NCBI RefSeq assembly: GCF_003073135.1
Contig: NZ_PGDQ01000015.1
Coordinates: 1-64,000, forward strand
Direction: 5' to 3'
Origin: Euzebya rosea
Lineage (GTDB): Bacteria > Actinomycetota > Nitriliruptoria > Euzebyales > Euzebyaceae
Length of the DNA stretch: 64,000 nt
Shown: in pieces, positions 1 to 64,000 of the stretch
How positions within the stretch are numbered: the first letter of the stretch is position 1
How the letters are laid out: each line of letters starts with the position of its first letter
Translations under genes and position numbers: made by a program
Notes under the pieces: generated by a model
What the model saw: only the letters and a program-made list of their open reading frames with translations
The model's database searches: none
Told to the model about the DNA's origin: nothing

Positions 1-116
1 TTCCTCGCCGTCGGTGAGGCCGTCGTCGTCGGTGTCGGGGTCGAGGGGGTCGGTGCCGTGGTCGTTGACTTCCTCGCCGTCGGTGAGGCCGTCGTCGTCG
101 GTGTCGGGGTCAACCG
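1..116. repeat. 69-bp direct repeat encoding thrombospondin type-3 units
   Basis: Two nearly identical copies begin at 1 and 70 (period 69 bp, 23 residues). On the minus strand each encodes DPDTDDDGLTDGEE plus a short linker. Asp-rich repeats of this kind bind calcium in thrombospondin type-3 modules. More copies probably lie left of the window. Confidence 0.8.
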
Positions 117-1282
117 GGTCGGTGCCCTCCTCGTCCTCCTCGTCGTTGGTCAGTCCGTCGTCGTCGGGGTCGTCGTCGACGGCGACACGCGCGGGCAGCA
201 CGACCGTGCCGCTGCGGCCGGGACCCTCCGTGGAGGTGATGGCGACGTCCATCGCGGGGTTGCCGTCCACGGGCAGGCGCACGAACACGGTGCCGGTGAT
301 CGACTCCCCACCGGCGAGGGGGATGTCGACGTCGGCGCGCAGCGGGTTGTCCTCGAGGTCCTCGGCGGCGCCGAACAGCTCCTCGGAGGTGCCGACGACG
401 ACGGTGCCGGGCGGCAGGGACGCCAGCACCTCGGTGACCGTGGCGACGCCATCGGTGCGGTTGGTCAGGGTGATGTCGACGGGCACGACGCCGTCGGCGT
501 CGGCCTCACCCGGGTCGACCGTGACGGCCACGGCGGAGTCCGGGACCTCGTCGGCGACGGTCGCGCAGGTGGAGGAGGCGTGGGCGCTGGCGACGGCGAC
601 GTCGACGTTGGCGAGCTCGGTCAGGCCCAGCAGCGGCAGCGAGGCGAGGGTGTCACCGATGTAGAGGTGCAGGCCGGACACGGTGACCCCGTGGCGGTCG
701 GTGTCGGCGACGACCTCGTTGAGGACGAGGGTGGCGACCTCGAGCGGCTCGGCCAGGCCCAGCGGGTCAAGCGGCAGCGGGACCTCGATCGGGATGGCCA
801 GGTTGGTCGGGACCAGCCCGGCCAGCGGCACGTCCCTGACCCAGGATCCGCAGCCGGTCGATGGTGGTGGACGTCGTGGCGACGCCGTCGCAGTCGAGGC
901 TGACGGCGGCGTGCACGGCCCCGACCTCGACGACGGCGCCGACCCCGGGGATCTCCAGGAGGACGACGTCGGCGACCTCGCTGTCGGCGAGCGCAGCGCC
1001 GTCGGGACCGGCGGTGGCCGCGACCTCGATGACGGCGGCGCCGACGAGCGGGGCGGCGGGCACGGGCACCAGGACGTCGTTGGCCTCGACCGGGTCGGTG
1101 CCGGCGGAGAAGGCCATCACGCTCGGCAGGCCCTCCAGCGGCAACACCTCCGTTCCGAGGAGGTCGACATCGGTCGACAGCCCGCGGGCGTCGGCGACGG
1201 AGGCAGTTGGGTCCTGGGCGCTTGCCGGGGCGGCGACGGCAAGCAGCAGGACGCACAGGATGGCGGCGGTGAGACGGGACAC
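1..1282 (-). pseudogene. Secreted thrombospondin type-3 repeat protein, frameshifted and cut by the window edge
   Basis: Read leftwards from a GTG at 1282, with GGGAGA just upstream, this encodes a signal peptide (about residues 1-22, hydrophobic core ILCVLLLAVAAPASA), then a domain of unknown function. Near 834-836 (a CCC run) the frame breaks. The first frame runs through TTSTTIDRLRILGQ, and the natural continuation (DVPLAGLVPTNLAIPIEV) lies one base out of phase. Removing one C restores a continuous frame to the left edge, including a repeat-type adhesin/anchor region and calcium-binding-like DPDTDDDGLTDGEE repeats. The product is probably an extracellular surface protein. The break is either a real inactivating indel or a sequencing error. 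The rest lies beyond the left edge. Confidence 0.6.
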
Positions 1283-1450
1283 GATGTGTTCTCCCTGTGG
1301 GGGTGGCGCGCGGTCCGAGCAGGCGGGGACGGGACGGCGCGATGGTGATTTGTGACTACGCAGTCGTACGTACACAGGGGGTCTCGGTCACTCGGAAGAG
1401 GACCTTTACCGAATCACATCGTTCTGGTTCCGGAAATCCGGAGCGGGGAG

Positions 1451-2095
1451 TCAGGGCGCCAGGCGGGAGATCCGCCACGCACCGCGCTGGAACTCGTAGA
1501 CGAACCGGTCGTGCAACCGGTCGTCCCGCCCCTGCCAGAACTCGAAGCGCCGGGGCGTGACCACGTACCCGCCCCAGCCGTCCGGCCGGGGGACCTCACC
1601 GGTGCCGACCATGGCCGCCACGTCGGCGAGCCGCTGGTCGAGGACGTGGCGTCCCTCGATCGGCGCGGACTGGGGGGAGGCGTGCGCACCGAGCTGTGAT
1701 CCCCGCGGACGGGAGGCGAAGTAGGCGTCGGACTCCTCGGGGGTGGCACGGACCGCCGAGCCGAGGACCTCCACCTGGCGGGCAGGGTTCGCCCAGCGGA
1801 ACAGCAGGGCGACGTGTGGGTTGTCGTCGAGGTGTCGTGCCTTGCGCGAACCGTAGGAGGTGTAGAAGTACAGCCGGCCGTTCTTGATGCGGCGCAGGAG
1901 CACCGTCCGGGCCGCGGGACGGCCGTCGCGGTCGACGGTCGCGAGGGTCATCGCGCTCGCCTCGACGCCCTGGTCGGTCGTGCCCGCGTGGTGCAGCCAG
2001 GCCTGCAGCTGGGCGATCGGATCGGCCTGCAGGTCGTCCGAGTCGAGGCCGTCGTCGCCGTAGCCACGGCGCTCGCTCACCGGATCCGTCGTCAT
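1451..2095 (-). CDS. pdxH: Pyridoxamine/pyridoxine 5'-phosphate oxidase
   Basis: A 214-residue protein, the usual length for PdxH, the FMN-dependent cytosolic oxidase that makes pyridoxal 5'-phosphate from PNP or PMP. Family features seen: the AMTLATVDRDGRPAARTVLLR strand region near residues 47-67, the YTSYGSRKARHLDDNP segment that contacts FMN phosphate, RPRGSQLGAHASPQS in the middle, and the C-terminal RFEFWQGRDDRLHDR...W.ISRLAP signature. The start is an ATG only 21 bp from the divergent threonine synthase gene. That gene and several others in the window (lysA, glyA) need PLP, but no direct functional link is visible. Confidence 0.96.
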   Translation of the reverse strand: MTTDPVSERRGYGDDGLDSDDLQADPIAQLQAWLHHAGTTDQGVEASAMTLATVDRDGRPAARTVLLRRIKNGRLYFYTSYGSRKARHLDDNPHVALLFRWANPARQVEVLGSAVRATPEESDAYFASRPRGSQLGAHASPQSAPIEGRHVLDQRLADVAAMVGTGEVPRPDGWGGYVVTPRRFEFWQGRDDRLHDRFVYEFQRGAWRISRLAP

Positions 2096-2102
2096 GACGT
2101 CC

Positions 2103-2108
2103 TATCCT
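2103..2108 (+). promoter_or_regulatory. -10 box of thrC (leaderless type)
   Basis: TATCCT ends 8 bases before the GTG start at 2117 in a 21-bp divergent spacer, so transcription would begin at or next to the start codon. No Shine-Dalgarno sequence is present. Confidence 0.5.
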
Positions 2109-2116
2109 CAGCCATC

Positions 2117-4372
2117 GTGGAGTCCAGCCTCAGCTTTCTCGAGGGTTCGCGCAGCGGGGCACGCTATGACGCGGACGTGCTTCAGCGCGTCGATCCCGTC
2201 GATGGCGCACCGTTGCTGGCACGGTACGACCTCGAGCGGGCCGCGCGCACGCTGACCCCCAGATCACTCGCCGAGCGGCACGGTCCGGGCATGTGGCGCT
2301 GGCGCGAGCTGCTGCCCGTCAGGGACGCACGGCATCGGGTACACCTCGGCGAGGGCTCCACGCCGTTGCTGAAGGCCACACGGCTGGGCCCCGCCCTCGG
2401 GGTGGACAACCTGCTGGTCAAGGCGGAGGGGCAGCAGCCGACCGGCTCGTTCAAGGCGCGGGGGATGACCGCGGCCGTGTCGCGTGCCCGCGAGCTGGGT
2501 GCCAGGTCGCTGATCGCGCCGTCGGCGGGCAACGCCGGGGGTGCGCTGGCCGCCTACGGCGCCGCGGCGGGCCTGCCGGTCACCGTCGTGATGCCGGCCG
2601 ACGTCCCGGAGTCCAACCTGGTCGAGGCCCAGATGTGCGGCGCCCAGGTCGTGCTGGTCGAGGGCTTCATCACCGACTGCGGGCGGGTGGCCCGCGCGAT
2701 CGCCGAACGAACGGGTGCCTTCGACGTCTCCACGATGAAGGAGCCCTACCGCGTCGAGGGCAAGAAGACGATGGGGCTGGAGCTCGTCGAGCAGCTCGGC
2801 TGGACGATGCCCGACGTCATCGTCTACCCGACGGGCGGGGGAACCGGCCTGATCGGGATGTGGAAGGCCTTCGACGAGCTCGAGGCGCTGGGCCTTGCCG
2901 GCGCGGGCCGTCCGCGGATGGTCAGCGTGCAGGCCCAGGGGTGTGCCCCGATCGTGCGGGCCTTCGCCGCCGGCGCCGAGACCGCAGAGCCGTGGGTCGA
3001 CCCGTCGACACGGGCCAGCGGGCTGCGGGTGCCGTCGGCGATCGGTGATCGGCTGATCCTGTCGGCGCTGCGCGAGTCCGAGGGCACCGCGGTGGCGGTG
3101 CCCGAGCAGGAGATCGACGCGGTCCAGCGCCTGGCCGGTCGCCGGGGCGTGGGGTATGTCTCGCCCGAGACCGCCGCGGCGCTGGCCGCGGTGGCCAGCC
3201 TCGCCGACGAGGGATGGCTGTCCGCCAACGAACGCGTCGTGGTCTTCGACACCGGGATCGGCCACAAGTACCCCCCACCGGAGCTGCCCCGCCCCGTCAC
3301 CCTTCGCCCCGAGGACGCCGACGATCCCGACCTGCTCGAGCTCGTGCGACGTGGGCGGGCCGGCCGGGCGACCGCTCCCACGCGGTCGGCAACGCCGTCC
3401 AGCCGTGACGACGGACCTCGAGGCGAGCCATCCGAACCCGCCGGCCCGGCCCCACGCCTCGAGCCCGACGAGCCCGACGATGCGGTCGAACCGGACGGCG
3501 ACGAGCCAGTCGCGCTCGACGAGGCACCCTCCCCTCCCACGTCACGCGAGACCGGACGGGCACGCATCGCCGAGCTGATGGCCCAGCGGATCGTCACGCG
3601 CGACCCGGACGAGATCGACTCCGACGACGAGGCCGATCCCGACGAGATCGACTCCGACGACGCGGGCGACCCGGACGATGCCGAATCCGACGACGCCGAC
3701 GGCGAGCCCGTCGAGGGCGCCGTCGACCCGGACGAGGTCAGCGACGAGCCCGTCGAGGACCCCGCCGCCGCCGGTGGTGGCGACACCGTGGTCGTGGACG
3801 ACGCCGAGCTGTCGGCGGCGCGCGCCGTTGCCCCTGCGCCGGTGCACATCGCCCGCCGGGACATCGGGGGCCCACGTGTCCCCGGTGAGGCACAGGTCCT
3901 CCGATCGCCGGAACCCCAGCCACGCGTGCCCGGGACCGCCGGCGCCGGGTCCGTCCCCGACGTCCGTCCCGCGGCAGTCGCCCCGCCCGCAGACCCCGTC
4001 GCTGCCCAGCCCCCCGCCCCCGTCCAGCCGTCGGCGGGCCCGCCTGCCGCGACACCGGTCCAACCGGTGTCACCTGCCCCGCCGCCCCACGAGGGACCGG
4101 GCCCCGAGCAGCCGACCGTCGCCCCGCCGTTGCCCGAACCCGCGATGCCGACGCCCTCGGCCATCCCGTCGACGGGTGCGTCCACACCGGAGGCCGCAGG
4201 CGCCCCCGACGCCGGACCCCCGGCAGGCCGGGCGCCCGACACCAAGGATCCGTTCGCCGCCGACGACGCACCTGCCGAGGCGACGACGGACGAACCCTCG
4301 CTCCGGCTGCCGCGTCCACCGTTCCGCGAGATCGTGGTGCACCCGCTCCCCACCCCTCCCCGGGACGCCTGA
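2117..4372 (+). CDS. thrC: Threonine synthase with a long disordered C-terminal extension
   Basis: Residues 1 to about 410 form a PLP-dependent fold type II threonine synthase, which converts O-phosphohomoserine to threonine. PTGSFKARGM gives the PLP lysine at K113, SAGNAGGALAAYG (137-149) is the substrate loop, and PTGGGTGLIGMW (238-249) binds PLP phosphate. The GTG at 2117 is chosen because it follows a -10-like TATCCT and the protein begins in the normal family position. About 340 further residues follow in frame: an acidic stretch with repeated DPDEIDSDDEADPDEIDSDD units, then a Pro/Ala-rich segment. Codon phase stays normal there, so it is coding. The gene is separated from hom and thrB, which lie near 32-35 kb. 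Confidence 0.9.
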   Translation: MESSLSFLEGSRSGARYDADVLQRVDPVDGAPLLARYDLERAARTLTPRSLAERHGPGMWRWRELLPVRDARHRVHLGEGSTPLLKATRLGPALGVDNLLVKAEGQQPTGSFKARGMTAAVSRARELGARSLIAPSAGNAGGALAAYGAAAGLPVTVVMPADVPESNLVEAQMCGAQVVLVEGFITDCGRVARAIAERTGAFDVSTMKEPYRVEGKKTMGLELVEQLGWTMPDVIVYPTGGGTGLIGMWKAFDELEALGLAGAGRPRMVSVQAQGCAPIVRAFAAGAETAEPWVDPSTRASGLRVPSAIGDRLILSALRESEGTAVAVPEQEIDAVQRLAGRRGVGYVSPETAAALAAVASLADEGWLSANERVVVFDTGIGHKYPPPELPRPVTLRPEDADDPDLLELVRRGRAGRATAPTRSATPSSRDDGPRGEPSEPAGPAPRLEPDEPDDAVEPDGDEPVALDEAPSPPTSRETGRARIAELMAQRIVTRDPDEIDSDDEADPDEIDSDDAGDPDDAESDDADGEPVEGAVDPDEVSDEPVEDPAAAGGGDTVVVDDAELSAARAVAPAPVHIARRDIGGPRVPGEAQVLRSPEPQPRVPGTAGAGSVPDVRPAAVAPPADPVAAQPPAPVQPSAGPPAATPVQPVSPAPPPHEGPGPEQPTVAPPLPEPAMPTPSAIPSTGASTPEAAGAPDAGPPAGRAPDTKDPFAADDAPAEATTDEPSLRLPRPPFREIVVHPLPTPPRDA

Positions 4373-4400
4373 ACACGAGTCGGATCTCCGCCCGGTGCTC

Positions 4401-4406
4401 TAGGGT
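4401..4406 (+). promoter_or_regulatory. -10 box of the phosphohexomutase gene
   Basis: TAGGGT lies 8 bases before the ATG at 4415, in the short gap after thrC. It fits a leaderless transcript. Confidence 0.45.
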
Positions 4407-4414
4407 GCGGGCCG

Positions 4415-6145
4415 ATGGCTTCCACTTCCAACGACGGCGTGATGGACCACCGCGAGCAGGCCCTTGCCTGGTTGGCGGAGGACCCCGATCCCGACACGCG
4501 GGAGGAGCTCCAGCGCCTGCTGGACCTCGATGACCTCCCCGGTCTGGAGGACCGCTTCGGCGACCGCCTCGAGTTCGGCACCGCGGGCATGCGCGGCGCG
4601 ATCGGGGCCGGCCCCAACCGGATGAACCGGGCCATGGTCCGCCGGGTCACCGCGGGCCTGGCCGACCGGCTGAACGCCGCCGCCGGAGCCGGTGCCCGAG
4701 GTGTCGTCGTCGGCCGCGATGCCCGCCACAAGAGCGACGCGTTCGAGGCCGACACCGTCCGGGTCCTCGCCGGCGCGGGCCTCGGGGTGTGGACGTTCCC
4801 CGAGGTCGTGCCCACGCCGATCGTGGCCTTCGCGATCCGCTATCTCGAGGCGGCGGCCGGCGTGATGATCACCGCCAGCCACAACCCGCCGGCCGACAAC
4901 GGCTACAAGGTCTACGGCCCCTCCGGACGGCAGATCGTCGCGCCGCTGGACAGCGAGATCTCCCAGGCCATCGACGCCGTCGGGTCGCTCGGCAGCGTGC
5001 CGCTCGCCCCGGCCGACGATGAGCTGATCTGGCGTGCCCCCAACGACGTGATCGACCACTACGTGGCGGCGGTGGTCGACCTCATCGAGGCCGACGGGCC
5101 ACGTGACCTGCGCATCGCCTACACCCCGCTGCACGGTGTGGCCGGCGAGCTGTGCGGTCGTGTCCTCCGGGAGGCCGGGTTCACCGACCTGCACGTGGTG
5201 CCCGAGCAGGCCGAGCCCGACCCGGCGTTCCCGACGGTGGAGTTCCCCAACCCCGAGGAGCCCGGGGCGATGGACCTCGCCGTCGCGATGGCCACCGATG
5301 TCGACGCGGACCTGATCCTGGCCAACGACCCCGACGGTGACCGCATCGCCGTCGGCATCCGGCGGGACGGCGAGTGGCGGCTGCTCAACGGCGACGAGAT
5401 CGGGACGCTGCTGGCCGAGGACCTGCTGTCCAACGGCCGCATGACCGGTGGGCTGCGCCCGGCCGTGGGAACCACCGTCGTGTCGTCGTCGTTGCTGGCG
5501 CGCATCGCCGCCGCTCACGACGCGATCTACCGCGAGACCCTCACCGGGTTCAAGTGGCTGTCGCTGGCCGCGGAGGAGCTGGCGGACGCCCGGATGGTGC
5601 TCGCCTACGAGCAGGCCCTCGGCGTGACCGTCGGCGACCTCGTCCGGGACAAGGACGGCATCTCGGCGGCGCTGTGCGTGGCCGACCTCGCCGCACGGAC
5701 GAGGGCACGGGGCCGTACGGTCGGCGACGTGCTCGACGACATGGTCGGCGCCTACGGCGCCCACATGACCCTGGGCCGGTCGGTGCTGCTGGACGACGGC
5801 GAGGACGACCTGGTGCAGCAGGCGCTCGACGGACTGCGGCAGCAACCCCCGACCGACCTCGAGGGCGAGGAGATCGTCGAGGTCTGGGACCACGACGCCG
5901 GCATCGTCACCCGCACCGACGGCTCCTTCGACGAGATCGACCTGCCGGCCACTCCGCTGCTGCGCTACGTCGGCGCCGACGGGACCCGTGTCATGGTCCG
6001 GCCCAGCGGGACCGAACCGAAGCTGAAGTTCTACGCCGAGGCGGTCGAGCGCCACGACGACCCGGCCGAGGCACGACGGATCGCCGAGGCCCGGGCCGAC
6101 CGGGTCCTCACGGCCTTCATGGAACGCACGCTGCCCGGCGGATGA
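4415..6145 (+). CDS. Phospho-sugar mutase (phosphoglucomutase/phosphomannomutase family)
   Basis: A 576-residue cytosolic enzyme of the alpha-D-phosphohexomutase superfamily, which interconverts hexose 1- and 6-phosphates. Seen in order: FGTAGMRGAIGAGPNRMN near 54-71; the phosphoserine loop ITASHNPPADNGYK with Ser155; the metal loop NDPDGDRIAVG; the sugar-binding region around AYEQALGVTVGDLVRDKDG; and the phosphate-binding loop RPSGTEPKLKFYAEA near the end. The length and N-terminal extension match the PgmB/ManB-like group that also acts on glucose or deoxyribose phosphates. Substrate preference cannot be read from sequence. Confidence 0.92.
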   Translation: MASTSNDGVMDHREQALAWLAEDPDPDTREELQRLLDLDDLPGLEDRFGDRLEFGTAGMRGAIGAGPNRMNRAMVRRVTAGLADRLNAAAGAGARGVVVGRDARHKSDAFEADTVRVLAGAGLGVWTFPEVVPTPIVAFAIRYLEAAAGVMITASHNPPADNGYKVYGPSGRQIVAPLDSEISQAIDAVGSLGSVPLAPADDELIWRAPNDVIDHYVAAVVDLIEADGPRDLRIAYTPLHGVAGELCGRVLREAGFTDLHVVPEQAEPDPAFPTVEFPNPEEPGAMDLAVAMATDVDADLILANDPDGDRIAVGIRRDGEWRLLNGDEIGTLLAEDLLSNGRMTGGLRPAVGTTVVSSSLLARIAAAHDAIYRETLTGFKWLSLAAEELADARMVLAYEQALGVTVGDLVRDKDGISAALCVADLAARTRARGRTVGDVLDDMVGAYGAHMTLGRSVLLDDGEDDLVQQALDGLRQQPPTDLEGEEIVEVWDHDAGIVTRTDGSFDEIDLPATPLLRYVGADGTRVMVRPSGTEPKLKFYAEAVERHDDPAEARRIAEARADRVLTAFMERTLPGG

Positions 6146-6175
6146 TCCGCCGGGCAGGGACAGCTGGCACGCTCG

Positions 6176-7315
6176 CTACAGGTTGCCGCGGAGGTCCTGC
6201 TCGCGTTCGATGGCCTCGAACAGGGCCTTGAAGTTGCCCTCGCCGAAGCCCTTGGCGCCGTGCCGCTCGATGATCTCGTAGAACACCGTGGGGCGGTCCT
6301 GCACGGGCTCGGTGAAGATCTGCAGCAGGTAGCCCTCCTCGTCGGTGTCGATGAGGATGTTCTGCTCGGCCAGGGCCTCGATCGGCTCGGCGATCTCGTC
6401 CCAGTCCAGCTTCTCCTGCTGCTCGGCGTAGTAGGTCTCGGGGACCCGCATGAAGCGCACGCCGTTGGCGCGGAGGGCCTTGACGGTCTCGACGATGTCG
6501 TCGGTGTGCAGGGCGAGGTGCTGGACGCCGGGGGTGCCGTAGTAGTCCAGGTACTCCTCGATCTGGGACTTCTTCTTGCCCTCGGCCGGCTCGTTGATGG
6601 GCAGCTTGATGCGGCCCTCGCCGTCCCAGAGGACCTTGCTCATCAGGGCCGAGTACTCCGTGGAGATGGCCTCGTCGTCGAAGTGCTTCAGCTGGGTGAA
6701 GCCCATGATGCGGCTGTAGAAGCCGGCCAGGTCGTCCATGCCGCCGAGGTGGGTGTTGGCGACGACGTGGTCGACGAAGCGAAGGCCGATGTCGGTGCCC
6801 TCGGGGGCGTACAGGGGGGTCTTGGTACCGGTGCCGTCGGTCGCCTCGTGGGCGAGCGGCTGGTACCCGGGCAGGAAGACGCCGGAGTAGTTGGAGCGGT
6901 CCACGAAGCTGTGGACGGTGTCGCCGTAGGCCTTGATCCTCGCGATGACGACCTTGCCGTGCTCGTCCTCCATGACCGTGGGGGCCATGACGCTCTCGGC
7001 GCCGCGCTCGAGGGCGACGCGGTGGGCGGTCTCGGCGTCGGGGACCTCCAGGGCGACGTCCTTGACGCCGTCGCCGTGGGCCAGCTGGTGCTGGCAGATC
7101 TCGGAGTCCGGGCCGAGCCCGGCGGTCATCACCCAGGTGATGTCGCCCTGGCGCATGACCCAGGACGCCTTGTCGCGCTGGCCCGTCTCGGGGCCCGCGT
7201 AGGCGACGGGGGTGAAGCCGAAGGCCGTGCGGTAGTAGTGCATGGCCTGCTTGGCGTTCCCCACGTAGTACTCGATGTGGTGGTACCCGAGCAGGGGCAT
7301 GAGGTCTGCGGTCAT
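6176..7315 (-). CDS. hppD: 4-hydroxyphenylpyruvate dioxygenase
   Basis: A 379-residue Fe(II) dioxygenase that turns 4-hydroxyphenylpyruvate into homogentisate in tyrosine catabolism. Two vicinal-oxygen-chelate domains are present, with metal ligands visible as His183 (FVDHVVAN), His266 (GVQHLAL) and Glu347 (FYEIIER). The ATG at 7315 is preferred over an upstream one because AAAGGAG precedes it at a normal distance. It is divergent from an AsnC/Lrp regulator across a 64-bp gap holding a perfect palindrome, which suggests regulation by tyrosine or a related amino acid. Genes for the later steps are not in the window. Confidence 0.95.
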   Translation of the reverse strand: MTADLMPLLGYHHIEYYVGNAKQAMHYYRTAFGFTPVAYAGPETGQRDKASWVMRQGDITWVMTAGLGPDSEICQHQLAHGDGVKDVALEVPDAETAHRVALERGAESVMAPTVMEDEHGKVVIARIKAYGDTVHSFVDRSNYSGVFLPGYQPLAHEATDGTGTKTPLYAPEGTDIGLRFVDHVVANTHLGGMDDLAGFYSRIMGFTQLKHFDDEAISTEYSALMSKVLWDGEGRIKLPINEPAEGKKKSQIEEYLDYYGTPGVQHLALHTDDIVETVKALRANGVRFMRVPETYYAEQQEKLDWDEIAEPIEALAEQNILIDTDEEGYLLQIFTEPVQDRPTVFYEIIERHGAKGFGEGNFKALFEAIEREQDLRGNL

Positions 7316-7330
7316 TCCCGTGATCTCCTT

Positions 7331-7336
7331 TATGAT
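7331..7336 (+). promoter_or_regulatory. -10 box candidate for the AsnC/Lrp gene
   Basis: TATGAT on the plus strand, 43 bases upstream of the ATG at 7380. It leaves a short leader that contains the palindrome at 7349-7359. Confidence 0.35.
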
Positions 7337-7346
7337 CGGCAAGCAG

Positions 7347-7363
7347 GACTGGACTCCAGCCTA
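7347..7363. promoter_or_regulatory. Palindromic operator candidate plus hppD -10 box
   Basis: CTGGA-C-TCCAG (7349-7359) is a perfect palindrome midway between hppD and the divergent AsnC/Lrp gene. On the minus strand TAGGCT (7358-7363) is a plausible hppD -10 box, so the palindrome would cover the hppD start site and the early transcribed region of the regulator. Lrp/AsnC proteins bind such dyads. This pairing is an inference from position. Confidence 0.45.
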
Positions 7364-7379
7364 ACAAGTGGAAAGCGCC

Positions 7380-7865
7380 ATGGGAACACTGGAATCGATC
7401 GCACAACCCCGGCTGGACGAGATCGACCGTCGGATCCTGCAGCTGCTGCAGGCCAACGCGCGCATGTCCAACGCCGCGGTGGCCCGCGAGGTGGGCCTGA
7501 CCCCGCCGGCCACGCTGGAGCGGACACGTCGGCTCGAGGACGCGGGGATCATCCGCGGGTACCACGCCGACCTGGATCCCGAGCCGCTCGGCTACGGCAT
7601 GACGGTGCTGCTGCTGATCCGCCTCGACCACCACGGACGCGAGGCGGTGCACGCCTTCCGGGACGCCATCGCCGACGTCGACGCGGTGGCCGAGTGCCAC
7701 TATCTGACCGGGACCGCCGACTTCATGCTCAAGATCCGCGTCCCGGACGTCGCCGGGTACCGCGAGCTGCTGGAGGACGAGGTGTCGGGCCTGCCCGGCC
7801 TGGCCCACGTCGAGTCCGCGGTGGTCCTGGAGACGTTCAAGGAGGACCGCTCGGTCCGCGTGTGA
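7380..7865 (+). CDS. Lrp/AsnC family transcriptional regulator
   Basis: About 161 residues. The N-terminal winged helix-turn-helix covers LDEIDRRILQLLQANARMSNAAVAREVGLTPPATLERTRRLEDAGII (about 10-55), followed by the RAM/ligand-binding domain including ECHYLTGTADFMLKIRVPD. The ATG at 7380 follows GGAAAG. An in-frame GTG at 7368 would add four residues. It is divergent from hppD and the obvious candidate regulator of that gene; the effector is unknown. Confidence 0.9.
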   Translation: MGTLESIAQPRLDEIDRRILQLLQANARMSNAAVAREVGLTPPATLERTRRLEDAGIIRGYHADLDPEPLGYGMTVLLLIRLDHHGREAVHAFRDAIADVDAVAECHYLTGTADFMLKIRVPDVAGYRELLEDEVSGLPGLAHVESAVVLETFKEDRSVRV

Positions 7866-7888
7866 CCGCCGGGTGCAGCCGGACACGA

Positions 7889-7921
7889 CGACGCCCGCCC
7901 GCGTGATGCGGACGGGCGTCG
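7889..7921. terminator. Bidirectional hairpin terminator
   Basis: CGACGCCCG (7889-7897) pairs perfectly with CGGGCGTCG (7913-7921) between the convergent ends of the AsnC/Lrp gene and the secreted-protein gene. There is no T-tract, as is common in high-GC actinobacteria. Confidence 0.65.
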
Positions 7922-7932
7922 AGGTCGTCGGG

Positions 7933-8391
7933 TCAGCGGGCGCTCGTGGCCAGGTTCAGGGTTGCCAGCGGGCTGCCGGCGAAGTTGAGGATGTCCACGG
8001 TGATGGTCGAGCAGTGGGTGGCGTTGGTCACCAGCAGCGCCTCGCTCGGCCCGTCGAGGACCGTCGTGCCGTAGGTGCCGTCCTCACCGATGGCCATGTC
8101 GAAGTCGCTGACCTCGTCGTCCCAGGTCAGGAACAGGTCGACGTTGGCCTTCGTGTCGGTCACGGGGTTGCCGGCCAGGTCCACGGTGAAGGTGATGGAG
8201 GTCTCACCGACGAGGGGCTCCAGGGGTGTGTCGGGCGTGTGGGACTCACCGGCGAGGGTGATCGTCGGGTTGCTGGTGGTGCAGGGCTGCAGGACGTCGT
8301 CGTCGGCGCCCACGGGCACGGCGGCCATGACGACGAGGGCCAGGACGGCGATCAGCTTGACGGGAAGGGACGGCACGAGGTCTCCGAGCAC
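7933..8391 (-). CDS. Small secreted protein of unknown function
   Basis: A 152-residue protein with a clear Sec signal peptide (positive start, hydrophobic LIAVLALVVMAAVPVGA, likely cleavage near residue 29). The mature part is acidic and beta-rich, with two cysteines (QPCTTSNP and ATHCST) that could form a disulfide. No known domain was recognised. It may be a short immunoglobulin-like or choice-of-anchor type surface protein. The stop lies just inside the shared terminator region. The promoter is not evident. Confidence 0.7.
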   Translation of the reverse strand: MLGDLVPSLPVKLIAVLALVVMAAVPVGADDDVLQPCTTSNPTITLAGESHTPDTPLEPLVGETSITFTVDLAGNPVTDTKANVDLFLTWDDEVSDFDMAIGEDGTYGTTVLDGPSEALLVTNATHCSTITVDILNFAGSPLATLNLATSAR

Positions 8392-8456
8392 GGTTGGGGG
8401 TGGTGTCGCACGGACAGTTCGCCACCCCGGTCTCGATTCCTCCCCGCTGCTACCGA

Positions 8457-8972
8457 TCAGGCAGGGGAGAGGCGCAGGATCGGCAGGTGGCGGCCGGCCT
8501 CGTCGATCAGCCGTTGGTAGTCCGCGAACCCGGCGTAGAGGGTCGTGGCCTTCACGAACAGGTCGTCGCGCTCCTGCCCCTCGACCTCCCGGGCGACGTA
8601 GTCATGGGACTCCCCGTCGGCGGTCAGCGTCACCGTGGGGTGGGCCAGCACGTTGTGGTACCAGGCGGGGTAGTCGGGTCGACCGAACGACGACGCCATC
8701 AGCATCACGTCGTCGCCTTCGGTGAAGTACACGAGCTGGACGGTGCGGGGGATTCCGGTCGTGCGTCCGGGGACGGTGAGCTGGACGTGTCGGTAGATCC
8801 CGAAGATCGACGCGCGACCCCTGCTCCACTTCAGCAGGTACGGGTCGACGGGGGTCAGGACGTTGATGCCCAGCCAGCGTCCCATCGAGGTGCGGCCGAA
8901 CCGGGCGTAGGGTTCGGCGAGCCAGCGCGGTCCGCGGAGGGGGTTGGTGGGGTCGACCGGAGGGATGCCCAT
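8457..8972 (-). CDS. Ddn-like nitroreductase family oxidoreductase (F420-type)
   Basis: A 171-residue protein resembling the deazaflavin-dependent nitroreductase family: VPGRTTGIPRTVQLVYFTEGDDVMLMASSFGRPDYPAWYHNVLAHPTVTL is the family core with the conserved G-R-x-S/T-G and the W-Y-H-N segment. Members use F420H2 or FMN to reduce quinones and nitro compounds at the membrane. The ATG at 8972 follows a TACGCT box at a leaderless spacing; longer frames run into the divergent TetR gene. The TetR regulator starting 82 bp away is a likely controller. Confidence 0.85.
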   Translation of the reverse strand: MGIPPVDPTNPLRGPRWLAEPYARFGRTSMGRWLGINVLTPVDPYLLKWSRGRASIFGIYRHVQLTVPGRTTGIPRTVQLVYFTEGDDVMLMASSFGRPDYPAWYHNVLAHPTVTLTADGESHDYVAREVEGQERDDLFVKATTLYAGFADYQRLIDEAGRHLPILRLSPA

Positions 8973-8979
8973 CGTCGGC

Positions 8980-8985
8980 AGCGTA
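8980..8985 (-). promoter_or_regulatory. -10 box of the Ddn-like gene
   Basis: On the minus strand TACGCT lies 7 bases before the ATG at 8972, leaderless spacing. Confidence 0.45.
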
Positions 8986-9031
8986 GGGTCTGCAGTGCAT
9001 GGAGGGGGTCGCGAGCAGCCGGTTGAGGTGT

Positions 9032-9056
9032 TACCGGTGGTATCATCTGCGGTGAT
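9032..9056 (+). promoter_or_regulatory. TetR gene -10 box and possible operator
   Basis: TATCAT (9041-9046) stands 8 bases before the ATG at 9055. It overlaps two short inverted repeats, TACC-GGT-GGTA (9032-9042) and ATCA-N7-TGAT (9042-9056), which could serve autoregulation by the TetR protein. Confidence 0.35.
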
Positions 9057-9690
9057 GTCGAGCCGCACTGCTGCCACCGAGGAACGCCGAGCGCGTCGCC
9101 GATCCGAGTTCCTGGACGCCGCTGACGCCGCCATCCGCGAGGCCGGCCCGGCGGTGACCATGGCGGACGTGGCTGCGGCTGCCGGGGTGACCAAGCCAGT
9201 CCTCTACCGGTTCATCAGCGACAAGGGCGACCTGGCCGGCGCGCTGGCCGACCGGTACGTCAAGCGGCTGCAGGACATCCTCGACGTGGAGCCCACCGAG
9301 GAGAGCGACCCGCGAGGCATGCTCGACCGGACGATCACGGCCTACTTGGCCTTCATCGAGTCCGAGCCGGAGATCTACGAGTTCCTGGTCCAGCGGGCCC
9401 CCGTGGAGTCGCCGGACGTCATCGAGCACCTCAGCCGCTTCACCCACCGGCTGGCCGGCAAGGTCACCGACGTCGTGACCGCCGAGCTCGAGCGGTTCGG
9501 CCGATCCACGGCCGGCGCGGAGGCCTTCGCCCACGGCATGATCGGCATGGTCCAGGCGGCGGGGGACTGGTGGCTGGCCCGCCGCAGCGAGGGCGAGCAG
9601 ATGAGCCGCGACCAGCTGGCCCGCCACCTCGTCCGCGTCCTCTGGACCGGCCTCGCCGGCCTCCCCCCGGCCGACCCCGAGACCACCTGA
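9055..9690 (+). CDS. TetR family transcriptional regulator
   Basis: A 211-residue repressor-type protein. The N-terminal helix-turn-helix is FLDAADAAIREAGPAVTMADVAAAAGVTKPVLYRFISDKGDLAGALADRY (about 18-67), with the V-T-K-P-x-L-Y-R-F recognition-helix pattern. The rest is an all-helical ligand/dimer domain. The ATG at 9055 is chosen over longer starts because it begins directly before the HTH domain and follows a -10 box. It faces the Ddn-like oxidoreductase, its likely target. Confidence 0.9.
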   Translation: MSSRTAATEERRARRRSEFLDAADAAIREAGPAVTMADVAAAAGVTKPVLYRFISDKGDLAGALADRYVKRLQDILDVEPTEESDPRGMLDRTITAYLAFIESEPEIYEFLVQRAPVESPDVIEHLSRFTHRLAGKVTDVVTAELERFGRSTAGAEAFAHGMIGMVQAAGDWWLARRSEGEQMSRDQLARHLVRVLWTGLAGLPPADPETT

Positions 9691-9745
9691 CCCCCGGGCC
9701 TGCGGCTGCCGTCCCGTCCGCCCGCCCCGCCCCGACCCGCCCCGG

Positions 9746-9877
9746 GGACGGAATTCGACCCATTTCCGCGGGGGAACGTCGTGGCTGGGTCAACTTCCGT
9801 CAGGGCGTGCCCGGGGTTCAGGGGTTTCGGCGCCTCGCAGGGGTGAATACCGTCGACGGGTGGGTCAAGATCCGCCA
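9746..9877. repeat. Dispersed three-arm element, copy A
   Basis: Arm 1 (9746-9762) is a near copy of TGACGGAATTTGACCCA. Arm 2 (9786-9802) is TGGGTCAACTTCCGTCA, its inverted complement. Arm 3 (9861-9877) repeats arm 2 as TGGGTCAAGATCCGCCA. Arm starts are offset by 40 and 75 bases, the same offsets as in copy B at 39241. No gene is visible inside. Confidence 0.75.
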
Positions 9878-9899
9878 ACGCCACAACGCGCTTCGGGGC

Positions 9900-10174
9900 C
9901 CCGGGCTGCCCTCCGGGCCTCGGCCCTCGCTGGCGCTCGGACCTCGTGTCCTCGGTCAGCCCTGCTTGCACAAGGGGGCTCCGCAGGCTCCGCCCCCTTT
10001 CGAACCCCCGGGCTGCCCTCCGGGCCTCACGAAGCGCCTGCGGCGCGGTTCGGGTCCTCGGTCAGCCCTGTTTGCCCAAGGGGGCTCCGCAGGCTCCGCC
10101 CCCTTTCGAACCCCCGGGCTGCCCTCCGGGCCTCACGAAGCGCCTGCGGCGCGGTTCGGGTCCTCGGTCAGCCC
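9900..10174. repeat. 106-bp tandem repeats with terminator-like hairpins
   Basis: About 2.6 tandem copies with copy starts at 9900, 10007 and 10113 (period 106-107 bp). Each full unit carries a hairpin with AAGGGGGC pairing with GCCCCCTT, at 9972-9999 and 10078-10105, and a second GC stem. The last copy ends within the stop region of the minus-strand ferredoxin gene. The 9691-10167 interval is otherwise noncoding: open frames across it are only a result of base composition. The hairpins can stop transcription from both sides. Confidence 0.85.
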
Positions 10175-10497
10175 TTGTACCGGAAGTCGTCCTCGCCGAT
10201 CTGGAGGAAGCCGACCGGATCGCCGCCCTCGAGGTGGTCCATGATGCCGGGGACGTCGGCCTCGGTGACGCCGCCGTAGTAGACGTCGTCGGGGTAGACG
10301 CCCACGACGGGGCCGACGCGGCAGGCCTCAAGGCACAGGGCGGCGACGACCTTGACGTCCTCGTTGCGGCGGCGTCCCTGCTCCTCCCGCAGCGCGTTGA
10401 AGATGTCGGCGCCCCCGAGGGGGAAGCACGACGGGCGGGGATGTTCGGGGTCGCGCTCGTTGATGCAGACGAACACGAACTTGCTGGGCTTCGACAC
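10168..10497 (-). CDS. Thioredoxin-like [2Fe-2S] ferredoxin
   Basis: A 109-residue protein of the (2Fe-2S) ferredoxin, thioredoxin-fold type. Four cysteines are placed as in the family: Cys11 (FVFVCINERDP), Cys24 (RPSCF), and Cys55/Cys59 (CLEAC), followed by the diagnostic VVGVYPDDVYYGGVTEADVPGI stretch. It is presumably a small cytosolic electron carrier. The GTG start at 10497 follows GGAGG at normal spacing. Its 3' end coincides with the last unit of the 106-bp repeats, so the array may have grown from the gene end. Confidence 0.88.
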   Translation of the reverse strand: MSKPSKFVFVCINERDPEHPRPSCFPLGGADIFNALREEQGRRRNEDVKVVAALCLEACRVGPVVGVYPDDVYYGGVTEADVPGIMDHLEGGDPVGFLQIGEDDFRYKG

Positions 10498-10549
10498 GTG
10501 ACCTCCGACGGGTTCGGTGGGGGACGATCGTAGTGCGGCGCACCTCCAC

Positions 10550-10555
10550 TACGCT
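10550..10555 (+). promoter_or_regulatory. -10 box before a 32-codon ORF
   Basis: TACGCT stands 7 bases before the ATG at 10563, the same leaderless spacing seen before certain genes of this window. Confidence 0.4.
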
Positions 10556-10562
10556 CCCGGAC

Positions 10563-10661
10563 ATGGAGTCCACCGGCCGCCTCGTCGGCGCGCACGTCCG
10601 GCTCGGCATGGTCCGCGATGCCGACATCGACCCCGCCGGCCACGCCAGGCCGGCCGGCTGA
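10563..10661 (+). CDS. Possible 32-residue small ORF
   Basis: Begins MESTGRLVGAHVRLGMVRDA and ends PAGHARPAG. It is supported only by a well-placed TACGCT box upstream and its position in an otherwise empty 190-bp gap. The end overlaps a GC hairpin (GCCGGCC and GGCCGGC around 10636-10657), so it could be a leader or attenuator peptide, or a remnant of a longer gene. No homologue is recognised. Confidence 0.3.
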   Translation: MESTGRLVGAHVRLGMVRDADIDPAGHARPAG

Positions 10662-10672
10662 GCCCGTCGGCC

Positions 10673-10678
10673 TAGACT
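10673..10678 (+). promoter_or_regulatory. -10 box of the Rieske-like gene
   Basis: TAGACT stands 7 bases before the GTG at 10686. Confidence 0.45.
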
Positions 10679-10685
10679 CCGGCGG

Positions 10686-11354
10686 GTGCCCGACGAGCAG
10701 CCGATCGACGCCTTCGACCCCCGGTTCCCCGACCGCGGGACCGAACGGGACGACGTCGACCGCAAGCGCAGCCTCGTCCAGTCACGTGGCCCGGGACCCA
10801 ACCCGGGCGATCCGAAGGTGCGCATCCTCCGCCTGGCGATCCCGGCCCTGGCCGCGGCAGCCATCCTCGTCATCGGGGCCGTCTTCTTCCAGGGCCTGCA
10901 GCCCTCCGGCGCCACCACGGTCGTCATCGGCCACGTCGACGCCGTCCGCGACGCCGTGGCGGACCGGCCCCGCCGGGTCTGCCTGAACGACAACAACCCC
11001 TGCGCCTGGATCACCGAGTTCGACGGCCTCCTGCACGCCTTCAACACCAACGGCCCGCTGCCGGAGGAGTACGGTCGCCTCGGGGTCGCCTGGTGCCCTT
11101 CCAGCGGATGGTTCGGCGCCAACTCCACCGGCTCGCGGTGGGACCAGCACGGGCAGATCGCCGAAGGACCCTCGCCGCGCTCCCTCGACCGGTTCACCGT
11201 CACCGTGGAGAACGACGGGGACGTGGTGGTCGACTTCGCGTCGTTGACCGCGGGACGTGCCGACTGGCAGGTGGAGGAGGTCCTGCCGCCCGACGGCCCC
11301 GCCTGCGAGGAGATCCCGTTCGAGCGCGACCCCGACCTCGACCTGCAACCCTGA
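10686..11354 (+). CDS. Membrane-anchored Rieske-like domain protein lacking cluster ligands
   Basis: A 222-residue protein: a polar N-terminus, one membrane helix (about 46-70), then an extracytoplasmic domain. The segment LLHAFNTNGPLPEEYGRLGVAWCPSSGWF (115-143) followed by GPSPRSLDRFTV (161-172) lines up with Rieske proteins of the QcrA type, where C-T-H and C-P-C-H-G carry the 2Fe-2S cluster. Here C-T-H reads N-T-N (120-122) and C-P-C-H-G reads C-P-S-S-G (137-141), so the cluster cannot be bound in the usual way. The family call is by motif reading only. The GTG start follows a -10 box at leaderless spacing. Confidence 0.6.
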   Translation: MPDEQPIDAFDPRFPDRGTERDDVDRKRSLVQSRGPGPNPGDPKVRILRLAIPALAAAAILVIGAVFFQGLQPSGATTVVIGHVDAVRDAVADRPRRVCLNDNNPCAWITEFDGLLHAFNTNGPLPEEYGRLGVAWCPSSGWFGANSTGSRWDQHGQIAEGPSPRSLDRFTVTVENDGDVVVDFASLTAGRADWQVEEVLPPDGPACEEIPFERDPDLDLQP

Positions 11355-11422
11355 CCGATCACACGACCCCGACCACGCGACCCCGATCACACGACCCCCG
11401 ACCACGAAGGACGACAGCACCG

Positions 11423-12169
11423 ATGGACATGGGACTCCGCGGCCGGGTGGCCGCCATCGCCGGCGGCACCTCCGGACTGGGCCTTGCGACCGCCGAGGCG
11501 CTGCGGGCCGAGGGGGCCACCGTCGCCGTCTGCGGCCGCAGCGCCGACCGGGCCGACGCGGTCGGCGACCGGGTCGACCACGTCGCCACCGTCGACGTCA
11601 CCGACCACGACGCCGCGACCGCCTGGATCGACGAGCTGGCCGACCGGCTCGGCGGGCTGCACATCCTCGTCGCCAACGCCGGCGGCCCACCCCAGGGCAT
11701 GGCGACCGCGTTCGACGTCGCCGACTACCGTGCCGCGGTCGAGCTGAGCCTCCTCAGCCAGATCAACCTCGTCCAGGCCGCCCTGCCGCACATCCGCCGG
11801 GCGGGCTGGGGACGCATCCTGTTCGTCACCTCCAAGTCGGTGAAGCAGCCGATCCCCGGGCTGGCGCTCTCCAACACCGCCCGCGCCGGCATCCTCGGCT
11901 ACGCCAAGTCCCTCGTCGCCGACCTCGGCGCGGGCAACATCACCGTCAACGTGCTGGCCCCGGGATCGACGCGGACGGCCCGCCTCGAGCAGCTCGCCGG
12001 CGACGACGTCGAGGCCGGCCTGGAGGCCATGGCCGCCAACATCCCGCTGGGGAGGGTGGGTCGCCCGGAGGAGTTCGGGGCCGCCGCCACGTTCCTCGCC
12101 AGCGAACGTGCCAGCTTCGTCACCGGCGTGGTCCTGCCCGTCGACGGGGGCGAGATCCAGGGGTTGTGA
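11423..12169 (+). CDS. Short-chain dehydrogenase/reductase (SDR)
   Basis: A 248-residue NAD(P)-dependent oxidoreductase with a Rossmann fold. GGTSGLGLATAEAL near residue 14 is the T-G-x3-G-x-G nucleotide motif, and NAGG sits near residue 90. The catalytic region is altered: LFVTSKSVKQPIPGLALSNTARAGILGYAKSL has the Ser at VTSKS, but the usual Tyr-x3-Lys reads as Asn-x3-Arg (SNTARAG), as in the FabG-like 'atypical' subgroup of SDRs. The C-terminal VTGVVLPVDGG is typical. The ATG at 11423 gives normal family length. The substrate is unknown. Confidence 0.88.
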   Translation: MDMGLRGRVAAIAGGTSGLGLATAEALRAEGATVAVCGRSADRADAVGDRVDHVATVDVTDHDAATAWIDELADRLGGLHILVANAGGPPQGMATAFDVADYRAAVELSLLSQINLVQAALPHIRRAGWGRILFVTSKSVKQPIPGLALSNTARAGILGYAKSLVADLGAGNITVNVLAPGSTRTARLEQLAGDDVEAGLEAMAANIPLGRVGRPEEFGAAATFLASERASFVTGVVLPVDGGEIQGL

Positions 12170-12219
12170 CTCCTCCGGTCGTCCACCCGCCGGCTGGCTC
12201 CTCCGGCCCCTCGGCGGGG

Positions 12220-12225
12220 TAGGGT
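12220..12225 (+). promoter_or_regulatory. -10 box of the DivIVA-like gene
   Basis: TAGGGT stands 8 bases before the ATG at 12234. Confidence 0.45.
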
Positions 12226-12233
12226 CCGCAGCC

Positions 12234-12680
12234 ATGATCGTGGTCATCCCGGTGGTCGTCGTGCTCGGCGGCCTCCTGCTGTGGGCGCTGTACGCCGAGG
12301 AGGTCCCCGTCGAGACGGGGCCGGTCCTGCGTCCGTGGGACGGCATCCCGACGACGGCCGACATCACCCGCACCGACTTCCCGCTGGCGGCGGTCGGCTA
12401 CGACCGTACGGCCGTCGAGCAGCACCTCGCCCGGGTCGCCGCGGCATGGGATGCGCTGCAGGGCGCCCACGCCCACATCACCCCCGATCCGGACGACCCC
12501 GCAGCTGGCCCGGTGCTGGCCGAGTCGCCGGACCCACCGCCCCCGCCGATGTCAGCCGCGCCGGGATCGGAAGAGGACACCCGGGCCGAGGACACCCGGG
12601 CCGAGGACACCCGGGCCGAGGATGCACCGGCCGGGGGCGCGCCGGCCGACCAGGCACCGCCGCGACCGCCGGCGCACTAG
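12234..12680 (+). CDS. DivIVA-domain-like membrane protein
   Basis: A 148-residue protein. An N-terminal membrane helix (about 2-21, VVIPVVVVLGGLLLWALYA) is followed by FPLAAVGYDRTAVEQHLARVAAAWDAL, matching the short DivIVA-domain motif (F-x3-x2-GYD-x3-V-x2-hydrophobic) found in actinobacterial cell-pole and division proteins. The C-terminal tail is Pro/Glu-rich with a 5-residue tandem repeat (EDTRA). It ends 12 bp before the next gene, whose -10 box overlaps its stop codon. It may help localise membrane or wall machinery; that is inference. Confidence 0.7.
   Translation: MIVVIPVVVVLGGLLLWALYAEEVPVETGPVLRPWDGIPTTADITRTDFPLAAVGYDRTAVEQHLARVAAAWDALQGAHAHITPDPDDPAAGPVLAESPDPPPPPMSAAPGSEEDTRAEDTRAEDTRAEDAPAGGAPADQAPPRPPAH
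12574..12620. repeat. 15-bp coding tandem repeat
   Basis: Three successive 15-bp units encode EDTRA-EDTRA-EDTRA-ED in the DivIVA-like protein tail. Such in-frame repeats can change copy number by slippage. Confidence 0.85.
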
Positions 12681-12683
12681 GCT
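12678..12683 (+). promoter_or_regulatory. -10 box of the membrane operon
   Basis: TAGGCT overlaps the TAG stop of the preceding gene and stands 9 bases before the ATG at 12693. Confidence 0.4.
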
Positions 12684-12692
12684 GCCCGCCTG

Positions 12693-13778
12693 ATGGGTGA
12701 GGACGGTCGGGTGGCAGCAGACGGGGGCGCAGCGTCCTCCTCGCGTGCCACGGCTGCCCCGCCGGCTCCCATCGCGCCCGCCTTCGCCCCGCCCGAATCG
12801 ACCAACGCGCCGGCGACCGGGTCCGTGGCCGCCGCCATGGAGCGCGACCGCCACACCGCCACCGTCTCACCCGCGGGGAACGGGCGGGCCCGTCCGGTCG
12901 ACCCGCCCGTGCCCAGCGGCCCCATGGGGTTCACCGACATCCTCGACGGCGCGTTCCAGCTGTACCGGGCATCCCGGCGGGTCATCGTCGGCGTGTCGCT
13001 CGCGGTCCTCGTGCCGCTCCACCTGCTTGTGGCCTTCCTGCAGCGCGACTCCGTCCTGACCGGCGGGCTCGGGGGCCTGCTGGAGGATCCCGAGGCCGCC
13101 GCCGCGCTGCTCGGCGAGGGTGGGGACCCGACCGCCGCCGTGGTCGGGCTGGTCCTGGTCCAGGCCACCGTCCTGCCGTTGCTCGCCGGTGGCTGGATCG
13201 CGCTGGCCAGCCGGGTGATCGACGGCGGCCAGCCCTCCGCGGGCGTGGTCGTCCGCACCTGGCGACAGCGCGGGCCGGCGTTGCTGGGGGCATGGTGGCT
13301 GCACGCCCTGGCCTACGCGGTGCCCGCAGCACCGCTCGCCCTGCTGGCGCTCGCCGGGGCAGAGGTCGCGGCCGCCGTGGCGCTGGCCCCGGTCCTCCTG
13401 CTCACCTCCCTGCTGCTGCCCTTCTTCGTGCGGGTCGCCCCCGCGGTCGTGATCGAGGGGCTCGGCCCGGTCGCGGCGATCCGACGTTCGGTGGCGCTGA
13501 CCAGGCGCCGGTACGCCGCGACCCTCGCGGTGGTCCTCGGCACGACGTTCGTGATCGCCCTGATCGCCACCCTCATCAGCGGGGTGCCGGAGGTCCTCGG
13601 CTTCATCGGCGGGTTCGGGTGGGCGTGGGTGCTGCTGGCCATCGCCGCCATCACCTCCGGCCTGATCCAGGGACCGCTCACCGCCCACACCGCGACGCTG
13701 ATGTTCATGGACTCACGGGCCCGCCTCGAGGGCCACGACCTCGTGCAACGGGCACGACGCCGGCGGGAGCTGCCATGA
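12693..13778 (+). CDS. Glycerophosphodiester phosphodiesterase-type membrane domain protein
   Basis: A 361-residue integral membrane protein with a disordered Ala/Pro-rich N-terminus (1 to about 70). The phrase MGFTDILDGAFQLYRASRRVIVGVSLAVLVP (about 76-106) is typical of the multi-pass membrane domain found in GDPD-family and DUF7544-like proteins. About six hydrophobic segments follow. No catalytic GDPD domain is present. It is first in a tightly coupled operon (ATGA overlap with the next gene) with DUF4129, DUF4350, MoxR and DUF58 genes. Confidence 0.75.
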   Translation: MGEDGRVAADGGAASSSRATAAPPAPIAPAFAPPESTNAPATGSVAAAMERDRHTATVSPAGNGRARPVDPPVPSGPMGFTDILDGAFQLYRASRRVIVGVSLAVLVPLHLLVAFLQRDSVLTGGLGGLLEDPEAAAALLGEGGDPTAAVVGLVLVQATVLPLLAGGWIALASRVIDGGQPSAGVVVRTWRQRGPALLGAWWLHALAYAVPAAPLALLALAGAEVAAAVALAPVLLLTSLLLPFFVRVAPAVVIEGLGPVAAIRRSVALTRRRYAATLAVVLGTTFVIALIATLISGVPEVLGFIGGFGWAWVLLAIAAITSGLIQGPLTAHTATLMFMDSRARLEGHDLVQRARRRRELP

Positions 13779-14425
13779 CCCCGCTGCTGGCGCAGGCCTC
13801 GCCCGAGGAGGTCCGCCGGGCGGTCGAGGAGGTGCTCGGACGGCCCGAGTACCGCCAGACCGCAGCCGGGGACTCGTTGCTGGACCGCCTCGTCGATGCG
13901 CTCGTGGAGCAGCTCGGACGGCTGCTGCTGCGCCTCGCCGGCCAGGGCGGGGACGGGTCGTGGGTGGGCAGCGTGGTGCTCGCGGTGCTGGTGGTCGCCA
14001 TCGTGGTGGTGGCCTGGCGCACGCTCAGCCGGTTCCGACGTGGCCACACCGTCGATCCGATCGTGGACGGGCCCACTGGTCGTTCCGCTCGGGACTGGGG
14101 CAGCGAAGCCGCCTCGCACGCTGCCGCCGGCCGTCACCGTGACGCGCTGCGCTGCCGGTACCGCGAGACGGTCGCCCTGCTCGCTCGGGCGGGCCTGCTG
14201 GAGGAGGTGCCCGGCCGCACCACGGGCGAGTACGCCGCCGCGCTGGCCGACGCCCTGCCCGCCGGCCGGACTGCCTTCGACCGGCTGACCCGCCTGTTCG
14301 AGGCCGCCTGGTACGGCCGCCGGGACGTCACCGCCGAGGACGTGCAGGACGGGCTCGACGCGCAGGCTGCCGTCGTCGCCGCCGGCTCGTTGCCGTCCCC
14401 GGTCGGCGGAGGGGGGAGCGGGTGA
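13775..14425 (+). CDS. DUF4129 domain membrane protein
   Basis: A 216-residue protein with a single membrane helix (about 69-90, GSVVLAVLVVAIVVVAW). The cytosolic C-terminal DUF4129 region contains RDALRCRYRETVALLARAGLLEEVPGRTTGEYAAALA and FEAAWYGRRDVTAED, the family signature. It starts at an ATG overlapping the upstream stop by four bases and ends overlapping the GTG of the next gene. DUF4129 genes usually sit with MoxR/DUF58 genes, sometimes fused to transglutaminase domains. The role is unknown. Confidence 0.85.
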   Translation: MTPLLAQASPEEVRRAVEEVLGRPEYRQTAAGDSLLDRLVDALVEQLGRLLLRLAGQGGDGSWVGSVVLAVLVVAIVVVAWRTLSRFRRGHTVDPIVDGPTGRSARDWGSEAASHAAAGRHRDALRCRYRETVALLARAGLLEEVPGRTTGEYAAALADALPAGRTAFDRLTRLFEAAWYGRRDVTAEDVQDGLDAQAAVVAAGSLPSPVGGGGSG

Positions 14426-15556
14426 CCCGGCGACGCTGGGGGATCCTCGGGGCCGTCGTCCTCGTGGTGGTCGCGGTCGTCGCGATCGGGCCGCGGCGGG
14501 GGGACGGGCCGCCCCTCGACCCCGACTCGACCGGGCCGGCCGGTGTGGCCGGCATCCTCGACGTGCTGGAGGAGGTCGGTGCCGATGTCGAGGTTGCCGA
14601 CGGCGTCCCCACGGCCACCCACGCCACCGCGCTCGTGATCCTCGACCAGATGACCGACGACCAGCGAGCCGGCGTCCGCAGCTGGGTCGCCGACGGCGGG
14701 ACCCTCGTCGTGGCCGACCCGCTGTCGGCGCTCGCCCCGGGACTGGGTGGGGTCACCAGCATCGCCTTCACCGAACCCACCATCGAGCCGGCCTGCGACG
14801 CCCCGGCCGTCGCGGGCGTGGAACGGGTCAGCGTGGCGGACGGGATCGTCTTCACCCTGCCCGAGGGGGCGACGGGCTGCTTCCCCCGCAACGGCGGCCA
14901 CTGGATGGTGACCGAGGAGGTGGGGGAGGGCCGCATCGTCAGCCTCGGCGGCCCGTTCACGCTGACCAACGAGCTGCTCGACGCCGCCGACAACGCCGTC
15001 CTGCTGGTCAACCTCCTCCAGCCCGTCGACGACCGCGCCGTCCGCGTGGTCACCGGTGACGACCCGACGGCCCGCGGCGAGGACGGCCTGCTGGCGATCC
15101 TGCCCGAGCAGGTCCAGGTCGCGCTGCTTCAGATCCCGTTGCTGTGGCTGGCGATCCTGTGGTGGCGGGCACCCCGCCACGGCCGACCGGTGTGGGAGGA
15201 CCCGCCCGTCCGGGTCGACGCCTCGGAGACGACCGTGTCCACCGGCCACCTGCTGCAGCGTGCCGGCCGAGCGGCCGACGCCGGGGCGGTCCTGCGGCAG
15301 CAGGCGCTGCTGGAGCTGCACAGCCGGCTGGGCATCCCCGACGACGTGCACGGCGAGGAGCTGATCACCCTCGTGGCCGACCGGACCCGCCTTCCCGCCG
15401 AGGACCTGCGGGCAGCCCTCGACGGGCCGTTGCCCCACACCGACGACGAGCTGGTCCTGCTCGCCCGCCGGACGGCCGCCCTGCGTCGCACGCTGCACCG
15501 CGTGGACGCCCACCGACCCCCGACCGACGACCTCGTGCCCGACAGGAGCCCGACCC

Positions 15557-15564
<8 letters not shown>
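14422..15564 (+). CDS. DUF4350 domain membrane protein
   Basis: A 380-residue protein. The N-terminal membrane helix is about residues 5-22. A GATase-like DUF4350 domain follows, with VAGILDVLEEVGADVEV, LVILDQMTDDQRAGVRSWVADGGTLVVADP and GRIVSLGGPFTLTNELLDAADNAVLLVNLL. A second membrane helix (VALLQIPLLWLAILWW, about 234-249) precedes a cytosolic tail. It is translationally coupled on both sides (GTGA overlaps). It is a conserved partner of MoxR and DUF58 proteins; the biochemical role is not known. Confidence 0.85.
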
Positions 15565-16515
<951 letters not shown>

Positions 16516-16519
<4 letters not shown>

Positions 16520-17865
16520 TCCCCACCCGGCGGCTGCCGGCGGCCCTCCTGCTGGTGGGCCTCCTCGTGCTGCCGTTGGGCACGTGGGGCGCAGGCACAT
16601 GGGTGCTCGGCAACCTGCTGCTCCTCGTGGCGGTCGTCGTCGACGTGGCCCTCGCGGTGTCGCCCCGCCGACTGGTCCTCCAGCGCGAGGTCGACCAGGT
16701 CCTCGTGATCGACACCGACGCCCGGCTTCGGTGGGTGGTCACCAACCCCACGCGACGACGGGCACGGGTGCACCTGGCCGACGCCCTGCCCGAGAGCCTG
16801 CGCGCCGTCGACCGGCGGGCCCGGGTCGTGGTGCCGGGCGGCGCGCGGGTCCACGCCGACGGGACCGTGCGGCCGGCCCGACGCGGGGCCATCGACCTGG
16901 AGGCCGTCACGCTCCGGTCGCGTGGCCCGCTCGGCCTGGTCGACCGCCAGCGGACCGTGCCGGTCCACACCCGGGTCCGGGTCCACCCGGCCTTCCCGAG
17001 CCGCCAGGAGACCGAGCTGCGGCTCCACCGGGCCCTGCGCCTCAGCGAGGGCGTCCGGACGGTTCGCCTGCGTGGCCAGGGCACCGACTTCGAGTCGCTC
17101 CGGGAGTACACGCCCGACGACGAGACGCGTCGCATCGACTGGGCCGCCACCGCCAGGGCACTGCGGCCGATCGTGCGGACCTACCGGGCCGAACGCAACC
17201 AGCACGTGCTGATCCTGCTCGACCACGGGCGCACGATGGCGGGCCGGATGGGCCGACGACCGATCGACGATCGCCACGACGGCCCCGAGCTGCTGGGCCG
17301 AGCCCCGCGCCTGGAGCACGCCATGGACGCGGCGATGGCGCTGACCCGCATCGCCACCGGCCTCGGTGACCGCGTCGGGTTGGTCACCTTCTCCGACGTG
17401 GTCACCGGCACGCTGCCGCCCCGGGGCGGCAACGCCCAGATGACCCGGCTGGTGCAGACGCTGGCCGACATCGACCCCGAGCTGGTCGAACCGGACTACC
17501 GCGGCGCGTTCGGTGAGGCGCTGGCCCGCTACCGGCGACGGGCGCTGGTGGTCGTGCTCACCGACCTCGCCGCCGGTCCCGTCCACGAGTCGTTGGTCCC
17601 GGCGCTGCCCCTCCTCGGTCGACGCCACCTCGTCCTCGTTGCCTCCCCGGCGGATCCCTCGATCGCCGCCTGGACCACCGACGCCCCCCGCGATCCGACC
17701 GCCGCCTACCGGATGGCGGCCGCGATCGAGGCGGAGGAATCGCGTCGCCGGGTCAGCCGCACGCTGCGGACCGTCGGTGCGACCGTGGTCGACGCCACCC
17801 CGACGCTGCTGCCCGGACGGCTGATCGACGCCTACCTCGACCTCAAGGCCGCAGGGGCGCTGTAG
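16516..17865 (+). CDS. DUF58 domain protein
   Basis: A 449-residue protein with two N-terminal membrane helices (about 5-20 and 28-48). A beta-rich region follows, then the DUF58 signature LRGQGTDFESLREYTPDDETRRIDWAATARA near 191-215. The last part is a von Willebrand A-like domain (ILLDHGRTMAG, VVLTDLAAG). The metal-site Asp-x-Ser-x-Ser is degenerate (DHGRT). It is the last gene of the operon, with a GTGA overlap to moxR. It is presumed to be the MoxR-activated partner at the membrane. Confidence 0.92.
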
Positions 17866-17887
17866 CCGGCGTCCTCGTCGGCTCGGG

Positions 17888-18280
17888 TCAGCGGCTGGCG
17901 ATCGACCGACGGGCCCATGCCAGCGCGGCGACGATGACGACGAGGACCACGCTTCGGCCCATCGCCCCGTCCGCGTCCGAGCCCCCGGCAGCCGCGTCGC
18001 CGAGCTGCAGCACCAGCAGGACCGCGAAGACGGTCAGCGCCGCGGTGGTGGCGGCCCCGGATCCCCGCAGCACCATCACGCCGAGGGCGGTCGTCGTCAG
18101 TCCCAGGACGAGCAGTCCGCCTGCGGCCCCGGGTGACAACAGGATGAGGTCGCTGGCCATCGCCAGGAGGCCCAGCACGGCGTTGGCGAGGCCCAGCAGG
18201 ACCAGGAGTCCCCCGGCGGTTCGGGCGGGCCAGGCGCGGGCGGTGGGTGTCGGACGGGTGGCGGCGTCGGTCTGGACCAT
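17888..18280 (-). CDS. Four-helix membrane protein of unknown function
   Basis: About 130 residues with four hydrophobic segments: GGLLVLLGLANAVLGLLAMA, LILLSPGAAGGLLVLGLTTTALGVMV, AALTVFAVLLVLQL and SVVLVVIVAALAWARRS. The ATG at 18280 is preferred because GGGGGAA precedes it; an in-frame GTG at 18316 would add 12 residues. It converges on the DUF58 operon with 22 bp between stops. No family was recognised. Confidence 0.65.
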   Translation of the reverse strand: MVQTDAATRPTPTARAWPARTAGGLLVLLGLANAVLGLLAMASDLILLSPGAAGGLLVLGLTTTALGVMVLRGSGAATTAALTVFAVLLVLQLGDAAAGGSDADGAMGRSVVLVVIVAALAWARRSIASR

Positions 18281-18452
18281 CGAGAAGTTCCCCCTGCGGC
18301 GAGTGGTGGTTGACACAGACTAGTCATCCTGCTTGGGTCCGTCGGGACGGGGGACGTCACACACCCTGCAGGGCCGCCGTACCTGCGTTCGGATTCCTCC
18401 GTCATCCCGCCACGCTGCCCTGGGGCAGCACCCCCTACCGGAGGATCCTGTC

Positions 18453-19985
18453 TTGGACCACGTATCCGTCCCGCCGTCCGTACGTGCCCTGCGCGTGCTG
18501 CTCGCCGTCAGCCTCGCGCTCGGCGTGCTCGCCATCGCCCCGTCCACCGCCCGAGCCCACGACTCGTGCGCCATCGCCCGCCCGGCCGCCACCGGGTTCG
18601 TCGCGTCCGTCCTTTCGACCGTCAACGTCTTCTCCTCGTTCGTGGAGACCACCTCCGCGCCGTGCGGTGACAAGTACGGCGAGGTCGACGTCCAGCTCAC
18701 GAGGGACTGGGGGCAGGACGACACCGCCGAGCAGTCCAGCCCGCCGGACGCCTTCTCGCCGGGGGCGACCGCCGCCACGAACGGCAACGCCCCCTCGACC
18801 CACGCCCCGTGCCGCCAGGGCATGGCCGCCGACTTCTTCCCCTGCGACGGCATCGACATGCTGAGCCACGTGTCCCACGCCGAGCTCGGAACCACGTTCG
18901 TCAACGACATCTGGGGCTGGACCGACCCCAGCACCCGCAAGGACTACGCGCTGGTCGGCGCCAGCAACGGCACCGTCTTCGTCGACATCAGCGACCCCAA
19001 GCGCCCCGAGGTCCTCGGCATCCTCCCGACCGCGTCGACCCGCGGTGGCGGCTCGTGGCGTGACATCAAGGTCCACGAGGACCACGCCTTCGTCGTCTCC
19101 GAGCACCGTGACCACGGTGTGCAGGTCTTCGACCTCACCCGCCTGCGCGACTGGGACGGCACCTACACCACCTACGACATGGACGCCCACTACACCCAGC
19201 ACGGGTCGGCGCACAACATCAACATCAACACCGACACCGGCTACGCCTACTCCGTCGGCGCCGGCAGCTACCAGGGCGTCCCCGCCGTGTGCGGCACCGG
19301 CCTGCACATGATCGACATCAACGACCCGAAGAACCCCGAGTTCGCCGGGTGCTTCCAGGACCACGGCTACATCCACGACACGCAGTGCGTGGTCTACGAC
19401 GGTCCGGACGCCGACTTCCGCGGCCGTGAGATCTGCGTCAACTCCAACGGCATCCAGTACCGCCTGAACGGCGAGAACTACCTGTCCATCGTCGACGTGA
19501 CCGACAAGGCCAACCCCGTGGCGCTGGCTCGGGTGCCCTACGGCGGCTCCGGATACTCCCACCAGGGATGGCTGACGGAGGACCAGGGGTACTTCCTGCA
19601 CGGCGACGAGGGCGACGAGATCCTCGCCGGCATCAACTCCACCACCCGGGTGTGGGACCTCACCGACCTGACCGACCCGTTCGTCAGCGAGGAGTTCGTC
19701 AACGACACCACCTCGATCGACCACAATCTCTACACGCAGGGCGACTACGCCTACGCCTCCAACTACACCACGGGGCTGCGCGTGTACGACGTCAGCGATG
19801 TCGCCGACGGTGAGGTCGAGGAGGTCGCGTACTTCGACGTCTACCCGGACAACGACAACACCTCGTTCGAGGGTGGCACCTGGTCCAACTACCCCTACTT
19901 CCGGCAGAAGGGGATCGTGGCGGTGTCCAGCATGGACCGCGGCCTGTTCGTCCTGCAGCCGCGGGTCGGCCGCAACGGCGGCTGA
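18453..19985 (+). CDS. Secreted LVIVD-repeat protein (choice-of-anchor B type)
   Basis: About 510 residues. The start is taken as TTG at 18453 because GGAGGA lies 7 bases upstream and a signal peptide follows (RALRVLLAVSLALGVLAIAPSTARA). The body is a beta-propeller of LVIVD-like blades: DYALVGASNGTVFVDISDPKRPEVLGILP, HAFVVSEHRDHGVQVFDLTRLRDW, GTGLHMIDINDPKNPEFAGCF, NYLSIVDVTDKANPVALARV, TGLRVYDVSD. Similar proteins are extracellular, often metal- or surface-associated. A strong hairpin follows the stop. The ligand is unknown. Confidence 0.82.
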   Translation: MDHVSVPPSVRALRVLLAVSLALGVLAIAPSTARAHDSCAIARPAATGFVASVLSTVNVFSSFVETTSAPCGDKYGEVDVQLTRDWGQDDTAEQSSPPDAFSPGATAATNGNAPSTHAPCRQGMAADFFPCDGIDMLSHVSHAELGTTFVNDIWGWTDPSTRKDYALVGASNGTVFVDISDPKRPEVLGILPTASTRGGGSWRDIKVHEDHAFVVSEHRDHGVQVFDLTRLRDWDGTYTTYDMDAHYTQHGSAHNININTDTGYAYSVGAGSYQGVPAVCGTGLHMIDINDPKNPEFAGCFQDHGYIHDTQCVVYDGPDADFRGREICVNSNGIQYRLNGENYLSIVDVTDKANPVALARVPYGGSGYSHQGWLTEDQGYFLHGDEGDEILAGINSTTRVWDLTDLTDPFVSEEFVNDTTSIDHNLYTQGDYAYASNYTTGLRVYDVSDVADGEVEEVAYFDVYPDNDNTSFEGGTWSNYPYFRQKGIVAVSSMDRGLFVLQPRVGRNGG

Positions 19986-20007
19986 TCGGGGGGCACTTCA
20001 CGGAGGA

Positions 20008-20030
20008 GGGGACGCCGCGACGGCGTCCCC
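20008..20030. terminator. Perfect 10-bp hairpin terminator
   Basis: GGGGACGCCG, CGA loop, CGGCGTCCCC, followed by a short T-rich stretch, 22 bp after the LVIVD-protein stop. It also faces the end of the minus-strand spoIIM gene. Confidence 0.8.
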
Positions 20031-20041
20031 TTCGCCGTTTC

Positions 20042-20112
20042 CGGGTCGGCTGAGCCGGGTCGCTCGTGCCCGGGTCGGCTGAGCCGGTCGGTCATGCCCG
20101 GGTCGGCTGGGC
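20042..20112. repeat. 28-29-bp tandem repeats at the end of spoIIM
   Basis: Two complete copies and one partial copy of a unit beginning CGGGTCGGCTGAGCC start at 20042, 20071 and 20099. The last copy lies inside the 3' end of the minus-strand spoIIM gene and the others lie beyond its stop, the same arrangement as the 106-bp repeats at the ferredoxin gene. Confidence 0.75.
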
Positions 20113-21111
20113 CCGCGCCGACTCCCAGGTGGCCCGTTCGGCCTGGCGCAGCGTCCCGGTCAGGCCCCGTGCGGCGGCCTGGCGGCCGTACACCAACGCG
20201 AAGGCCAGGAACGCACCCTCGGCCAGGACGCCGACGCCCACACGCAGCCAGGTCGGCAGCGGCGCCCCGGTCACGAACCCCTCGATCAGGGCCGCCACGC
20301 CGAACACGACGATCAGCCCGCCGACGATGGTGATGGCTCGGCTGGCCTGGTCCTGGAGGGACTCGGCCCGACGACGGTCGCCCGGATCGATCCACGACCA
20401 GCCGAGCGCCAGCCCCGTACCGGCGGCAACGAAGATCGCGGTCAGCTCCAGCAACCCGTGCGGGGTGATGAACCCCCAGAAGACCTCCGCCACCCCGTTG
20501 GCATGGAACAGGCCCCCGGCGAACCCGACGTTGGCGGCGTTCAGGCCCAGCAGCAGCACCGTGGGCAGGCAGGCGAGGATGCCGCCGGCGAAGGCCCCGA
20601 AGCCCACCTGGATGTTGTTGAACCCGACCTCGGCGAAGAACTGCCCCGAGGGGCGGTCGGAGTAGTACTCCACGAAGTCCCCGGCGATCAGGGCGTCCTG
20701 CACGGCCGGCGGGATCGCCGCGTCCAGCGCAGCCGGCGACGTCGCCGTCCACGCGCCCAGCCCGAACGCGATGGACAGGAAGATGGCCGTGGCCACGCCG
20801 ATCGGCCAGCGCTGGTGCCACATGGCGGCCGGGAAGGTCTCGGTGAAGAAGCGGACGACGAGCTGCCAGCTGCGTGGTCGTGTGCCGTGAACCGTCGCCC
20901 CGGCACGAGCGACCAGCTGGGACAGCCGCAGGGTCAGCTCGGGGTCGCCCAGGGTCGTCCGCGCGGTCGAGAGGTGCGTGGCCGTCCGCTGGTAGTCCCC
21001 GACGAGCTGCCGGATCTCCGCGGCCGACATCGTGGCCGGGTCCCGTCGAGCCGCCCGGTCCAGCCGCTCCCACATCGGGGCGTGGGCGGCGACGAAACGG
21101 TCCAGGTTCAT
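20092..21111 (-). CDS. SpoIIM/DUF95 family membrane protein
   Basis: A 339-residue integral membrane protein of the stage II sporulation protein M family. An N-terminal helical cytosolic part (MNLDRFVAAHAPMWERLDRAARR..., about 1-100) is followed by about six membrane helices. The family core is NNIQVGFGAFAGGILACLPTVLLLGLNAANVGFAGGLFHANGVAEVFWGFITPHGLLELTAIF. In non-spore-forming bacteria this family usually sits beside RDD, MoxR and DUF58 genes, which are 2-8 kb away here. It is divergent from the acyl-CoA synthetase gene. The function outside sporulation is unknown. Confidence 0.9.
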   Translation of the reverse strand: MNLDRFVAAHAPMWERLDRAARRDPATMSAAEIRQLVGDYQRTATHLSTARTTLGDPELTLRLSQLVARAGATVHGTRPRSWQLVVRFFTETFPAAMWHQRWPIGVATAIFLSIAFGLGAWTATSPAALDAAIPPAVQDALIAGDFVEYYSDRPSGQFFAEVGFNNIQVGFGAFAGGILACLPTVLLLGLNAANVGFAGGLFHANGVAEVFWGFITPHGLLELTAIFVAAGTGLALGWSWIDPGDRRRAESLQDQASRAITIVGGLIVVFGVAALIEGFVTGAPLPTWLRVGVGVLAEGAFLAFALVYGRQAAARGLTGTLRQAERATWESARAQPTRA

Positions 21112-21207
21112 CGTCGCGAACCCTATCCCGAACAGCCCGTTCCCTGCGGCACCGGCCTGCTCTAGGGTGACTCCGGTCAGGAGTCGAACCGTTGGAGGAC
21201 ACCAGGG

Positions 21208-23028
21208 ATGCCGGAGACGTTGACACGCGAGCAGCTCCTCGAGGACATCGAGGGCCAGACCGTCGGGCAGTGGCTGCTGGACGCCGCAGCCGAGCAGCCC
21301 GACGACGTGGCGCTTCGCTGGAAGGACGGGGACGCGTGGCACGAATGGACCTGGGCGCAGGTGCTGGACCAGGCCAGCCGCATCGCTGGGACCTACCGCA
21401 GCTGGGGCATCGAGCCGGGTGACAGCGTCGCGCTGTTCCTGCGCAACCGACCCGAGTTCCACGTCGCCGACCTCGGCGGGTTGCTGTGCCGCGCCAAGAC
21501 GGTGTCGATCTACAACTCCTCCGCTCCCGAGCAGGTCGAGTACCTGCTCGGCCACATGGAGGCCAAGGCGGTCATCTGCGACGACGTGGAGTTCCTCGAA
21601 CGGGTCCTCAAGGTCCGCGGCCAGCTGCCCGACCTCGAGCACGTCGTCGTGGTCGACGACCCCGAGGGCCTCCGGCCCGACGACGTCCTGTCGTTCTCCT
21701 CGTTGCTGGACGGCGATCCCGTCGACGTGGAGTCGGCCGTGGCCGCCAGCCAGCCCGACGACCTCGTCACCCTCATCTACACCTCGGGCACGACAGGACA
21801 GCCCAAGGGTGTGATGCTGGACCACACCAACATCTGCGCTGCCGGGCAGGCCACCTTCGGCCTGCTCCACGAGGAGGACCGGACCGGCCAGCGGATGGTC
21901 AGCTACCTGCCGATGGCCCACATCGCCGAGCGGATGGTCAGCCACTACGGCTGGCTGCGCCAGCGGCACGTCGTCACGACCTGCCCCGAACCCACCGAGC
22001 TGCTGCCCTACCTCGTGACCGTGCGGCCACAGGTGCTGTTCGGTCCGCCCCGGGTCTTCGAGAAGCTGCGCTCGGGCATCCTGGCCGCGGTCGCGGCCAA
22101 GGGCGGCGACGCGGCGGAGAAGTTCGACCAGGCGCTGCAGGTCGGGCAGAAGGTGGCCGCGCTGACGGCCGACGAGCAGCCCGTGCCGGCCGAGCTCGCC
22201 GCCATGCACGCCCAGGTCGACGCCGTGGCCTTCGCCCCGCTGCGCGCCATGGTGGGTCTCGACGAGATGCGCATGGCCTTCACCGGTGCCGCGCCGCTGC
22301 CGGGGTTCGTGTTCGACTTCATGCGTGGCATCGGGGTGCCCTTCAGCGAGATCTACGGCATGAGCGAGAACACCGGCGGCATGACCTGGGACCCCTACCG
22401 GGTGAAGCGACGGGCCGTCGGCCGGGCCCTGCCGGGCACCGAGGTCGTCCTGGCGGAGGACGGCGAGGTCCTGTGCCGCGGCCCCATCGTCACCCGCGGC
22501 TACTACAAGGACCCGGAGCGGACCGCCGAGTCCTTCGACGACGACGGCTGGTTGCACACCGGCGACATCGGCCAGTTCGACGACGAGGGCTACCTCTCGA
22601 TCGTGGACCGCAAGAAGGAGCTGATCATCACCGCGGGCGGCAAGAACGTCTCGCCCGCCAACATCGAGGCGATGCTCAAGTCCCTGCCGCTGGTCGGCCA
22701 GGCCTGCGTCATCGGTGACGACCGGCCGTTCCTGACCGCCCTGCTCGTCCTCGACCCCGACGTGGCGCCCGGCTGGGCGCTGGAGAAGGGCATCGAGGAC
22801 CGCTCGCTGGCCGCCCTCGCCGAGGACCCGCTGGTGCTGGAGGAGATCGACCGCGGCGTCCGCGAGGTCATCAAGGGCTTCAACAACGTCGAGCAGATCA
22901 AGAAGTGGACGGTGCTGGGCGACGACTGGGTACCCGACTCCGCCCAGCTGACGGCCACCATGAAGCTCAAGCGGCGCGGCGTGCACGCCACGTACGTCGA
23001 CCGGATCGAGGCGCTGTACGCCTCGTGA
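21208..23028 (+). CDS. Long-chain fatty acid-CoA ligase (AMP-binding)
   Basis: A 606-residue ANL-superfamily enzyme that activates fatty acids to acyl-CoA through an acyl-AMP. Motifs: YTSGTTGQPKGVMLDH (about 191-206, P-loop), the substrate-recognition segment FSEIYGMSENTGGMTWDPYR, the hinge GWLHTGDIGQFDDEGYLSIVDRKKELIITAGGKNVSP, and a C-terminal MKLKRRGV motif close to the expected catalytic lysine. GGAGGACACCAGGG precedes the ATG. It interrupts the spoIIM/RDD pair. Confidence 0.94.
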   Translation: MPETLTREQLLEDIEGQTVGQWLLDAAAEQPDDVALRWKDGDAWHEWTWAQVLDQASRIAGTYRSWGIEPGDSVALFLRNRPEFHVADLGGLLCRAKTVSIYNSSAPEQVEYLLGHMEAKAVICDDVEFLERVLKVRGQLPDLEHVVVVDDPEGLRPDDVLSFSSLLDGDPVDVESAVAASQPDDLVTLIYTSGTTGQPKGVMLDHTNICAAGQATFGLLHEEDRTGQRMVSYLPMAHIAERMVSHYGWLRQRHVVTTCPEPTELLPYLVTVRPQVLFGPPRVFEKLRSGILAAVAAKGGDAAEKFDQALQVGQKVAALTADEQPVPAELAAMHAQVDAVAFAPLRAMVGLDEMRMAFTGAAPLPGFVFDFMRGIGVPFSEIYGMSENTGGMTWDPYRVKRRAVGRALPGTEVVLAEDGEVLCRGPIVTRGYYKDPERTAESFDDDGWLHTGDIGQFDDEGYLSIVDRKKELIITAGGKNVSPANIEAMLKSLPLVGQACVIGDDRPFLTALLVLDPDVAPGWALEKGIEDRSLAALAEDPLVLEEIDRGVREVIKGFNNVEQIKKWTVLGDDWVPDSAQLTATMKLKRRGVHATYVDRIEALYAS

Positions 23029-23038
23029 GGCCCTGCCG

Positions 23039-23887
23039 GTGAGCCTCCTCCCCGGGCCCGCGCACGCCACACGGCGCCGGGCCGCACTGGTCACCCCCGA
23101 GGCGGTGACGATCGACCTGCCCCTGGCCGACCTCGGGTCCCGGACCCTGGCCATCCTGGTCGACCTGATCATCCTGTTCGCGCTGCAGTACGCCGTGGTC
23201 GTCGCCGCGGTGCTGGCGGTGGGGGTCGGCTTCGGGCTGGGGTTGGGTGGCGGCCCGGGCTGGCTGGCCATCGTGGCGTTCCTGCTGCTGAACTTCGCGA
23301 TCCTGTGGGGCGTCCCCGTCGCCTGCGAGGTGCTGCTGCACGGACGAACCCCCGGCAAGGCGCTGCTGGGCCTCCGCGTCGTCACCGTCGACGGGGGCAC
23401 CGTCCGGTTCCGCCATGCCTCGATCCGCTGGCTGCTGGCACTGGTGGACTTCTACCTGCTGCTCGGCATCCCGGCGATCGTCACGTCGCTGGTCACCGCA
23501 CGGAACCAACGTCTCGGGGACCTGGCCGCCGGCACCGTGGTGATCCGGGACCGGGTCCGTCGTGGCGTGGTGGACCAGCCGGTCGCGTGGCAGGTCCCTC
23601 CAGCGCTCGTCGGATACGCCCGGACGCTGGACGTGTCTGGCCTCGACGGTGAGGACTACACGCTGGTGCGGTCCTTCCTGCTCCGCTCCGGGTCCTTCGC
23701 GGCTGACCAGCGGCAACGGATCGCCGAGGAGGTCGCCACGACGATCGCCGCGCGCATGCGGCACCGTCCGCCGCCGGGAACGCACCCGGAGGCGCTGCTG
23801 GTCTGCGCCGCGGCGCTGGTCCAGCAGCGCGACACCGCGCCAGTCCCGACGGTCCCCGACATCGTCGACCCCTTCGCCCCGGCCTGA
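23039..23887 (+). CDS. RDD family membrane protein
   Basis: A 282-residue membrane protein. The RDD region runs from about 15 to 165: LADLGSRTLAILVDLIILFALQYAV (the R-x..D signature) and VLLHGRTPGKALLGLRVVTVDGGTVRF, then RNQRLGDLAAGTVVI. Three membrane helices are evident. The soluble C-terminus (about 180-282) is helical. The GTG start is 10 bp after the acyl-CoA ligase stop, so the two are probably cotranscribed. RDD proteins commonly accompany SpoIIM, MoxR and DUF58 genes. Confidence 0.88.
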   Translation: MSLLPGPAHATRRRAALVTPEAVTIDLPLADLGSRTLAILVDLIILFALQYAVVVAAVLAVGVGFGLGLGGGPGWLAIVAFLLLNFAILWGVPVACEVLLHGRTPGKALLGLRVVTVDGGTVRFRHASIRWLLALVDFYLLLGIPAIVTSLVTARNQRLGDLAAGTVVIRDRVRRGVVDQPVAWQVPPALVGYARTLDVSGLDGEDYTLVRSFLLRSGSFAADQRQRIAEEVATTIAARMRHRPPPGTHPEALLVCAAALVQQRDTAPVPTVPDIVDPFAPA

Positions 23888-23948
23888 GGGGTGCGACCCT
23901 GCTGACGGCTGCGAGCTGGGTCGCGTGCCGTCGTGGGCACCCCCGCGG

Positions 23949-24290
23949 TCAGGCGGCGGCCAGCTCGCGTTCCTGCATCCAGCGGACCACACCGGCGCGG
24001 CCGGACGACCGCCCGTCACGCAGCTTGGCCTGCTGGACCCACGCGAACACCAGCGCTGTGGTGGCCGCGTCCTGACGCGACCAGGTGGCGCGCAGCGCGT
24101 CGTGGAGGTGGGGGACGTGCTGGAGCGCGTCGACCAGCCCGGACCGGTTGCGGGTGAGGACATCCAGCGGCGTGTGGCGCAGCAGCCGGCTCAGCCGGGC
24201 GATGTCGGCTGGTCGACCCTCGGCGAGCGTGGCACCGAGGGCGGGGTCGCCGGAGGTCAGGTGGCCGTACAGCTCGTCGAGGAAGTCCAT
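23949..24290 (-). CDS. Uncharacterised 113-residue helical protein
   Basis: Not recognised. It is predicted soluble and mostly helical, beginning MDFLDELYGHLTSGDPALG, with a basic C-terminus (KLRDGRSSGRAGVVRWMQERELAAA). AAGGGACC precedes the ATG at a good ribosome-binding distance, and the codon phase is normal. It converges on the RDD gene and may be cotranscribed downstream of the alpha/beta hydrolase gene's strand, although it lies 120 bp beyond that gene's own stop. Confidence 0.6.
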   Translation of the reverse strand: MDFLDELYGHLTSGDPALGATLAEGRPADIARLSRLLRHTPLDVLTRNRSGLVDALQHVPHLHDALRATWSRQDAATTALVFAWVQQAKLRDGRSSGRAGVVRWMQERELAAA

Positions 24291-24410
24291 GTCAGGTCCC
24301 TTGGAAGTGGATCGTCACACTTCGTATCGACCTGTATGCCCGTCGACAGGAGGACCAACCCGAAGATGGTCACTTCGGGTCAGTCCCGCCTGGTCATCCG
24401 TTGCCGACGC

Positions 24411-25184
24411 TCAGGTCAGGTACTCCAGGATCGCGGCGGCCAGGATGTCGGGCTGCTCGAGCATGACCCAGTGGGCGGCCGTCGGGATGACCCGGACGCG
24501 GGACACCGGGATCTCGGCGTGCAGCTCCTCGGTCATGGCGATTGGGGTGGACCGGTCGTGGTCGCCGACGACCAGCAGCGTGGGCTGGCCGATGTCCTCG
24601 CGGGGGATGCGGGGCATCTTCGCCAGGGCGCGGCAGGACTTGGCGTAGGCCTGCGGGTCGTTGCGGAGGTACATGTCGCGGGTCAGGCCGACCAGCTGGG
24701 GCAGCTTGGCCTGGGTGCGGGGGGCGAGGGCGCCGGGCAGCCACCCGTCGACGACGGCGTCCATGCCCTCGGCCTCGACGAGGTCCGCACGGTCGTTGTA
24801 GGCCTTCTTGGTCTCCGGCTCGAACCAGGAGATGCCGCCGACCAGCACGAGCTGGTCGATGGCCTCCGGCTTGTCCAGCGCCGCCTGCTGGGCCACGAGG
24901 CTGCCGAGGGAGTGGCCGACCAGCGTGACCGGCGGCAGCTCGAGGGCGGCGATCAGGGCGTTGACGTCCTGGGCCCACATCTGGACGGAGTACCCACCGG
25001 ACCCGGCGTCGCTGCGGCCGTGGCCGCGGAGGTCCAGGGCGATGACGTGGTGGTGGACGGCCAGGCACTCGATCACGCCGTACCAGGCGTGGAGGTCGCC
25101 ACCCAGGCCGTGGACGAGGACCACGGGCGGGCCCTCCCCCTTGGAGACGTAGTGGTGGCGTACGCCGTTGAGCTCGATGAACAT
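24411..25184 (-). CDS. Alpha/beta hydrolase
   Basis: A 257-residue hydrolase with the full catalytic set: oxyanion region LVHGLGGDLHAWYG (about 23-36), nucleophile elbow VGHSLGSLVAQQ (Ser about 95), acid in VVGDHDRSTP, and His in TAAHWVMLEQP near 240. It resembles the 3-oxoadipate enol-lactonase/haloperoxidase-like group; the substrate cannot be assigned. GAGGAAG precedes the ATG at 25184. It is divergent from the SRPBCC gene. Confidence 0.9.
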   Translation of the reverse strand: MFIELNGVRHHYVSKGEGPPVVLVHGLGGDLHAWYGVIECLAVHHHVIALDLRGHGRSDAGSGGYSVQMWAQDVNALIAALELPPVTLVGHSLGSLVAQQAALDKPEAIDQLVLVGGISWFEPETKKAYNDRADLVEAEGMDAVVDGWLPGALAPRTQAKLPQLVGLTRDMYLRNDPQAYAKSCRALAKMPRIPREDIGQPTLLVVGDHDRSTPIAMTEELHAEIPVSRVRVIPTAAHWVMLEQPDILAAAILEYLT

Positions 25185-25316
25185 CGGTCTTCCTCTGCAG
25201 GTCTGTGAAACGGGGGCCCGGGGCGATCCCGTGCGGACACGGTGCCGGGCGACGGCGGCGGGCTTCGCGGATGTCGCGGCTCGTTGGCCGCTCGCGTGGC
25301 TCGGTCCCGAACGGGG

Positions 25317-25322
25317 TACCGT
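25317..25322 (+). promoter_or_regulatory. -10 box of the SRPBCC gene
   Basis: TACCGT stands 10 bases before the ATG at 25333. Confidence 0.35.
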
Positions 25323-25332
25323 CCGCCGTACG

Positions 25333-25827
25333 ATGGCAAGGGTAGAGGAACGCGTCCACATCCACCGACCCACCGACCAGGTGTGGCAGCTGCTGGTGCG
25401 CTGGGAGGACCAACCCGCCTGGATGCAGGACGCCCAGTCGGTCACCGTCACCAGCGACCAGCGGGAGGGCGTCGGCACGGTCATCCACGTGCCGACCAAC
25501 ATCGCGCTCGGCCTCGTCATCCCCGACGAGATGCGGGTCACGGAATGGGTCGAGGGCAGGAAGATCGCGGTGCTGCACACCGGTCCGATCATCAAGGGAC
25601 ACGGCGCCTTCGAGCTGACCCCGACCAGGCTCCCCGACGGCCGCGAGGGGTCGTTGTTCACGTGGTGGGAGCAGATCGACGCCCCCCTCGGCCGGGTGGG
25701 CGACCTGGTTGCGCGCAACGTCGCCGTGCCCTACGTCTCCCACATCTTCCGACGCAGCCTCCGGGCGCTCAAGCAGGTGGCGGAGGACGAGATCCCGGTG
25801 CAGCCGGTCCCCGACCGGACCGGCTGA
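25333..25827 (+). CDS. SRPBCC (START-like) family protein
   Basis: A 164-residue protein matching polyketide cyclase/START-like lipid-binding folds: VEERVHIHRPTDQVWQLLVRWEDQPAWMQDAQSVTV at the N-terminus, RVTEWVEGRKIAVLHTGP and TWWEQIDAPLGRVGDLVARNVAVPYVSHIFRRSLRALKQVAE in the body. It would hold a hydrophobic ligand in a cavity. The ATG at 25333 is the first in the fold; longer frames overlap the divergent hydrolase. The RidA gene starts 17 bp downstream, perhaps cotranscribed. Confidence 0.8.
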   Translation: MARVEERVHIHRPTDQVWQLLVRWEDQPAWMQDAQSVTVTSDQREGVGTVIHVPTNIALGLVIPDEMRVTEWVEGRKIAVLHTGPIIKGHGAFELTPTRLPDGREGSLFTWWEQIDAPLGRVGDLVARNVAVPYVSHIFRRSLRALKQVAEDEIPVQPVPDRTG

Positions 25828-25844
25828 CTGCCACACTGTCGGCC

Positions 25845-26237
25845 ATGCGACGTCTCGTGGCCGGATCCTCTCCGTACGAAGCTCCCATCGGCTTCTCCCG
25901 TGCGGTGCGCGTGGACGACGTCGTGGAGGTCGCCGGAACCGCCCCGGTGTGGCCCGACGGGTCGTGCCCCGAGGACGCCGAGGCCCAGGCCGACCGCTGC
26001 TTCGAGATCGCCCTCGACGCGTTGCGACGGGCCGGCGGTGACCCGGCCGACGTGGTCCGCACCCGCATGTACCTGACCGACGCGTCGGACTGGGAGGCGG
26101 TCGGCCGGGCCCACGGCCGGCGGTTCGGTGCCGTCAGGCCGGCGGCCACGATGGTCGTCGTGGCCGGCCTGCTGGATCCGCGCTGGAAGGTCGAGGTCGA
26201 GGTGCGGGCGATCCTGCGTCGCCAGCCCGGCCGGTGA
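25845..26237 (+). CDS. RidA family protein
   Basis: A 130-residue YjgF/YER057c/UK114 fold protein. It has VEVAGTAPVWPDGSCPEDAEAQADRCFEIALDALRRAGGDPADVVRTRMYLTD and VRPAATMVVVAGLLDPRWKVEVEVRAI, including the conserved Arg (RTRMYLTD) and Glu near the end. Family members hydrolyse reactive enamines/imines released by PLP enzymes, but this subgroup may differ. It starts at an ATG with a weak CACACT box 7 bases upstream. Confidence 0.88.
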   Translation: MRRLVAGSSPYEAPIGFSRAVRVDDVVEVAGTAPVWPDGSCPEDAEAQADRCFEIALDALRRAGGDPADVVRTRMYLTDASDWEAVGRAHGRRFGAVRPAATMVVVAGLLDPRWKVEVEVRAILRRQPGR

Positions 26238-26243
26238 TTCTCC

Positions 26244-26660
26244 TCAGCCCTTCCTGAGCTCCTTGCGGATCACGAGCTTCAGGCCGCTCCACACCTCGTC
26301 GATGGCGCAGACCTTCGTGTCGACCAGCCCGGTCGGCAGCGCCACCTCGCGGATCACGTCCTCGGTCATGTCGGTCGGGACCCGGCTGGCCTTCTTGGGC
26401 CAGGCGATCCAGATGGCGCCGTCCTCGGGGATGCGGCGACGGGCGATCGGCAGGCGCCGCTCGAACTCCGCTCGGGTGTCGTAGAACCCGATCACCATGT
26501 CCATGTTCCCGCGCAGGTGGGTGTGCATGGAGATGCCGTCGGGGACCGGCAGGAGCGCCAGTCCCACGAACTCGGGAGGCGGGTTGTCCAGCCCCAGCCG
26601 CATGCCCGCGGCCAGGCCGAGCTTCTTGGCCAGCGGCGTCCCCGAGTAGCCGGCGTTCAC
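26244..26660 (-). CDS. DUF3052 family protein
   Basis: A 138-residue protein of a family largely confined to Actinomycetota: NAGYSGTPLAKKLGLAAGMRLGLDNPPPEFVGLALLP and GAIWIAWPKKASRVPTDMTEDVIREVALPTGLVDTKVCAIDEVWSGLKLVIRKELR. Its ATG overlaps the stop of the upstream DUF3151 gene by four bases, so the two are coupled. The function is unknown. Confidence 0.9.
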   Translation of the reverse strand: MNAGYSGTPLAKKLGLAAGMRLGLDNPPPEFVGLALLPVPDGISMHTHLRGNMDMVIGFYDTRAEFERRLPIARRRIPEDGAIWIAWPKKASRVPTDMTEDVIREVALPTGLVDTKVCAIDEVWSGLKLVIRKELRKG

Positions 26661-27094
26661 TGCCCCGCCACTCCCAGGTGGTCCTCGGGGTCGAGCTGCA
26701 GCAGGAAGTCGCGGCAGCGTTCGGGCTCACCGGGTTCACCGATGGCGGCAGCAGCACGGCGAAGGGCGTCGAGGGAACGGAGGAAGCCACGGTTCGGCTC
26801 GTGCGACCACGGGGCCGGTCCCTGTCCGCGCCACCCGGCGCCGCGGATGGCGTCCAGGCCGCGGTGGTAGCCGACGCGGGCGAAGGCGTAGGCGCCGATG
26901 GGGTCGCCGGCGTCCAGCGACCGTTCGGCGAGCTCGGCCCAGACCGGCAGGAAGGAGGGGGCGCTGGCGGCCACGTCACGAAGCGCCGACATGGGGTCGT
27001 CGGCGGCCGTTGCGGCCTCCAGTGCGGCGACCGTGTCGGCCGGCCAGGCGGGGATGTGGGTCGGGGTCACACCGTGCAGGGGGAGTTCGGGCAT
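26657..27094 (-). CDS. DUF3151 family protein
   Basis: A 145-residue actinobacterial protein: ALRDVAASAPSFLPVWAELAERSLDAGDPIGAYAFARVGYHRGLDAIRGAGWRGQGPAPWSHEPNRGFLRSLDALRRAAAAIGE is the family core, helical and TPR-like. The ATG at 27094 is chosen because the longer frame runs into the histidine kinase gene. TATGAC lies 6 bases before the start. It is coupled to the DUF3052 gene. The function is unknown. Confidence 0.88.
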   Translation of the reverse strand: MPELPLHGVTPTHIPAWPADTVAALEAATAADDPMSALRDVAASAPSFLPVWAELAERSLDAGDPIGAYAFARVGYHRGLDAIRGAGWRGQGPAPWSHEPNRGFLRSLDALRRAAAAIGEPGEPERCRDFLLQLDPEDHLGVAGQ

Positions 27095-27101
27095 ACCTCG
27101 G

Positions 27102-28898
27102 TCATACCACGACGTCGGGGGCCGTTGTCGCGTCCGGGTGGCGCAGGCGGACGTCGAACCGTGCCCCGCCGTTGTCAGCCGGCCGGTACGACACCGTCCC
27201 GCCGAAGCGCTCCGCGAGCGCCTTGACCAGGCCGAGGCCAAGCCCGGTGCCACGCGACTGGCGGCCCCGGACGAACCGCTCGAACAGCGTCGGGACCAGC
27301 GAAGCCGGGACGCCGTCGCCGTCGTCGATGACCGACAGCGTGACCCCGTCGTCGTCGGAGGTGGTCCGGACGGTGACGTGCGGGCCGCCGTGGCGGTAGG
27401 CGTTGGTCAGCAGGTTGCTGACGATCCGCTCGACGTACCGGTGATCGGCGGTGACCCGGTCGTCCTCGCACGGGTCGAGGTCGACGACGGTGCCGTCGGG
27501 CGGCGGTGCCGACGCAAGGGCGGCCTCGATGACCGGACCGAGCGACACCGGCTCCAGGACCAGGGGCGACCGTCCCGACTCGATGCTGGCCAGCTCCAGC
27601 AGGTTGTTGACCATGGCCATCATCGTGTCCAGCTGCCGCACGGCCATCTGCTCGAGCTGGGTGCGCTGGGCCTCGTCGAGGCCCTTGCGGCCCATCTCGA
27701 GGGCCTGCAGCGATCCGCGGATCGTGACCAGCGGCGTCTTCAGCTCGTGGGCCACATGGTGGACGAACGCCTCCTTGGCCTCGTCGGCGCTGCGCAGCTC
27801 GGCCACCAGCGCACGTTCCCGCTCGTAGGCATCGGCGTTGGTGACGATCACCGCCGCCTGTGACGCCAGGGCCGTGGCGATGAGCTCGTCGACCTCGGTG
27901 AACTCCTGCCCGCCCCGCTTGTCGGTCAGGTACAGGTCGCCGATGACCCGACCCTGGTGGGCGACGGGCACCCCGAGGAAGGTCCGCATCACGGGATGGT
28001 TCTCGGGGAAGCCGACGCTGGCCGGATGGCTGCCGAGGTCCTTCAGGCGGATGGCCCGGCCACCCACCATGACCGCACGCATCACTCCTCGACCGACGGG
28101 CAGGTCGCCGATCACCTCCACCAGCTCGGGATCCATCCCGGTGTGGATGAAGCTGGAGAAGGAGTCGCGGCCCTCGCCCAGCACGCCCAGGCCGACGTAG
28201 GTCGCGTCCACGAGGTCGGCGGCGGCGTTGACGATCTGCTGCAGCGCGTGGTCCACACGCCGTTCGGTGGTCAGGACGGTGTTGACCTCGACCAGCCGCT
28301 GCAGCCGTCGGGTCAGCTCGCGCTCGCGGTCGTACCGGGTCGACATCTCGATGGCGATGGACGCCTGGCCGGCCAGCGCCGTGATCAGCGCCTCGTCGGT
28401 GTCGGTGAAGCCCGCCCCTCCCTCCTCGTCGGTCATGTCCTTGTTGGTCATGTAGAGGTGGCCGAGGACCTTCTCGCCCGAGCGGATGGGGACACCGAGG
28501 AACGATCGCATCGGCGGATGGTTGGGCGGGAAACCCTGGCTGGCGGGGTGCAGCGCCAGGTCGGGCAGCCGCAGGGCCCGCCCCTCCACGATGACCGCCC
28601 CGAGGATCCCGTGGCCCGTGGGGAGGTTGCCGATCCGCTCGACGGTCGCGGGGTCCATGCCGGTGTGCAGGAACGCGTCCAGTGTCCGCCCGTCGTTGCC
28701 GACGATCCCCAGGGCGGCGTACTCGGCGCCCGAGACGGTTCGTGCAGCCTCGACGATCTGCTCGAGCATCTGCTCGGGGTCGTCCTGGACGCGGGTGATG
28801 GCCGTGACCGCATCGACGAGGGCACGCATGCGCGCGACGGACGCCTCGGCGAGGCCCCCCGGCTGCTGGTCTCCTTGGGTCACATGGCGAGTATGCAT
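27102..28898 (-). CDS. Double-GAF sensor histidine kinase
   Basis: 598 residues: GAF1 (about 30-185), GAF2 (about 205-355), HisKA with phospho-acceptor His384 in HHVAHELKTPLVTIRG, and HATPase with N-box NLLTNAYRHGG, G1 DDGDGV, and G2 GTGLGLGLVKAL. The GAF domains are paralogous to each other (both contain a P-x-M-R-x-FLGVP stretch and a GHLYMTNK/GDLYLTDK strand) and resemble the redox/gas-sensing GAFs of DevS/DosT. No membrane helix is present, so it is cytosolic. It is divergent from a receiver-only response regulator, its likely partner. Confidence 0.93.
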   Translation of the reverse strand: MHTRHVTQGDQQPGGLAEASVARMRALVDAVTAITRVQDDPEQMLEQIVEAARTVSGAEYAALGIVGNDGRTLDAFLHTGMDPATVERIGNLPTGHGILGAVIVEGRALRLPDLALHPASQGFPPNHPPMRSFLGVPIRSGEKVLGHLYMTNKDMTDEEGGAGFTDTDEALITALAGQASIAIEMSTRYDRERELTRRLQRLVEVNTVLTTERRVDHALQQIVNAAADLVDATYVGLGVLGEGRDSFSSFIHTGMDPELVEVIGDLPVGRGVMRAVMVGGRAIRLKDLGSHPASVGFPENHPVMRTFLGVPVAHQGRVIGDLYLTDKRGGQEFTEVDELIATALASQAAVIVTNADAYERERALVAELRSADEAKEAFVHHVAHELKTPLVTIRGSLQALEMGRKGLDEAQRTQLEQMAVRQLDTMMAMVNNLLELASIESGRSPLVLEPVSLGPVIEAALASAPPPDGTVVDLDPCEDDRVTADHRYVERIVSNLLTNAYRHGGPHVTVRTTSDDDGVTLSVIDDGDGVPASLVPTLFERFVRGRQSRGTGLGLGLVKALAERFGGTVSYRPADNGGARFDVRLRHPDATTAPDVVV

Positions 28899-28992
28899 GT
28901 CCGCACCCCGGTGGTGTCGGGGGCGATGCGATGCCGAGGCTCACCGGACGCGGACGCCCATTCGGTACCCTCCACCCGTCCCCTGCAGCGGG

Positions 28993-28998
28993 TAGCCT
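28993..28998 (+). promoter_or_regulatory. -10 candidate for the response regulator
   Basis: TAGCCT lies about 60 bases upstream of the GTG at 29058 in the 159-bp divergent gap, leaving a leader of roughly 50 bases. No convincing -35 was found. Confidence 0.3.
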
Positions 28999-29057
28999 TC
29001 CCGCGGCTTCACCAAGGAGCGGGGGACCGCAGGCGAGGACGACGACAAGGACGACAC

Positions 29058-29432
29058 GTGGCACGAGTGATGGCAGTCGATGACGACCACGTCATCAGGG
29101 GCCTGCTCGAGGTCAACCTCGAGATGGAGGGCCACGAGGTCATCACCGCCGTGGACGGGCAGGACGCCCTGGACCGTGTGCACGACGAACGCCCCGACCT
29201 GATCCTGCTCGACGTCATGATGCCCAACGTCAACGGATGGCAGGTCGCGGAGACCCTCAAGAACGACCCGGAGACGCGCCACATCCCCATCGTCTTCCTG
29301 TCGGCCCGCGCCATGGAGGCCGACGTGCGCAAGGGCACCGACCTCGGCGTGCAGGCCTACGTGACCAAGCCGTTCGACCCGATCGACCTGATGGACCTGG
29401 TCAACCGCCTGATCGCCGAGCGGTCCGCCTAG
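29058..29432 (+). CDS. Single-domain response regulator
   Basis: 124 residues, a CheY-like receiver domain only: acid pocket VDDDHVIRG, phospho-acceptor Asp52 in ILLDVMMPNVNGW, Thr/Ser region FLSARA, and Lys in YVTKPFDP. There is no output domain, so it acts by protein contact or phosphotransfer. The GTG at 29058 follows AAGGACGAC; an ATG at 29070 would also fit. It is divergent from the double-GAF kinase. Confidence 0.92.
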   Translation: MARVMAVDDDHVIRGLLEVNLEMEGHEVITAVDGQDALDRVHDERPDLILLDVMMPNVNGWQVAETLKNDPETRHIPIVFLSARAMEADVRKGTDLGVQAYVTKPFDPIDLMDLVNRLIAERSA

Positions 29433-29488
29433 GCGTCCCCTGCCAGCTGTCGCTCGGCGCGCGGTCGGGGAGGTCCCGCGGGGCTGGC

Positions 29489-29494
29489 TACGCT
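29489..29494 (+). promoter_or_regulatory. -10 box of argS
   Basis: TACGCT stands 7 bases before the ATG at 29502. Confidence 0.45.
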
Positions 29495-29501
29495 GTCGGG
29501 G

Positions 29502-31118
29502 ATGATCGGACCCGAACAGCTCGCGACCGCCGTGGCCAAGGCCCTGGCCGACGCCGGACTCCCCGAACGCACGCCCACCTTCGAGCGGCCCAAGAACCGC
29601 GATCACGGTGACTGGTCGACCAACGTCGCGCTGACGCTGGCCAAGCCCGTCGGACGCCCGCCGCGCGAGGTCGCGCAGACGATCGTGGACACGCTCGGCG
29701 ACGTCGAGGGTGTCGACGGCGTGGAGATCGCCGGTCCCGGGTTCATCAACTTCCGCCTTGCGCAGGACGCGTTCGGGGCGATCGTGCGGGCCGTTGTCGA
29801 GGCCGGTGAGGACGGGTGGGGACGTTCCACCAGCGGAACGGGACGCAGCGCCAACATCGAGTTCGTGTCGGCCAACCCCACGGGCCCGCTCCACGTCGGC
29901 CACGGCCGCTGGGTGGCCATGGGCGACGCGCTGGCCAACGTGCTCGAGGCGACCGGGTGGTCGGTGACGCGGGAGTACTACCTCAACGACGCCGGCAACC
30001 AGATCACGCTGCTGGGGGCGTCGGTCGCCGCCCGGATGCGTGGCGAGGAGGTGCCCGAGGACGGCTACCGCGGCGCCTACATCACCGAGATCGCCGACCA
30101 GCTGACCGCGGCCGGCGTCGACCCCGCCGACACCGCCGACGTGGTCGCGAAGTCCGTGGCGGCGATGACCGACCAGATCCGCGCCACCATGGAGTCCATC
30201 GGCATCCACATCGACGTGTGGTTCTCCGAGAAGACCCTGCACGCCGACGGGGCGATCGACGAGACGATCGGCTCGTTGCGCGAGCGCGGCCACGCCTACG
30301 ACGCCGACGGCGCGGTGTGGCTGCGGACCTCGGCGTTCGGCGACGACAAGGACCGCGTGCTGGTCAAGGCCGACGGCACCAAGACCTACTTCGCCGCCGA
30401 CACGGCCTACCTCGCCGACAAGGTGTCGCGGGGCTTCGACCTGGCCATCTACCTGCTGGGCGCGGACCACCACGGGTACGTGGGGCGGCTGCACGCCATC
30501 GCCCGGGCCGAGGGCATCCCCGACGGGGTCGTGGAGGTCATCATCGGCCAGCTCGTCAACCTGCTGCGCGACGGCGAGCCGGTGCGGATGGGCAAGCGGT
30601 CGGGCAACTTCGTCACCCTCGACGAGCTGGTCGAGGAGGTCGGCGCCGACGCGACCCGCTACACGTTCCTGCGCTCGTCGATGGACACCCCGCAGGACTT
30701 CGACATCGCCCGGGTCGTCAGCGAGGACAAGGCCAACCCGGTCCACTACATCAACTACTCCTACGCCCGGATCGCCGGGATCGGCCGCAAGGCCGCCGAG
30801 GTGGGCTTCGACGCCGGGGCCGTCGAGGAGGCCGACCTGACGCTCCTCGACCACGACACCGAGCAGGAGCTCATCCGCCGCATCGACGCGTTCGGCGAGA
30901 CCGTCGAACGTGCCGCGGCCGACCGTGCCCCCCACCGGGTGGCGCGGTACGCCGAGGACGTGGCCGACGCGTTCCACCGCTTCTACACCGAGTGCCAGGT
31001 CATCGACACCGACGCCCCCGAGCTGTCGGCTGCGCGGTTCTGGCTGTGCGAGGCCGCTCGGATCACCGTCGCCGCTGCGCTGGGCATCCTGGGCGTGACC
31101 CCGCGGGAGCGCATGTGA
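29502..31118 (+). CDS. argS: Arginyl-tRNA synthetase
   Basis: 538 residues, class I aminoacyl-tRNA synthetase. The N-terminal additional domain (about 1-90) is followed by VSANPTGPLHVGHGR with the HIGH-type motif HVGH, then DHHGYVGRLHAIARAEG, and the KMSKS-equivalent RMGKRSGNFVTL. The C-terminal helical DALR anticodon domain includes YARIAGI and ARFWLCEAARITVAAALGILGVTPRERM. It opens the block argS-lysA-hom-thrB-rho. The lysA start follows by 31 bp. Confidence 0.97.
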   Translation: MIGPEQLATAVAKALADAGLPERTPTFERPKNRDHGDWSTNVALTLAKPVGRPPREVAQTIVDTLGDVEGVDGVEIAGPGFINFRLAQDAFGAIVRAVVEAGEDGWGRSTSGTGRSANIEFVSANPTGPLHVGHGRWVAMGDALANVLEATGWSVTREYYLNDAGNQITLLGASVAARMRGEEVPEDGYRGAYITEIADQLTAAGVDPADTADVVAKSVAAMTDQIRATMESIGIHIDVWFSEKTLHADGAIDETIGSLRERGHAYDADGAVWLRTSAFGDDKDRVLVKADGTKTYFAADTAYLADKVSRGFDLAIYLLGADHHGYVGRLHAIARAEGIPDGVVEVIIGQLVNLLRDGEPVRMGKRSGNFVTLDELVEEVGADATRYTFLRSSMDTPQDFDIARVVSEDKANPVHYINYSYARIAGIGRKAAEVGFDAGAVEEADLTLLDHDTEQELIRRIDAFGETVERAAADRAPHRVARYAEDVADAFHRFYTECQVIDTDAPELSAARFWLCEAARITVAAALGILGVTPRERM

Positions 31119-31149
31119 TCGCCGCCGGTCGCGGACCGGGCGCGCCGTC

Positions 31150-32424
31150 GTGAGCGGGCCCCTGCCGCCCCATCTGCTGCCCGACAACGCCACCGTCGGT
31201 GATGCCGGACAGCTCGTCATCGGCGGCTGCGACACCCTCGAGCTGGCCGCGGCGTTCGGCACGCCGCTGTTCGTCTACGACGAGGACCACCTGCGGGCCC
31301 GTGCCCGCGAGGCGGTCGCGGCGTTCGGCGACCACGCCACCTACGCCTCCAAGGCGTTCCTGTGCCGGGCGATGGCCCGCCTCGTGCACGAGGAGGGCAT
31401 GTCCATCGACGTCGCCACCGGCGGGGAGATGGCGGTCGCGCTGGCCGCCGACGTGCCGGCGGACCGCCTGCACCTGCACGGCAACAACAAGTCCACCGCC
31501 GAGCTGCGCGACGCCATGGAGGCCGGGGTCGGACGGATCATCGTCGACTCCACCGACGAGATGGACCGCATCGAGGCGCTGGTCGCCGACGGGGCCCCGG
31601 CCCCGCGGGTCCTCCTGCGCGTCACCCCGGGCGTGAAGGCCGAGACCCACGAGTTCATCGCCACCGGCCAGGACGACTCCAAGTTCGGCTTCACCGTCGC
31701 CACCGGCGTCGCGCTGGACGCGGTCCGGCGTGCCGAGGCCAGCGACGCGATGGACCTGGTCGGCATCCACTGCCACATCGGGTCGCAGGTCTTCGAGGCC
31801 GAGTCCTTCGCCAAGGCGCTGGGGGTCCTCGCGACCTTCACCGCCCCGCTGGACCTGCCCGAGCTGGTCATCGGCGGCGGGCTGGGGGTGCCCTACGTGA
31901 CCGGCGAGCACGCGCCCAGCATCACCGAGTGGGCCGCCGAGCTGACCTCGGCCGCGGCGTCCCTGGGCATCACGGCGACCCTCGGCATCGAGCCGGGCCG
32001 CGCCATCGCCGCCGCCGCTGCGGTCACCCTCTACACCGTCGGCACCGTCAAGCCGTTGGAGGGGATCCGGACCTACGTCGCCGTCGACGGCGGCATGAGC
32101 GACAACCCCCGCCCGGTGCTGTACGGCAGCGGCTACGAGACCTTCCTCCCGCGTGCGGTCGAGGCGGCACGGCCCCAGCGGGTGCGGGTGGTCGGCAAGC
32201 ACTGCGAGTCCGGCGACATCCTCGTCCGCGACGCACGGGTGCCCGCCGACCTCGCCGTCGGGGACGTGCTCGCCACGCCGGTCACCGGTGCCTACGGCCA
32301 CTCGATGGGCTCCAACTACAACAAGGTCCTGCGCCCGCCGGTGGTCTTCGTCCGCGACGGCGACGCCCGCCTGGTGGTCCGGCGGGAGACCCCCGCCGAC
32401 CTGCTCCTGACCGACGTCGGGTGA
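31150..32424 (+). CDS. lysA: Diaminopimelate decarboxylase
   Basis: 424 residues, a PLP enzyme making lysine from meso-diaminopimelate. PLP lysine lies in TYASKAFLCRAM (about 62-73), HGNNKS at 113-118, the glycine loop in VIGGGLGVPY, and the substrate motif CESGDIL near 352-358, with the C-terminal YGHSMGSNYNKVLRPP. The GTG start at 31150 is 31 bp after argS. It is probably in one operon with hom. Confidence 0.97.
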   Translation: MSGPLPPHLLPDNATVGDAGQLVIGGCDTLELAAAFGTPLFVYDEDHLRARAREAVAAFGDHATYASKAFLCRAMARLVHEEGMSIDVATGGEMAVALAADVPADRLHLHGNNKSTAELRDAMEAGVGRIIVDSTDEMDRIEALVADGAPAPRVLLRVTPGVKAETHEFIATGQDDSKFGFTVATGVALDAVRRAEASDAMDLVGIHCHIGSQVFEAESFAKALGVLATFTAPLDLPELVIGGGLGVPYVTGEHAPSITEWAAELTSAAASLGITATLGIEPGRAIAAAAAVTLYTVGTVKPLEGIRTYVAVDGGMSDNPRPVLYGSGYETFLPRAVEAARPQRVRVVGKHCESGDILVRDARVPADLAVGDVLATPVTGAYGHSMGSNYNKVLRPPVVFVRDGDARLVVRRETPADLLLTDVG

Positions 32425-32432
32425 TCGCGACG

Positions 32433-32438
32433 TAGCAT
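32433..32438 (+). promoter_or_regulatory. -10 box of hom
   Basis: TAGCAT stands 8 bases before the ATG at 32447, in the short lysA-hom gap. Confidence 0.4.
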
Positions 32439-32446
32439 CTGGCCGC

Positions 32447-33751
32447 ATGGCACACGATCCGTCCCAGCCCCAGCGCACCCTGACCGTCGGCCTGCTCGGC
32501 CTCGGCGTCGTCGGAAGCGGCGTCGCGACCCTGCTTCGCGATCACGCCGACGAGATCGCCGGCCGCGTCGGCGCGCGGCTGGAGATCGGACCGGTCGTCG
32601 TCCGTGACGTCAACAAGGTGCGGGACGTCGACGTGGCCGTGACCGACGACGTGTCCACCGTCGTCGGCGCCGAGGGCGTCGACATCGTCGTGGAGGTCAT
32701 GGGCGGCATCGACCCGGCCCGCGACCTGCTGACCCGCGCGCTGAAGGCCGGCCAGAGCGTGGTGACGGCCAACAAGGAGCTCATCGCCACCCACGGCGCC
32801 GAGCTGCTGACCGCCGCGCAGGAGCACTCCGTCCGCCTGGAGTACGAAGCGGCCGTCGCCGGCGCCATCCCGATCATCAAGCCGATGCGCGAGTCGCTGG
32901 CCGGCGACCGGGTCCGCAAGGTGCTGGGCATCCTCAACGGCACCACGAACTACATCCTCACCCGCATGACCGAGGAGGGTGCGGAGCTCGCGCCCGTCCT
33001 GGCCGACGCCCAGGCGCTGGGCTACGCCGAGGCCGACCCGACCGCCGACGTCGGCGGGCACGACGCCGCTGCCAAGGCCGCGATCCTGGCCAGCCTCGCC
33101 TTCGACGCCCACGTCGTCCGCGACGACGTCTACACCGAGGGGATCATGTCGGTCACCGCCACCGACATCGCCAACGCCAAGCGCATGGGCTACGTCATCA
33201 AGCTGCTCGGCATCGCCGAGGAGCACGACGACTCCAGCATCGGCGTGCGCGTCCACCCGGCGTGGATCCCCACCTCGCACCCGCTGGCGTCCATCCGCGA
33301 GGCGTACAACGCCATCTTCGTGGAGGCCGACGCCGCCGGGGACCTGATGTTCTACGGCCGTGGTGCAGGGTCGTTGCCGACCGCCTCGGCCGTCGTCGGT
33401 GACGTCGTCACGGCCGCCCGGGCCATGCTGGCGGGGGAGCGGTTGCCGTCGGTCGCCGTGGCCGACAAGCCGATCCGTCCCGTCGACGAGGAGATCGTGC
33501 AGTACTACCTGCTGCTCGACGTGGCCGACGAGGCCGGGGTCCTGTCCCGCGTGGCGGCGACCTTCGGGGACCACGACGTGTCGATCAAGAGCGTCTGGCA
33601 GGAAGGGGAGGGGGATCAGGCCCAGCTGCTGCTGATCACCCACGCCGCGCGCGAGGGCAACGTCAGGGCGTGCGTGGAGGCCCTGAAGGACCTCAGCGAC
33701 GTCAACGCGATCGCGTCGTCGATGCGCGTGGAGGACCGGCGCGAGGGCTGA
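32447..33751 (+). CDS. hom: Homoserine dehydrogenase
   Basis: 434 residues. The N-terminal NAD(P) domain has GLLGLGVVGSGV (about 11-22). The catalytic domain has VTANKELIATHG, YEAAVAGAIPIIKPMRESLAGD (the family signature) and LNGTTNYILTRM with the catalytic lysine region. The C-terminal ACT domain (QYYLLLDVADEAGVLSRVAATFGDHDVSIKSVWQ, about 350-380) is the usual threonine-feedback site. The enzyme sits at the methionine/threonine branch after lysA. Confidence 0.97.
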   Translation: MAHDPSQPQRTLTVGLLGLGVVGSGVATLLRDHADEIAGRVGARLEIGPVVVRDVNKVRDVDVAVTDDVSTVVGAEGVDIVVEVMGGIDPARDLLTRALKAGQSVVTANKELIATHGAELLTAAQEHSVRLEYEAAVAGAIPIIKPMRESLAGDRVRKVLGILNGTTNYILTRMTEEGAELAPVLADAQALGYAEADPTADVGGHDAAAKAAILASLAFDAHVVRDDVYTEGIMSVTATDIANAKRMGYVIKLLGIAEEHDDSSIGVRVHPAWIPTSHPLASIREAYNAIFVEADAAGDLMFYGRGAGSLPTASAVVGDVVTAARAMLAGERLPSVAVADKPIRPVDEEIVQYYLLLDVADEAGVLSRVAATFGDHDVSIKSVWQEGEGDQAQLLLITHAAREGNVRACVEALKDLSDVNAIASSMRVEDRREG

Positions 33752-33832
33752 TCGCCCCGGGCAGCACCACAGCCGGCGTCCCTGACGGGCTGCCGCACGA
33801 GGCCCCTTGGAGGGGCGGGACGAGGAGCGAGC

Positions 33833-34807
33833 GTGACCGAAGCCGATCACACCGTTGCGATGGTGGCCGACACCGTCAGGGCCGTCGACCTCGACGCAGA
33901 CCTGGACGGTCGGTCGGTGGTCGCGGCGGTCGAGGTCCCTGCGACGTCGGCCAACCTCGGTCCCGGCTACGACGCGCTCGGCGTGGCCCTCGACGTCCCG
34001 CTGCTCGCCATCGCCAGGGCGCCGGGACCGGAGCGGGTCACCTCCCACGGCCTCGGTGCCGGCGAGCTGCCGACCGGTGAGGGCAACCTCGTCTGGCGGG
34101 CCGTCGTCGCCTGGTGCGAGCGGGTCGGGGCCGACGTGCCCGACGTCTCGATCGACGTGCACAGCGCCATCCCGCTGGAACGCGGGATGGGGTCCTCGTC
34201 GGCCGCGGCGGTGGCCGGCCTGGTGCTGGCCCGCGCGCTGGTCGGCGGCCCGGGTGGCAACGCCGACGTGCTCGAGCTGGCCACGGCCCTGGAGGGGCAC
34301 CCCGACAACGCGGCGGCGGCGATCGCCGGTGGCCTGGTCGCATGCCTGCCCGACGGCGGGTTCCAGCGGGTCACCCCGGACACGGGCCTCATCCCGGTGC
34401 TGCTGATCCCCACGACACGCCAGAACACCGGCCACGCCAGGGGAGTGCTGCCCGTCGAGGTCCCCCTCGCCGTCGCCGCGGCCAACGGTGCCCGGGCGGT
34501 CGCGACCTTCGCCGGCCTCGCCGGCCTGGTCCCGCTGCAGGCCGCCGCCATGGTCGACGAGCTGCACGAGCCCCCTCGCCTGGCGATCATGACCACCAGC
34601 GGCCAGCTGGTCGGCCGACTCCGCGAGGCCGGCGTGCCGGCGGCTCTGTCGGGGGCGGGCCCGTCGGTGCTGGCGGTGCTGGACCACCCCTCCCAGCTCC
34701 GGGTCGTGGCCGACGCCGTCGACGCCGTCGACGGCGCCGTGGAGGTCCTCGAGACCACCTGGAACCTGGCCGGCGCCCGCGTGCACCGAGCCCCCGTGCC
34801 GGCCTGA
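33833..34807 (+). CDS. thrB: Homoserine kinase
   Basis: 324 residues, GHMP-kinase fold. It shows VEVPATSANLGPGYDALGVALD (about 28-49) and the ATP loop PLERGMGSSSAAAVAGLVLA (about 113-132), plus the C-terminal SGAGPSVLAV. It makes the O-phosphohomoserine used by the thrC product encoded near the left end. The GTG at 33833 follows GAGGAGCGAGC. It lies directly upstream of rho. Confidence 0.95.
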   Translation: MTEADHTVAMVADTVRAVDLDADLDGRSVVAAVEVPATSANLGPGYDALGVALDVPLLAIARAPGPERVTSHGLGAGELPTGEGNLVWRAVVAWCERVGADVPDVSIDVHSAIPLERGMGSSSAAAVAGLVLARALVGGPGGNADVLELATALEGHPDNAAAAIAGGLVACLPDGGFQRVTPDTGLIPVLLIPTTRQNTGHARGVLPVEVPLAVAAANGARAVATFAGLAGLVPLQAAAMVDELHEPPRLAIMTTSGQLVGRLREAGVPAALSGAGPSVLAVLDHPSQLRVVADAVDAVDGAVEVLETTWNLAGARVHRAPVPA

Positions 34808-34823
34808 GCGCCGACGGGCAACC

Positions 34824-34853
34824 TTGTTGCCGTCCGTCGGTGACCGGTATGCT
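34824..34853 (+). promoter_or_regulatory. Vegetative promoter of rho
   Basis: TTGTTG (34824-34829), an 18-base spacer, and TATGCT (34848-34853). It is one of the best -35/-10 matches in the window and predicts a leader of about 165 bases. Confidence 0.75.
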
Positions 34854-34860
34854 TCCTTCA

Positions 34861-34962
34861 GCGGCGAGCCGGGACGCCGCACTCCAGCCACGCTGGATCG
34901 CCGAGGGTTCCCTCGCTCCGCACTTGTTCCCGACGACCATCTCGACCCGCATGCGCGGGTCG
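34861..34962 (+). promoter_or_regulatory. Structured rho leader with four hairpins
   Basis: Four hairpins follow one another: GCGGC/GCCGC (34861-34880), TCCAGC/GCTGGA (34883-34897), CGAGGG/CCCTCG (34902-34915) and CGACCCGC/GCGGGTCG with a 4-base loop (34943-34962). A spacer then leads to the ribosome-binding AGGAGAGGGC before the ATG at 35027. rho leaders are often sites of autoregulation; the mechanism here is unknown. Confidence 0.55.
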
Positions 34963-35026
34963 ACACGCCAATGGGGTGACGTGATCGAGACGTCCCCCAG
35001 TGCCTGAGAACCACACAGGAGAGGGC

Positions 35027-37000
35027 ATGGATCGCAGCGTCCTGGCTCGCAAGCCGATGACCGAGCTGAAGGACATCGCCTCGCATCTGAACATGCGTGG
35101 GTACCAGAAGCTTCGCAAGGCCGAGCTGATCGACGCGATCGTCGAGTCGGCCACCGGCCAGGCGTCCGCGTCCGCGAACGGTGCCGCCGAACCGGGGGAC
35201 GACGCCGCTCCTGCCCGCTCGCGCACCCGGACACGCAGTCGTGACGACGCGTCCGCTGACGCGCCCGCTGACGACGCGCCTGCTGATGATGCGCCTGCTG
35301 GTGACGCGCCGGTCGAGTCGGCGCCGGCGGGGGAGGACGCGGCAGCACGTGCTGCTCGGGAGGAGACGGCCCGCAAGGTGCTGCCCCCCACCGCCCGCCA
35401 GGCCGACGCCGCTGGGGACGGCGGTCAGGGCAAGGGCCAGCAGGAGGAGCGCAGCCGCTCCCGCGACCGCAACAGCTCGCGTGGTGGCAACCGCAACGAC
35501 GACAACGGCCGTTCCCGTGGCAGCGCGCAGGACAGTGGTCGTGATTCGGGCGGTCGTGATTCGGGCGGTCGTGACTCCGGTCAGGGTCGTGGGTCCGGTG
35601 GTCGTGACAGCGGTTCTGGCCGTGACAGCGGTGCTGGCCGTGACAGCGGTGGCAGTCGTGACAGCGGCGGTGGCAGTCGTGACGGCGGCAAGGGTGAGGA
35701 CCGGCCGCGTGACGGCGGGCGCAAGGACGACGACCGTGGTCGCGCCGACGCCCCTCGCGCCGACGACAACGGCAACGACGACGATGACGACGATGACGAC
35801 GACGCGGCGAGCCGCAAGCGTCGCAGCCGTCGGGACCGTCGCAAGCGCAACCGCGAGCGCGCCCAGCAGGAGAACCAGCAGGGCGGCGGCGGTGGCGGGG
35901 GCGGCAACGAACCCGGAGAGGTCCGCGCCGGTGTGCTCGACATCCTCCCCGAGGGGTACGGCTTCCTGCGCACGACCGGCTACACCCCGGGCGACCGCGA
36001 CGTCTACGTCTCGCAGGGCCAGATCCGCAAGCACGGGCTTCGTCGCGGCGACGTCGTCCAGGGGCCGATCCGCCAGCAGCGCAACAACGAGAAGGTCCCG
36101 GCGCTGCACCACGTGCAGAAGGTCAACGGCGGCGAGCTCGAGGGCGGACAGGTGCCCGAGCGGCCCGACTTCCGCGACCTCGTGCCGGTGTACCCCAGCG
36201 AGCAGCTGCGCCTGGAGACCGAGAAGGCCCCCACGGTCCTGCGTGCCATCGACCTGCTGGCCCCGATCGGACGCGGGCAGCGTGCCCTCCTCGTGGCACC
36301 GCCGGCAGCCGGTCGAACCGACACCCTCAAGGGCATCGGCCAGGCCATCGCGACCAACGCGCCCGAGGCCCACCTGATGGTCCTGCTGATCGACGAGCGT
36401 CCCGAGGACGTCACCGACGTCAAGCGCGCCATCCCCGGTGAGGTCATCGCGAGCACCTTCGACCGTCCGGTCGAGGACCACACGCAGGTCGCCGAGCTCG
36501 CCATGGAGCGGGCCCGCCGGCTGGTCGAGCTCGGCCACGACGTCGTCGTGCTCGTCGACTCGTTGACGCGGCTGACCCGCGCCTACGGCAGCGGCGGCAT
36601 CGATGCGACGTCGCTGTACCCGGCCAAGCGCTTCTTCGGCAGCGCCCGCAAGGTCGAGGACGGCGGCTCGCTGACGATCGTGGCCGCCATGCTGACCGGC
36701 GACGGAAGCGCGGTCGACGAGGCGATCCTCGAGGAGTTCCTCGGGACAGCGAACGCCGTCATCCACCTCGACGGCGACGTGGCCCCGCACCTGCGGCCGG
36801 TCGTGCGCCCCGACACCTCGGCCACTCGCCGCGAGGAGCTGCTCGTCGACGACGAGACCCTCCAGGCGATCTGGGCGGTTCGCAAGCGCCTGGCCGACCT
36901 GCCCCACGACGAGGCCGCGCGCACGATCGCCAGCGACCTCGAGGGCACCCTGGACAACGCCACCTACCTCGCCGGTGCCGGAGGTTCCAGCACACGGTGA
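35027..37000 (+). CDS. rho: Rho factor homologue with altered motor motifs
   Basis: 657 residues. The N-terminal Rho_N helices (RKPMTELKDIASHLNMRGYQKLRKAELIDAI, about 8-38) are followed by a low-complexity region of about 250 residues: acidic, then RDSGG repeats, poly-Asp, a basic patch (ASRKRRSRRDRRKRNRER) and poly-Gly. The cold-shock RNA-binding domain (GVLDILPEGYGFLRT, from about 302) and ATPase domain follow. The P-loop reads PPAAGRTDT where Rho has PPKAGKT: both lysines are gone (Ala427, Arg430). IDERPEDVTD (catalytic Glu), VLVDSLTR (Walker B) and the late SATRREEL Arg remain. The Q-loop is missing (AYGSGGID, 519-526) and the R-loop lysine is gone. AGGAGAGGGC precedes the ATG. Confidence 0.88.
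   Translation: MDRSVLARKPMTELKDIASHLNMRGYQKLRKAELIDAIVESATGQASASANGAAEPGDDAAPARSRTRTRSRDDASADAPADDAPADDAPAGDAPVESAPAGEDAAARAAREETARKVLPPTARQADAAGDGGQGKGQQEERSRSRDRNSSRGGNRNDDNGRSRGSAQDSGRDSGGRDSGGRDSGQGRGSGGRDSGSGRDSGAGRDSGGSRDSGGGSRDGGKGEDRPRDGGRKDDDRGRADAPRADDNGNDDDDDDDDDAASRKRRSRRDRRKRNRERAQQENQQGGGGGGGGNEPGEVRAGVLDILPEGYGFLRTTGYTPGDRDVYVSQGQIRKHGLRRGDVVQGPIRQQRNNEKVPALHHVQKVNGGELEGGQVPERPDFRDLVPVYPSEQLRLETEKAPTVLRAIDLLAPIGRGQRALLVAPPAAGRTDTLKGIGQAIATNAPEAHLMVLLIDERPEDVTDVKRAIPGEVIASTFDRPVEDHTQVAELAMERARRLVELGHDVVVLVDSLTRLTRAYGSGGIDATSLYPAKRFFGSARKVEDGGSLTIVAAMLTGDGSAVDEAILEEFLGTANAVIHLDGDVAPHLRPVVRPDTSATRREELLVDDETLQAIWAVRKRLADLPHDEAARTIASDLEGTLDNATYLAGAGGSSTR
35534..35700. repeat. RDSGG-encoding short repeats in rho
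   Basis: Many imperfect 12-18-bp units of the GGTCGTGATTCGGGC type encode RDSGG/RDSGS repeats in the disordered part of Rho (about residues 170-225). A later poly-Asp run is encoded by GAC/GAT codons around 35776-35805. Confidence 0.85.
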
Positions 37001-38103
37001 GCGACACTGAGCAGGACATGAGCGACCACAGCAGCAGCGACACCCCCCACCAGCACTTCTACGGCGGCCAGGCCGTCATGGAGGGTGTGATGATGCGGGG
37101 TCAGAAGACCTGGGCGGTCGCCGTCCGTCGTCCCGACGGGACGATCTACCTCGAGCGGCACCCCGTCAGCGACCTCCCCCAGCGCAAGCCGATCTGGACC
37201 AAGCCCATGCTCCGCGGCATGTGGGGCCTGGTCGACGCGCTGACCATCGGCACCAAGGCGCTGACGATCTCCGCCAACGCCGCGGTCGATGACGAGGAGC
37301 AGCTGTCCAAGGGCGAGATGAGTGGGTCGCTGGCCATCGCGCTGCTGGCCTTCATCGGCATCTTCATCGTCCTGCCGAACCTCGGCCTGGCGGCGATCGA
37401 GGAGCCGTTGGGCGGAGGGGACTCCCTCACCTTCCACCTGGTCGAGGGCGTGGTGCGGCTGGGCATCTTCCTGCTGTACCTGCTGGGCATCTCGATGCTG
37501 AGCGACATCCGCCGGGTCTTCCAGTACCACGGTGGCGAGCACAAGACGATCCTCGCCTGGGAGCACGACGAACCGCTCCGAGCCGGCGCGATCCAGCCGT
37601 ACTCCACCAAGCACCCCCGCTGCGGGACCAACTTCCTGCTGATCGTGATGCTGCTGGCCATCGTGATCTACACGACGGCGGGCATCATCTTCCCCGCGCC
37701 GGAGGGGGCCAACTTCTTGGCCTTCCTCGGCTACCAGGTGGCCCTGCGCGTGATCCTCCTCCCCGTCGTGGCGGGCCTGGCCTACGAGGTCCTGCGCCTC
37801 GGCGCCGACCAGACCAACCCGCTGATGCGGGCGCTGGCGACCCCCGGCCTGTGGCTGCAGAAGATCACCACCAAGGAGCCCGACGACGAGCAGGTCGAGG
37901 TCGCCATCCGCGCCTTCGAGGCCGTCGTCCCCACCGCCCACCTCGCCGGTCGCACGACCGACCTTCCCTCCCCGGTGGTGTGGGGACCGGACACGACGAC
38001 GGAGGTCGTGGGCCTGCCTCGCGACGAGGCTGCCGTGCCGCCGCCCCCTGGCGTGGATGCGGTCGACGACTCCGGGGTCGACCCCGGCTCGACGATCGCC
38101 TGA
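36997..38103 (+). CDS. DUF1385 family membrane protein
   Basis: 368 residues. The hallmark GGQAVMEGVMMRG lies near 24-36. Four or so membrane helices follow (IALLAFIGIFIVLPNLGLAAI, VVRLGIFLLYLLGISML, FLLIVMLLAIVIYTTAGIIF, VALRVILLPVVAGLAYEV), with DIRRVFQYHGGEHKTI and HPRCGTNFLL as conserved polar loops. The GTG start overlaps the rho stop by four bases. DUF1385 is often placed beside rho/rpmE/prfA; the function is unknown. The C-terminus is acidic and disordered. Confidence 0.93.
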   Translation: MSDTEQDMSDHSSSDTPHQHFYGGQAVMEGVMMRGQKTWAVAVRRPDGTIYLERHPVSDLPQRKPIWTKPMLRGMWGLVDALTIGTKALTISANAAVDDEEQLSKGEMSGSLAIALLAFIGIFIVLPNLGLAAIEEPLGGGDSLTFHLVEGVVRLGIFLLYLLGISMLSDIRRVFQYHGGEHKTILAWEHDEPLRAGAIQPYSTKHPRCGTNFLLIVMLLAIVIYTTAGIIFPAPEGANFLAFLGYQVALRVILLPVVAGLAYEVLRLGADQTNPLMRALATPGLWLQKITTKEPDDEQVEVAIRAFEAVVPTAHLAGRTTDLPSPVVWGPDTTTEVVGLPRDEAAVPPPPGVDAVDDSGVDPGSTIA

Positions 38104-38116
38104 GCGAGGTCGCGAC

Positions 38117-39205
38117 ATGATCGACGATTCGATGCGTCAGCGTCTCGAGGAGCTCGTGGCCACCCACGCCGAGCTCGAGATGGACATGACCGACCCGGCG
38201 GTCCTCGGTGATCAGGAGCGCTACACCTCCACCGCCAAGCGGCATGCCGAGCTGAGCGAGGTCGTCAAGGTCTACGCGAAGTACCAGGAGCTGCTTGAGG
38301 ACGCCGAGGCCGCCGAGGAGCTGGCCGAGCTCAGCGACGGGGCCGAGGGCGACAGCATGGTCGCGGAGGCGAAGGCCAACCGTGCGCAGGCCGAGGGCAT
38401 GGAGGACCAGCTGAAGGTCCTCCTGCTGCCCAAGGACCCGATGGACGACAAGAACGTCATCCTCGAGATCCGCGCCGGGGCAGGCGGCGACGAAGCCGGC
38501 CTGTTCGCCGCCGAGCTCGAGCGCATGTACACGCGGTACGCGGAGGGACGCCGCTGGAAGGTCGCCCGGCTGAGCGTGTCGGAGAACGACGTCGGCGGGG
38601 TCAAGGAAGTCACGTTCGAGGTCAACGGGACCGGCGCGTACTCGGTGCTGAAGCACGAGTCCGGCGTCCACCGGGTGCAGCGCGTGCCGCAGACCGAGTC
38701 GGGCGGACGCATCCATACCTCCACCGCATCGGTGGCCGTCATGCCCGAGGCCGAGGACGTCGACGTCCACATCGACCCGTCGGACCTCAAGATCGACGTG
38801 TACCGGTCGTCGGGCCCCGGCGGGCAGTCGGTCAACACGACGGACTCGGCCGTGCGGATCACCCACGTCCCGACCGGTGTCGTCGTCGCGATGCAGGACG
38901 AGAAGAGCCAGCTGCAGAACAAGGAGAAGGCCCTCCGCGTCCTGAAGGCCCGCCTGCTGCAGGCCGAGAAGGACCGCATGGCCGCCGAACGCGCCGACGC
39001 CCGCGCCAGCCAGATCGGCACCGGCGACCGGTCGGAGAAGATCCGGACCTACAACTTCCCGGACTCCCGCGTCGCCGACCACCGCATCGGCTTCAAGACC
39101 AACGACCTCTCCGGCGTCCTCGAAGGCAAGCTCGACGAGCTCTTCGACGCCCTCATCCGCCAGGAACAGGCCCAGAAGCTCCAGGCCCTCACCGAAGACG
39201 CCTGA
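38117..39205 (+). CDS. prfA: Peptide chain release factor 1
   Basis: 362 residues. Domain 1 is helical. RVPQTESGGRIHTSTASVAVMPE holds the stop-codon tripeptide P-Q-T (RF1 type P-x-T rather than the RF2 S-P-F). The peptidyl-hydrolase loop SSGPGGQSVNTTDSAVRITH carries the GGQ whose Gln is methylated by PrmC, encoded 2.5 kb downstream. The ATG at 38117 is 13 bp after the DUF1385 stop. The C-terminal TYNFPDSRVADHRIGF is typical. Confidence 0.98.
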   Translation: MIDDSMRQRLEELVATHAELEMDMTDPAVLGDQERYTSTAKRHAELSEVVKVYAKYQELLEDAEAAEELAELSDGAEGDSMVAEAKANRAQAEGMEDQLKVLLLPKDPMDDKNVILEIRAGAGGDEAGLFAAELERMYTRYAEGRRWKVARLSVSENDVGGVKEVTFEVNGTGAYSVLKHESGVHRVQRVPQTESGGRIHTSTASVAVMPEAEDVDVHIDPSDLKIDVYRSSGPGGQSVNTTDSAVRITHVPTGVVVAMQDEKSQLQNKEKALRVLKARLLQAEKDRMAAERADARASQIGTGDRSEKIRTYNFPDSRVADHRIGFKTNDLSGVLEGKLDELFDALIRQEQAQKLQALTEDA

Positions 39206-39240
39206 CCCCACCCGCCGGGCCCCGCTCGGCAAGCCCCGCG

Positions 39241-39372
39241 TGACGGAATTTGACCCAACGGGTGGTCTGGTCGTCGGGCATGGGTCAACTTCCGTCATGG
39301 GCGGCCGTCCAAGCCGGCGTTTGGCCACGCAGGCGGGTCGGAAACCTTCAGCAGGCAGGTCAAGATCCGTCA
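39241..39372. repeat. Dispersed three-arm element, copy B
   Basis: TGACGGAATTTGACCCA (39241-39257), its inverted partner TGGGTCAACTTCCGTCA (39281-39297) after 23 bases, and a third arm CAGGTCAAGATCCGTCA (39356-39372). Arm offsets of 40 and 75 equal those of copy A at 9746. Arms 1 and 2 match as an inverted repeat at 16 of 17 positions. The rest of 39206-39468 has no gene. Confidence 0.8.
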
Positions 39373-39468
39373 GCGGGTCGTTCCGATGACGGTCAGCAAC
39401 GGGATGTTGTCCACAGGCGTCGACGATTCGTCGGCCCGCCACCACGGCGACGGCGCACCGTGGGACCT

Positions 39469-40464
39469 GTGCTTCCAGACCCCATCCGCGCCATCACGTC
39501 CGGCCACCCGGCGGGCCTCGTCTGCCGGAAGCAGATCCTCGAGGCGGGGTACGGCGACGGAGCCATCCACGCATGGCATTCCCGAGGACTCCTGGTCCGC
39601 CTGGCTCCTGGTTGGTACCGGGACGCCTCGTTCCATCCCCATCCGTTTCAGCATCAGCACCTCGTCGACGGCTACTTCCGCTCCTCCGCCAAGCGCCCGC
39701 GGCCGTTCGTCAGTGGAACCGCTGCGCTGGAGGTCTATGGCGTACTCGATCCTGTGGACCAGCCACCCACGTTGCTGGTGCCGTGGGCCTGGCAGGTCAA
39801 AATCCGGACTCAGCCCTTCGCTCACCATCGGGTTCGCGGCTTGTCCGACGTCATGGCATGGACGGCCCGGGGCCTGAACGTCGCCGAACCCGCTCGCGCC
39901 CTCGCTGACGTGTTCGCGCTGGAGGGTGCGCCGCTGGACCGGGTCGCACACCTCACGTACCAGACCATGCATGCCTTGAGGTTGCGTCCGGTGGACCTGC
40001 TCCAGCGCTGGAATCAGCTCGGCGACCCGGGTTCCAGGAGGTTGATCGAGCTGGCCAGTACCGGAGTCCTGGACGTCGAGAGCCCTGCTGAGTGGGCGGT
40101 CCTCGATGAGGTCTTCGGTGCGTTTCCTCCTGCCCCCGACGCCCAGGTCCAGATCACGGAGCGGTACCGAGCGGACTTCGCCTACGTGTTCGCTGCGCTC
40201 ACCCTCGAGTACCAGAGCGAGCGCTTCCATGCCCGACGCATCGATGAAGACGGGGTGCGGACGGCGGACGTCCGCAAGCGCGGATGGGACTCGCTGTACA
40301 TCACGAAATCCATGGTCAAGGACGCGCATGGGACCGCAGAACTGGTGCACCGAACACGTCGTGAGCGCGAGATGCTGATGCTCGAGGGCCGCCTTGCCCG
40401 CCCGTTCCTTCCCGCTCAGCGCCACCGACGCGTGCCGCTCCGGACCCTCGTCCCCTTGGGCTAA
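39469..40464 (+). CDS. AbiEi-like antitoxin-domain protein with a PD-(D/E)XK-like C-terminus
   Basis: 331 residues. The N-terminal winged-helix part (about 5-60, HPAGLVCRKQILEAGYGDGAIHAWHSRGLLVRLAPGWYRD) matches the AbiEi-type domain of actinobacterial proteins. The C-terminal DUF559-like nuclease core includes E208, RADFAYVF (D236), LTLEYQSERFH (E247-Y-Q249) and DVRKRGWDSLYIT. Base and codon use is less GC-biased than neighbours (AAA, GAA, GAT, CAT codons). The gene interrupts the prfA-prmC block and lies between two copies of the three-arm element, suggesting recent acquisition. No toxin gene is next to it. The start could also be GTG at 39460. Confidence 0.7.
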   Translation: MLPDPIRAITSGHPAGLVCRKQILEAGYGDGAIHAWHSRGLLVRLAPGWYRDASFHPHPFQHQHLVDGYFRSSAKRPRPFVSGTAALEVYGVLDPVDQPPTLLVPWAWQVKIRTQPFAHHRVRGLSDVMAWTARGLNVAEPARALADVFALEGAPLDRVAHLTYQTMHALRLRPVDLLQRWNQLGDPGSRRLIELASTGVLDVESPAEWAVLDEVFGAFPPAPDAQVQITERYRADFAYVFAALTLEYQSERFHARRIDEDGVRTADVRKRGWDSLYITKSMVKDAHGTAELVHRTRREREMLMLEGRLARPFLPAQRHRRVPLRTLVPLG

Positions 40465-40508
40465 CCCGGTCGTCGCGGCCGTCGTGGGTGCGGTTCGAGG
40501 GGCCGGCG

Positions 40509-40552
40509 ACGCCGAGGACACCAAGGACGCCGAGGACACCAGGGACGCCGAC
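40509..40552. repeat. 18-bp tandem repeat
   Basis: GACGCCGAGGACACCAAG is repeated with one change, plus a partial third copy, directly before copy C of the three-arm element. Confidence 0.8.
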
Positions 40553-40554
40553 CG

Positions 40555-40688
40555 TGACGGATCTTGACCCATCTCAGCAGGGGGCGACCTGGAGGTTGGG
40601 TCATTATCCGTCACCATGGGGCCGCGCCCTCGGGGCTACGGCCGTGAGCTGGGTCGAGATCCTCCGCCCGATGGGTCAAGATCCGTCA
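40555..40688. repeat. Dispersed three-arm element, copy C
   Basis: TGACGGATCTTGACCCA (40555-40571), TGGGTCATTATCCGTCA (40597-40613), and TGGGTCAAGATCCGTCA (40672-40688). The offset of arm 2 to arm 3 is again 75, and arm 1 to arm 2 is 42. An extra degraded arm TGGGTCGAGATCCTCCG lies at 40650-40666. The surrounding gap 40465-40906 has no gene; from 40690 to 40906 it is only G-rich sequence and the wrbA upstream region. Confidence 0.8.
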
Positions 40689-40906
40689 GGGGAGGCAGGG
40701 GGGCAGGGGGGGCGGCCGGACGCCGACGGCCGGACGCCGTTGGGCGACGGCCGGCGCCGCCCGGCGGTAACTGCGGTGAGCCGGCCGGCAGCCCATGCGA
40801 GTCGGCCACCGGGGTGACAGGGGAGGGGGTGGGGGACGTTTGCGGGTCCGGCGGGGCGGCTACGTCTGGAACCGTACGAACTTGAACCAACCCTCGGAGC
40901 CACCCC

Positions 40907-41518
40907 ATGAGCGCTGACATCGGAATCATCTTCCACTCCATGTACGGACACACCCACGAGCTCGCCGAGCAGATCGCTGCCGGCGTCGAGCAGGGGGAGG
41001 GGAAGCCGCAGCTGCGTCGGGTGCCCGAGCTGATGAGCGAGGGACAGCTGGCCGAGGCGGGTGCCGCCGAGGCGCAGGACACGCTGTCGACCGTCCCGCT
41101 GGCGACCATCGACGAGCTCGCCGAGTTCGACGGGATCATCTTCGGCTCGCCGACGCGCTTCGGGAACCGGACCTCGCAGATGTCGTCGTTCCTGGACCAG
41201 ACCGGCCCGCTCTGGGCATCCGGCGCCCTCGTCGGCAAGACCGCGGGCTTCTTCACCGGAGCATCGACCATGCACGGCGGGTTCGAGTCGACGATCCTGA
41301 CCATGTCCACCTTCGCCTACCACCACGGGATGCTCATCGTCCCCATGGGCTACAGCGACGACGCCGCCAGCAAGACCCGGTCCGGCGGTGGCCCCTACGG
41401 CCCCTCTCACTGGTCCCCGCAGGGCGAGGAGAAGGACGGCCTGTCGGAGCACGAGATCTCCATCGCCAACTCCTACGGACGTTTCTTCGCCGAGGTCACG
41501 GGCAAGCTCGCCGCCTAG
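40907..41518 (+). CDS. wrbA: WrbA-type NAD(P)H:quinone oxidoreductase
   Basis: 203 residues, flavodoxin-like. The FMN-binding loop is IIFHSMYGHTHELAEQIAAG (about 6-25). FDGIIFGSPTRFGNRTSQMSSFLDQTGPLWASGALVGKTAGFFTGASTMHGGFESTIL and HHGMLIVPMGYSDDA follow, all WrbA family features. It performs two-electron reduction of quinones, limiting radical formation. GGAG precedes the ATG at 40907. A strong terminator lies 80 bp after the stop. Confidence 0.95.
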   Translation: MSADIGIIFHSMYGHTHELAEQIAAGVEQGEGKPQLRRVPELMSEGQLAEAGAAEAQDTLSTVPLATIDELAEFDGIIFGSPTRFGNRTSQMSSFLDQTGPLWASGALVGKTAGFFTGASTMHGGFESTILTMSTFAYHHGMLIVPMGYSDDAASKTRSGGGPYGPSHWSPQGEEKDGLSEHEISIANSYGRFFAEVTGKLAA

Positions 41519-41597
41519 GCGGTCAGGTCGAGCCCGGCACTCCCATCACCCAGACCACCCCGAGGACCAGTCGTCCGGCCACGACACGGTCCGCCCC

Positions 41598-41626
41598 ACG
41601 CCCCCGGCTCCTCCAGCCGGGGGCGT
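41598..41626. terminator. Perfect 12-bp hairpin terminator of wrbA
   Basis: ACGCCCCCGGCT pairs with AGCCGGGGGCGT around a 5-base loop between wrbA and prmC. Confidence 0.85.
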
Positions 41627-41675
41627 ACCCGTTCCTGACCGACCACTCAGCCCTGACCATCCTCGCCCCGACCGA

Positions 41676-41681
41676 TACCGT
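41676..41681 (+). promoter_or_regulatory. -10 box of prmC
   Basis: TACCGT stands 9 bases before the ATG at 41691. Confidence 0.4.
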
Positions 41682-41690
41682 GAGCCGGCG

Positions 41691-42512
41691 ATGACCGACC
41701 ACGCCGACACCGACGCCGCCGCTGGACCCGTCACCACCCCCACGCGGGCCGAGGTGGCCGAGCGGCTGCGGGCGGCCGGCGTTCCCAGCCCGGACGCCGA
41801 CGCCCGCTGGCTGCTGGAAGGGTTTCCCAGCGACCCGGCCGGGCTGGCGGATGCGATCCGCCGCCGTGCGGCACGCGAACCACTCCAGCTGATCCTCGGC
41901 ACGGCGCCGTTCCGCTGGATCGAGGTGCAGGTGGCCGCCGGCGTGTTCGTTCCCCGGCCTGAGACCGAGGTCCTCGCCGGGCTGGCCATCGACCGCCTCT
42001 CCGACGGGGCGATCGTCATCGAGCCGTGCACCGGCACCGGCGCGATCAGCTGCGCGATCGCCCACGAGACCGGCGCATCCCGCATCGTGGCAACCGACAT
42101 CAACCCCCGCGCGGTGGAGCTCGCCAAGCGCAACGCTCGACCTCACCCTCAGGTCGAGGTGCACCACGCCTCGCTCTTCGCCGGGGTCGACCCGGCACTG
42201 CTCGGCGCGGTCGACGTCATCGTGTGCAACCCGCCGTACCTCGACCCGGCCCAGATGGCCGGGGTCGACCCGGAGGTCCGCGACCACGACCCGTACGAGG
42301 CGCTCGTCGGCGGCGAGTCCGGCTGGGAGGTCATCGCCGACCTCGTCGCCGCAGCCCCGCACTGGCTGAAGCCGGGCGGCTGGATCGTGATCGAGGACGA
42401 CCCGTCGCGCGTGGACCAGACCGCCCAGGCCCTCGCCCACCACGTCGGCCCGTCCTCGATCGAACCCGACCTGACCGGACGCGACCGGTTCGCGATGGCC
42501 CGACGGGCGTGA
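41691..42512 (+). CDS. prmC: Peptide chain release factor N5-glutamine methyltransferase
   Basis: 273 residues. The N-terminal helical domain (about 1-80) recognises release factor. The AdoMet motif is EPCTGTGAISCAIA (111-124) and the catalytic N-P-P-Y is at 180-183 (VDVIVCNPPYLDP), with FVPRPETEVL before it. It methylates the Gln of the GGQ motif in PrfA, which is encoded upstream. The ATG at 41691 gives the normal length; the frame is open further left but would overrun the terminator. Confidence 0.96.
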   Translation: MTDHADTDAAAGPVTTPTRAEVAERLRAAGVPSPDADARWLLEGFPSDPAGLADAIRRRAAREPLQLILGTAPFRWIEVQVAAGVFVPRPETEVLAGLAIDRLSDGAIVIEPCTGTGAISCAIAHETGASRIVATDINPRAVELAKRNARPHPQVEVHHASLFAGVDPALLGAVDVIVCNPPYLDPAQMAGVDPEVRDHDPYEALVGGESGWEVIADLVAAAPHWLKPGGWIVIEDDPSRVDQTAQALAHHVGPSSIEPDLTGRDRFAMARRA

Positions 42513-42555
42513 CCGGGCTGCGCGACCGACCCCTCCGGCTGGCATCCTCCCTGCT

Positions 42556-43536
42556 GTGAGCACCATCATCAGCCTGTCCGAGGACCGCGACGGGGCGCTG
42601 GAGAAGGCGACGGAGACGCTGCAGGCCGGCTCGGTCGTCGTCCTGCCGGTCGGCGGCGTCTACGCCATCGTCGCCGACGCGTTCCGCACCGCGGCCACGC
42701 AGCGGATCTTCGCCGCGCGTCGCCGCAGCCGGGTCACACCGCTCCCGGTCCTGCTGCGGTCCGAGCGACAGGTCGGGGCGCTGGCCGGGGACGTCCCCGA
42801 CTGGGCCGACCGGCTGATGGCTGCGTACTGGCCCGGTGACCTGACCCTGGTGCTGCCCGCGACCGTCGACCTGGCCTGGGACCTGGGCAACGCCAAGGGA
42901 ACGGTGCAGCTGCGCCAGCCCGCCGATGAGTTCGTGCGTGACCTGATCGGGGCCGTGGGCCCGCTGGCGTGCACCGCCGCCAACCGGCTGTCCCAGCCGC
43001 GACCCACTACCGTGGAGGAGGCGAAGGCCCAGCTCGGCGTGCTGGTGCCGGTCTACCTCGACGGCGGCGAGCTCGACGGACGTGTGTCCACCATCGTCGA
43101 CGCAACCGGCACGTCCCCGGTCGTGCACCGCGAAGGCATCGTGCCGGAGGACCACATCCACCTGGTCGCCTCGGGCGAGCTGGAGTGGGGCGAGAAGCCC
43201 GACCCGTCGCTCCTGCCGGTCGACGCCCCGGAGGACCAGGGGGAGGAGGGGACAGCCGCCGACCACGGCACCGACGCCCCCGGAACCGGTGTGCCCGATA
43301 GCGGCGAGCCCGACGCCGATCAGGCCCATGCGAACGGGGCCGACACCGACGAGCCCGGCATCGACGAGCTCGGCATCGACGAGCCCAACATCGACGAGCC
43401 CAACATCGAGGAGATCGACGACGCAGCCGTCACGGTCGAGTCACCCGAGGTCGAGTCACCCGAGGTCGAGTCCCCGGCGAACGCGACGCACGGAGGCGAG
43501 GCGCACGACGACCGCCCGGAGCCTCCATCCTCCTAG
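42556..43536 (+). CDS. Sua5/YciO/YrdC-type threonylcarbamoyl-AMP synthase with acidic tail
   Basis: 326 residues. The Sua5/YrdC domain (about 10-205) includes GGVYAIVADAFRTAATQRIFAARRRSRVTPLPVLL (the K/R-x-R...P-L region), YWPGDLTLVLP, and VSTIVDATGTSPVVHREG. It would form threonylcarbamoyl-AMP for tRNA t6A. Residues 210-326 are a disordered acidic tail with DEPGIDELGIDEPNIDEPNI and VESPEVESPEVES repeats. The GTG at 42556 follows a CATCCT box at 7 bases. It ends overlapping a convergent SDR gene by four bases. Confidence 0.9.
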   Translation: MSTIISLSEDRDGALEKATETLQAGSVVVLPVGGVYAIVADAFRTAATQRIFAARRRSRVTPLPVLLRSERQVGALAGDVPDWADRLMAAYWPGDLTLVLPATVDLAWDLGNAKGTVQLRQPADEFVRDLIGAVGPLACTAANRLSQPRPTTVEEAKAQLGVLVPVYLDGGELDGRVSTIVDATGTSPVVHREGIVPEDHIHLVASGELEWGEKPDPSLLPVDAPEDQGEEGTAADHGTDAPGTGVPDSGEPDADQAHANGADTDEPGIDELGIDEPNIDEPNIEEIDDAAVTVESPEVESPEVESPANATHGGEAHDDRPEPPSS

Positions 43537-44297
43537 TCCTCGGCCACCGCCTTCCGGTAGGCCTCGTCGCTCTGGTTCGTCGGCACCAGGGCGATCTCGA
43601 CCGTCCCGACCGACGCGGGGGCGGTCACGGCGTGCAGGACGGCCGCGGCCACGTCCTCGACCTGCATCCCGACCGACTTGGCGAGCGTGCGGTACCGATC
43701 GATGACCGCCGAGTCCGGCTGGTCGTCGAAGATCTCCGTCGCCACGAAGCCGGGTGACACCGTGGTCACACGTACGCCGGACTCCTGCAGCTCCATGCGC
43801 AGGGCCTCGCTGATGGCGTGGACCGCGAACTTCGTGGCGGAGTAGACGCCACCCTCCGCCGCCGGAATTCGCCGTCCGGACATCGAGGAGATGTTGACGA
43901 TCGACCCGCCGCCGTCGGCCCTCAAGGCCGGCATCGCCGCCTGGGTGACCTCCAGCAGGCCGAGCACGTTGACGTCGAACATGGCCCGCCAGTCCGCCGG
44001 GTCGGTCTCGCCGATCAGCCCCATCCGTGCGATACCCGCCGAGTTCACCAGCACGTCCAGTCCACCCAGCCCCTCCACCGCCGTGGCGACCAGGCCAGCC
44101 GCACCGCCGGCAGTCACGTCACCCACCACCGGCACGACCCCGTGGGACGCCGACAGGGACTCCAGCCGCTCTGCTCGACGCGCCAGGCCAGCCACGGTCG
44201 CGCCGGCCTCGGCGCACGCCACCGCCACCGCGCGGCCGATGCCCGAGGACGCACCGGTGACGAGGACGCGCTGGCCGGCCAGGGACGAGTTGCTCAT
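43533..44297 (-). CDS. Short-chain dehydrogenase/reductase
   Basis: 254 residues of the classical SDR type: VLVTGASSGIGRAVAVACAEAG (nucleotide loop, about 11-32), NSAGIARMG, the serine in IVNISSMSGRRIP, and Y-x3-K in VYSATKFAVHAI. NADPH preference is suggested by the ARRAERL stretch. The ATG at 44297 follows GGAG. It lies on the opposite strand between the Sua5-family gene and rpiB, interrupting the conserved block. The substrate is unknown. Confidence 0.92.
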   Translation of the reverse strand: MSNSSLAGQRVLVTGASSGIGRAVAVACAEAGATVAGLARRAERLESLSASHGVVPVVGDVTAGGAAGLVATAVEGLGGLDVLVNSAGIARMGLIGETDPADWRAMFDVNVLGLLEVTQAAMPALRADGGGSIVNISSMSGRRIPAAEGGVYSATKFAVHAISEALRMELQESGVRVTTVSPGFVATEIFDDQPDSAVIDRYRTLAKSVGMQVEDVAAAVLHAVTAPASVGTVEIALVPTNQSDEAYRKAVAED

Positions 44298-44357
44298 GTG
44301 GGACTCCGATGTGATCGGGGGCGACGACGGGGCAGGCCACCCTAGACCCCGGGCCGG

Positions 44358-44363
44358 TATCGT
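44358..44363 (+). promoter_or_regulatory. -10 box of rpiB
   Basis: TATCGT stands 7 bases before the ATG at 44371. Confidence 0.45.
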
Positions 44364-44370
44364 CCCCTCC

Positions 44371-44820
44371 ATGCGCATCGCCATCGGGGCCGACCACGCC
44401 GGCTACGACCTCAAGGAACACCTCAAGACGACCCTCGCGGCCCTCGGGCACGAGGTCGACGACCACGGCACCGACTCCGCCGAACGCGTCGACTACCCGC
44501 CGATCATGGCTTCCGTCGGCCGGGCAGTTGCCAGCGGCGACGCCGACCGCGGGATCGTCCTCGGCGGGTCCGGCCAGGGCGAGCAGATCGCCGCCAACAA
44601 GGTCGACGGCATCCGCGCCGCCCTGTGCAACGACATCTGGACCGCCCGGCTGTCCCGCGAGCACAACGACGCCAACGTCATCGCGATGGGTGCCCGGGTC
44701 GTCACCCCGCACATGGCCGACGAGATCCTCGAGCTGTGGCTGACCACGGACTTCGAGGGCGGTCGCCACCAGGCCCGCATCGACAAGATCGCCGATATCG
44801 AGCGCGGCGACGCCAGCTAG
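44371..44820 (+). CDS. rpiB: Ribose-5-phosphate isomerase B
   Basis: 149 residues of the RpiB/LacAB family: IAIGADHAGYDLKEHLKTTL at the N-terminus, YPPIMASVGRAVASGDADRGIVLGGSGQGEQIAANKVDGIRAALC (with the active-site GSGQG; position-65-type Cys replaced by Gly as in mycobacterial enzymes), and SREHNDANVIAMGARV. It interconverts ribose and ribulose 5-phosphate. glyA follows after 60 bp. Confidence 0.96.
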   Translation: MRIAIGADHAGYDLKEHLKTTLAALGHEVDDHGTDSAERVDYPPIMASVGRAVASGDADRGIVLGGSGQGEQIAANKVDGIRAALCNDIWTARLSREHNDANVIAMGARVVTPHMADEILELWLTTDFEGGRHQARIDKIADIERGDAS

Positions 44821-44867
44821 GCACGCACGGCGGGGGAGTGGCCTCGAACTGGCAGGCGGCACGGCGG

Positions 44868-44873
44868 TACCCT
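44868..44873 (+). promoter_or_regulatory. -10 box of glyA
   Basis: TACCCT stands 7 bases before the ATG at 44881. Confidence 0.45.
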
Positions 44874-44880
44874 GCTCGGC

Positions 44881-46149
44881 ATGACCTACTACGGCCCCGA
44901 CTGGGCGCAGCTGGAAGCACAGGACCCGGAGATCGCCGAGGCGATCACCAGCGAGCTGAACCGCCAGCGCACCCACCTGCAGCTGATCGCGTCGGAGAAC
45001 CTGACCTCGCCGGCGGTCCTCGCCGCGCAGGGCAGCGTCCTGACGAACAAGTACGCCGAGGGGTATCCGGGCAAGCGGTACTACGGCGGCTGCGAGTTCG
45101 TCGACGTCGCCGAGTCCCTCGCGATCGAGCGGGCCAAGGAGCTCTTCGGGGCCGACCACGCCAACGTGCAGCCCCACGCGGGCGCCCAGGCCAACATGGC
45201 CGCCACGTTCGCCCTCGGCGTCGAGCACGGGGACACCGTCCTCGCCATGTCGCTGCCCCACGGTGGCCACCTGACCCACGGCTCGAAGGTCAACTACAGC
45301 GGCAAGTGGTTCGACATCGCCGCCTACGGCGTGCGTGAGTCCGACCAGATCATCGACATGGACGAGGTGCGCGCGATCGCCCTCGAGCGTCGTCCCAAGC
45401 TGATCATCGCCGGCGCCACGGCCTACCCCCGCCACTGGGACTTCGCCGGCTTCCGCGCGATCGCCGACGAGGTCGGCGCGGCCTTCATGGTCGACGCGGC
45501 CCACTTCGCCGGTCTCGTCGCCGGTGGGGCCCACCCCTCACCGGTGCCCCATGCCGACGTCACGACCTTCACCAACCACAAGACCCTGCGCGGCCCCCGC
45601 GGCGGCACCATCCTCGCCAAGGAGGCGTTCGCCAAGGCCGTCGACAAGGCCGTCTTCCCGATGATGCAGGGCGGACCGCTCGAGCACGTCATCGCCGCCA
45701 AGGCCGTCTCCTTCAAGGAGGCCATGCAGCCGTCCTTCGCCGAGTACGCCGCCAACGTGGTCGCCAACGCCCGTGCACTGGCCGCAGCGCTCGAGGACCA
45801 CGGTGTCCGGATCGTCTCCGGCGGCACCGACATCCACTACCTGCTCGCGGACCTGCAGAGCCTGGACATCACCGGCGCCGACGCCGAGGCCCGCTGCGAC
45901 GCGGCCGGGATCACGCTGAACAAGAACGCCATCCCGTTCGACCCGCGGCCCCCGATGGTCGCCTCCGGCATTCGCGTCGGCACCGCCGCCGCGACCACGG
46001 TCGGCATGGGCACCGAGGAGATGGCCCAGATCGCCGGGTTCATCGTCCGGGTGCTCAAGGACGAGGGCGAGGTCGACACCGTCCGCAAGGAGGTCGCCGA
46101 GCTGTCGGCGAACTTCCCGGCCTACCCCGCGCCCGCCAGCCAGGCGTAG
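44881..46149 (+). CDS. glyA: Serine hydroxymethyltransferase
   Basis: 422 residues, a PLP enzyme that moves the serine one-carbon unit to tetrahydrofolate and makes glycine. [46 protein letters not shown] is the N-terminal signature. PLP Lys234 lies in [39 protein letters not shown] and [14 protein letters not shown] complete the pattern. It is probably expressed from its own promoter after rpiB. Confidence 0.98.
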
Positions 46150-46226
46150 GCCCCACCCAGGCGCAGGACCCCGCAGACCCAGCCGGACACAGGACGTCGG
46201 CCCGCGGGCCGGGCGGCCATCCCCAC

Positions 46227-46250
46227 GCGCACCGGTTCCGGCCGGTGCGC
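46227..46250. terminator. Hairpin between glyA and the wecA-type gene
   Basis: GCGCACCGG pairs with CCGGTGCGC around a 6-base loop, 78 bp after the glyA stop and 20 bp before the next start. It could also be regulatory in the leader of the next gene. Confidence 0.55.
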
Positions 46251-46270
46251 GGTAGCGTCGAGGCCCACCG

Positions 46271-47437
46271 ATGGATCAGGCATTCCTCGACAACCTGCTG
46301 ATCGCCGTTGCCAGCCTGCTGGTGACGGTCCTGGCCACGCCCGTGGTGAAGCGGATCGCCCACGCCGTGGGGGCGGTGAAGGACCCGGGGGACCGGCACA
46401 TCCACTCCACACCCACCCCGGAGCTGGGCGGCCTGGCGATGCTCGCCGGGGTGATGGGGGCCTTCGCGCTGGCCAACGGCCTGGGCACCTTCGACCAGCT
46501 GTTCCGCACGACGTCGGAGCCCGAGGCCATCCTCCTCGCCGCCCTCGTCATCGTCTACGTCGGCGTGATCGACGACACGAGGGGACTGACGCCGGCCGCC
46601 AAGCTGGCCGGCCAGATCCTCGCCGCGGGCACCCTCGTGCTGTTCGGCGTGACGCTGCGGTTCGTCTACATCCCCTTCGGCGGCGGCAACATCGTGTCGC
46701 TGTCGCCCGACGCCGCCGCCCTCCTGACCATCATCCTCGTCGTGGCGATGATCAACGCCGTCAACCTCGTGGACGGCCTGGACGGCCTTGCCGCCGGCAT
46801 CGTCGCCATCGCGGCCATGGCGCTGTTCGCCTACGCCGAGCTCGGCCCGGTCCCCGTGGCCTCCGCCACCTCCGCGGCAGGGCTGGTGCTCGCCGCCGTG
46901 GTCGGCGCGTGCGTGGGCTTCCTGTTCTTCAACTTCAACCCGGCGTCGATCTTCATGGGCGACACCGGCGCGATGCTGCTCGGCCTGCTGATGGGCGCGG
47001 CAGGCGTCAGCGCGATCGGCAACCTCACCGCGCCGACGTCCACGGACTTCTTCGCCGTGTCGGTCCCGGCCCTCATCCCGGCGCTCGTCCTGGCCGTGCC
47101 GTTCATCGACACGGTGCTGGCGATCATCAGGCGCGTGAGCAGCGGCCAGTCGATCGCCGCGGCGGACAAGAAGCACCTCCACCACCGCCTTCTCGAGCTC
47201 GGCCACAGCCAGCGTCGGGCCGTCCTGGTGCTCTACAGCAGCTCGGCCCTGCTGGCCGCTGCGGTGGTCGGTCCGTCCCTAGGCGATCCGACCCTCGTGC
47301 TGTCGGTGACCGGCGGGCTGTTCATTCTGCTCGTCTCGGCCCTCCTCGTGCAGGGTTGGCGGACGAATCGTCGCGAGAAGGCGGTCGAGCGGGGGTACAA
47401 CGTCCGTCGCCACCCGGGCGCCAGCGGTCCCCGGTAG
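46271..47437 (+). CDS. wecA: Undecaprenyl-phosphate N-acetylglucosaminyl 1-phosphate transferase (MraY/WecA family)
   Basis: 388 residues, polytopic, with about ten membrane helices. Motifs: KDPGDRHIHSTPTPELGGLAM, the Asp pair IDDTRGLTPAAKLAGQ, NAVNLVDGLDGLAAG, NFNPASIFMGDTGA and the cytosolic DKKHLHHRLLELGHSQR. This is the sequence pattern of WecA/TagO, which starts cell-wall linkage-unit or arabinogalactan-type polymers, rather than MraY. In Mycobacterium the same position upstream of atp genes holds wecA (rfe). Confidence 0.92.
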   Translation: MDQAFLDNLLIAVASLLVTVLATPVVKRIAHAVGAVKDPGDRHIHSTPTPELGGLAMLAGVMGAFALANGLGTFDQLFRTTSEPEAILLAALVIVYVGVIDDTRGLTPAAKLAGQILAAGTLVLFGVTLRFVYIPFGGGNIVSLSPDAAALLTIILVVAMINAVNLVDGLDGLAAGIVAIAAMALFAYAELGPVPVASATSAAGLVLAAVVGACVGFLFFNFNPASIFMGDTGAMLLGLLMGAAGVSAIGNLTAPTSTDFFAVSVPALIPALVLAVPFIDTVLAIIRRVSSGQSIAAADKKHLHHRLLELGHSQRRAVLVLYSSSALLAAAVVGPSLGDPTLVLSVTGGLFILLVSALLVQGWRTNRREKAVERGYNVRRHPGASGPR

Positions 47438-47456
47438 GCTGCTCGGGCCGTACCAT

Positions 47457-47485
47457 TTGCCCGTCCGCGGAAGCTTGTGTATGTT
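47457..47485 (+). promoter_or_regulatory. Vegetative promoter of the ATP synthase operon
   Basis: TTGCCC (47457-47462), a 17-base spacer, and TATGTT (47480-47485), predicting a start near 47492 and a leader of about 70 bases. Confidence 0.75.
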
Positions 47486-47495
47486 TTCACAAGCT
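47472..47495. promoter_or_regulatory. Perfect inverted repeat over the atp -10 box
   Basis: AGCTTGTG-N8-CACAAGCT: two 8-bp perfect inverted arms with the -10 hexamer filling the 8-base centre. This is the placement of a repressor or activator operator. No G/C-rich stem or T-tract makes it look like a terminator. Confidence 0.6.
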
Positions 47496-47563
47496 CGAGG
47501 ACGGGCGGTTCCAACGGACCCCCCGGACCGGGCCGGTCAACGACGACCTGGAAGGCAATCACC

Positions 47564-47839
47564 ATGAGCGGATCACCTCTCGATGCCCTCGGGTCGGCCA
47601 AGGCCGACAAGTCCTTCGCATACACCGCCGACCTCCTGGCAGCAATCTTCACCTGGGGTGGAATCGGATTCCTGATCGACCGCTTGGTCGGAACGGAACC
47701 CGTGTTCATGGTCGTCGGCTTCGTCATCGGCAACATCGCCGGCATCTACCTGCTATACATCCGTGCCAAGCAGGCAGACGCTGCGGACGCGTCGATGGCC
47801 GCCCGCTCCGAAGAGGGCACCACTCCACGCAGTCGCTGA
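47564..47839 (+). CDS. AtpZ/AtpI-like small membrane protein
   Basis: 91 residues with two membrane helices: YTADLLAAIFTWGGIGFLIDRLVG and VFMVVGFVIGNIAGIYLLYIRAKQ. This matches the AtpZ/AtpI assembly-factor type found first in many atp operons, with GGIGFLIDRLVGTEPVFMVVGFVIGNIAG as the family hairpin. GAAGG sits about 10 bases before the ATG. It is the first gene after the atp promoter. Confidence 0.85.
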   Translation: MSGSPLDALGSAKADKSFAYTADLLAAIFTWGGIGFLIDRLVGTEPVFMVVGFVIGNIAGIYLLYIRAKQADAADASMAARSEEGTTPRSR

Positions 47840-47890
47840 GCCACGCACGTCGCCGCTACACCCAACGCACCGAACAGGCCCCCTCGTCCG

Positions 47891-48343
47891 ATGCCCATCT
47901 TCACTCCCAACCATGCTCCCGAGCAGTCGCTGGCCGTTGCCGGCGTGCTCGGTGCGTGCGCTGTGGCCGTGATCGGGACGGTCGTCGCGGGTCTCCTCGA
48001 CGGTGCCGAGGCCGGCGTGGCCGTCGGGTTCGGCGCCGCGCTGGTCGCGGTGCTCTCGGTCGTCGCGATGCCGCTGTACAAGCGTGGGGCGAAGGCGGGT
48101 AACGACATGGTGGTTGCCATGTCCTTGGCGGCACTCGGCCTGCGCGGCATGGTCGCGCTGGTCGTCCTGGTGCTCGTCGCCCAGCTGGGCCTGCTCCCCA
48201 TGAACTCCTTCGCGATCGGCCTGGCCCTCGGCCTGGTCGGTGCGCTGGTGGCCGAGATCGTCGCCGCCGCCCGCGACCCCCGATTCTTCTGGTTGTCCAT
48301 CCCTTCGACCCCACACAGTGACACCGAAAGGCAGCTCACGTGA
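47891..48343 (+). CDS. ATP synthase protein I-like membrane protein
   Basis: 150 residues with four hydrophobic segments: LAVAGVLGACAVAVIGTVVAGLL, AVGFGAALVAVLSVVAM, GMVALVVLVLVAQLGLL and AIGLALGLVGALVAEIVAAA. The topology and place before atpB match AtpI-like proteins (Rv1303-type in Mycobacterium), thought to help c-ring assembly or cation handling. Its stop overlaps the GTG of atpB by four bases. Confidence 0.75.
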   Translation: MPIFTPNHAPEQSLAVAGVLGACAVAVIGTVVAGLLDGAEAGVAVGFGAALVAVLSVVAMPLYKRGAKAGNDMVVAMSLAALGLRGMVALVVLVLVAQLGLLPMNSFAIGLALGLVGALVAEIVAAARDPRFFWLSIPSTPHSDTERQLT

Positions 48344-49161
48344 ACCTCATCCTCGCAGCCGATGCCCACCCGTACGGTGGCAGCTTCGGTGTCCCACCCG
48401 CGGGCGAGATCTTCAACCTGCCGGCGCTGTTCGAGATCGGCGGCCTGGAGATCACCCGTACCTGGCTGATCATCCTCTTCAGCCTGATCTTCGCCTCGGT
48501 CTTCATGCTGATGGCCCTCGGCAACCCCAAGGTCGTGCCGAACAAGCTGCAGGCCGCTGGCGAGTCGGTGGTCGAGTTCGTCCGTGACGGCATCGCCGTG
48601 GACATCATCGGCCCGGAGGGCAAGAAGTTCGCGCCCTTCCTGACCACCATCTTCCTGTTCGTGTTGTTCAACAACATGTTCAAGATCATCCCGTTCGTGA
48701 ACTTCCCGGCGACATCGCGGATCGCGATCCCGCTGATGCTGGCGCTCGTCACCCTGGTCGTCTTCGTGGCCACCGGCGTGAAGTACCAGGGCATCGGCTA
48801 CTTCAAGGAAGTTGCGTTCCCCCCGGGCGTCCCCGCCCCCGTGTACCTCCTGCTCACCCCCATCGAGCTGGTGTCCACCTTCATCCTGCGTCCGCTGACC
48901 CTGACGGTCCGGTTGTTCGCCAACATGGTCGCCGGTCACATCCTGCTGACCATCGTCTTCCTGGCGACCCACGCGTTCTTCCGGATCCCCGGCCTGATCC
49001 CCGAGGACGCCAACATCCTCGGCCTCCCCATCGGGATCCTGACCCTCCTGATCTCGCCGCTCGCGGTCGGGTTCGAGGCGTTCGTCAGCTTCCTGCAGGC
49101 CTACATCTTCGCCATCCTCGCCGCTGTCTACCTCTCCGGTGCAGTCGAGGCCCAGCACTAG
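48340..49161 (+). CDS. atpB: ATP synthase Fo subunit a
   Basis: 273 residues, integral membrane. The proton-channel helix PLTLTVRLFANMVAGHILLTI carries the essential Arg, and the C-terminal GFEAFVSFLQAYIFAILAAVYLSGA is typical. The N-terminus begins MNLILAADAHPYGG and the first membrane segment is TWLIILFSLIFASVFML. The GTG start is coupled to the AtpI-like gene. Confidence 0.97.
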   Translation: MNLILAADAHPYGGSFGVPPAGEIFNLPALFEIGGLEITRTWLIILFSLIFASVFMLMALGNPKVVPNKLQAAGESVVEFVRDGIAVDIIGPEGKKFAPFLTTIFLFVLFNNMFKIIPFVNFPATSRIAIPLMLALVTLVVFVATGVKYQGIGYFKEVAFPPGVPAPVYLLLTPIELVSTFILRPLTLTVRLFANMVAGHILLTIVFLATHAFFRIPGLIPEDANILGLPIGILTLLISPLAVGFEAFVSFLQAYIFAILAAVYLSGAVEAQH

Positions 49162-49240
49162 GACCGCTCCGGCGGTTCGGTCGGCCACCCATGGCCGATC
49201 AACGTCCAGTCAAGTTCCCGCAAGCCCGCAAATCCCCTGA

Positions 49241-49585
<345 letters not shown>

Positions 49586-49596
49586 GGGAGGGCACC

Positions 49597-50139
49597 ATGC
49601 CGATCCCCATGCTCGTCCTGGCCACCGAGGCCGGTGTCGACACCGAGCTGCAGCTGCTGCCGGCGATCCCGGAGCTCATCTGGGGCTTCATCGCGTTCTC
49701 GCTGCTCTTCATCGTGATCAGCGGGCGCGTGTTCCCGCAGATGAACAAGGCGCTCGAGGAACGTCGTGCCGCCATCCAGGGTCGCATCGAGGAGGCCGAG
49801 GCCCAGCTGGCCGAGGCCGAGAAGACTCGTCGCGAGTACCAGGAGTCCCTGTCCGAGGCCCGCAACGAGGCCAACCAGATCATCGAGGACGCCAAGGCGC
49901 AGGGTGAGCGGCTCAAGGCCGACATCGTCGCCCGGGCCGAGGAAGAGGCCGCCGCCATCCGTGCGCGCGCTGCTTCCGACAGCGAGGCCGAGAAGGCCCG
50001 CGCCCTCGAGGAGCTGCGCGGTCAGGTCGCCACCCTCTCCACCGACATCGCCAGCAAGATCGTCGGTGCCGAGGTCGACCAGTCCCGTCACGACCAGCTC
50101 GTCGACAGCTTCATCTCGAAGCTCTCGACCACCAACTAG
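49597..50139 (+). CDS. atpF: ATP synthase Fo subunit b
   Basis: 180 residues: one N-terminal membrane helix (ELIWGFIAFSLLFIVISGRVFPQM, about 25-48) and a long charged coiled coil (RRAAIQGRIEEAEAQLAEAEKTRREYQESLSEARNEANQIIEDAKAQGERLKADIVARAEEEAAAIRARA). It forms the peripheral stalk. There is no fusion to the delta subunit, unlike Mycobacterium. GGGAGG lies upstream of the ATG. Confidence 0.97.
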   Translation: MPIPMLVLATEAGVDTELQLLPAIPELIWGFIAFSLLFIVISGRVFPQMNKALEERRAAIQGRIEEAEAQLAEAEKTRREYQESLSEARNEANQIIEDAKAQGERLKADIVARAEEEAAAIRARAASDSEAEKARALEELRGQVATLSTDIASKIVGAEVDQSRHDQLVDSFISKLSTTN

Positions 50140-50150
50140 AAGGAAGTCCG

Positions 50151-50684
50151 ATGGCTGACGACATCGCCACCGCATACGGTCGCGCGGTCGTGGAGATCGG
50201 CCGCGCCGAGGGCGCGGCCGACCGGGTCGTCGACGAGCTGTACGAGTTCGCTCGTACCGTCGACGGCAACGCCGACCTGCGCAGCACCCTGACCGACAGC
50301 AGCGTGCCCCTCGAGGCCCGCCGCAACGCGATCACCGAGGCGCTCCAGCGTGCGCACCCCGGCACGATCGCGGTCGTGCAGATGCTGTTGTCGGCCGACC
50401 GGATCCGCCACGTCTCCGACATCGCGTCGGCGGCCACCAACCTGTCCGCGGAGTCCCGCGGCGCGTCGGTCGCCGTCGTCCACAGCGCCAAGCCGTTGGG
50501 CGAGGCCCAGCGCCAGGCGCTGGCCACCGCGCTCAGCGCACGAGCCGGCCAGCCGGTCGAGCTCAAGGTCACCGTCGACGAGGACCTGCTGGGCGGCATC
50601 GTTGTGCAGCTCGGGGACACCGTCATCGACGGCTCCGTCCTGCGTCAGCTCACCCAGCTGAAGTCGGCCCTGGTCACCGCCTGA
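50151..50684 (+). CDS. atpH: ATP synthase F1 subunit delta
   Basis: 177 residues. The N-terminal helical bundle begins [19 protein letters not shown]. The C-terminal signature [35 protein letters not shown] is clear. It links F1 to the b stalk. AGAAGGAAG precedes the ATG, 11 bp after atpF. Confidence 0.97.
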
Positions 50685-50733
50685 CCACCCACACCGTTCA
50701 CCCCAACACACCAAGCGTGAAAGCGACCAACCG

Positions 50734-52356
50734 ATGACTGATCTTTTCAGCGCCGACGACATCTCGGCGATCCTGAAGTCCAAGATCGATGCCTACACCC
50801 CCACGGTGACCAGCGAGCAGGTCGGTCGCGTGGTCGAGTCGGGTGACGGCATCGCCCGCGTGAGCGGTCTGCCCGGAGCGATGGCCAACGAGCTGCTCGA
50901 CTTCGGCGTGGACCACGAGGGGCGCCAGCTCCTCGGCATCGCCCTGAACCTGGACGAGACCACCATCGGTGCGGTCGTCCTGGGTGACTCCTCCAGCGTC
51001 GAGGAAGGCGACCCGGTCAAGCCGACGGGTCGCGTCCTCTCGGTCCCGGTGGGCGACGCCTACCTGGGTCGCGTCGTCGACCCGCTGGGTCGGCCGATCG
51101 ACGGCAAGGGTCCGCTGGACCCCGCCAAGCTGGACGGCCGGCGTGGCCTCGAGGTCCAGGCGGCCTCCGTGGTCGAGCGCCAGCCGGTCGGCGAGCCGCT
51201 GCAGACGGGTATCAAGGCCATCGACGCCATGACCCCCATCGGCCGCGGCCAGCGCCAGCTGATCATCGGTGACCGCCAGACCGGCAAGACCGCGGTCTGC
51301 GTCGACACGATCATCAACCAGCGCAAGAACTGGGAGTCGGGCGACCCCAAGAAGCAGGTCAAGTGCGTCTACGTCGCCATCGGCCAGAAGGGCTCGACGA
51401 TCGCTGAGGTCGTCGCCAAGCTCGAAGAGCACGGTGCGATGGATTACACGACGATCGTCGCGGCTGCCGCGTCGACGCCGGCCCCCTTCCAGTACCTGGC
51501 CCCCTACACCGGTGCGGCCATCGGCAACTACTGGATGTACAAGGGCCAGCACGCCCTCGCGGTGTACGACGACCTGTCCAAGCAGGCCGACGCGTACCGC
51601 CAGATGTCGCTGCTGCTGCGCCGCCCGCCGGGTCGTGAGGCCTACCCGGGTGACGTCTTCTACCTCCACTCCCGCCTGCTCGAGCGTGCAGCGAAGCTGT
51701 CCGACGAGCTCGGCGGTGGCTCCATGACGGCCCTGCCGATCATCGAGACCAAGGGTGGCGACGTCTCGGCGTTCATCCCGACCAACGTCATCTCCATCAC
51801 CGACGGCCAGGTCTACCTCGAGACCGACCTGTTCTTCCAGGGTGTGCGTCCCGCCATCAACGTGGGTATCTCCGTGTCCCGCGTGGGTGGGTCGGCCCAG
51901 ACCAAGCCCATGAAGAAGAACGCCGGCACCATGCGCGTGGACCTCGCGCAGTTCCGTGAGCTCGAGGCCTTCGCGCAGTTCGGTTCCGAGCTGGACAAGG
52001 CGTCCCAGCAGCAGATCGACCGTGGTCGCCGCACTGTCGAGATCCTCAAGCAGGGTCAGTACCAGCCGCAGTCGGTGGGCCAGCAGGTCCTCTCGATCTG
52101 GGCGACCGGTAACGGCTACCTCGACGACGTGCCCGTCCCCGACGTCCGTCGCTTCGAGTCCGAGCTCCTGGCCTACTTCACCAGCCGTCACCCCGACACG
52201 CTGGAGGCACTCAACAACGGCGAGTACTCCGACGAGGTCCAGTCGACCCTGAAGACCGGTGTCGAGGGCTTCAAGGCCACGTTCGTGCCCTCCGAGGTCA
52301 CCGAGGTCGAGGAGAAGGTCACGATGGAGGACCTCGACACCCTGTCGAGCAACTAG
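50734..52356 (+). CDS. atpA: ATP synthase F1 subunit alpha
   Basis: 540 residues. The beta-barrel begins near [25 protein letters not shown]. Walker A is [10 protein letters not shown], followed by [18 protein letters not shown] and [48 protein letters not shown] (the family signature), with the visiting Arg in [10 protein letters not shown]. It has the non-catalytic nucleotide sites. It starts 49 bp after atpH. Confidence 0.99.
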
Positions 52357-52412
52357 CGCGCGTCCCCGCGCTGCCGAGCCAGACACCCTGACCACCACCA
52401 AGGAACCGATCC

Positions 52413-55095
<2,683 letters not shown>

Positions 55096-55112
55096 GTACC
55101 GAACCACGCACG

Positions 55113-55139
55113 ACGCCCGCCCCTTCCGGGGGCGGGCGT
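55113..55139 (+). terminator. Terminator of the ATP synthase operon
   Basis: ACGCCCGCCCC pairs with GGGGCGGGCGT around a 5-base loop and is followed by TCGTCGTT. Confidence 0.85.
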
Positions 55140-55187
55140 TCGTCGTTGCGTGGGGCGGCCGCCCGAAGTGCGGCGGGTCGAGTCCGG

Positions 55188-55838
55188 CTAGGGCAGGGTG
55201 ACGCAGTTGCCGGAACCGACCGTGACACCGTGCGCGGAGTCGGCCACGAGCGCGCACAGCTGGGTGGCCTCCGGGGGACGGTCGGCGAAGCTGTAGCCGG
55301 TGAAGGGGCTGCCGCCGTCGTAGAGGAACCACTCGCCGGGCGACGGGCTGTTCGTGCCCGCGTTCTGCGGCTCGACGCTGTTCCAGAAGAAGTGGACGTG
55401 GAAGTCCTGGTCGCCCGACCCGATCAGCGGCACGAAGTTGTACGGCGTGAATTCCACGGCGTAGGCGCTGCCGGACGCGGTGATGGCGTCGATCTGCACG
55501 TAGCGGCCGCCGGGCAGGCCCTCCGTCGGCGGTCCCGTCGGCTCGGGGGCCCCTGTGGCCTCGGCGGCGTCCTCGGGGTCGTCCTCCAGCACGTCGTCGT
55601 CGGGCGCCGACGGATCCTCCGCCCCCTCGATCGGGTCGTCGTCGCCCGGGTCGCCGCTGACGTCGAGCTCCGCCTCCTCCTTGGGGTTCTCCAGCGGGAC
55701 GACGCCGTCCTCAGCGGCGGCATCGGTGGCCGTCGCAGGCGCGGTGGTGGCCTGCCCGACCGCGGTGTCCTCGCCGCCGCCCCCGCAGCCGGTCAGCGCC
55801 ATGGCGGCCACGAGCAGGGCGACGTGCAGGGTTCGCAT
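55188..55838 (-). CDS. Secreted lipoprotein of unknown function
   Basis: 216 residues. The signal peptide ends in the lipobox LTGC (Cys18). An acidic disordered region follows (about 20-105). The C-terminal domain of about 110 residues begins GGRYVQIDAITASGSAYAVEFTPYNFVP and contains DFHVHFFWNSVEPQNAGTNSPSPGEWFLYDGGSPFTGY, a compact beta domain with two cysteines. The fold was not recognised. It converges on the atp operon terminator. Confidence 0.75.
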   Translation of the reverse strand: MRTLHVALLVAAMALTGCGGGGEDTAVGQATTAPATATDAAAEDGVVPLENPKEEAELDVSGDPGDDDPIEGAEDPSAPDDDVLEDDPEDAAEATGAPEPTGPPTEGLPGGRYVQIDAITASGSAYAVEFTPYNFVPLIGSGDQDFHVHFFWNSVEPQNAGTNSPSPGEWFLYDGGSPFTGYSFADRPPEATQLCALVADSAHGVTVGSGNCVTLP

Positions 55839-55957
55839 GCCACCGGTCTAGCGCATCGCCACCGGTCTTCGCCACGACGGGCACCGGACGTCGCCGGACC
55901 GAAAGAGTTGGTCAAGGCCTCGGCGACGGCCCGACGACGGTCGCATGATTGGTCCAC

Positions 55958-57193
55958 GTGACCGCCACCACCATCCGCCGCGACCGCATCCTGGGCGTCG
56001 ACATCGCCCGTGCCGTCGCGATCCTCGGGATGGTCATGGTCCACTTCGGCCCGTACGAACCCGACACGTCGACCACCGTCGGATGGATCTACCGCACGTC
56101 CTACGGTCGCGCGTCGATGTTGTTCGTCATGCTCGCCGGCGTCGGCGTCAGCATGTTGTTCCGCGGCACCGAACGGGGTCGGCCCGACGCGGCACGTCGG
56201 CGCACCCTCGCCTGGACCAAGGTCGCGTGGCGCGCGGTGGTCTTCCTCCCGCTCGGGCTGCTGCTGCAGATGCTGCCCACCCCCGTCGCGGTGATCCTGC
56301 ACTACTACGCCGCCTACTACGTGGTCGGTGGGCTCGGGGCCATGCTGCCCACGCGGTGGCTCGTGGCCGTGACCGCTGGATGGACGGTCCTCGGCCCCAG
56401 CCTGTACGTCGCCCTCTTCGGCACCGCACTGTCCGTGCGCGGCATCACCGAGAACCCCCTGGACGTCGTCGGCGTCGCCGGGGACATCCTCGTGACCGGC
56501 TTCTACCCCGTCCTGACCTGGGGGCCCGCGGTGCTGGTCGGGGTGCTCGTCGGCCGCGCGGACCTGCGGGACCGGGCCACCCAGGGGATCCTCCTCGTCG
56601 GCGGGGCCATCGTGGCGACGGCGGCCTACGGGGCCAGCGAGCTCGCCCGCGCCACCAGCACGGCCGCTGCGAACTCGCCCTACCTGCTGGCCGAGGGCCA
56701 CAGCGGTACCCCCCTCAACGTCGTGGGGGCCGTCGCCGTCGCGGTGGCGGTCCTCGGTGCCAGCCTGCTGGTCGGGTCGCTGGTCCCACGGCTGTCCTGG
56801 CCGCTGGTCGCCGTCGGGCAGATGGCCCTGACCGTCTACACCGGTCACCTGCTCGTCCTGGCCGTCGCGCCGGAGTGGTTGGAGGGTCGCGGTTCGGTCG
56901 AGGACGCCGTCTTCCAGGTCGCCAGGTTCTTCGTGGTGACGACCGTCCTGTGCACGTTGTGGAGATGGCGTGTCAACAGAGGCCCCCTCGAGTGGCTGCT
57001 CGCTCTACCATTCGAGGCGCGCCGAGGTGACCGCCCCCTCACACCTCGGGTGCGAAACGACTCGTGGCCATATCCCACCCCACCACACATCCCATCAGCC
57101 TCGACGGAATCCTTGACGTCTGTCCCGAGGCATTCTGCGCCACCGACGCCGAGCTCAACGTCGTGGAGTGGAACCGCGCCGCCGAGTCGCTGA
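55958..57193 (+). CDS. DUF418/heparan acetyltransferase-like membrane protein
   Basis: About 411 residues, polytopic. The N-terminal DRILGVDIARAVAILGMVMVHFGP is the hallmark of the DUF418 and HGSNAT-like acyltransferase group; about ten membrane helices follow. The GTG at 55958 is chosen because a CATGAT box sits 8 bases upstream; a TTG at 55949 is also possible. The last 43 codons (Pro/Ser-rich, ending PSSTSWSGTAPPSR) overlap the next gene by 130 bases, so the real C-terminus may be non-conserved. The substrate is unknown. Confidence 0.72.
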   Translation: MTATTIRRDRILGVDIARAVAILGMVMVHFGPYEPDTSTTVGWIYRTSYGRASMLFVMLAGVGVSMLFRGTERGRPDAARRRTLAWTKVAWRAVVFLPLGLLLQMLPTPVAVILHYYAAYYVVGGLGAMLPTRWLVAVTAGWTVLGPSLYVALFGTALSVRGITENPLDVVGVAGDILVTGFYPVLTWGPAVLVGVLVGRADLRDRATQGILLVGGAIVATAAYGASELARATSTAAANSPYLLAEGHSGTPLNVVGAVAVAVAVLGASLLVGSLVPRLSWPLVAVGQMALTVYTGHLLVLAVAPEWLEGRGSVEDAVFQVARFFVVTTVLCTLWRWRVNRGPLEWLLALPFEARRGDRPLTPRVRNDSWPYPTPPHIPSASTESLTSVPRHSAPPTPSSTSWSGTAPPSR

Positions 57194-59085
57194 CCGGCTT
57201 CAGGCGCCAGGACGTGCTGGGCGGTCCGCTGCCGCACCTGACCCCGGCGCAGCGCGACGACCTCGCGGCGGCGTTGGACACGTTCGACGACTGGGCCGAC
57301 GAGGTGCCGCTGGTCTTCCCGCGCCGCCATGCCGACGGTCGGACCATCGAGGTGTGCGTCACCGCCTACACCCGCCTGGCCGACGAGTCCGGCCGCCCGA
57401 CAGGGTTCGGGTCGTTCTTCCGGGCCGTCCGTGCAACGGACCCACGCACCCACGCGCGCAACGTCTACTCCCGCGCGCTGGCGCAGTCGGTCCGCCGCGA
57501 CGACGTCGTCGCCGCCGTCGCCATGGTCCTGCAGGACCTGCTGCCGGGCGACGCGGGCTACATGCTGACCCGGGGTCCGACGGGCTGGGACGGGTCGGTG
57601 GCCATCGGCGACCACCAGGAGGTTGCCGAGTCCATCCACGTCGACAGCCCCTCAGCCCTCGACGAGGTCGTCAGGACGGGTATCGCCCAGCTGGTCGAGC
57701 TGCCGGTCAACGGCGTGGCGACCCCCGCGCTGGCGGTCCCCGCCGGTCCGGAGTCGGCCGGCACGGTGCTGGCGATGGTGGGGGAGGGGGTGCGGCGCCG
57801 CGACGACGACTCCCTGGAGCTCGCCGGGGCGCTGGCGTCGGAGGCATGGGCCGCCATGCAACGCGTCGACGCCCTCGCCGACCTCGAGGGCAAGGTGGAG
57901 ATCCTCGAGGCGATCGCCGGTGTGGCCCAGGCGTCGGGCATGGATCCCGACCGCATCGTCAACCACATCGCCCGCCACGCCGCCAACGCCCTGTCGTGCG
58001 AACGCTCGGCCATCTACCTGTGGAACGACGACCGGACCGAGCTGGAGCTGGCGGCCTTCCACTCCTCGGACCGGACCTGGGAACCCGGCGACGTCATCCA
58101 CGCGGAGGGACGGCGGGCGGCCGAGGAGATGTTCGCCTCCGTCGAGCCGTTCCTGACCCAGGACACCCGTACCTGCCCCTGGCTCGCCGGTCCCTGGGAT
58201 CGCGAGACGGGCGCGATCAGCGTCCACGGCCTGCCGCTGCTGGTCGGTGAGCTGGAGGTCGGGTACCTGGTCGTCGCCCACACCGACGCCAACCCGCGGG
58301 GGTTCACCAGCCTCTGCACCCAGGTCGGGGCTGCGCTGTCGCGACAGGCGGCCCTGGCGATCAGCAACGCCCGGCTGCTGGCCAGCCAGACCGAGGCCAA
58401 CCGGCTGCTGCACGAGGGCAACCGACGTCGTGCCGACTACGTCGAGGGGATCACCCACGACCTGCGGACCCCGATCACGGCCGTGCTGGGGTTCGCCAAG
58501 ACCCTGCGTCGTGCCGGAGGGCGGCTCAGCGAGCAGGACCGGGCCGAGGCGCTCGACACCATCGAGCGGCAGGCCCTGCGGGTCAGCCGGATGCTCGACG
58601 ACATGATGGACTCCGCCCGTGCCGACGCCGGCGAGCTCCAGCCCGACAAGCAGGTCGCCGTGCCCCTCCACCACGTGGTGTCGGAGGCCCTGATGATCGC
58701 CGCACCCGAGCAGCGGAGCCGCCTCAGCGCCAGCTGCGACCCCAGCGTCATCGCGTGGGGCGACGCCGACCAGCTGACCCGCGTCGTGCAGAACCTGATC
58801 GCCAACGCCCTGCGCTACGTCCCCGGCAGCTCGCCGGTGGAGGTCATCGTCGAGCGGACCGACGGCATGGCGCAGATGCTGGTGATCGACCACGGTCCCG
58901 GCATGCCCGCCGGGGTCAACGTCTTCGGCCGCTTCGCCCGGGGAGACGTCCGGGGGACCGGCCTCGGCTTGTACACCGTGAAGACGATCGTCGAGGCCCA
59001 CGGCGGATCGATCGTCCTGCGCGACACACCCGGCGGGGGCACCACGATGGACGTGCGGTTGCCGCTCTTCGGCGACACATCCTGA
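57064..59085 (+). CDS. PAS-GAF sensor histidine kinase
   Basis: 673 residues: PAS (about 10-130, FCATDAELNVVEWNRAAESLTGFRRQDVLGG), a divergent GAF-like region (140-275), a second GAF (about 280-440), HisKA with His465 in EGITHDLRTPITAVLGFAKTL, and HATPase with NLIANALRYVP, DHGPGM and GTGLGLYTVKTIVEAHGGSI. No membrane helix. The GTG at 57064 overlaps the upstream gene by 130 bases; later starts would cut the PAS domain. No response regulator is adjacent, so it is an orphan kinase here. Confidence 0.9.
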   Translation: MAISHPTTHPISLDGILDVCPEAFCATDAELNVVEWNRAAESLTGFRRQDVLGGPLPHLTPAQRDDLAAALDTFDDWADEVPLVFPRRHADGRTIEVCVTAYTRLADESGRPTGFGSFFRAVRATDPRTHARNVYSRALAQSVRRDDVVAAVAMVLQDLLPGDAGYMLTRGPTGWDGSVAIGDHQEVAESIHVDSPSALDEVVRTGIAQLVELPVNGVATPALAVPAGPESAGTVLAMVGEGVRRRDDDSLELAGALASEAWAAMQRVDALADLEGKVEILEAIAGVAQASGMDPDRIVNHIARHAANALSCERSAIYLWNDDRTELELAAFHSSDRTWEPGDVIHAEGRRAAEEMFASVEPFLTQDTRTCPWLAGPWDRETGAISVHGLPLLVGELEVGYLVVAHTDANPRGFTSLCTQVGAALSRQAALAISNARLLASQTEANRLLHEGNRRRADYVEGITHDLRTPITAVLGFAKTLRRAGGRLSEQDRAEALDTIERQALRVSRMLDDMMDSARADAGELQPDKQVAVPLHHVVSEALMIAAPEQRSRLSASCDPSVIAWGDADQLTRVVQNLIANALRYVPGSSPVEVIVERTDGMAQMLVIDHGPGMPAGVNVFGRFARGDVRGTGLGLYTVKTIVEAHGGSIVLRDTPGGGTTMDVRLPLFGDTS

Positions 59086-59185
59086 CCTGCCGGTCCTGCT
59101 CGAGGCGCCGTCCGCACCCCGACGCGGCGGTCGTGCACCCTGCCCATCGGGCCGGTGGCTCCCGGGGACCGCGGCCCACCGGGGA

Positions 59186-59191
59186 TACACT
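59186..59191 (+). promoter_or_regulatory. -10 box of murA
   Basis: TACACT stands 9 bases before the ATG at 59201. Confidence 0.45.
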
Positions 59192-59200
59192 CCGAGCGCG

Positions 59201-60559
59201 ATGACCGCCACTCCACACACCGTCGACGCGCCGCTCGTCGACGGATCGCACGCCCGCTCGGCGCTGGCCCCGCTCGAGGATGCCTTCGTCGTCCGCGGCC
59301 CCGCCACCCTCACCGGGACCGTCCGGATCGGTGGCGCCAAGAACTCTGCGCTGAAGCTGTTCGCGGCCGCCCTCCTGGCGCCCGGCACCAGCGTCCTGAC
59401 CAACGTCCCGGGGATCTCCGACACCTACGCCATGGCCGACGTGGTCCGCCACCTCGGCGCCACCGTCACCATCGAGGCCGACGGCACGGGCACCCACACG
59501 GTCAGCATCGACGTGCCCGACCGGCTGGGCGAGGGCACGACCCTCGAGCTGGCCGGACGGCTCCGGTCGTCGCTGGCCACGTTCGGGCCGCTGATGGCAC
59601 GCATGGGCTACGCCCACATCGCCCAGCCCGGCGGCTGCAACCTGGGGTCCCGCGGCGTCGACCTGCACCTGGAGGGCATGGCCGCCCTCGGTGCGGAGAT
59701 CACCGTCGGCGCCGAACACTTCGAGGCCCGCGCGCCGCACGGCCTCGTCGGCGCGGACTACGAGCTGGAGTACGCAAGCGTCGGGGCAACCGAGAACCTC
59801 GTCATGGCCGCCACGACCGCCCGGGGGACCACCCGGCTGCGCAACGTCGCCCGCGAGCCCGAGATCGCCGACCTGATCGACTTCCTCAACGGCCTCGGCG
59901 CACGCATCACCGGCGCGGGCACCCCCGAGCTGACCATCGAGGGCGTCGAGTCGCTGACACCCTGCCGGCACCGTGTCGTGGGGGATCGCATCGAAGCCGG
60001 CACGTTCGCGGTCGCCGCGGCGATGACCGGCGGCGACGTCACCATCGAGGGTGTCGACCCGTCCCACCTGGCCCGCCCCCTGGACCGCCTCCGGGCCGCG
60101 GGTGTGCAGCTGCGGACCGGCGCGGACTTCATCCGCGTCCTGCCCGGCGCACAGCTCGTCGCGGCCGACGTCGCCACGTTGCCCTATCCCGGCTTCCCCA
60201 CCGACATGCTGGCGCAGTTCCAGGCGCTGCTGTCCCAGGCGCAGGGCCAGTCCCTGCTGACCGAGAACGTCTACGAGGGGCGCTTCGCCCTCATCGAGCA
60301 GATGCAGCTGATGGGCGCCGACATCACCCGTGAGGGCCACCACGTCGTCGTCCGAGGACCCCGCGCACTGCACGGCGCCGTCGTCCGGGCCACCGACCTG
60401 CGTGCCGGTGCGGCCCTGGTCCTCGCCGGCCTCGTCGCCGAGGGCGAGACCGTCGTCCGCGACCCCTTCCACATCGACCGTGGATACGCCGACTTCCTCG
60501 GCAAGCTGACCAACCTCGGCGCCGACGTCGAGCGCGTCGGCACCCCGGCAGCGGGATAA
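59201..60559 (+). CDS. murA: UDP-N-acetylglucosamine 1-carboxyvinyltransferase
   Basis: 452 residues, first committed step of peptidoglycan synthesis. GGAKNSALKLFAAALL (Lys47/Asn48) binds substrate, and the active-site Cys146 lies in QPGGCNLGSRGVDLHLEG, so fosfomycin sensitivity is expected. DYPGFPTD-type YPGFPTDMLAQFQALL and ATDLRAGAALVLAGL are present. A leading extension of about 27 residues precedes the fold. murA after atpC (with two inserted genes plus a lipoprotein) matches the mycobacterial order. Confidence 0.97.
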   Translation: MTATPHTVDAPLVDGSHARSALAPLEDAFVVRGPATLTGTVRIGGAKNSALKLFAAALLAPGTSVLTNVPGISDTYAMADVVRHLGATVTIEADGTGTHTVSIDVPDRLGEGTTLELAGRLRSSLATFGPLMARMGYAHIAQPGGCNLGSRGVDLHLEGMAALGAEITVGAEHFEARAPHGLVGADYELEYASVGATENLVMAATTARGTTRLRNVAREPEIADLIDFLNGLGARITGAGTPELTIEGVESLTPCRHRVVGDRIEAGTFAVAAAMTGGDVTIEGVDPSHLARPLDRLRAAGVQLRTGADFIRVLPGAQLVAADVATLPYPGFPTDMLAQFQALLSQAQGQSLLTENVYEGRFALIEQMQLMGADITREGHHVVVRGPRALHGAVVRATDLRAGAALVLAGLVAEGETVVRDPFHIDRGYADFLGKLTNLGADVERVGTPAAG

Positions 60560-60562
60560 CGC

Positions 60563-61360
60563 GTGCAGCCCGAGGTGGGCGACCGGGTTCCGGTGTCCCC
60601 AGCCGACTGGAGTCCCGCACCCATGGACGGCCGCGATCGGCGGCACGCCATCCCGTGGGAGTGGTGGGACGCGATCGTCGTCTACGTCCTGTGGCTGGTG
60701 GTCGCAGGGGCCGGCGCGACGATCGTCGGATCGGCGTTCGGCGACCCCCTCTCGCCGGAATCCACCGCGGTCGGGGTGCTCGTGGCCGTCGTCATGCTGA
60801 CGGCCGTCACCGTGTCCTGGGTGCGGTTCCGTGGGCTGCAGGCGAAGGTCCCCGACGCCGTGCGGCGCGCGTTCGGCGTCAAGCAGCCGACGTTGCGTGA
60901 CGTGTGGCTGGGGCTGGCCTACGGGCTGGGATCGTTCGTCGTCGTCCAGCTTGGGTTGGGCATCGCCCTCACCACCCTGATCGAGGCGATGGGCCGCGAG
61001 ACCCCGGCGGTGCAGCAGGGCGTGCAGGAGGCCGCGCAGGCAGGCGGGGTCACGCCGTTGCTGGTCGGGCTCGGGGTCGTGCTGCTCGGGCCGCTGGGGG
61101 AGGAGCTGCTGTACCGCGGCGTCCTCTTCCAGGCGCTCAACAAGCACCTTCCCGCCTGGCCTGCCATCGGACTGTCCGGCCTGGCCTTCGGCGTCACCCA
61201 CGTCGAGGGGTTCGTGATCGCCCTGACGTTCCCGCTCGGGATGGTGCTGGCCTGGGTGATGCGACGCCACGGGACCCTCGTCGTGCCGGTCGTCGCCCAC
61301 GTCGTGTTCAACCTGATCGGGTTCCTGCTGATCCGGTCCGGCGCAGCCGGGGTCGGATGA
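60563..61360 (+). CDS. CPBP family intramembrane protease
   Basis: 265 residues, polytopic. The CAAX-protease/bacteriocin-processing motifs are GEELLYRG with Glu180/Glu181 and Arg185, FGVTH with His213, and HVVFN with His246/Asn250. It would be a membrane metallo-independent glutamic protease of the Rce1 type. The GTG starts 3 bp after the murA stop, so they are cotranscribed. The substrate is unknown. Confidence 0.88.
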   Translation: MQPEVGDRVPVSPADWSPAPMDGRDRRHAIPWEWWDAIVVYVLWLVVAGAGATIVGSAFGDPLSPESTAVGVLVAVVMLTAVTVSWVRFRGLQAKVPDAVRRAFGVKQPTLRDVWLGLAYGLGSFVVVQLGLGIALTTLIEAMGRETPAVQQGVQEAAQAGGVTPLLVGLGVVLLGPLGEELLYRGVLFQALNKHLPAWPAIGLSGLAFGVTHVEGFVIALTFPLGMVLAWVMRRHGTLVVPVVAHVVFNLIGFLLIRSGAAGVG

Positions 61361-61791
61361 GCCCGCTGCAGCCCGAGGTGACCGTCGAGGTCGAGGACGG
61401 GGCCGGTCCCTTCGCCGGGATGCTTGGCGGCCTGCTGAGCGCCAACCTCGTCGCCGACCCGTCGAAAGGTGCGCTGGTCCGCCGGTCCAGCGGTGCGGTG
61501 GGGATCGTCGTCACCGACACCGATGAGCAGGTCCGCCTGCACTTCGCCGGCGACCAGCTGTGGGTCACGTCGGGCCCGGCGATGGCTGCGGAGCTGCGCC
61601 TGGTCGGGACCGCCGACACCATCCTCGGCCTGTCCACCGTGCCCCTGCGCTTCGGCATCCCCGACCTGCTGACGTCGTCGGGCCGCGGCCTCACCAGCCG
61701 CTGGGTCGCCGGTGGCCTGCAGATCCACGGCCTGCCCCGCCACGCCATGCTCCTGCGCACGGTGCTGAGCCTGCTGAACGTGCTCAGCTAG
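61357..61791 (+). CDS. Uncharacterised protein, possibly SCP2-like
   Basis: 144 residues, starting at an ATG that overlaps the CPBP stop by four bases. It contains VTDTDEQVRLHFAGDQLWVTSGPAMAAELRLVGTADTILGLSTVPLRFGIPDLLTSSGRG, which has the strand pattern and the 'T-adt-I-l-l' element of SCP2 sterol-transfer-like domains, but the match is weak. No signal peptide or membrane helix. Function unknown. Confidence 0.6.
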   Translation: MSPLQPEVTVEVEDGAGPFAGMLGGLLSANLVADPSKGALVRRSSGAVGIVVTDTDEQVRLHFAGDQLWVTSGPAMAAELRLVGTADTILGLSTVPLRFGIPDLLTSSGRGLTSRWVAGGLQIHGLPRHAMLLRTVLSLLNVLS

Positions 61792-61793
61792 CT

Positions 61794-61853
61794 CTGTTCG
61801 TTGGTCCTCGCTCCGCTCGTCGGGTCCCTGTTCGTTGGTCCTCGCTCCGCTCG
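61794..61853. repeat. 26-bp direct repeat in a noncoding stretch
   Basis: Two identical 26-bp copies start at 61794 and 61828 (period 34), containing TTGGTCCTCGCTCCGCTCG. The whole interval 61792-62263 shows no supportable gene: open frames on both strands are composition artefacts, and codon bias is absent. It has a patchy GC-rich simple-sequence look. Confidence 0.75.
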
Positions 61854-62263
61854 GACGGTCCTCGGGCTCGTGACCGACGAATCGCTCCCTCGATTCTCGA
61901 CCCTCGCTTCGCATCGGGCGCTGCGAGTCTCGCTCGCGTTTCGTCGGCGCCCTGCGGCGGTGCGTTGGCACCTCGGTGCGTGCGGCACACGACTGGTGTG
62001 TGCGTTCGACCTCGCGTGGGGCGGTCCATCGCACCCGCGCTCGGGCCGTGTGTGGCATCCACGCCCGATGGGGGCGGGCTTGCCGCACGCGGGCTCACCC
62101 CGTGTGGGATCGACCGCCCATACAGGGGGGCAATGCGCACGCCGTGTTCGGGTGCCTCGGTCGGGCGCCCACCTGATTCGGGACTGACCCAGCCCACCCC
62201 ATAGACTCACTTGTCCCTGCGCCGACGCCACGGCGTGGGCCGGACAACCCTCTAGGGAGAGCT

Positions 62264-64000
62264 GTGGAGCGCATCGAGAAGGTCGGCGTCGTCGGCTGTG
62301 GAACCATGGGATCGGGCATCTGCGAGGTGGTCGCCCGCGGCGGCCGCGCGGTGCAGTTCGTCGAGATCAACGACGAGATGGTCGAGAAGGGCCTCAGCCG
62401 GATCCGCAACTCCCTCCAGCGTGCGGTCGACCGCGACAAGCTCGGCGCGGAGGAGATGGAGGAGATCCTCGACCGGATCACCGGCCACACCGACTTCGCC
62501 GTGCTGTCCGACAGCGACCTCGTCATCGAGGCGGTCCCCGAGCAGCTCGACATGAAGCAGAAGACCTTCGAGCAGCTCGACGCGGTCCTGCGGCCCGACG
62601 CGATCGTCGCGACCAACACCTCCTCCCTCGGGGTCATCGACGTCGCGGTCCACACCAAGCGGCCCGACCGCGTCCTCGGCTTCCACTTCTTCAACCCGGC
62701 CCCCGTCATGGAGCTGGTGGAGATGATCACGACGGTCGTCACCAACCCCGAGGTCGTCGAGCTGGCCAAGGCCTTCGCGACCGAGCTCGGCAAGACCCCC
62801 GTCGTCGTCCGCGACCGCGCCGGTTTCATCGCCAACCTGCTGCTGTTCCCCTACCTCAACCAGGCCGTCGGCATGGTGGAGGAGGGCTACGCGACCCGTG
62901 AGGACATCGACGCCGCCATGCGGTTCGGCTGCGGCCACCCGATCGGCCCGATCGGCCTCGTCGACCTGATCGGCATCGACTCCACCAACTCCATCATGGA
63001 GCGCATGTACGAGCAGTTCGGCGACGTGCGCTACGCCCCGCACCCGATCATCCGGCAGCTCAAGACCGCCGGCTTCATGGGTCGCAAGTCCGGCCGTGGC
63101 TTCTACACCTACGAGAAGCCCAACTCCTCCCGCCTGGCCCCCGACGACGCCAGCGACGTCACCCCGATCGACCCCGACTCCATCGCCAGCTGGGGCACCA
63201 TCGGCGTGCTCGGCACCGGCACCATGGCCTCCGGCATCGCCGAGGTCTGCGCCAAGGCCGGCTACGACGTCATCGTTCGCGGCCGCAGCGTCGCCAAGGC
63301 CGAGTCGGCGAAGGCCGCTGTCGGCACGTCGCTGCAGCGCATGGTCGACAAGGGCCGCATGGAGGCCGACGCCGCCGAGGAGGCCCTCGGCCGCATCAGC
63401 GTCACCGACGGCCTGGCCAGCTTCGCGGAGTGCGACATCGTCATCGAGGCCGTCGCCGAGCTGATGGAGGTCAAGCGTCCCCTCTTCGAGGAGCTCGACC
63501 AGATCACCAAGCCCGACTGCGTGCTGGCCACCACCACCTCCTCCCTGCCGGTCATCGAGATGGCCATGGCCACCAACCGGCCCGAGAAGGTCATCGGCCT
63601 GCACTTCTTCAACCCGGCCGCCATCATGAAGCTCGTCGAGGTCGTGCCGACGGTGCGGACCGACGACACGACGCTGATGCAGGCCCGCGCGATCACCGAG
63701 AAGCTCGGCAAGCACGGCGTGCTCTGCGGCGACCGGGCCGGCTTCATCGTCAACGCGCTGCTGTTCCCCTACCTCAACGACGCCACCCGGATGCTGGAGG
63801 ACGGCTACGCCACCGCACCCGAGATCGACACGGCGATGAAGCTCGGCTGCGGGCATCCCATGGGGCCGTTCGCGTTGATGGATATCGTGGGTCTCGACGT
63901 GACCCTGGAGATCTGCCGGGCGCTGTACGCGGAGTTCCGTGATCCGGGCTTCGAGCCGGTCCCGCTGCTGGAGCACATGGTGAGCGTCGGATATCTCGGC
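62264..64000 (+). CDS. Tandem 3-hydroxyacyl-CoA dehydrogenase, partial
   Basis: At least 579 residues, open at the right edge. Two full 3-hydroxyacyl-CoA dehydrogenase modules are arranged head to tail. Module 1 has the NAD loop GVVGCGTMGSG (residues 8-18), GFHFFNPAPVMELVE, and GFMGRKSGRGFYTYE. Module 2 starts near residue 312 with GVLGTGTMASG (317-324), GLHFFNPAAIMKLVE and GCGHPMGPFALMDIVGLDV. It would oxidise 3-hydroxyacyl-CoA (for example 3-hydroxybutyryl-CoA). The GTG at 62264 follows AGGGAGA. A third domain beyond the edge cannot be excluded. Confidence 0.9.
   Translation, partial: MERIEKVGVVGCGTMGSGICEVVARGGRAVQFVEINDEMVEKGLSRIRNSLQRAVDRDKLGAEEMEEILDRITGHTDFAVLSDSDLVIEAVPEQLDMKQKTFEQLDAVLRPDAIVATNTSSLGVIDVAVHTKRPDRVLGFHFFNPAPVMELVEMITTVVTNPEVVELAKAFATELGKTPVVVRDRAGFIANLLLFPYLNQAVGMVEEGYATREDIDAAMRFGCGHPIGPIGLVDLIGIDSTNSIMERMYEQFGDVRYAPHPIIRQLKTAGFMGRKSGRGFYTYEKPNSSRLAPDDASDVTPIDPDSIASWGTIGVLGTGTMASGIAEVCAKAGYDVIVRGRSVAKAESAKAAVGTSLQRMVDKGRMEADAAEEALGRISVTDGLASFAECDIVIEAVAELMEVKRPLFEELDQITKPDCVLATTTSSLPVIEMAMATNRPEKVIGLHFFNPAAIMKLVEVVPTVRTDDTTLMQARAITEKLGKHGVLCGDRAGFIVNALLFPYLNDATRMLEDGYATAPEIDTAMKLGCGHPMGPFALMDIVGLDVTLEICRALYAEFRDPGFEPVPLLEHMVSVGYLG

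Follow-up and report, generated by a model that had tools for sequence, protein, structure and literature searches.

A single-copy actinobacterial Rho that has lost the P-loop lysines and the Q-loop and has kept its RNA-binding domain

The window, that is, the whole stretch of 64,000 nucleotides analysed here, carries a rho gene in a forward-strand open reading frame at 35000-37000, with an ATG start at 35027 and a product of 657 amino acids (Table 1). The source genome is a 5.5-Mb actinobacterial draft in 40 contigs, 97.6% complete. The gene is flanked by thrB on one side, and by a DUF1385-type gene and then prfA on the other (names given by reading of the open reading frames). The same neighbourhood (hom, thrB, rho, DUF1385, prfA) also surrounds rho in the other genomes of the family, which fits orthology of the gene. 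The product is made up, in order, of a Rho_N domain, a long insert rich in Arg, Gly and Asp, a cold-shock RNA-binding domain, and a RecA-like domain. The insert, which contains RDSGG repeats as well as the basic stretch RKRRSRRDRRKRNR, is the fast-evolving part in both sequence and length (77% identity, with gaps, to G003, a genome of the same genus), and the domains flanking it are nearly frozen in the same comparison.

A preliminary description of this DNA had credited the gene with a good promoter. A strict sigma-70 scan upstream of rho found no promoter match, and an Rfam search of the same region found no leader. What stands of the claim is a candidate, TTGTTG-18-TATGCT, missed by the strict scan, that is kept in the aligned locus L059 and reads TTGTCG-18-TATGCT in L060. 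On the reverse strand, a 1541-aa open frame (window 32282-36907) lies antisense to hom, thrB and rho, and looks like a high-GC shadow frame.

Table 1. Features of the rho locus, in window coordinates; residue equivalents follow E. coli Rho numbering.
Feature	Coordinates	Strand	Remarks
Candidate promoter TTGTTG-18-TATGCT	34825..34854	+	Alignment conservation in G003 and G001; missed by strict scan
rho orthologue with degenerate ATPase domain	35027..37000	+	657 aa; sole Rho of the genome
Rho_N domain, residues 1-45	35027..35161	+	98% identity to G003
Arg/Gly/Asp-rich insert, probably disordered (by composition)	35162..35920	+	RDSGG repeats; basic stretch
Cold-shock/OB RNA-binding domain (PF07497)	35921..36142	+	100% identity to G003
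RecA-like ATPase domain	36143..36997	+	1 change in 284 residues vs G003; predicted Rho fold
P-loop PPAAGRTDT, residues 425-433	36299..36325	+	K181 replaced by A427, K184 by R430; T185 kept as T431
DERPEDV	36392..36412	+	E211 (catalytic Glu) and R212 (Arg valve) retained; D456-E457-R458 = D210/E211/R212
Walker B VVVLVDSLTRL	36542..36589	+	D265 kept as D511
Q-loop deletion site YG^SGGID	36584..36619	+	10 residues gone
True R-loop segment TGDGSAVDEAI	36695..36727	+	K326 position = A562 (36710-36712)
VAPHLRPVV	36779..36805	+	One-residue gap, R353 lost; "R-loop" of the preliminary description
SATRREELL	36818..36844	+	Arginine finger R366 kept as R601 (alignment)

Alignment with the Rho proteins of E. 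coli and M. tuberculosis upheld the main changes proposed in the preliminary description. Both P-loop lysines are lost, and the Walker A signature GK[T/S] with K181 and K184 has become AAGRT. In the Q-loop, E. coli YNTVVPASGKVLTGGVD aligns with YG and SGGID of the window protein across a gap of 10 residues. The proposed change in the R-loop was correct as to the loss of K326, which sits in E. coli DTGSKMDEV and is aligned within TGDGSAVDEA, but the stretch quoted for it, HLDGDVAPHLRPVV, was misassigned: it corresponds to K352/R353 and lacks R353. Both elements of the secondary RNA site, the Q-loop and K326 of the R-loop, are absent. The change at K326 means little by itself, because the natural residue there in M. 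tuberculosis Rho is Thr, and that protein is a working motor (PMC8828861; PMC4499133). The features that had been described as kept (the cold-shock domain, the catalytic Glu, Walker B and a C-terminal Arg) are all present, together with the equivalent of R269; E211, D265 and R366 are thus found in the window protein, and not all of them in sister species. The primary RNA-binding residues L58, F64, R66, D78 and Y80 are kept, the E108/D position conforms, and the F62 position is Tyr, likewise in all canonical relatives. Within the ATPase domain of the window protein, 17 of 24 functional canonical-invariant residues are kept versus 76 of 98 others (Fisher p 0.59), and a selective loss at catalytic over other invariant sites was not seen in the family; losses are not concentrated at catalytic sites, and the domain has therefore changed broadly.

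An AlphaFold2 monomer model of the core, cold-shock domain included, had a pLDDT of 92.9 and a pTM of 0.92, from an alignment of 38 sequences that included canonical Rho, so that the fold is not independent proof. In Foldseek this model matched Rho of E. coli (8q3p, TM 0.95; 5jjl, 0.92) and of M. tuberculosis (7oqh, TM 0.91-0.93), and it superposes on E. coli Rho of pre-termination complexes (6xas, 6xav). The protein scores 429 bits with the NCBIfam equivalog TIGR00767, under the cut-off of 509.45, and 422.6 bits with the equivalog NF006886, over the cut-off of 315; since the latter accepts it, databases probably list an ordinary Rho, which hides the change in the motor. Taken as a whole, it resembles canonical Rho (7oqh; 1pv4, 3ice, 5jjl) in domain order, fold (TM 0.91-0.95), Walker B, E211, R212, R366 and the possession of an insert, as in actinobacteria, and differs from it in the absence of the P-loop lysines, the 10-residue Q-loop deletion, the loss of K326 and R353, and the score under the TIGR00767 cut-off.

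The family was represented by five genomes including that of the window, four of one genus and one of another, in which rho was found by a family model. Each contains one Rho, and all five are degenerate (271-428 bits). Outside the family, most members of the order and class carry canonical Rho, and the intact proteins of most other families score about 560-620 bits. The combination of K184, T/S185, E211, D265 and R366 is present in 39 of 41 canonical relatives and in 0 of the 5 family members. Sister species in the genus and family have lost further catalytic residues (E211 to A or C, G183 to D, D265 to H), and the RNA-binding domain is retained despite these extra losses. The P-loop region reads PPSADGTAV in G001, with DARPED, and PPEADGAAF in G002, with DCRPEA; G004 has VTKGALVTEM, DEAPEE and the change of D265 to H, and its profile match ends at position 343 of 415. 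Across the family, 98% of canonical-invariant residues are kept in the cold-shock domain, versus 66% in the ATPase domain. Scores with PF07497 are 94-101 in the family core proteins (98 in the window) versus 88.8 in the canonical G006, and scores with PF00006 go from 86 in G006 to 34-65 in the family (50.8 in the window). In the trees, the ATPase distance to G006 is 1.18, versus 0.08-0.17 for canonical members of the order, and the cold-shock distance is ordinary (0.74); in the family, long branches are seen for the ATPase domains and not for the cold-shock domains. The RNA-binding domain of the window protein groups with its own order, and the gene is an orthologue of rho by descent, as indicated by its single copy, the presence of Rho_N, PF07497 and RecA-like domains, and the neighbourhood shared by the family. 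A further family of this class also has partly degenerate Rho (L063 in G036, L064 in G051, and L051), with PPQAGTTTL in one of them and DARPEE in another.

Loss of motor motifs recurs elsewhere in the Actinomycetota. Among 54 Leucobacter genomes, 50 matched TIGR00767 below the cut-off, 2 above it, and 2 had no match. Both K184 and E211 are lost in 22 aligned species, with 98.4% of the cold-shock invariants kept. The aligned species can be arranged in a motif series that leads from GKT with DERPEE, through GPRESGKS, to LPARxxGxxV with NAQPEE or DAQPEE, and along which the RNA-binding segment DNYAFVRTSGYLPG.SDVYVS is almost constant. A pair with dead motifs (L054/L055) has a dN/dS of 0.049. No second Rho was found at E 1e-40 across the genus, nor in the 4 genomes searched deeper. 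Stepwise decay of the ATPase motifs was observed over Leucobacter G435-G482 (L053-L055, L057, L077, L078, L080, L082, L083, L222-L241), AQPEE or ARPEE repeatedly replacing DERPEE among these proteins. In a phylum-wide sample of 396 genomes, degenerate Rho with the Q-loop deleted in every listed member were found in the families f32 (6), f41 (9) and f72 (2) (L084-L100), as the sole Rho in the genomes checked. Those of f32 have a GRT P-loop, as in the window protein, and DERPEE in most cases; K184, R353 and R366 are absent (R366 in 6 of 6). Those of f41 keep K184 in 7 of 9 cases and lack D210/E211. All these degenerate proteins resemble that of the window in a recognisable RNA-binding domain and lost ATPase motifs, and those of f32, f41 and f72 in the Q-loop deletion as well, whereas dead Leucobacter Rho have lost the entire P-loop and DERPEE, and each lineage has lost different residues. 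From these differences, and from the canonical Rho of related genera, it follows that the motor motifs were, as far as sequences tell, lost independently across lineages. Since the cold-shock domain has also diverged in f41 and f32 (62-70% of invariants kept), the asymmetry between RNA-binding and ATPase parts is clearest in the family of the window and in Leucobacter.

Several Actinomycetota families, f18 among them, gave no Rho match. In the sampled f18 genomes (G085, G141, G197, G241 and others) no Rho was found and only weak F1-type ATPase matches were obtained; complete loss of Rho in this actinobacterial family is possible. One gene of the survey, L073 (G269:C3:511221-512441), has two TGA codons in frame and scores above the cut-off once joined to its neighbour, so that TGA reassignment or a broken gene is possible. 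A Thermoguttaceae genome has two Rho homologues (L056; G068:C138:45064-46203), both below the TIGR00767 cut-off, one of them with the P-loop PPQTGRTTLL.

Terminator signals were counted in 20-kb genome samples with rough gene calls. At convergent gene ends, the hairpin folding energy is -4.2 in three genomes of the genus versus -2.0 kcal/mol in canonical relatives (n=57/54, p 0.004), a value from the third of three analysis variants, the enlarged one, to which alone a statistical test was applied; stronger convergent-end hairpins in the genus are thus suggestive. No general link between degenerate Rho and convergent-end hairpin energy was found in f32, f41 and Leucobacter. The density of U-tract hairpins is slightly above canonical in degenerate-Rho genomes, with small numbers and differing GC, and U-tract hairpins at gene ends did not separate degenerate from canonical genomes. 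Coding purine content, proposed as a readout of Rho loss in Bacilli (PMC13323073), showed no clear difference between degenerate and canonical genomes (0.487-0.505).

A sequencing or assembly error, or a canonical second rho missing from the assembly, might be invoked for a draft of 40 contigs. The chance of this is vanishingly small, as G003, a two-contig assembly with a 5.8-Mb chromosome, also has one Rho with identical motifs, and the dS of 0.2-0.4 between the two rho gene clusters shows that the copies are independent, with no recent exchange; error is thereby ruled out. A search of the window's genome for a second rho, which the preliminary description had advised, found none, two other weak matches resembling F1/FliI-type ATPases. 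Neither an error nor pseudogene formation accounts for the window rho, and no frameshift or stop interrupts rho in any of the five family genomes. Another possibility is that the family can do without Rho function and that rho is drifting under relaxed constraint, its RNA-binding part lagging behind; we find this explanation improbable. It draws on the comparison of the window with G001 and G002, where the ATPase domain is about 48%/41% identical, with pairwise dN/dS of about 0.75-1.1 (cold-shock domain 92%/89%, prfA 83%/79%), on the early end of the profile match in G004, and on the families without Rho. For the clade of the window and G003, however, relaxed constraint is contradicted: the cold-shock domain is 100% identical at a dS of 0.32, and the ATPase domain 99.6% identical (1/284 residues changed) at a dS of 0.24, with a dN/dS of 0.007 (upper limit about 0.036), compared with 0.039 for prfA and 0.032 for hom. 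In this one close pair, the altered ATPase domain is under very strong purifying selection since the split from G003, which bears out the earlier claim that simple decay is not at work. The low dN/dS of the dead Leucobacter pair and the 89-100% identity of the cold-shock domain among genus members also speak against drift. The near-identity with G003 and the wide divergence from G001 and G002 suggest that the ATPase domain was rebuilt fast and later became fixed in form in the clade of the window and G003. Change may be continuing in G001, G002 and G004, where drift is possible.

A rewired, active Rho would hydrolyse ATP slowly by means of the kept residues and Arg430, its shortened loop moving RNA or releasing it allosterically, and would still terminate transcription. 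E211, R212, D265, R269, T185 and R366 do remain, Arg is a conservative replacement for the P-loop Lys, the ATPase domain is near-totally constrained relative to G003, the loss of K326 is tolerated by M. tuberculosis Rho, and f32 independently unites a GRT P-loop with DERPEE and the Q-loop deletion. Against this, both P-loop lysines and the Q-loop are gone together, K184, G183 or E211 are also lost in sister species, and R366 is absent in all six f32 proteins. We therefore consider such an enzyme unlikely, and the motor with different chemistry offered in the preliminary description is the less supported of its two options, because E211, G183 and D265 are lost in sister species whose RNA-binding domain is retained. 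Structures of pre-termination complexes are the basis of allosteric models of how Rho acts. An ATP-independent terminator of this kind would bind both RNA polymerase and the nascent transcript, inactivating the elongation complex without translocation; the preserved RNA-binding and Rho_N parts and the superposition on Rho in 6xas and 6xav are consistent with it. M. tuberculosis Rho, however, needs a hydrolysis-competent site to disrupt elongation complexes (PMC4499133), and this possibility appears highly improbable.

The window gene is thus best explained as a vertically inherited rho whose product is probably a non-translocating RNA-binding protein of Rho fold. The other option of the preliminary description, a motorless RNA-binding factor derived from Rho, is supported. 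In the species of the window itself, where the other catalytic residues are retained under constraint, residual ATP binding or weak hydrolysis is possible, and the strong constraint on the ATPase domain could equally mean real nucleotide-dependent activity. In a non-translocating Rho, the C-terminal domain would still form a complete or partial ring and might bind nucleotide without hydrolysis, as RecA with a Walker A Lys-to-Arg change does. RecA K72R has this conservative change in the same fold and binds nucleotide without turnover, but is a laboratory mutant and not a natural lineage. The cold-shock domains and the insert would grip RNA that is not pulled through the ring, and the protein would therefore clamp nascent or free RNA statically, protecting or chaperoning it or modulating RNA polymerase. 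If Rho termination is lost, other terminators must serve, and ordinary termination would fall chiefly to intrinsic (hairpin) terminators and to other factors. An unlikely extension of these results is that motorless Rho form a natural class, with several origins in the Actinomycetota, whose members still affect transcription by docking to RNA and to RNA polymerase with no translocation; if true, factor-dependent termination or antitermination would run without ATP hydrolysis.

About 90% of bacteria have Rho, which is essential in the high-GC Actinobacteria studied (PMC8828861; PMC13269538), and its ATPase residues have been described as highly conserved, divergent Rho included (PMC8828861). 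No report of a naturally motor-dead Rho was found in the literature searched, in which the 2024 survey of Rho diversity (Moreira et al., NAR gkae582) was covered through papers that cite it. As cited there, that survey is about atypical Rho with insertion domains, which resemble the window protein in a disordered N-terminal insert, and it may mention motor-dead forms as well. A genus whose only Rho, under strong selection, has neither the P-loop lysines nor the translocating loop represents a natural experiment in the separation of RNA binding from the motor, and Leucobacter and other families offer parallels. It thereby becomes possible to test directly whether Rho can work through contact rather than translocation, a question of long standing. 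The pocket of bicyclomycin includes the P-loop lysine, and the drug is predicted to be without a target in the window's genus. Finally, judged by annotated names, Rho-dependent termination seems more widespread than it is.

Follow-up and report, generated by a model that had tools for sequence, protein, structure and literature searches.

In Euzebya rosea, positions 47475-47492 of the window (the whole stretch of DNA analysed, 64,000 nucleotides) are very probably an operator for Rex, a repressor that senses the NADH/NAD+ balance. The site lies over the promoter of the ATP synthase (atp) operon and is conserved in relatives, and across further named genomes it tends to occur with Rex; the genome encodes a Rex protein and carries sister sites before nuoA and nuoE. 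The initial annotation had proposed an operator over the atp promoter, and this proposal is supported by the conservation, the further genomic sites and the candidate protein. It had also anticipated a dedicated, unusual regulator, and on this point we differ, as the site reads best as an operator of a global redox repressor. Direct control of the atp operon by Rex has already been shown in Streptomyces avermitilis (PMC5355995), and the predicted operator therefore adds one more case to an established Rex target and no novel type of regulation. The features are as follows.

47457-47462, forward strand: -35-like hexamer TTGCCC, with a 17 bp spacer to the -10
47472-47495, no strand: perfect 8-8-8 dyad AGCTTGTG-TATGTTTT-CACAAGCT, exact arms read from the sequence
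47475-47492, no strand: candidate Rex operator (ROP) TTGTGTATGTTTTCACAA, one mismatch to TTGTGAANNNNTTCACAA
47480-47485, forward strand: -10-like hexamer TATGTT, inside the candidate Rex operator
47564-47839, forward strand: first gene of the operon, AtpZ/ATPase_gene1-like (PF09527, 30.6 bits, cut-off 26.6)
47891-48343, forward strand: second gene, weakly similar to the ATP-synthase-associated Cg1360 family (24.7 bits, below the cut-off of 40), no Pfam match
48340-49161, forward strand: atpB, Fo subunit a
49241-49585, forward strand: atpE, Fo subunit c
50734-52356, forward strand: atpA, F1 subunit alpha
54763-55095, forward strand: atpC, F1 subunit epsilon
among the genes up to atpC: atpF, atpH, atpG and atpD, read by eye from the ORF list

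The inverted repeat is exact, as had been described, leaves 68 bp to the start of the first atp gene and covers the -10 box of a promoter, TTGCCC-N17-TATGTT, that spans 47457-47485. The initial annotation called this promoter good. The hexamers and their spacing are indeed present, and the -35/-10 pair has a constant position with respect to the site in 4/4 genomes of the genus, two of which (our own and G022) are nearly identical in the promoter region; however, the match is modest (8/12 consensus bases), and a scan demanding 9/12 matches found no promoter. The -35 hexamers at this place in the genus are TTGCCC, TTGCCC, TTGTCA and TTGGCA. A start site far from the dyad would have spoken against an operator, and within the genus the sole promoter of the form TTG-N16..18-TANNNT in the scanned stretch overlaps it. 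The start point is predicted at about 47491, so that the dyad would cover the -10 and about the start point.

Taken alone, the perfection of the dyad is unremarkable, because the window holds eight perfect 8-8-8 dyads against a simulated mean of 3.35 and a maximum of 7 (20 first-order Markov simulations). Of 100 shuffled versions of the window, 12 contain at least one match to the letters of the dyad when three mismatches are allowed. The commonness of perfect dyads in the window would fit a chance inverted repeat, or a hairpin in RNA or DNA without a protein partner. Nevertheless, the dyad stands above chance because its GC content is 37.5% in a window of 71% GC and because it is conserved at the same place in relatives. 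Of 23 relatives, 17 keep the core at its position, and controls hardly ever match; TTGTG and TTCAC remain constant amid a variable loop and variable flanks; and most of the core, which overlaps the promoter, would precede the transcript. Chance origin is thus rejected by conservation and not by the perfection of the arms, and we give an accidental repeat or a hairpin practically no credence.

The full dyad, AGCTTGTG-N8-CACAAGCT, has a single exact copy in the 5.5 Mb genome, and so does its core, TTGTG-N8-CACAA. This core is one base off the Rex operator TTGTGAANNNNTTCACAA, a consensus that we took as quoted in PMC5355995. Genome-wide, the Rex consensus has 17 matches with at most three mismatches, compared with three for a reversed-pattern control. 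Only three sites have one mismatch, those before the atp operon, nuoA (PF00507) and nuoE (PF01257), and the two nuo genes, both on contig C13, are further respiratory genes of this genome with a Rex-type site. Each of the nuo sites overlaps a promoter, TTCACA-N18-TAACCT, as read by eye. The 13 sites with three mismatches were inspected in part, and no claim is made for them. Looking for the same dyad elsewhere in the genome, as had been suggested, uncovered Rex-type relatives of the site and no second copy of the full repeat.

A regulator dedicated to the atp operon, as first proposed, could explain why the longer dyad occurs once only. It could also account for an A three bases before TTGTG, which is found in 11/18 atp sites of the order and 21/24 named atp sites and is mostly missing from other Rex sites (present in 8/56 half-sites). 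However, the same core precedes nuoA and nuoE here and ndh2-like and whiB-like genes in relatives. Moreover, the full 8-bp arms occur only in our genome and G022 among the four of the genus; in G023 and G024 the inner TTGTG/CACAA is present without the AGC/GCT pairing. A dedicated regulator is accordingly very improbable.

One clear Rex gene was identified in the genome. The protein matches the Rex winged helix (PF06971, 65.9 bits in a profile search), carries a CoA-binding/Rossmann domain in addition, scores 341.8 bits against NCBIfam NF003992 (cut-off 226) and is similar over its whole length to solved Rex proteins. PF06971 alone is slightly loose, as it matches 7/14 control genomes, E. coli included. 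No site with at most three mismatches lies within the 15 kb surrounding rex (L020), and autoregulation was rejected on this basis. Cytochrome bd oxidase was likewise rejected as a further target, as its gene was not found in the genome. The rex gene (L020:8070-8756) adjoins a gene with an NAD_binding_7 domain (PF13241), a domain of the siroheme-synthase type.

The order set comprised 30 genomes, of which 24, our own included, had an AtpB match, leaving 23 relatives. Conservation in relatives had been named as a check on the operator: a Rex-type site lies upstream of atpB in nine of the 23 with at most one mismatch, in 14 with at most two and in 17 with at most three. The reversed consensus gave none, and 53 shuffled half-site palindromes averaged 0, 0 and 0.21 (maximum 4) at one, two and three mismatches. 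The loop and flanks of these sites are variable. Among 80 named loci, the site was found in 22 at up to two mismatches and in 32 at up to three; many of these are Acidimicrobiia carrying the exact consensus, and most loci from Corynebacterium, Rhodococcus and Bifidobacterium lack it.

Across the named genomes the atp site tends to occur with Rex. For this comparison 50 of the 80 named loci were used, leaving out members of the same order, short upstream stretches and close relatives within Corynebacterium, Bifidobacterium and Rhodococcus; the 30 loci left out hold a three-mismatch site in two cases (L026, L087) and none better. At up to two mismatches Rex was found in 21/22 genomes with the site versus 13/28 without it (Fisher p 2.0e-4, shared ancestry ignored), and at up to three mismatches in 28/30 versus 6/20 (p 3.5e-6, shared ancestry again ignored). 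Five of the 30 sites counted at three mismatches (L033, L034, L042, L043 and L050) are excluded from the two-mismatch count. Within the order the difference, 16/17 versus 4/6, is not significant (p 0.16, with shared ancestry ignored). Some relatives speak against the link: Rex is present and the atp site absent in G012, G013, G017 and G018; G026 (87% complete) has the site and no Rex that we could find. G025 (96% complete) and G015 (83% complete) have neither a Rex match nor an atp site.

Crp/GlxR boxes have the form TGTGA-N6-TCACA, and the Crp and Rex consensus sequences overlap. The dyad could be a box for a cAMP-receptor-type protein, with atp activated or repressed in response to cAMP. A Crp-type HTH (PF13545) was found in 38/39 genomes searched, our own included, although this is a weak test of presence, as the profile matches 14/14 control genomes. 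The full Crp core occurs in 11/24 named atp sites. Among a further 28 operator-like sites in the order, 23 hold the full Crp core and 23 the outer T..A of the Rex operator; because each feature is kept in 23, these sites fail to separate the two proteins. One of the sites in the Euzebya rosea genome, ATGTGAACGGTTTCACAT, with two mismatches to the Rex consensus (C8:95019; L019:5020-5037), precedes a gene for an Rpf-like transglycosylase (PF06737, L019:5114-5707) and looks more like a Crp box. In Mycobacterium tuberculosis the targets of Crp include rpfA and whiB1, and the place of this site was counted in favor of Crp.

The atp sites themselves speak differently. Although their half-sites overlap with those of Crp/GlxR boxes, they keep the outer T..A and not the left TGTGA: the T..A is retained in 17/18 atp sites of the order and in 24/24 named ones, whereas both TGTGA halves occur in only 3/18 of the order. 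At the atp site of the window the left half reads TGTGT, so that TGTGA does not stand in both halves. Genomes with a Crp-type HTH and without Rex (e.g. Corynebacterium loci L073, L088 and L099) have no site. Judged by their conserved bases, the atp sites fit Rex better, and a Crp/GlxR box is unlikely here.

The closest known counterpart of the predicted Rex operator is in S. avermitilis, where the targets that Rex directly binds and represses include atpIBEFHAGDC, nuo, ndh2 and wblE (PMC5355995). At the atpI promoter Rex binds TTGTGATACGGTTCACGA, as seen by EMSA, ChIP and a DNase I footprint, and deletion of rex raises atpI (PMC5355995). The two systems share the operon, the type of 18-bp operator, its overlap with the promoter and nuo as a further target, predicted in Euzebya rosea. 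The best sites in relatives precede genes for WhiB (L153, L184, L191), NDH-2 (L155) and NuoE (L192), and they support Rex because such kinds of genes are Rex targets in S. avermitilis (PMC5355995). In S. avermitilis the operator covers the -35 and sits between it and the -10 (PMC5355995), whereas the site in Euzebya rosea covers the -10. The -10 box sits inside the site, and this explains why the site has TA where the Rex consensus has an inner AA. Unlike in Streptomyces, where rex has an operator nearby, none was found near rex in Euzebya rosea, and unlike in the S. avermitilis system no gene for cytochrome bd oxidase was found.

For S. coelicolor, the consensus is TGTGAACNNNTTCACA, as quoted in PMC5355995. 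The likeness to its Rex regulon extends to the DNA-binding and Rossmann domains and to the half-site, whereas the main S. coelicolor targets named in PMC5355995, cydABCD and rex-hemACD, are absent or unmarked in the Euzebya rosea genome. Among the matches listed, we found no literature on Rex in this lineage, which is no proof of absence.

From Streptomyces we infer that Rex binds at the atp promoter of Euzebya rosea, represses it and responds to NADH. When NAD+ is high relative to NADH, a Rex dimer, encoded elsewhere in the genome, would occupy the dyad. There it would cover the -10 and about the start point and keep RNA polymerase off the atp promoter; the predicted operator, over the predicted -10 and conserved in the genus, is well placed for such a block. 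A rise in NADH would release Rex, and atp and the two nuo transcription units could then be derepressed jointly, such that NADH oxidation and ATP synthesis would be tuned together. Rex is not the sole regulator of atpI in S. avermitilis, because atpI drops under oxygen limitation with or without rex (PMC5355995).

If these predicted sites function as proposed, direct redox control of ATP synthase, known from Streptomyces, would also operate in a deep-branching class of actinobacteria and, judging by where the site is conserved, in many Acidimicrobiia. The F1Fo operon of these bacteria would then be tied, together with complex I, to the NADH/NAD+ balance.

The position of the site relative to the promoter differs between families. 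Throughout the genus (4/4) the site lies over the -10 of TTGNCN-N17-TAYGTT. In family f3 (4/4) its left half forms the -35 of TTGTGN-N17-TANNNT, a layout like that of S. avermitilis. In the sister family f2, nine of the ten genomes with the site instead have a strong, conserved promoter TTGACA-N17/18-TAGACT or TAGGCT (upstream of atpB at loci L109-L113, L115, L117, L118 and L123). The distance from the start of the site to the start of the -35 is 79 bases in seven of these, 78 in one and 90 in one (L118), the last being one helical turn more, and by arithmetic the center of the site precedes the presumed start at a near-fixed distance of about 106 bp. Between site and promoter there is a TGACCAGCGCAAACG-like box with a mean pairwise identity of 0.80, compared with 0.44 and 0.40 for the flanking stretches (column identities from 7/9 rows, two having been dropped). 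G015 (L125), in which no Rex was found, has lost the atp site and kept the box and the promoter. The strict f2 arrangement occurs in 4/396 genomes of the phylum, all members of f2, with none for the reversed control; the pattern is narrow and says little beyond f2.

It is conceivable, though doubtful, that the atp Rex operator stayed in place while the promoter moved, the operator now lying over the -10 in the genus, over the -35 in f3 and about 106 bp before the presumed start in f2. In f2 Rex would then be unable to block the polymerase itself and may work from afar, either activating the promoter or acting jointly with a protein that binds the TGACCAGCGCAAACG box. PMC5355995 describes Rex as a repressor that acts by blocking; if the distant f2 site does work, Rex would have a new way of acting there.

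Other atp loci carry related sequences. At L032, L035, L037-L039, L041 and L044, mostly from Ilumatobacteraceae or Acidimicrobiaceae, a variant operator TTGTTC-N6-TTCACAA, or a near form of it, lies upstream of atpB. The loci of Promicromonospora and Myceligenerans (L033, L034, L042, L043 and L050) have in common TTGCGCA-N4-GTCACAA, which differs from the Rex consensus at three positions and stands at -184 to -197 relative to atpB, off the usual place; these may be something other than a Rex-type atp site. Within the operon of the window, Fo subunit c (49241-49585) is 114 aa long, and the PF00137 match covers residues 49-112, preceded by a signal-like stretch of about 48 residues.
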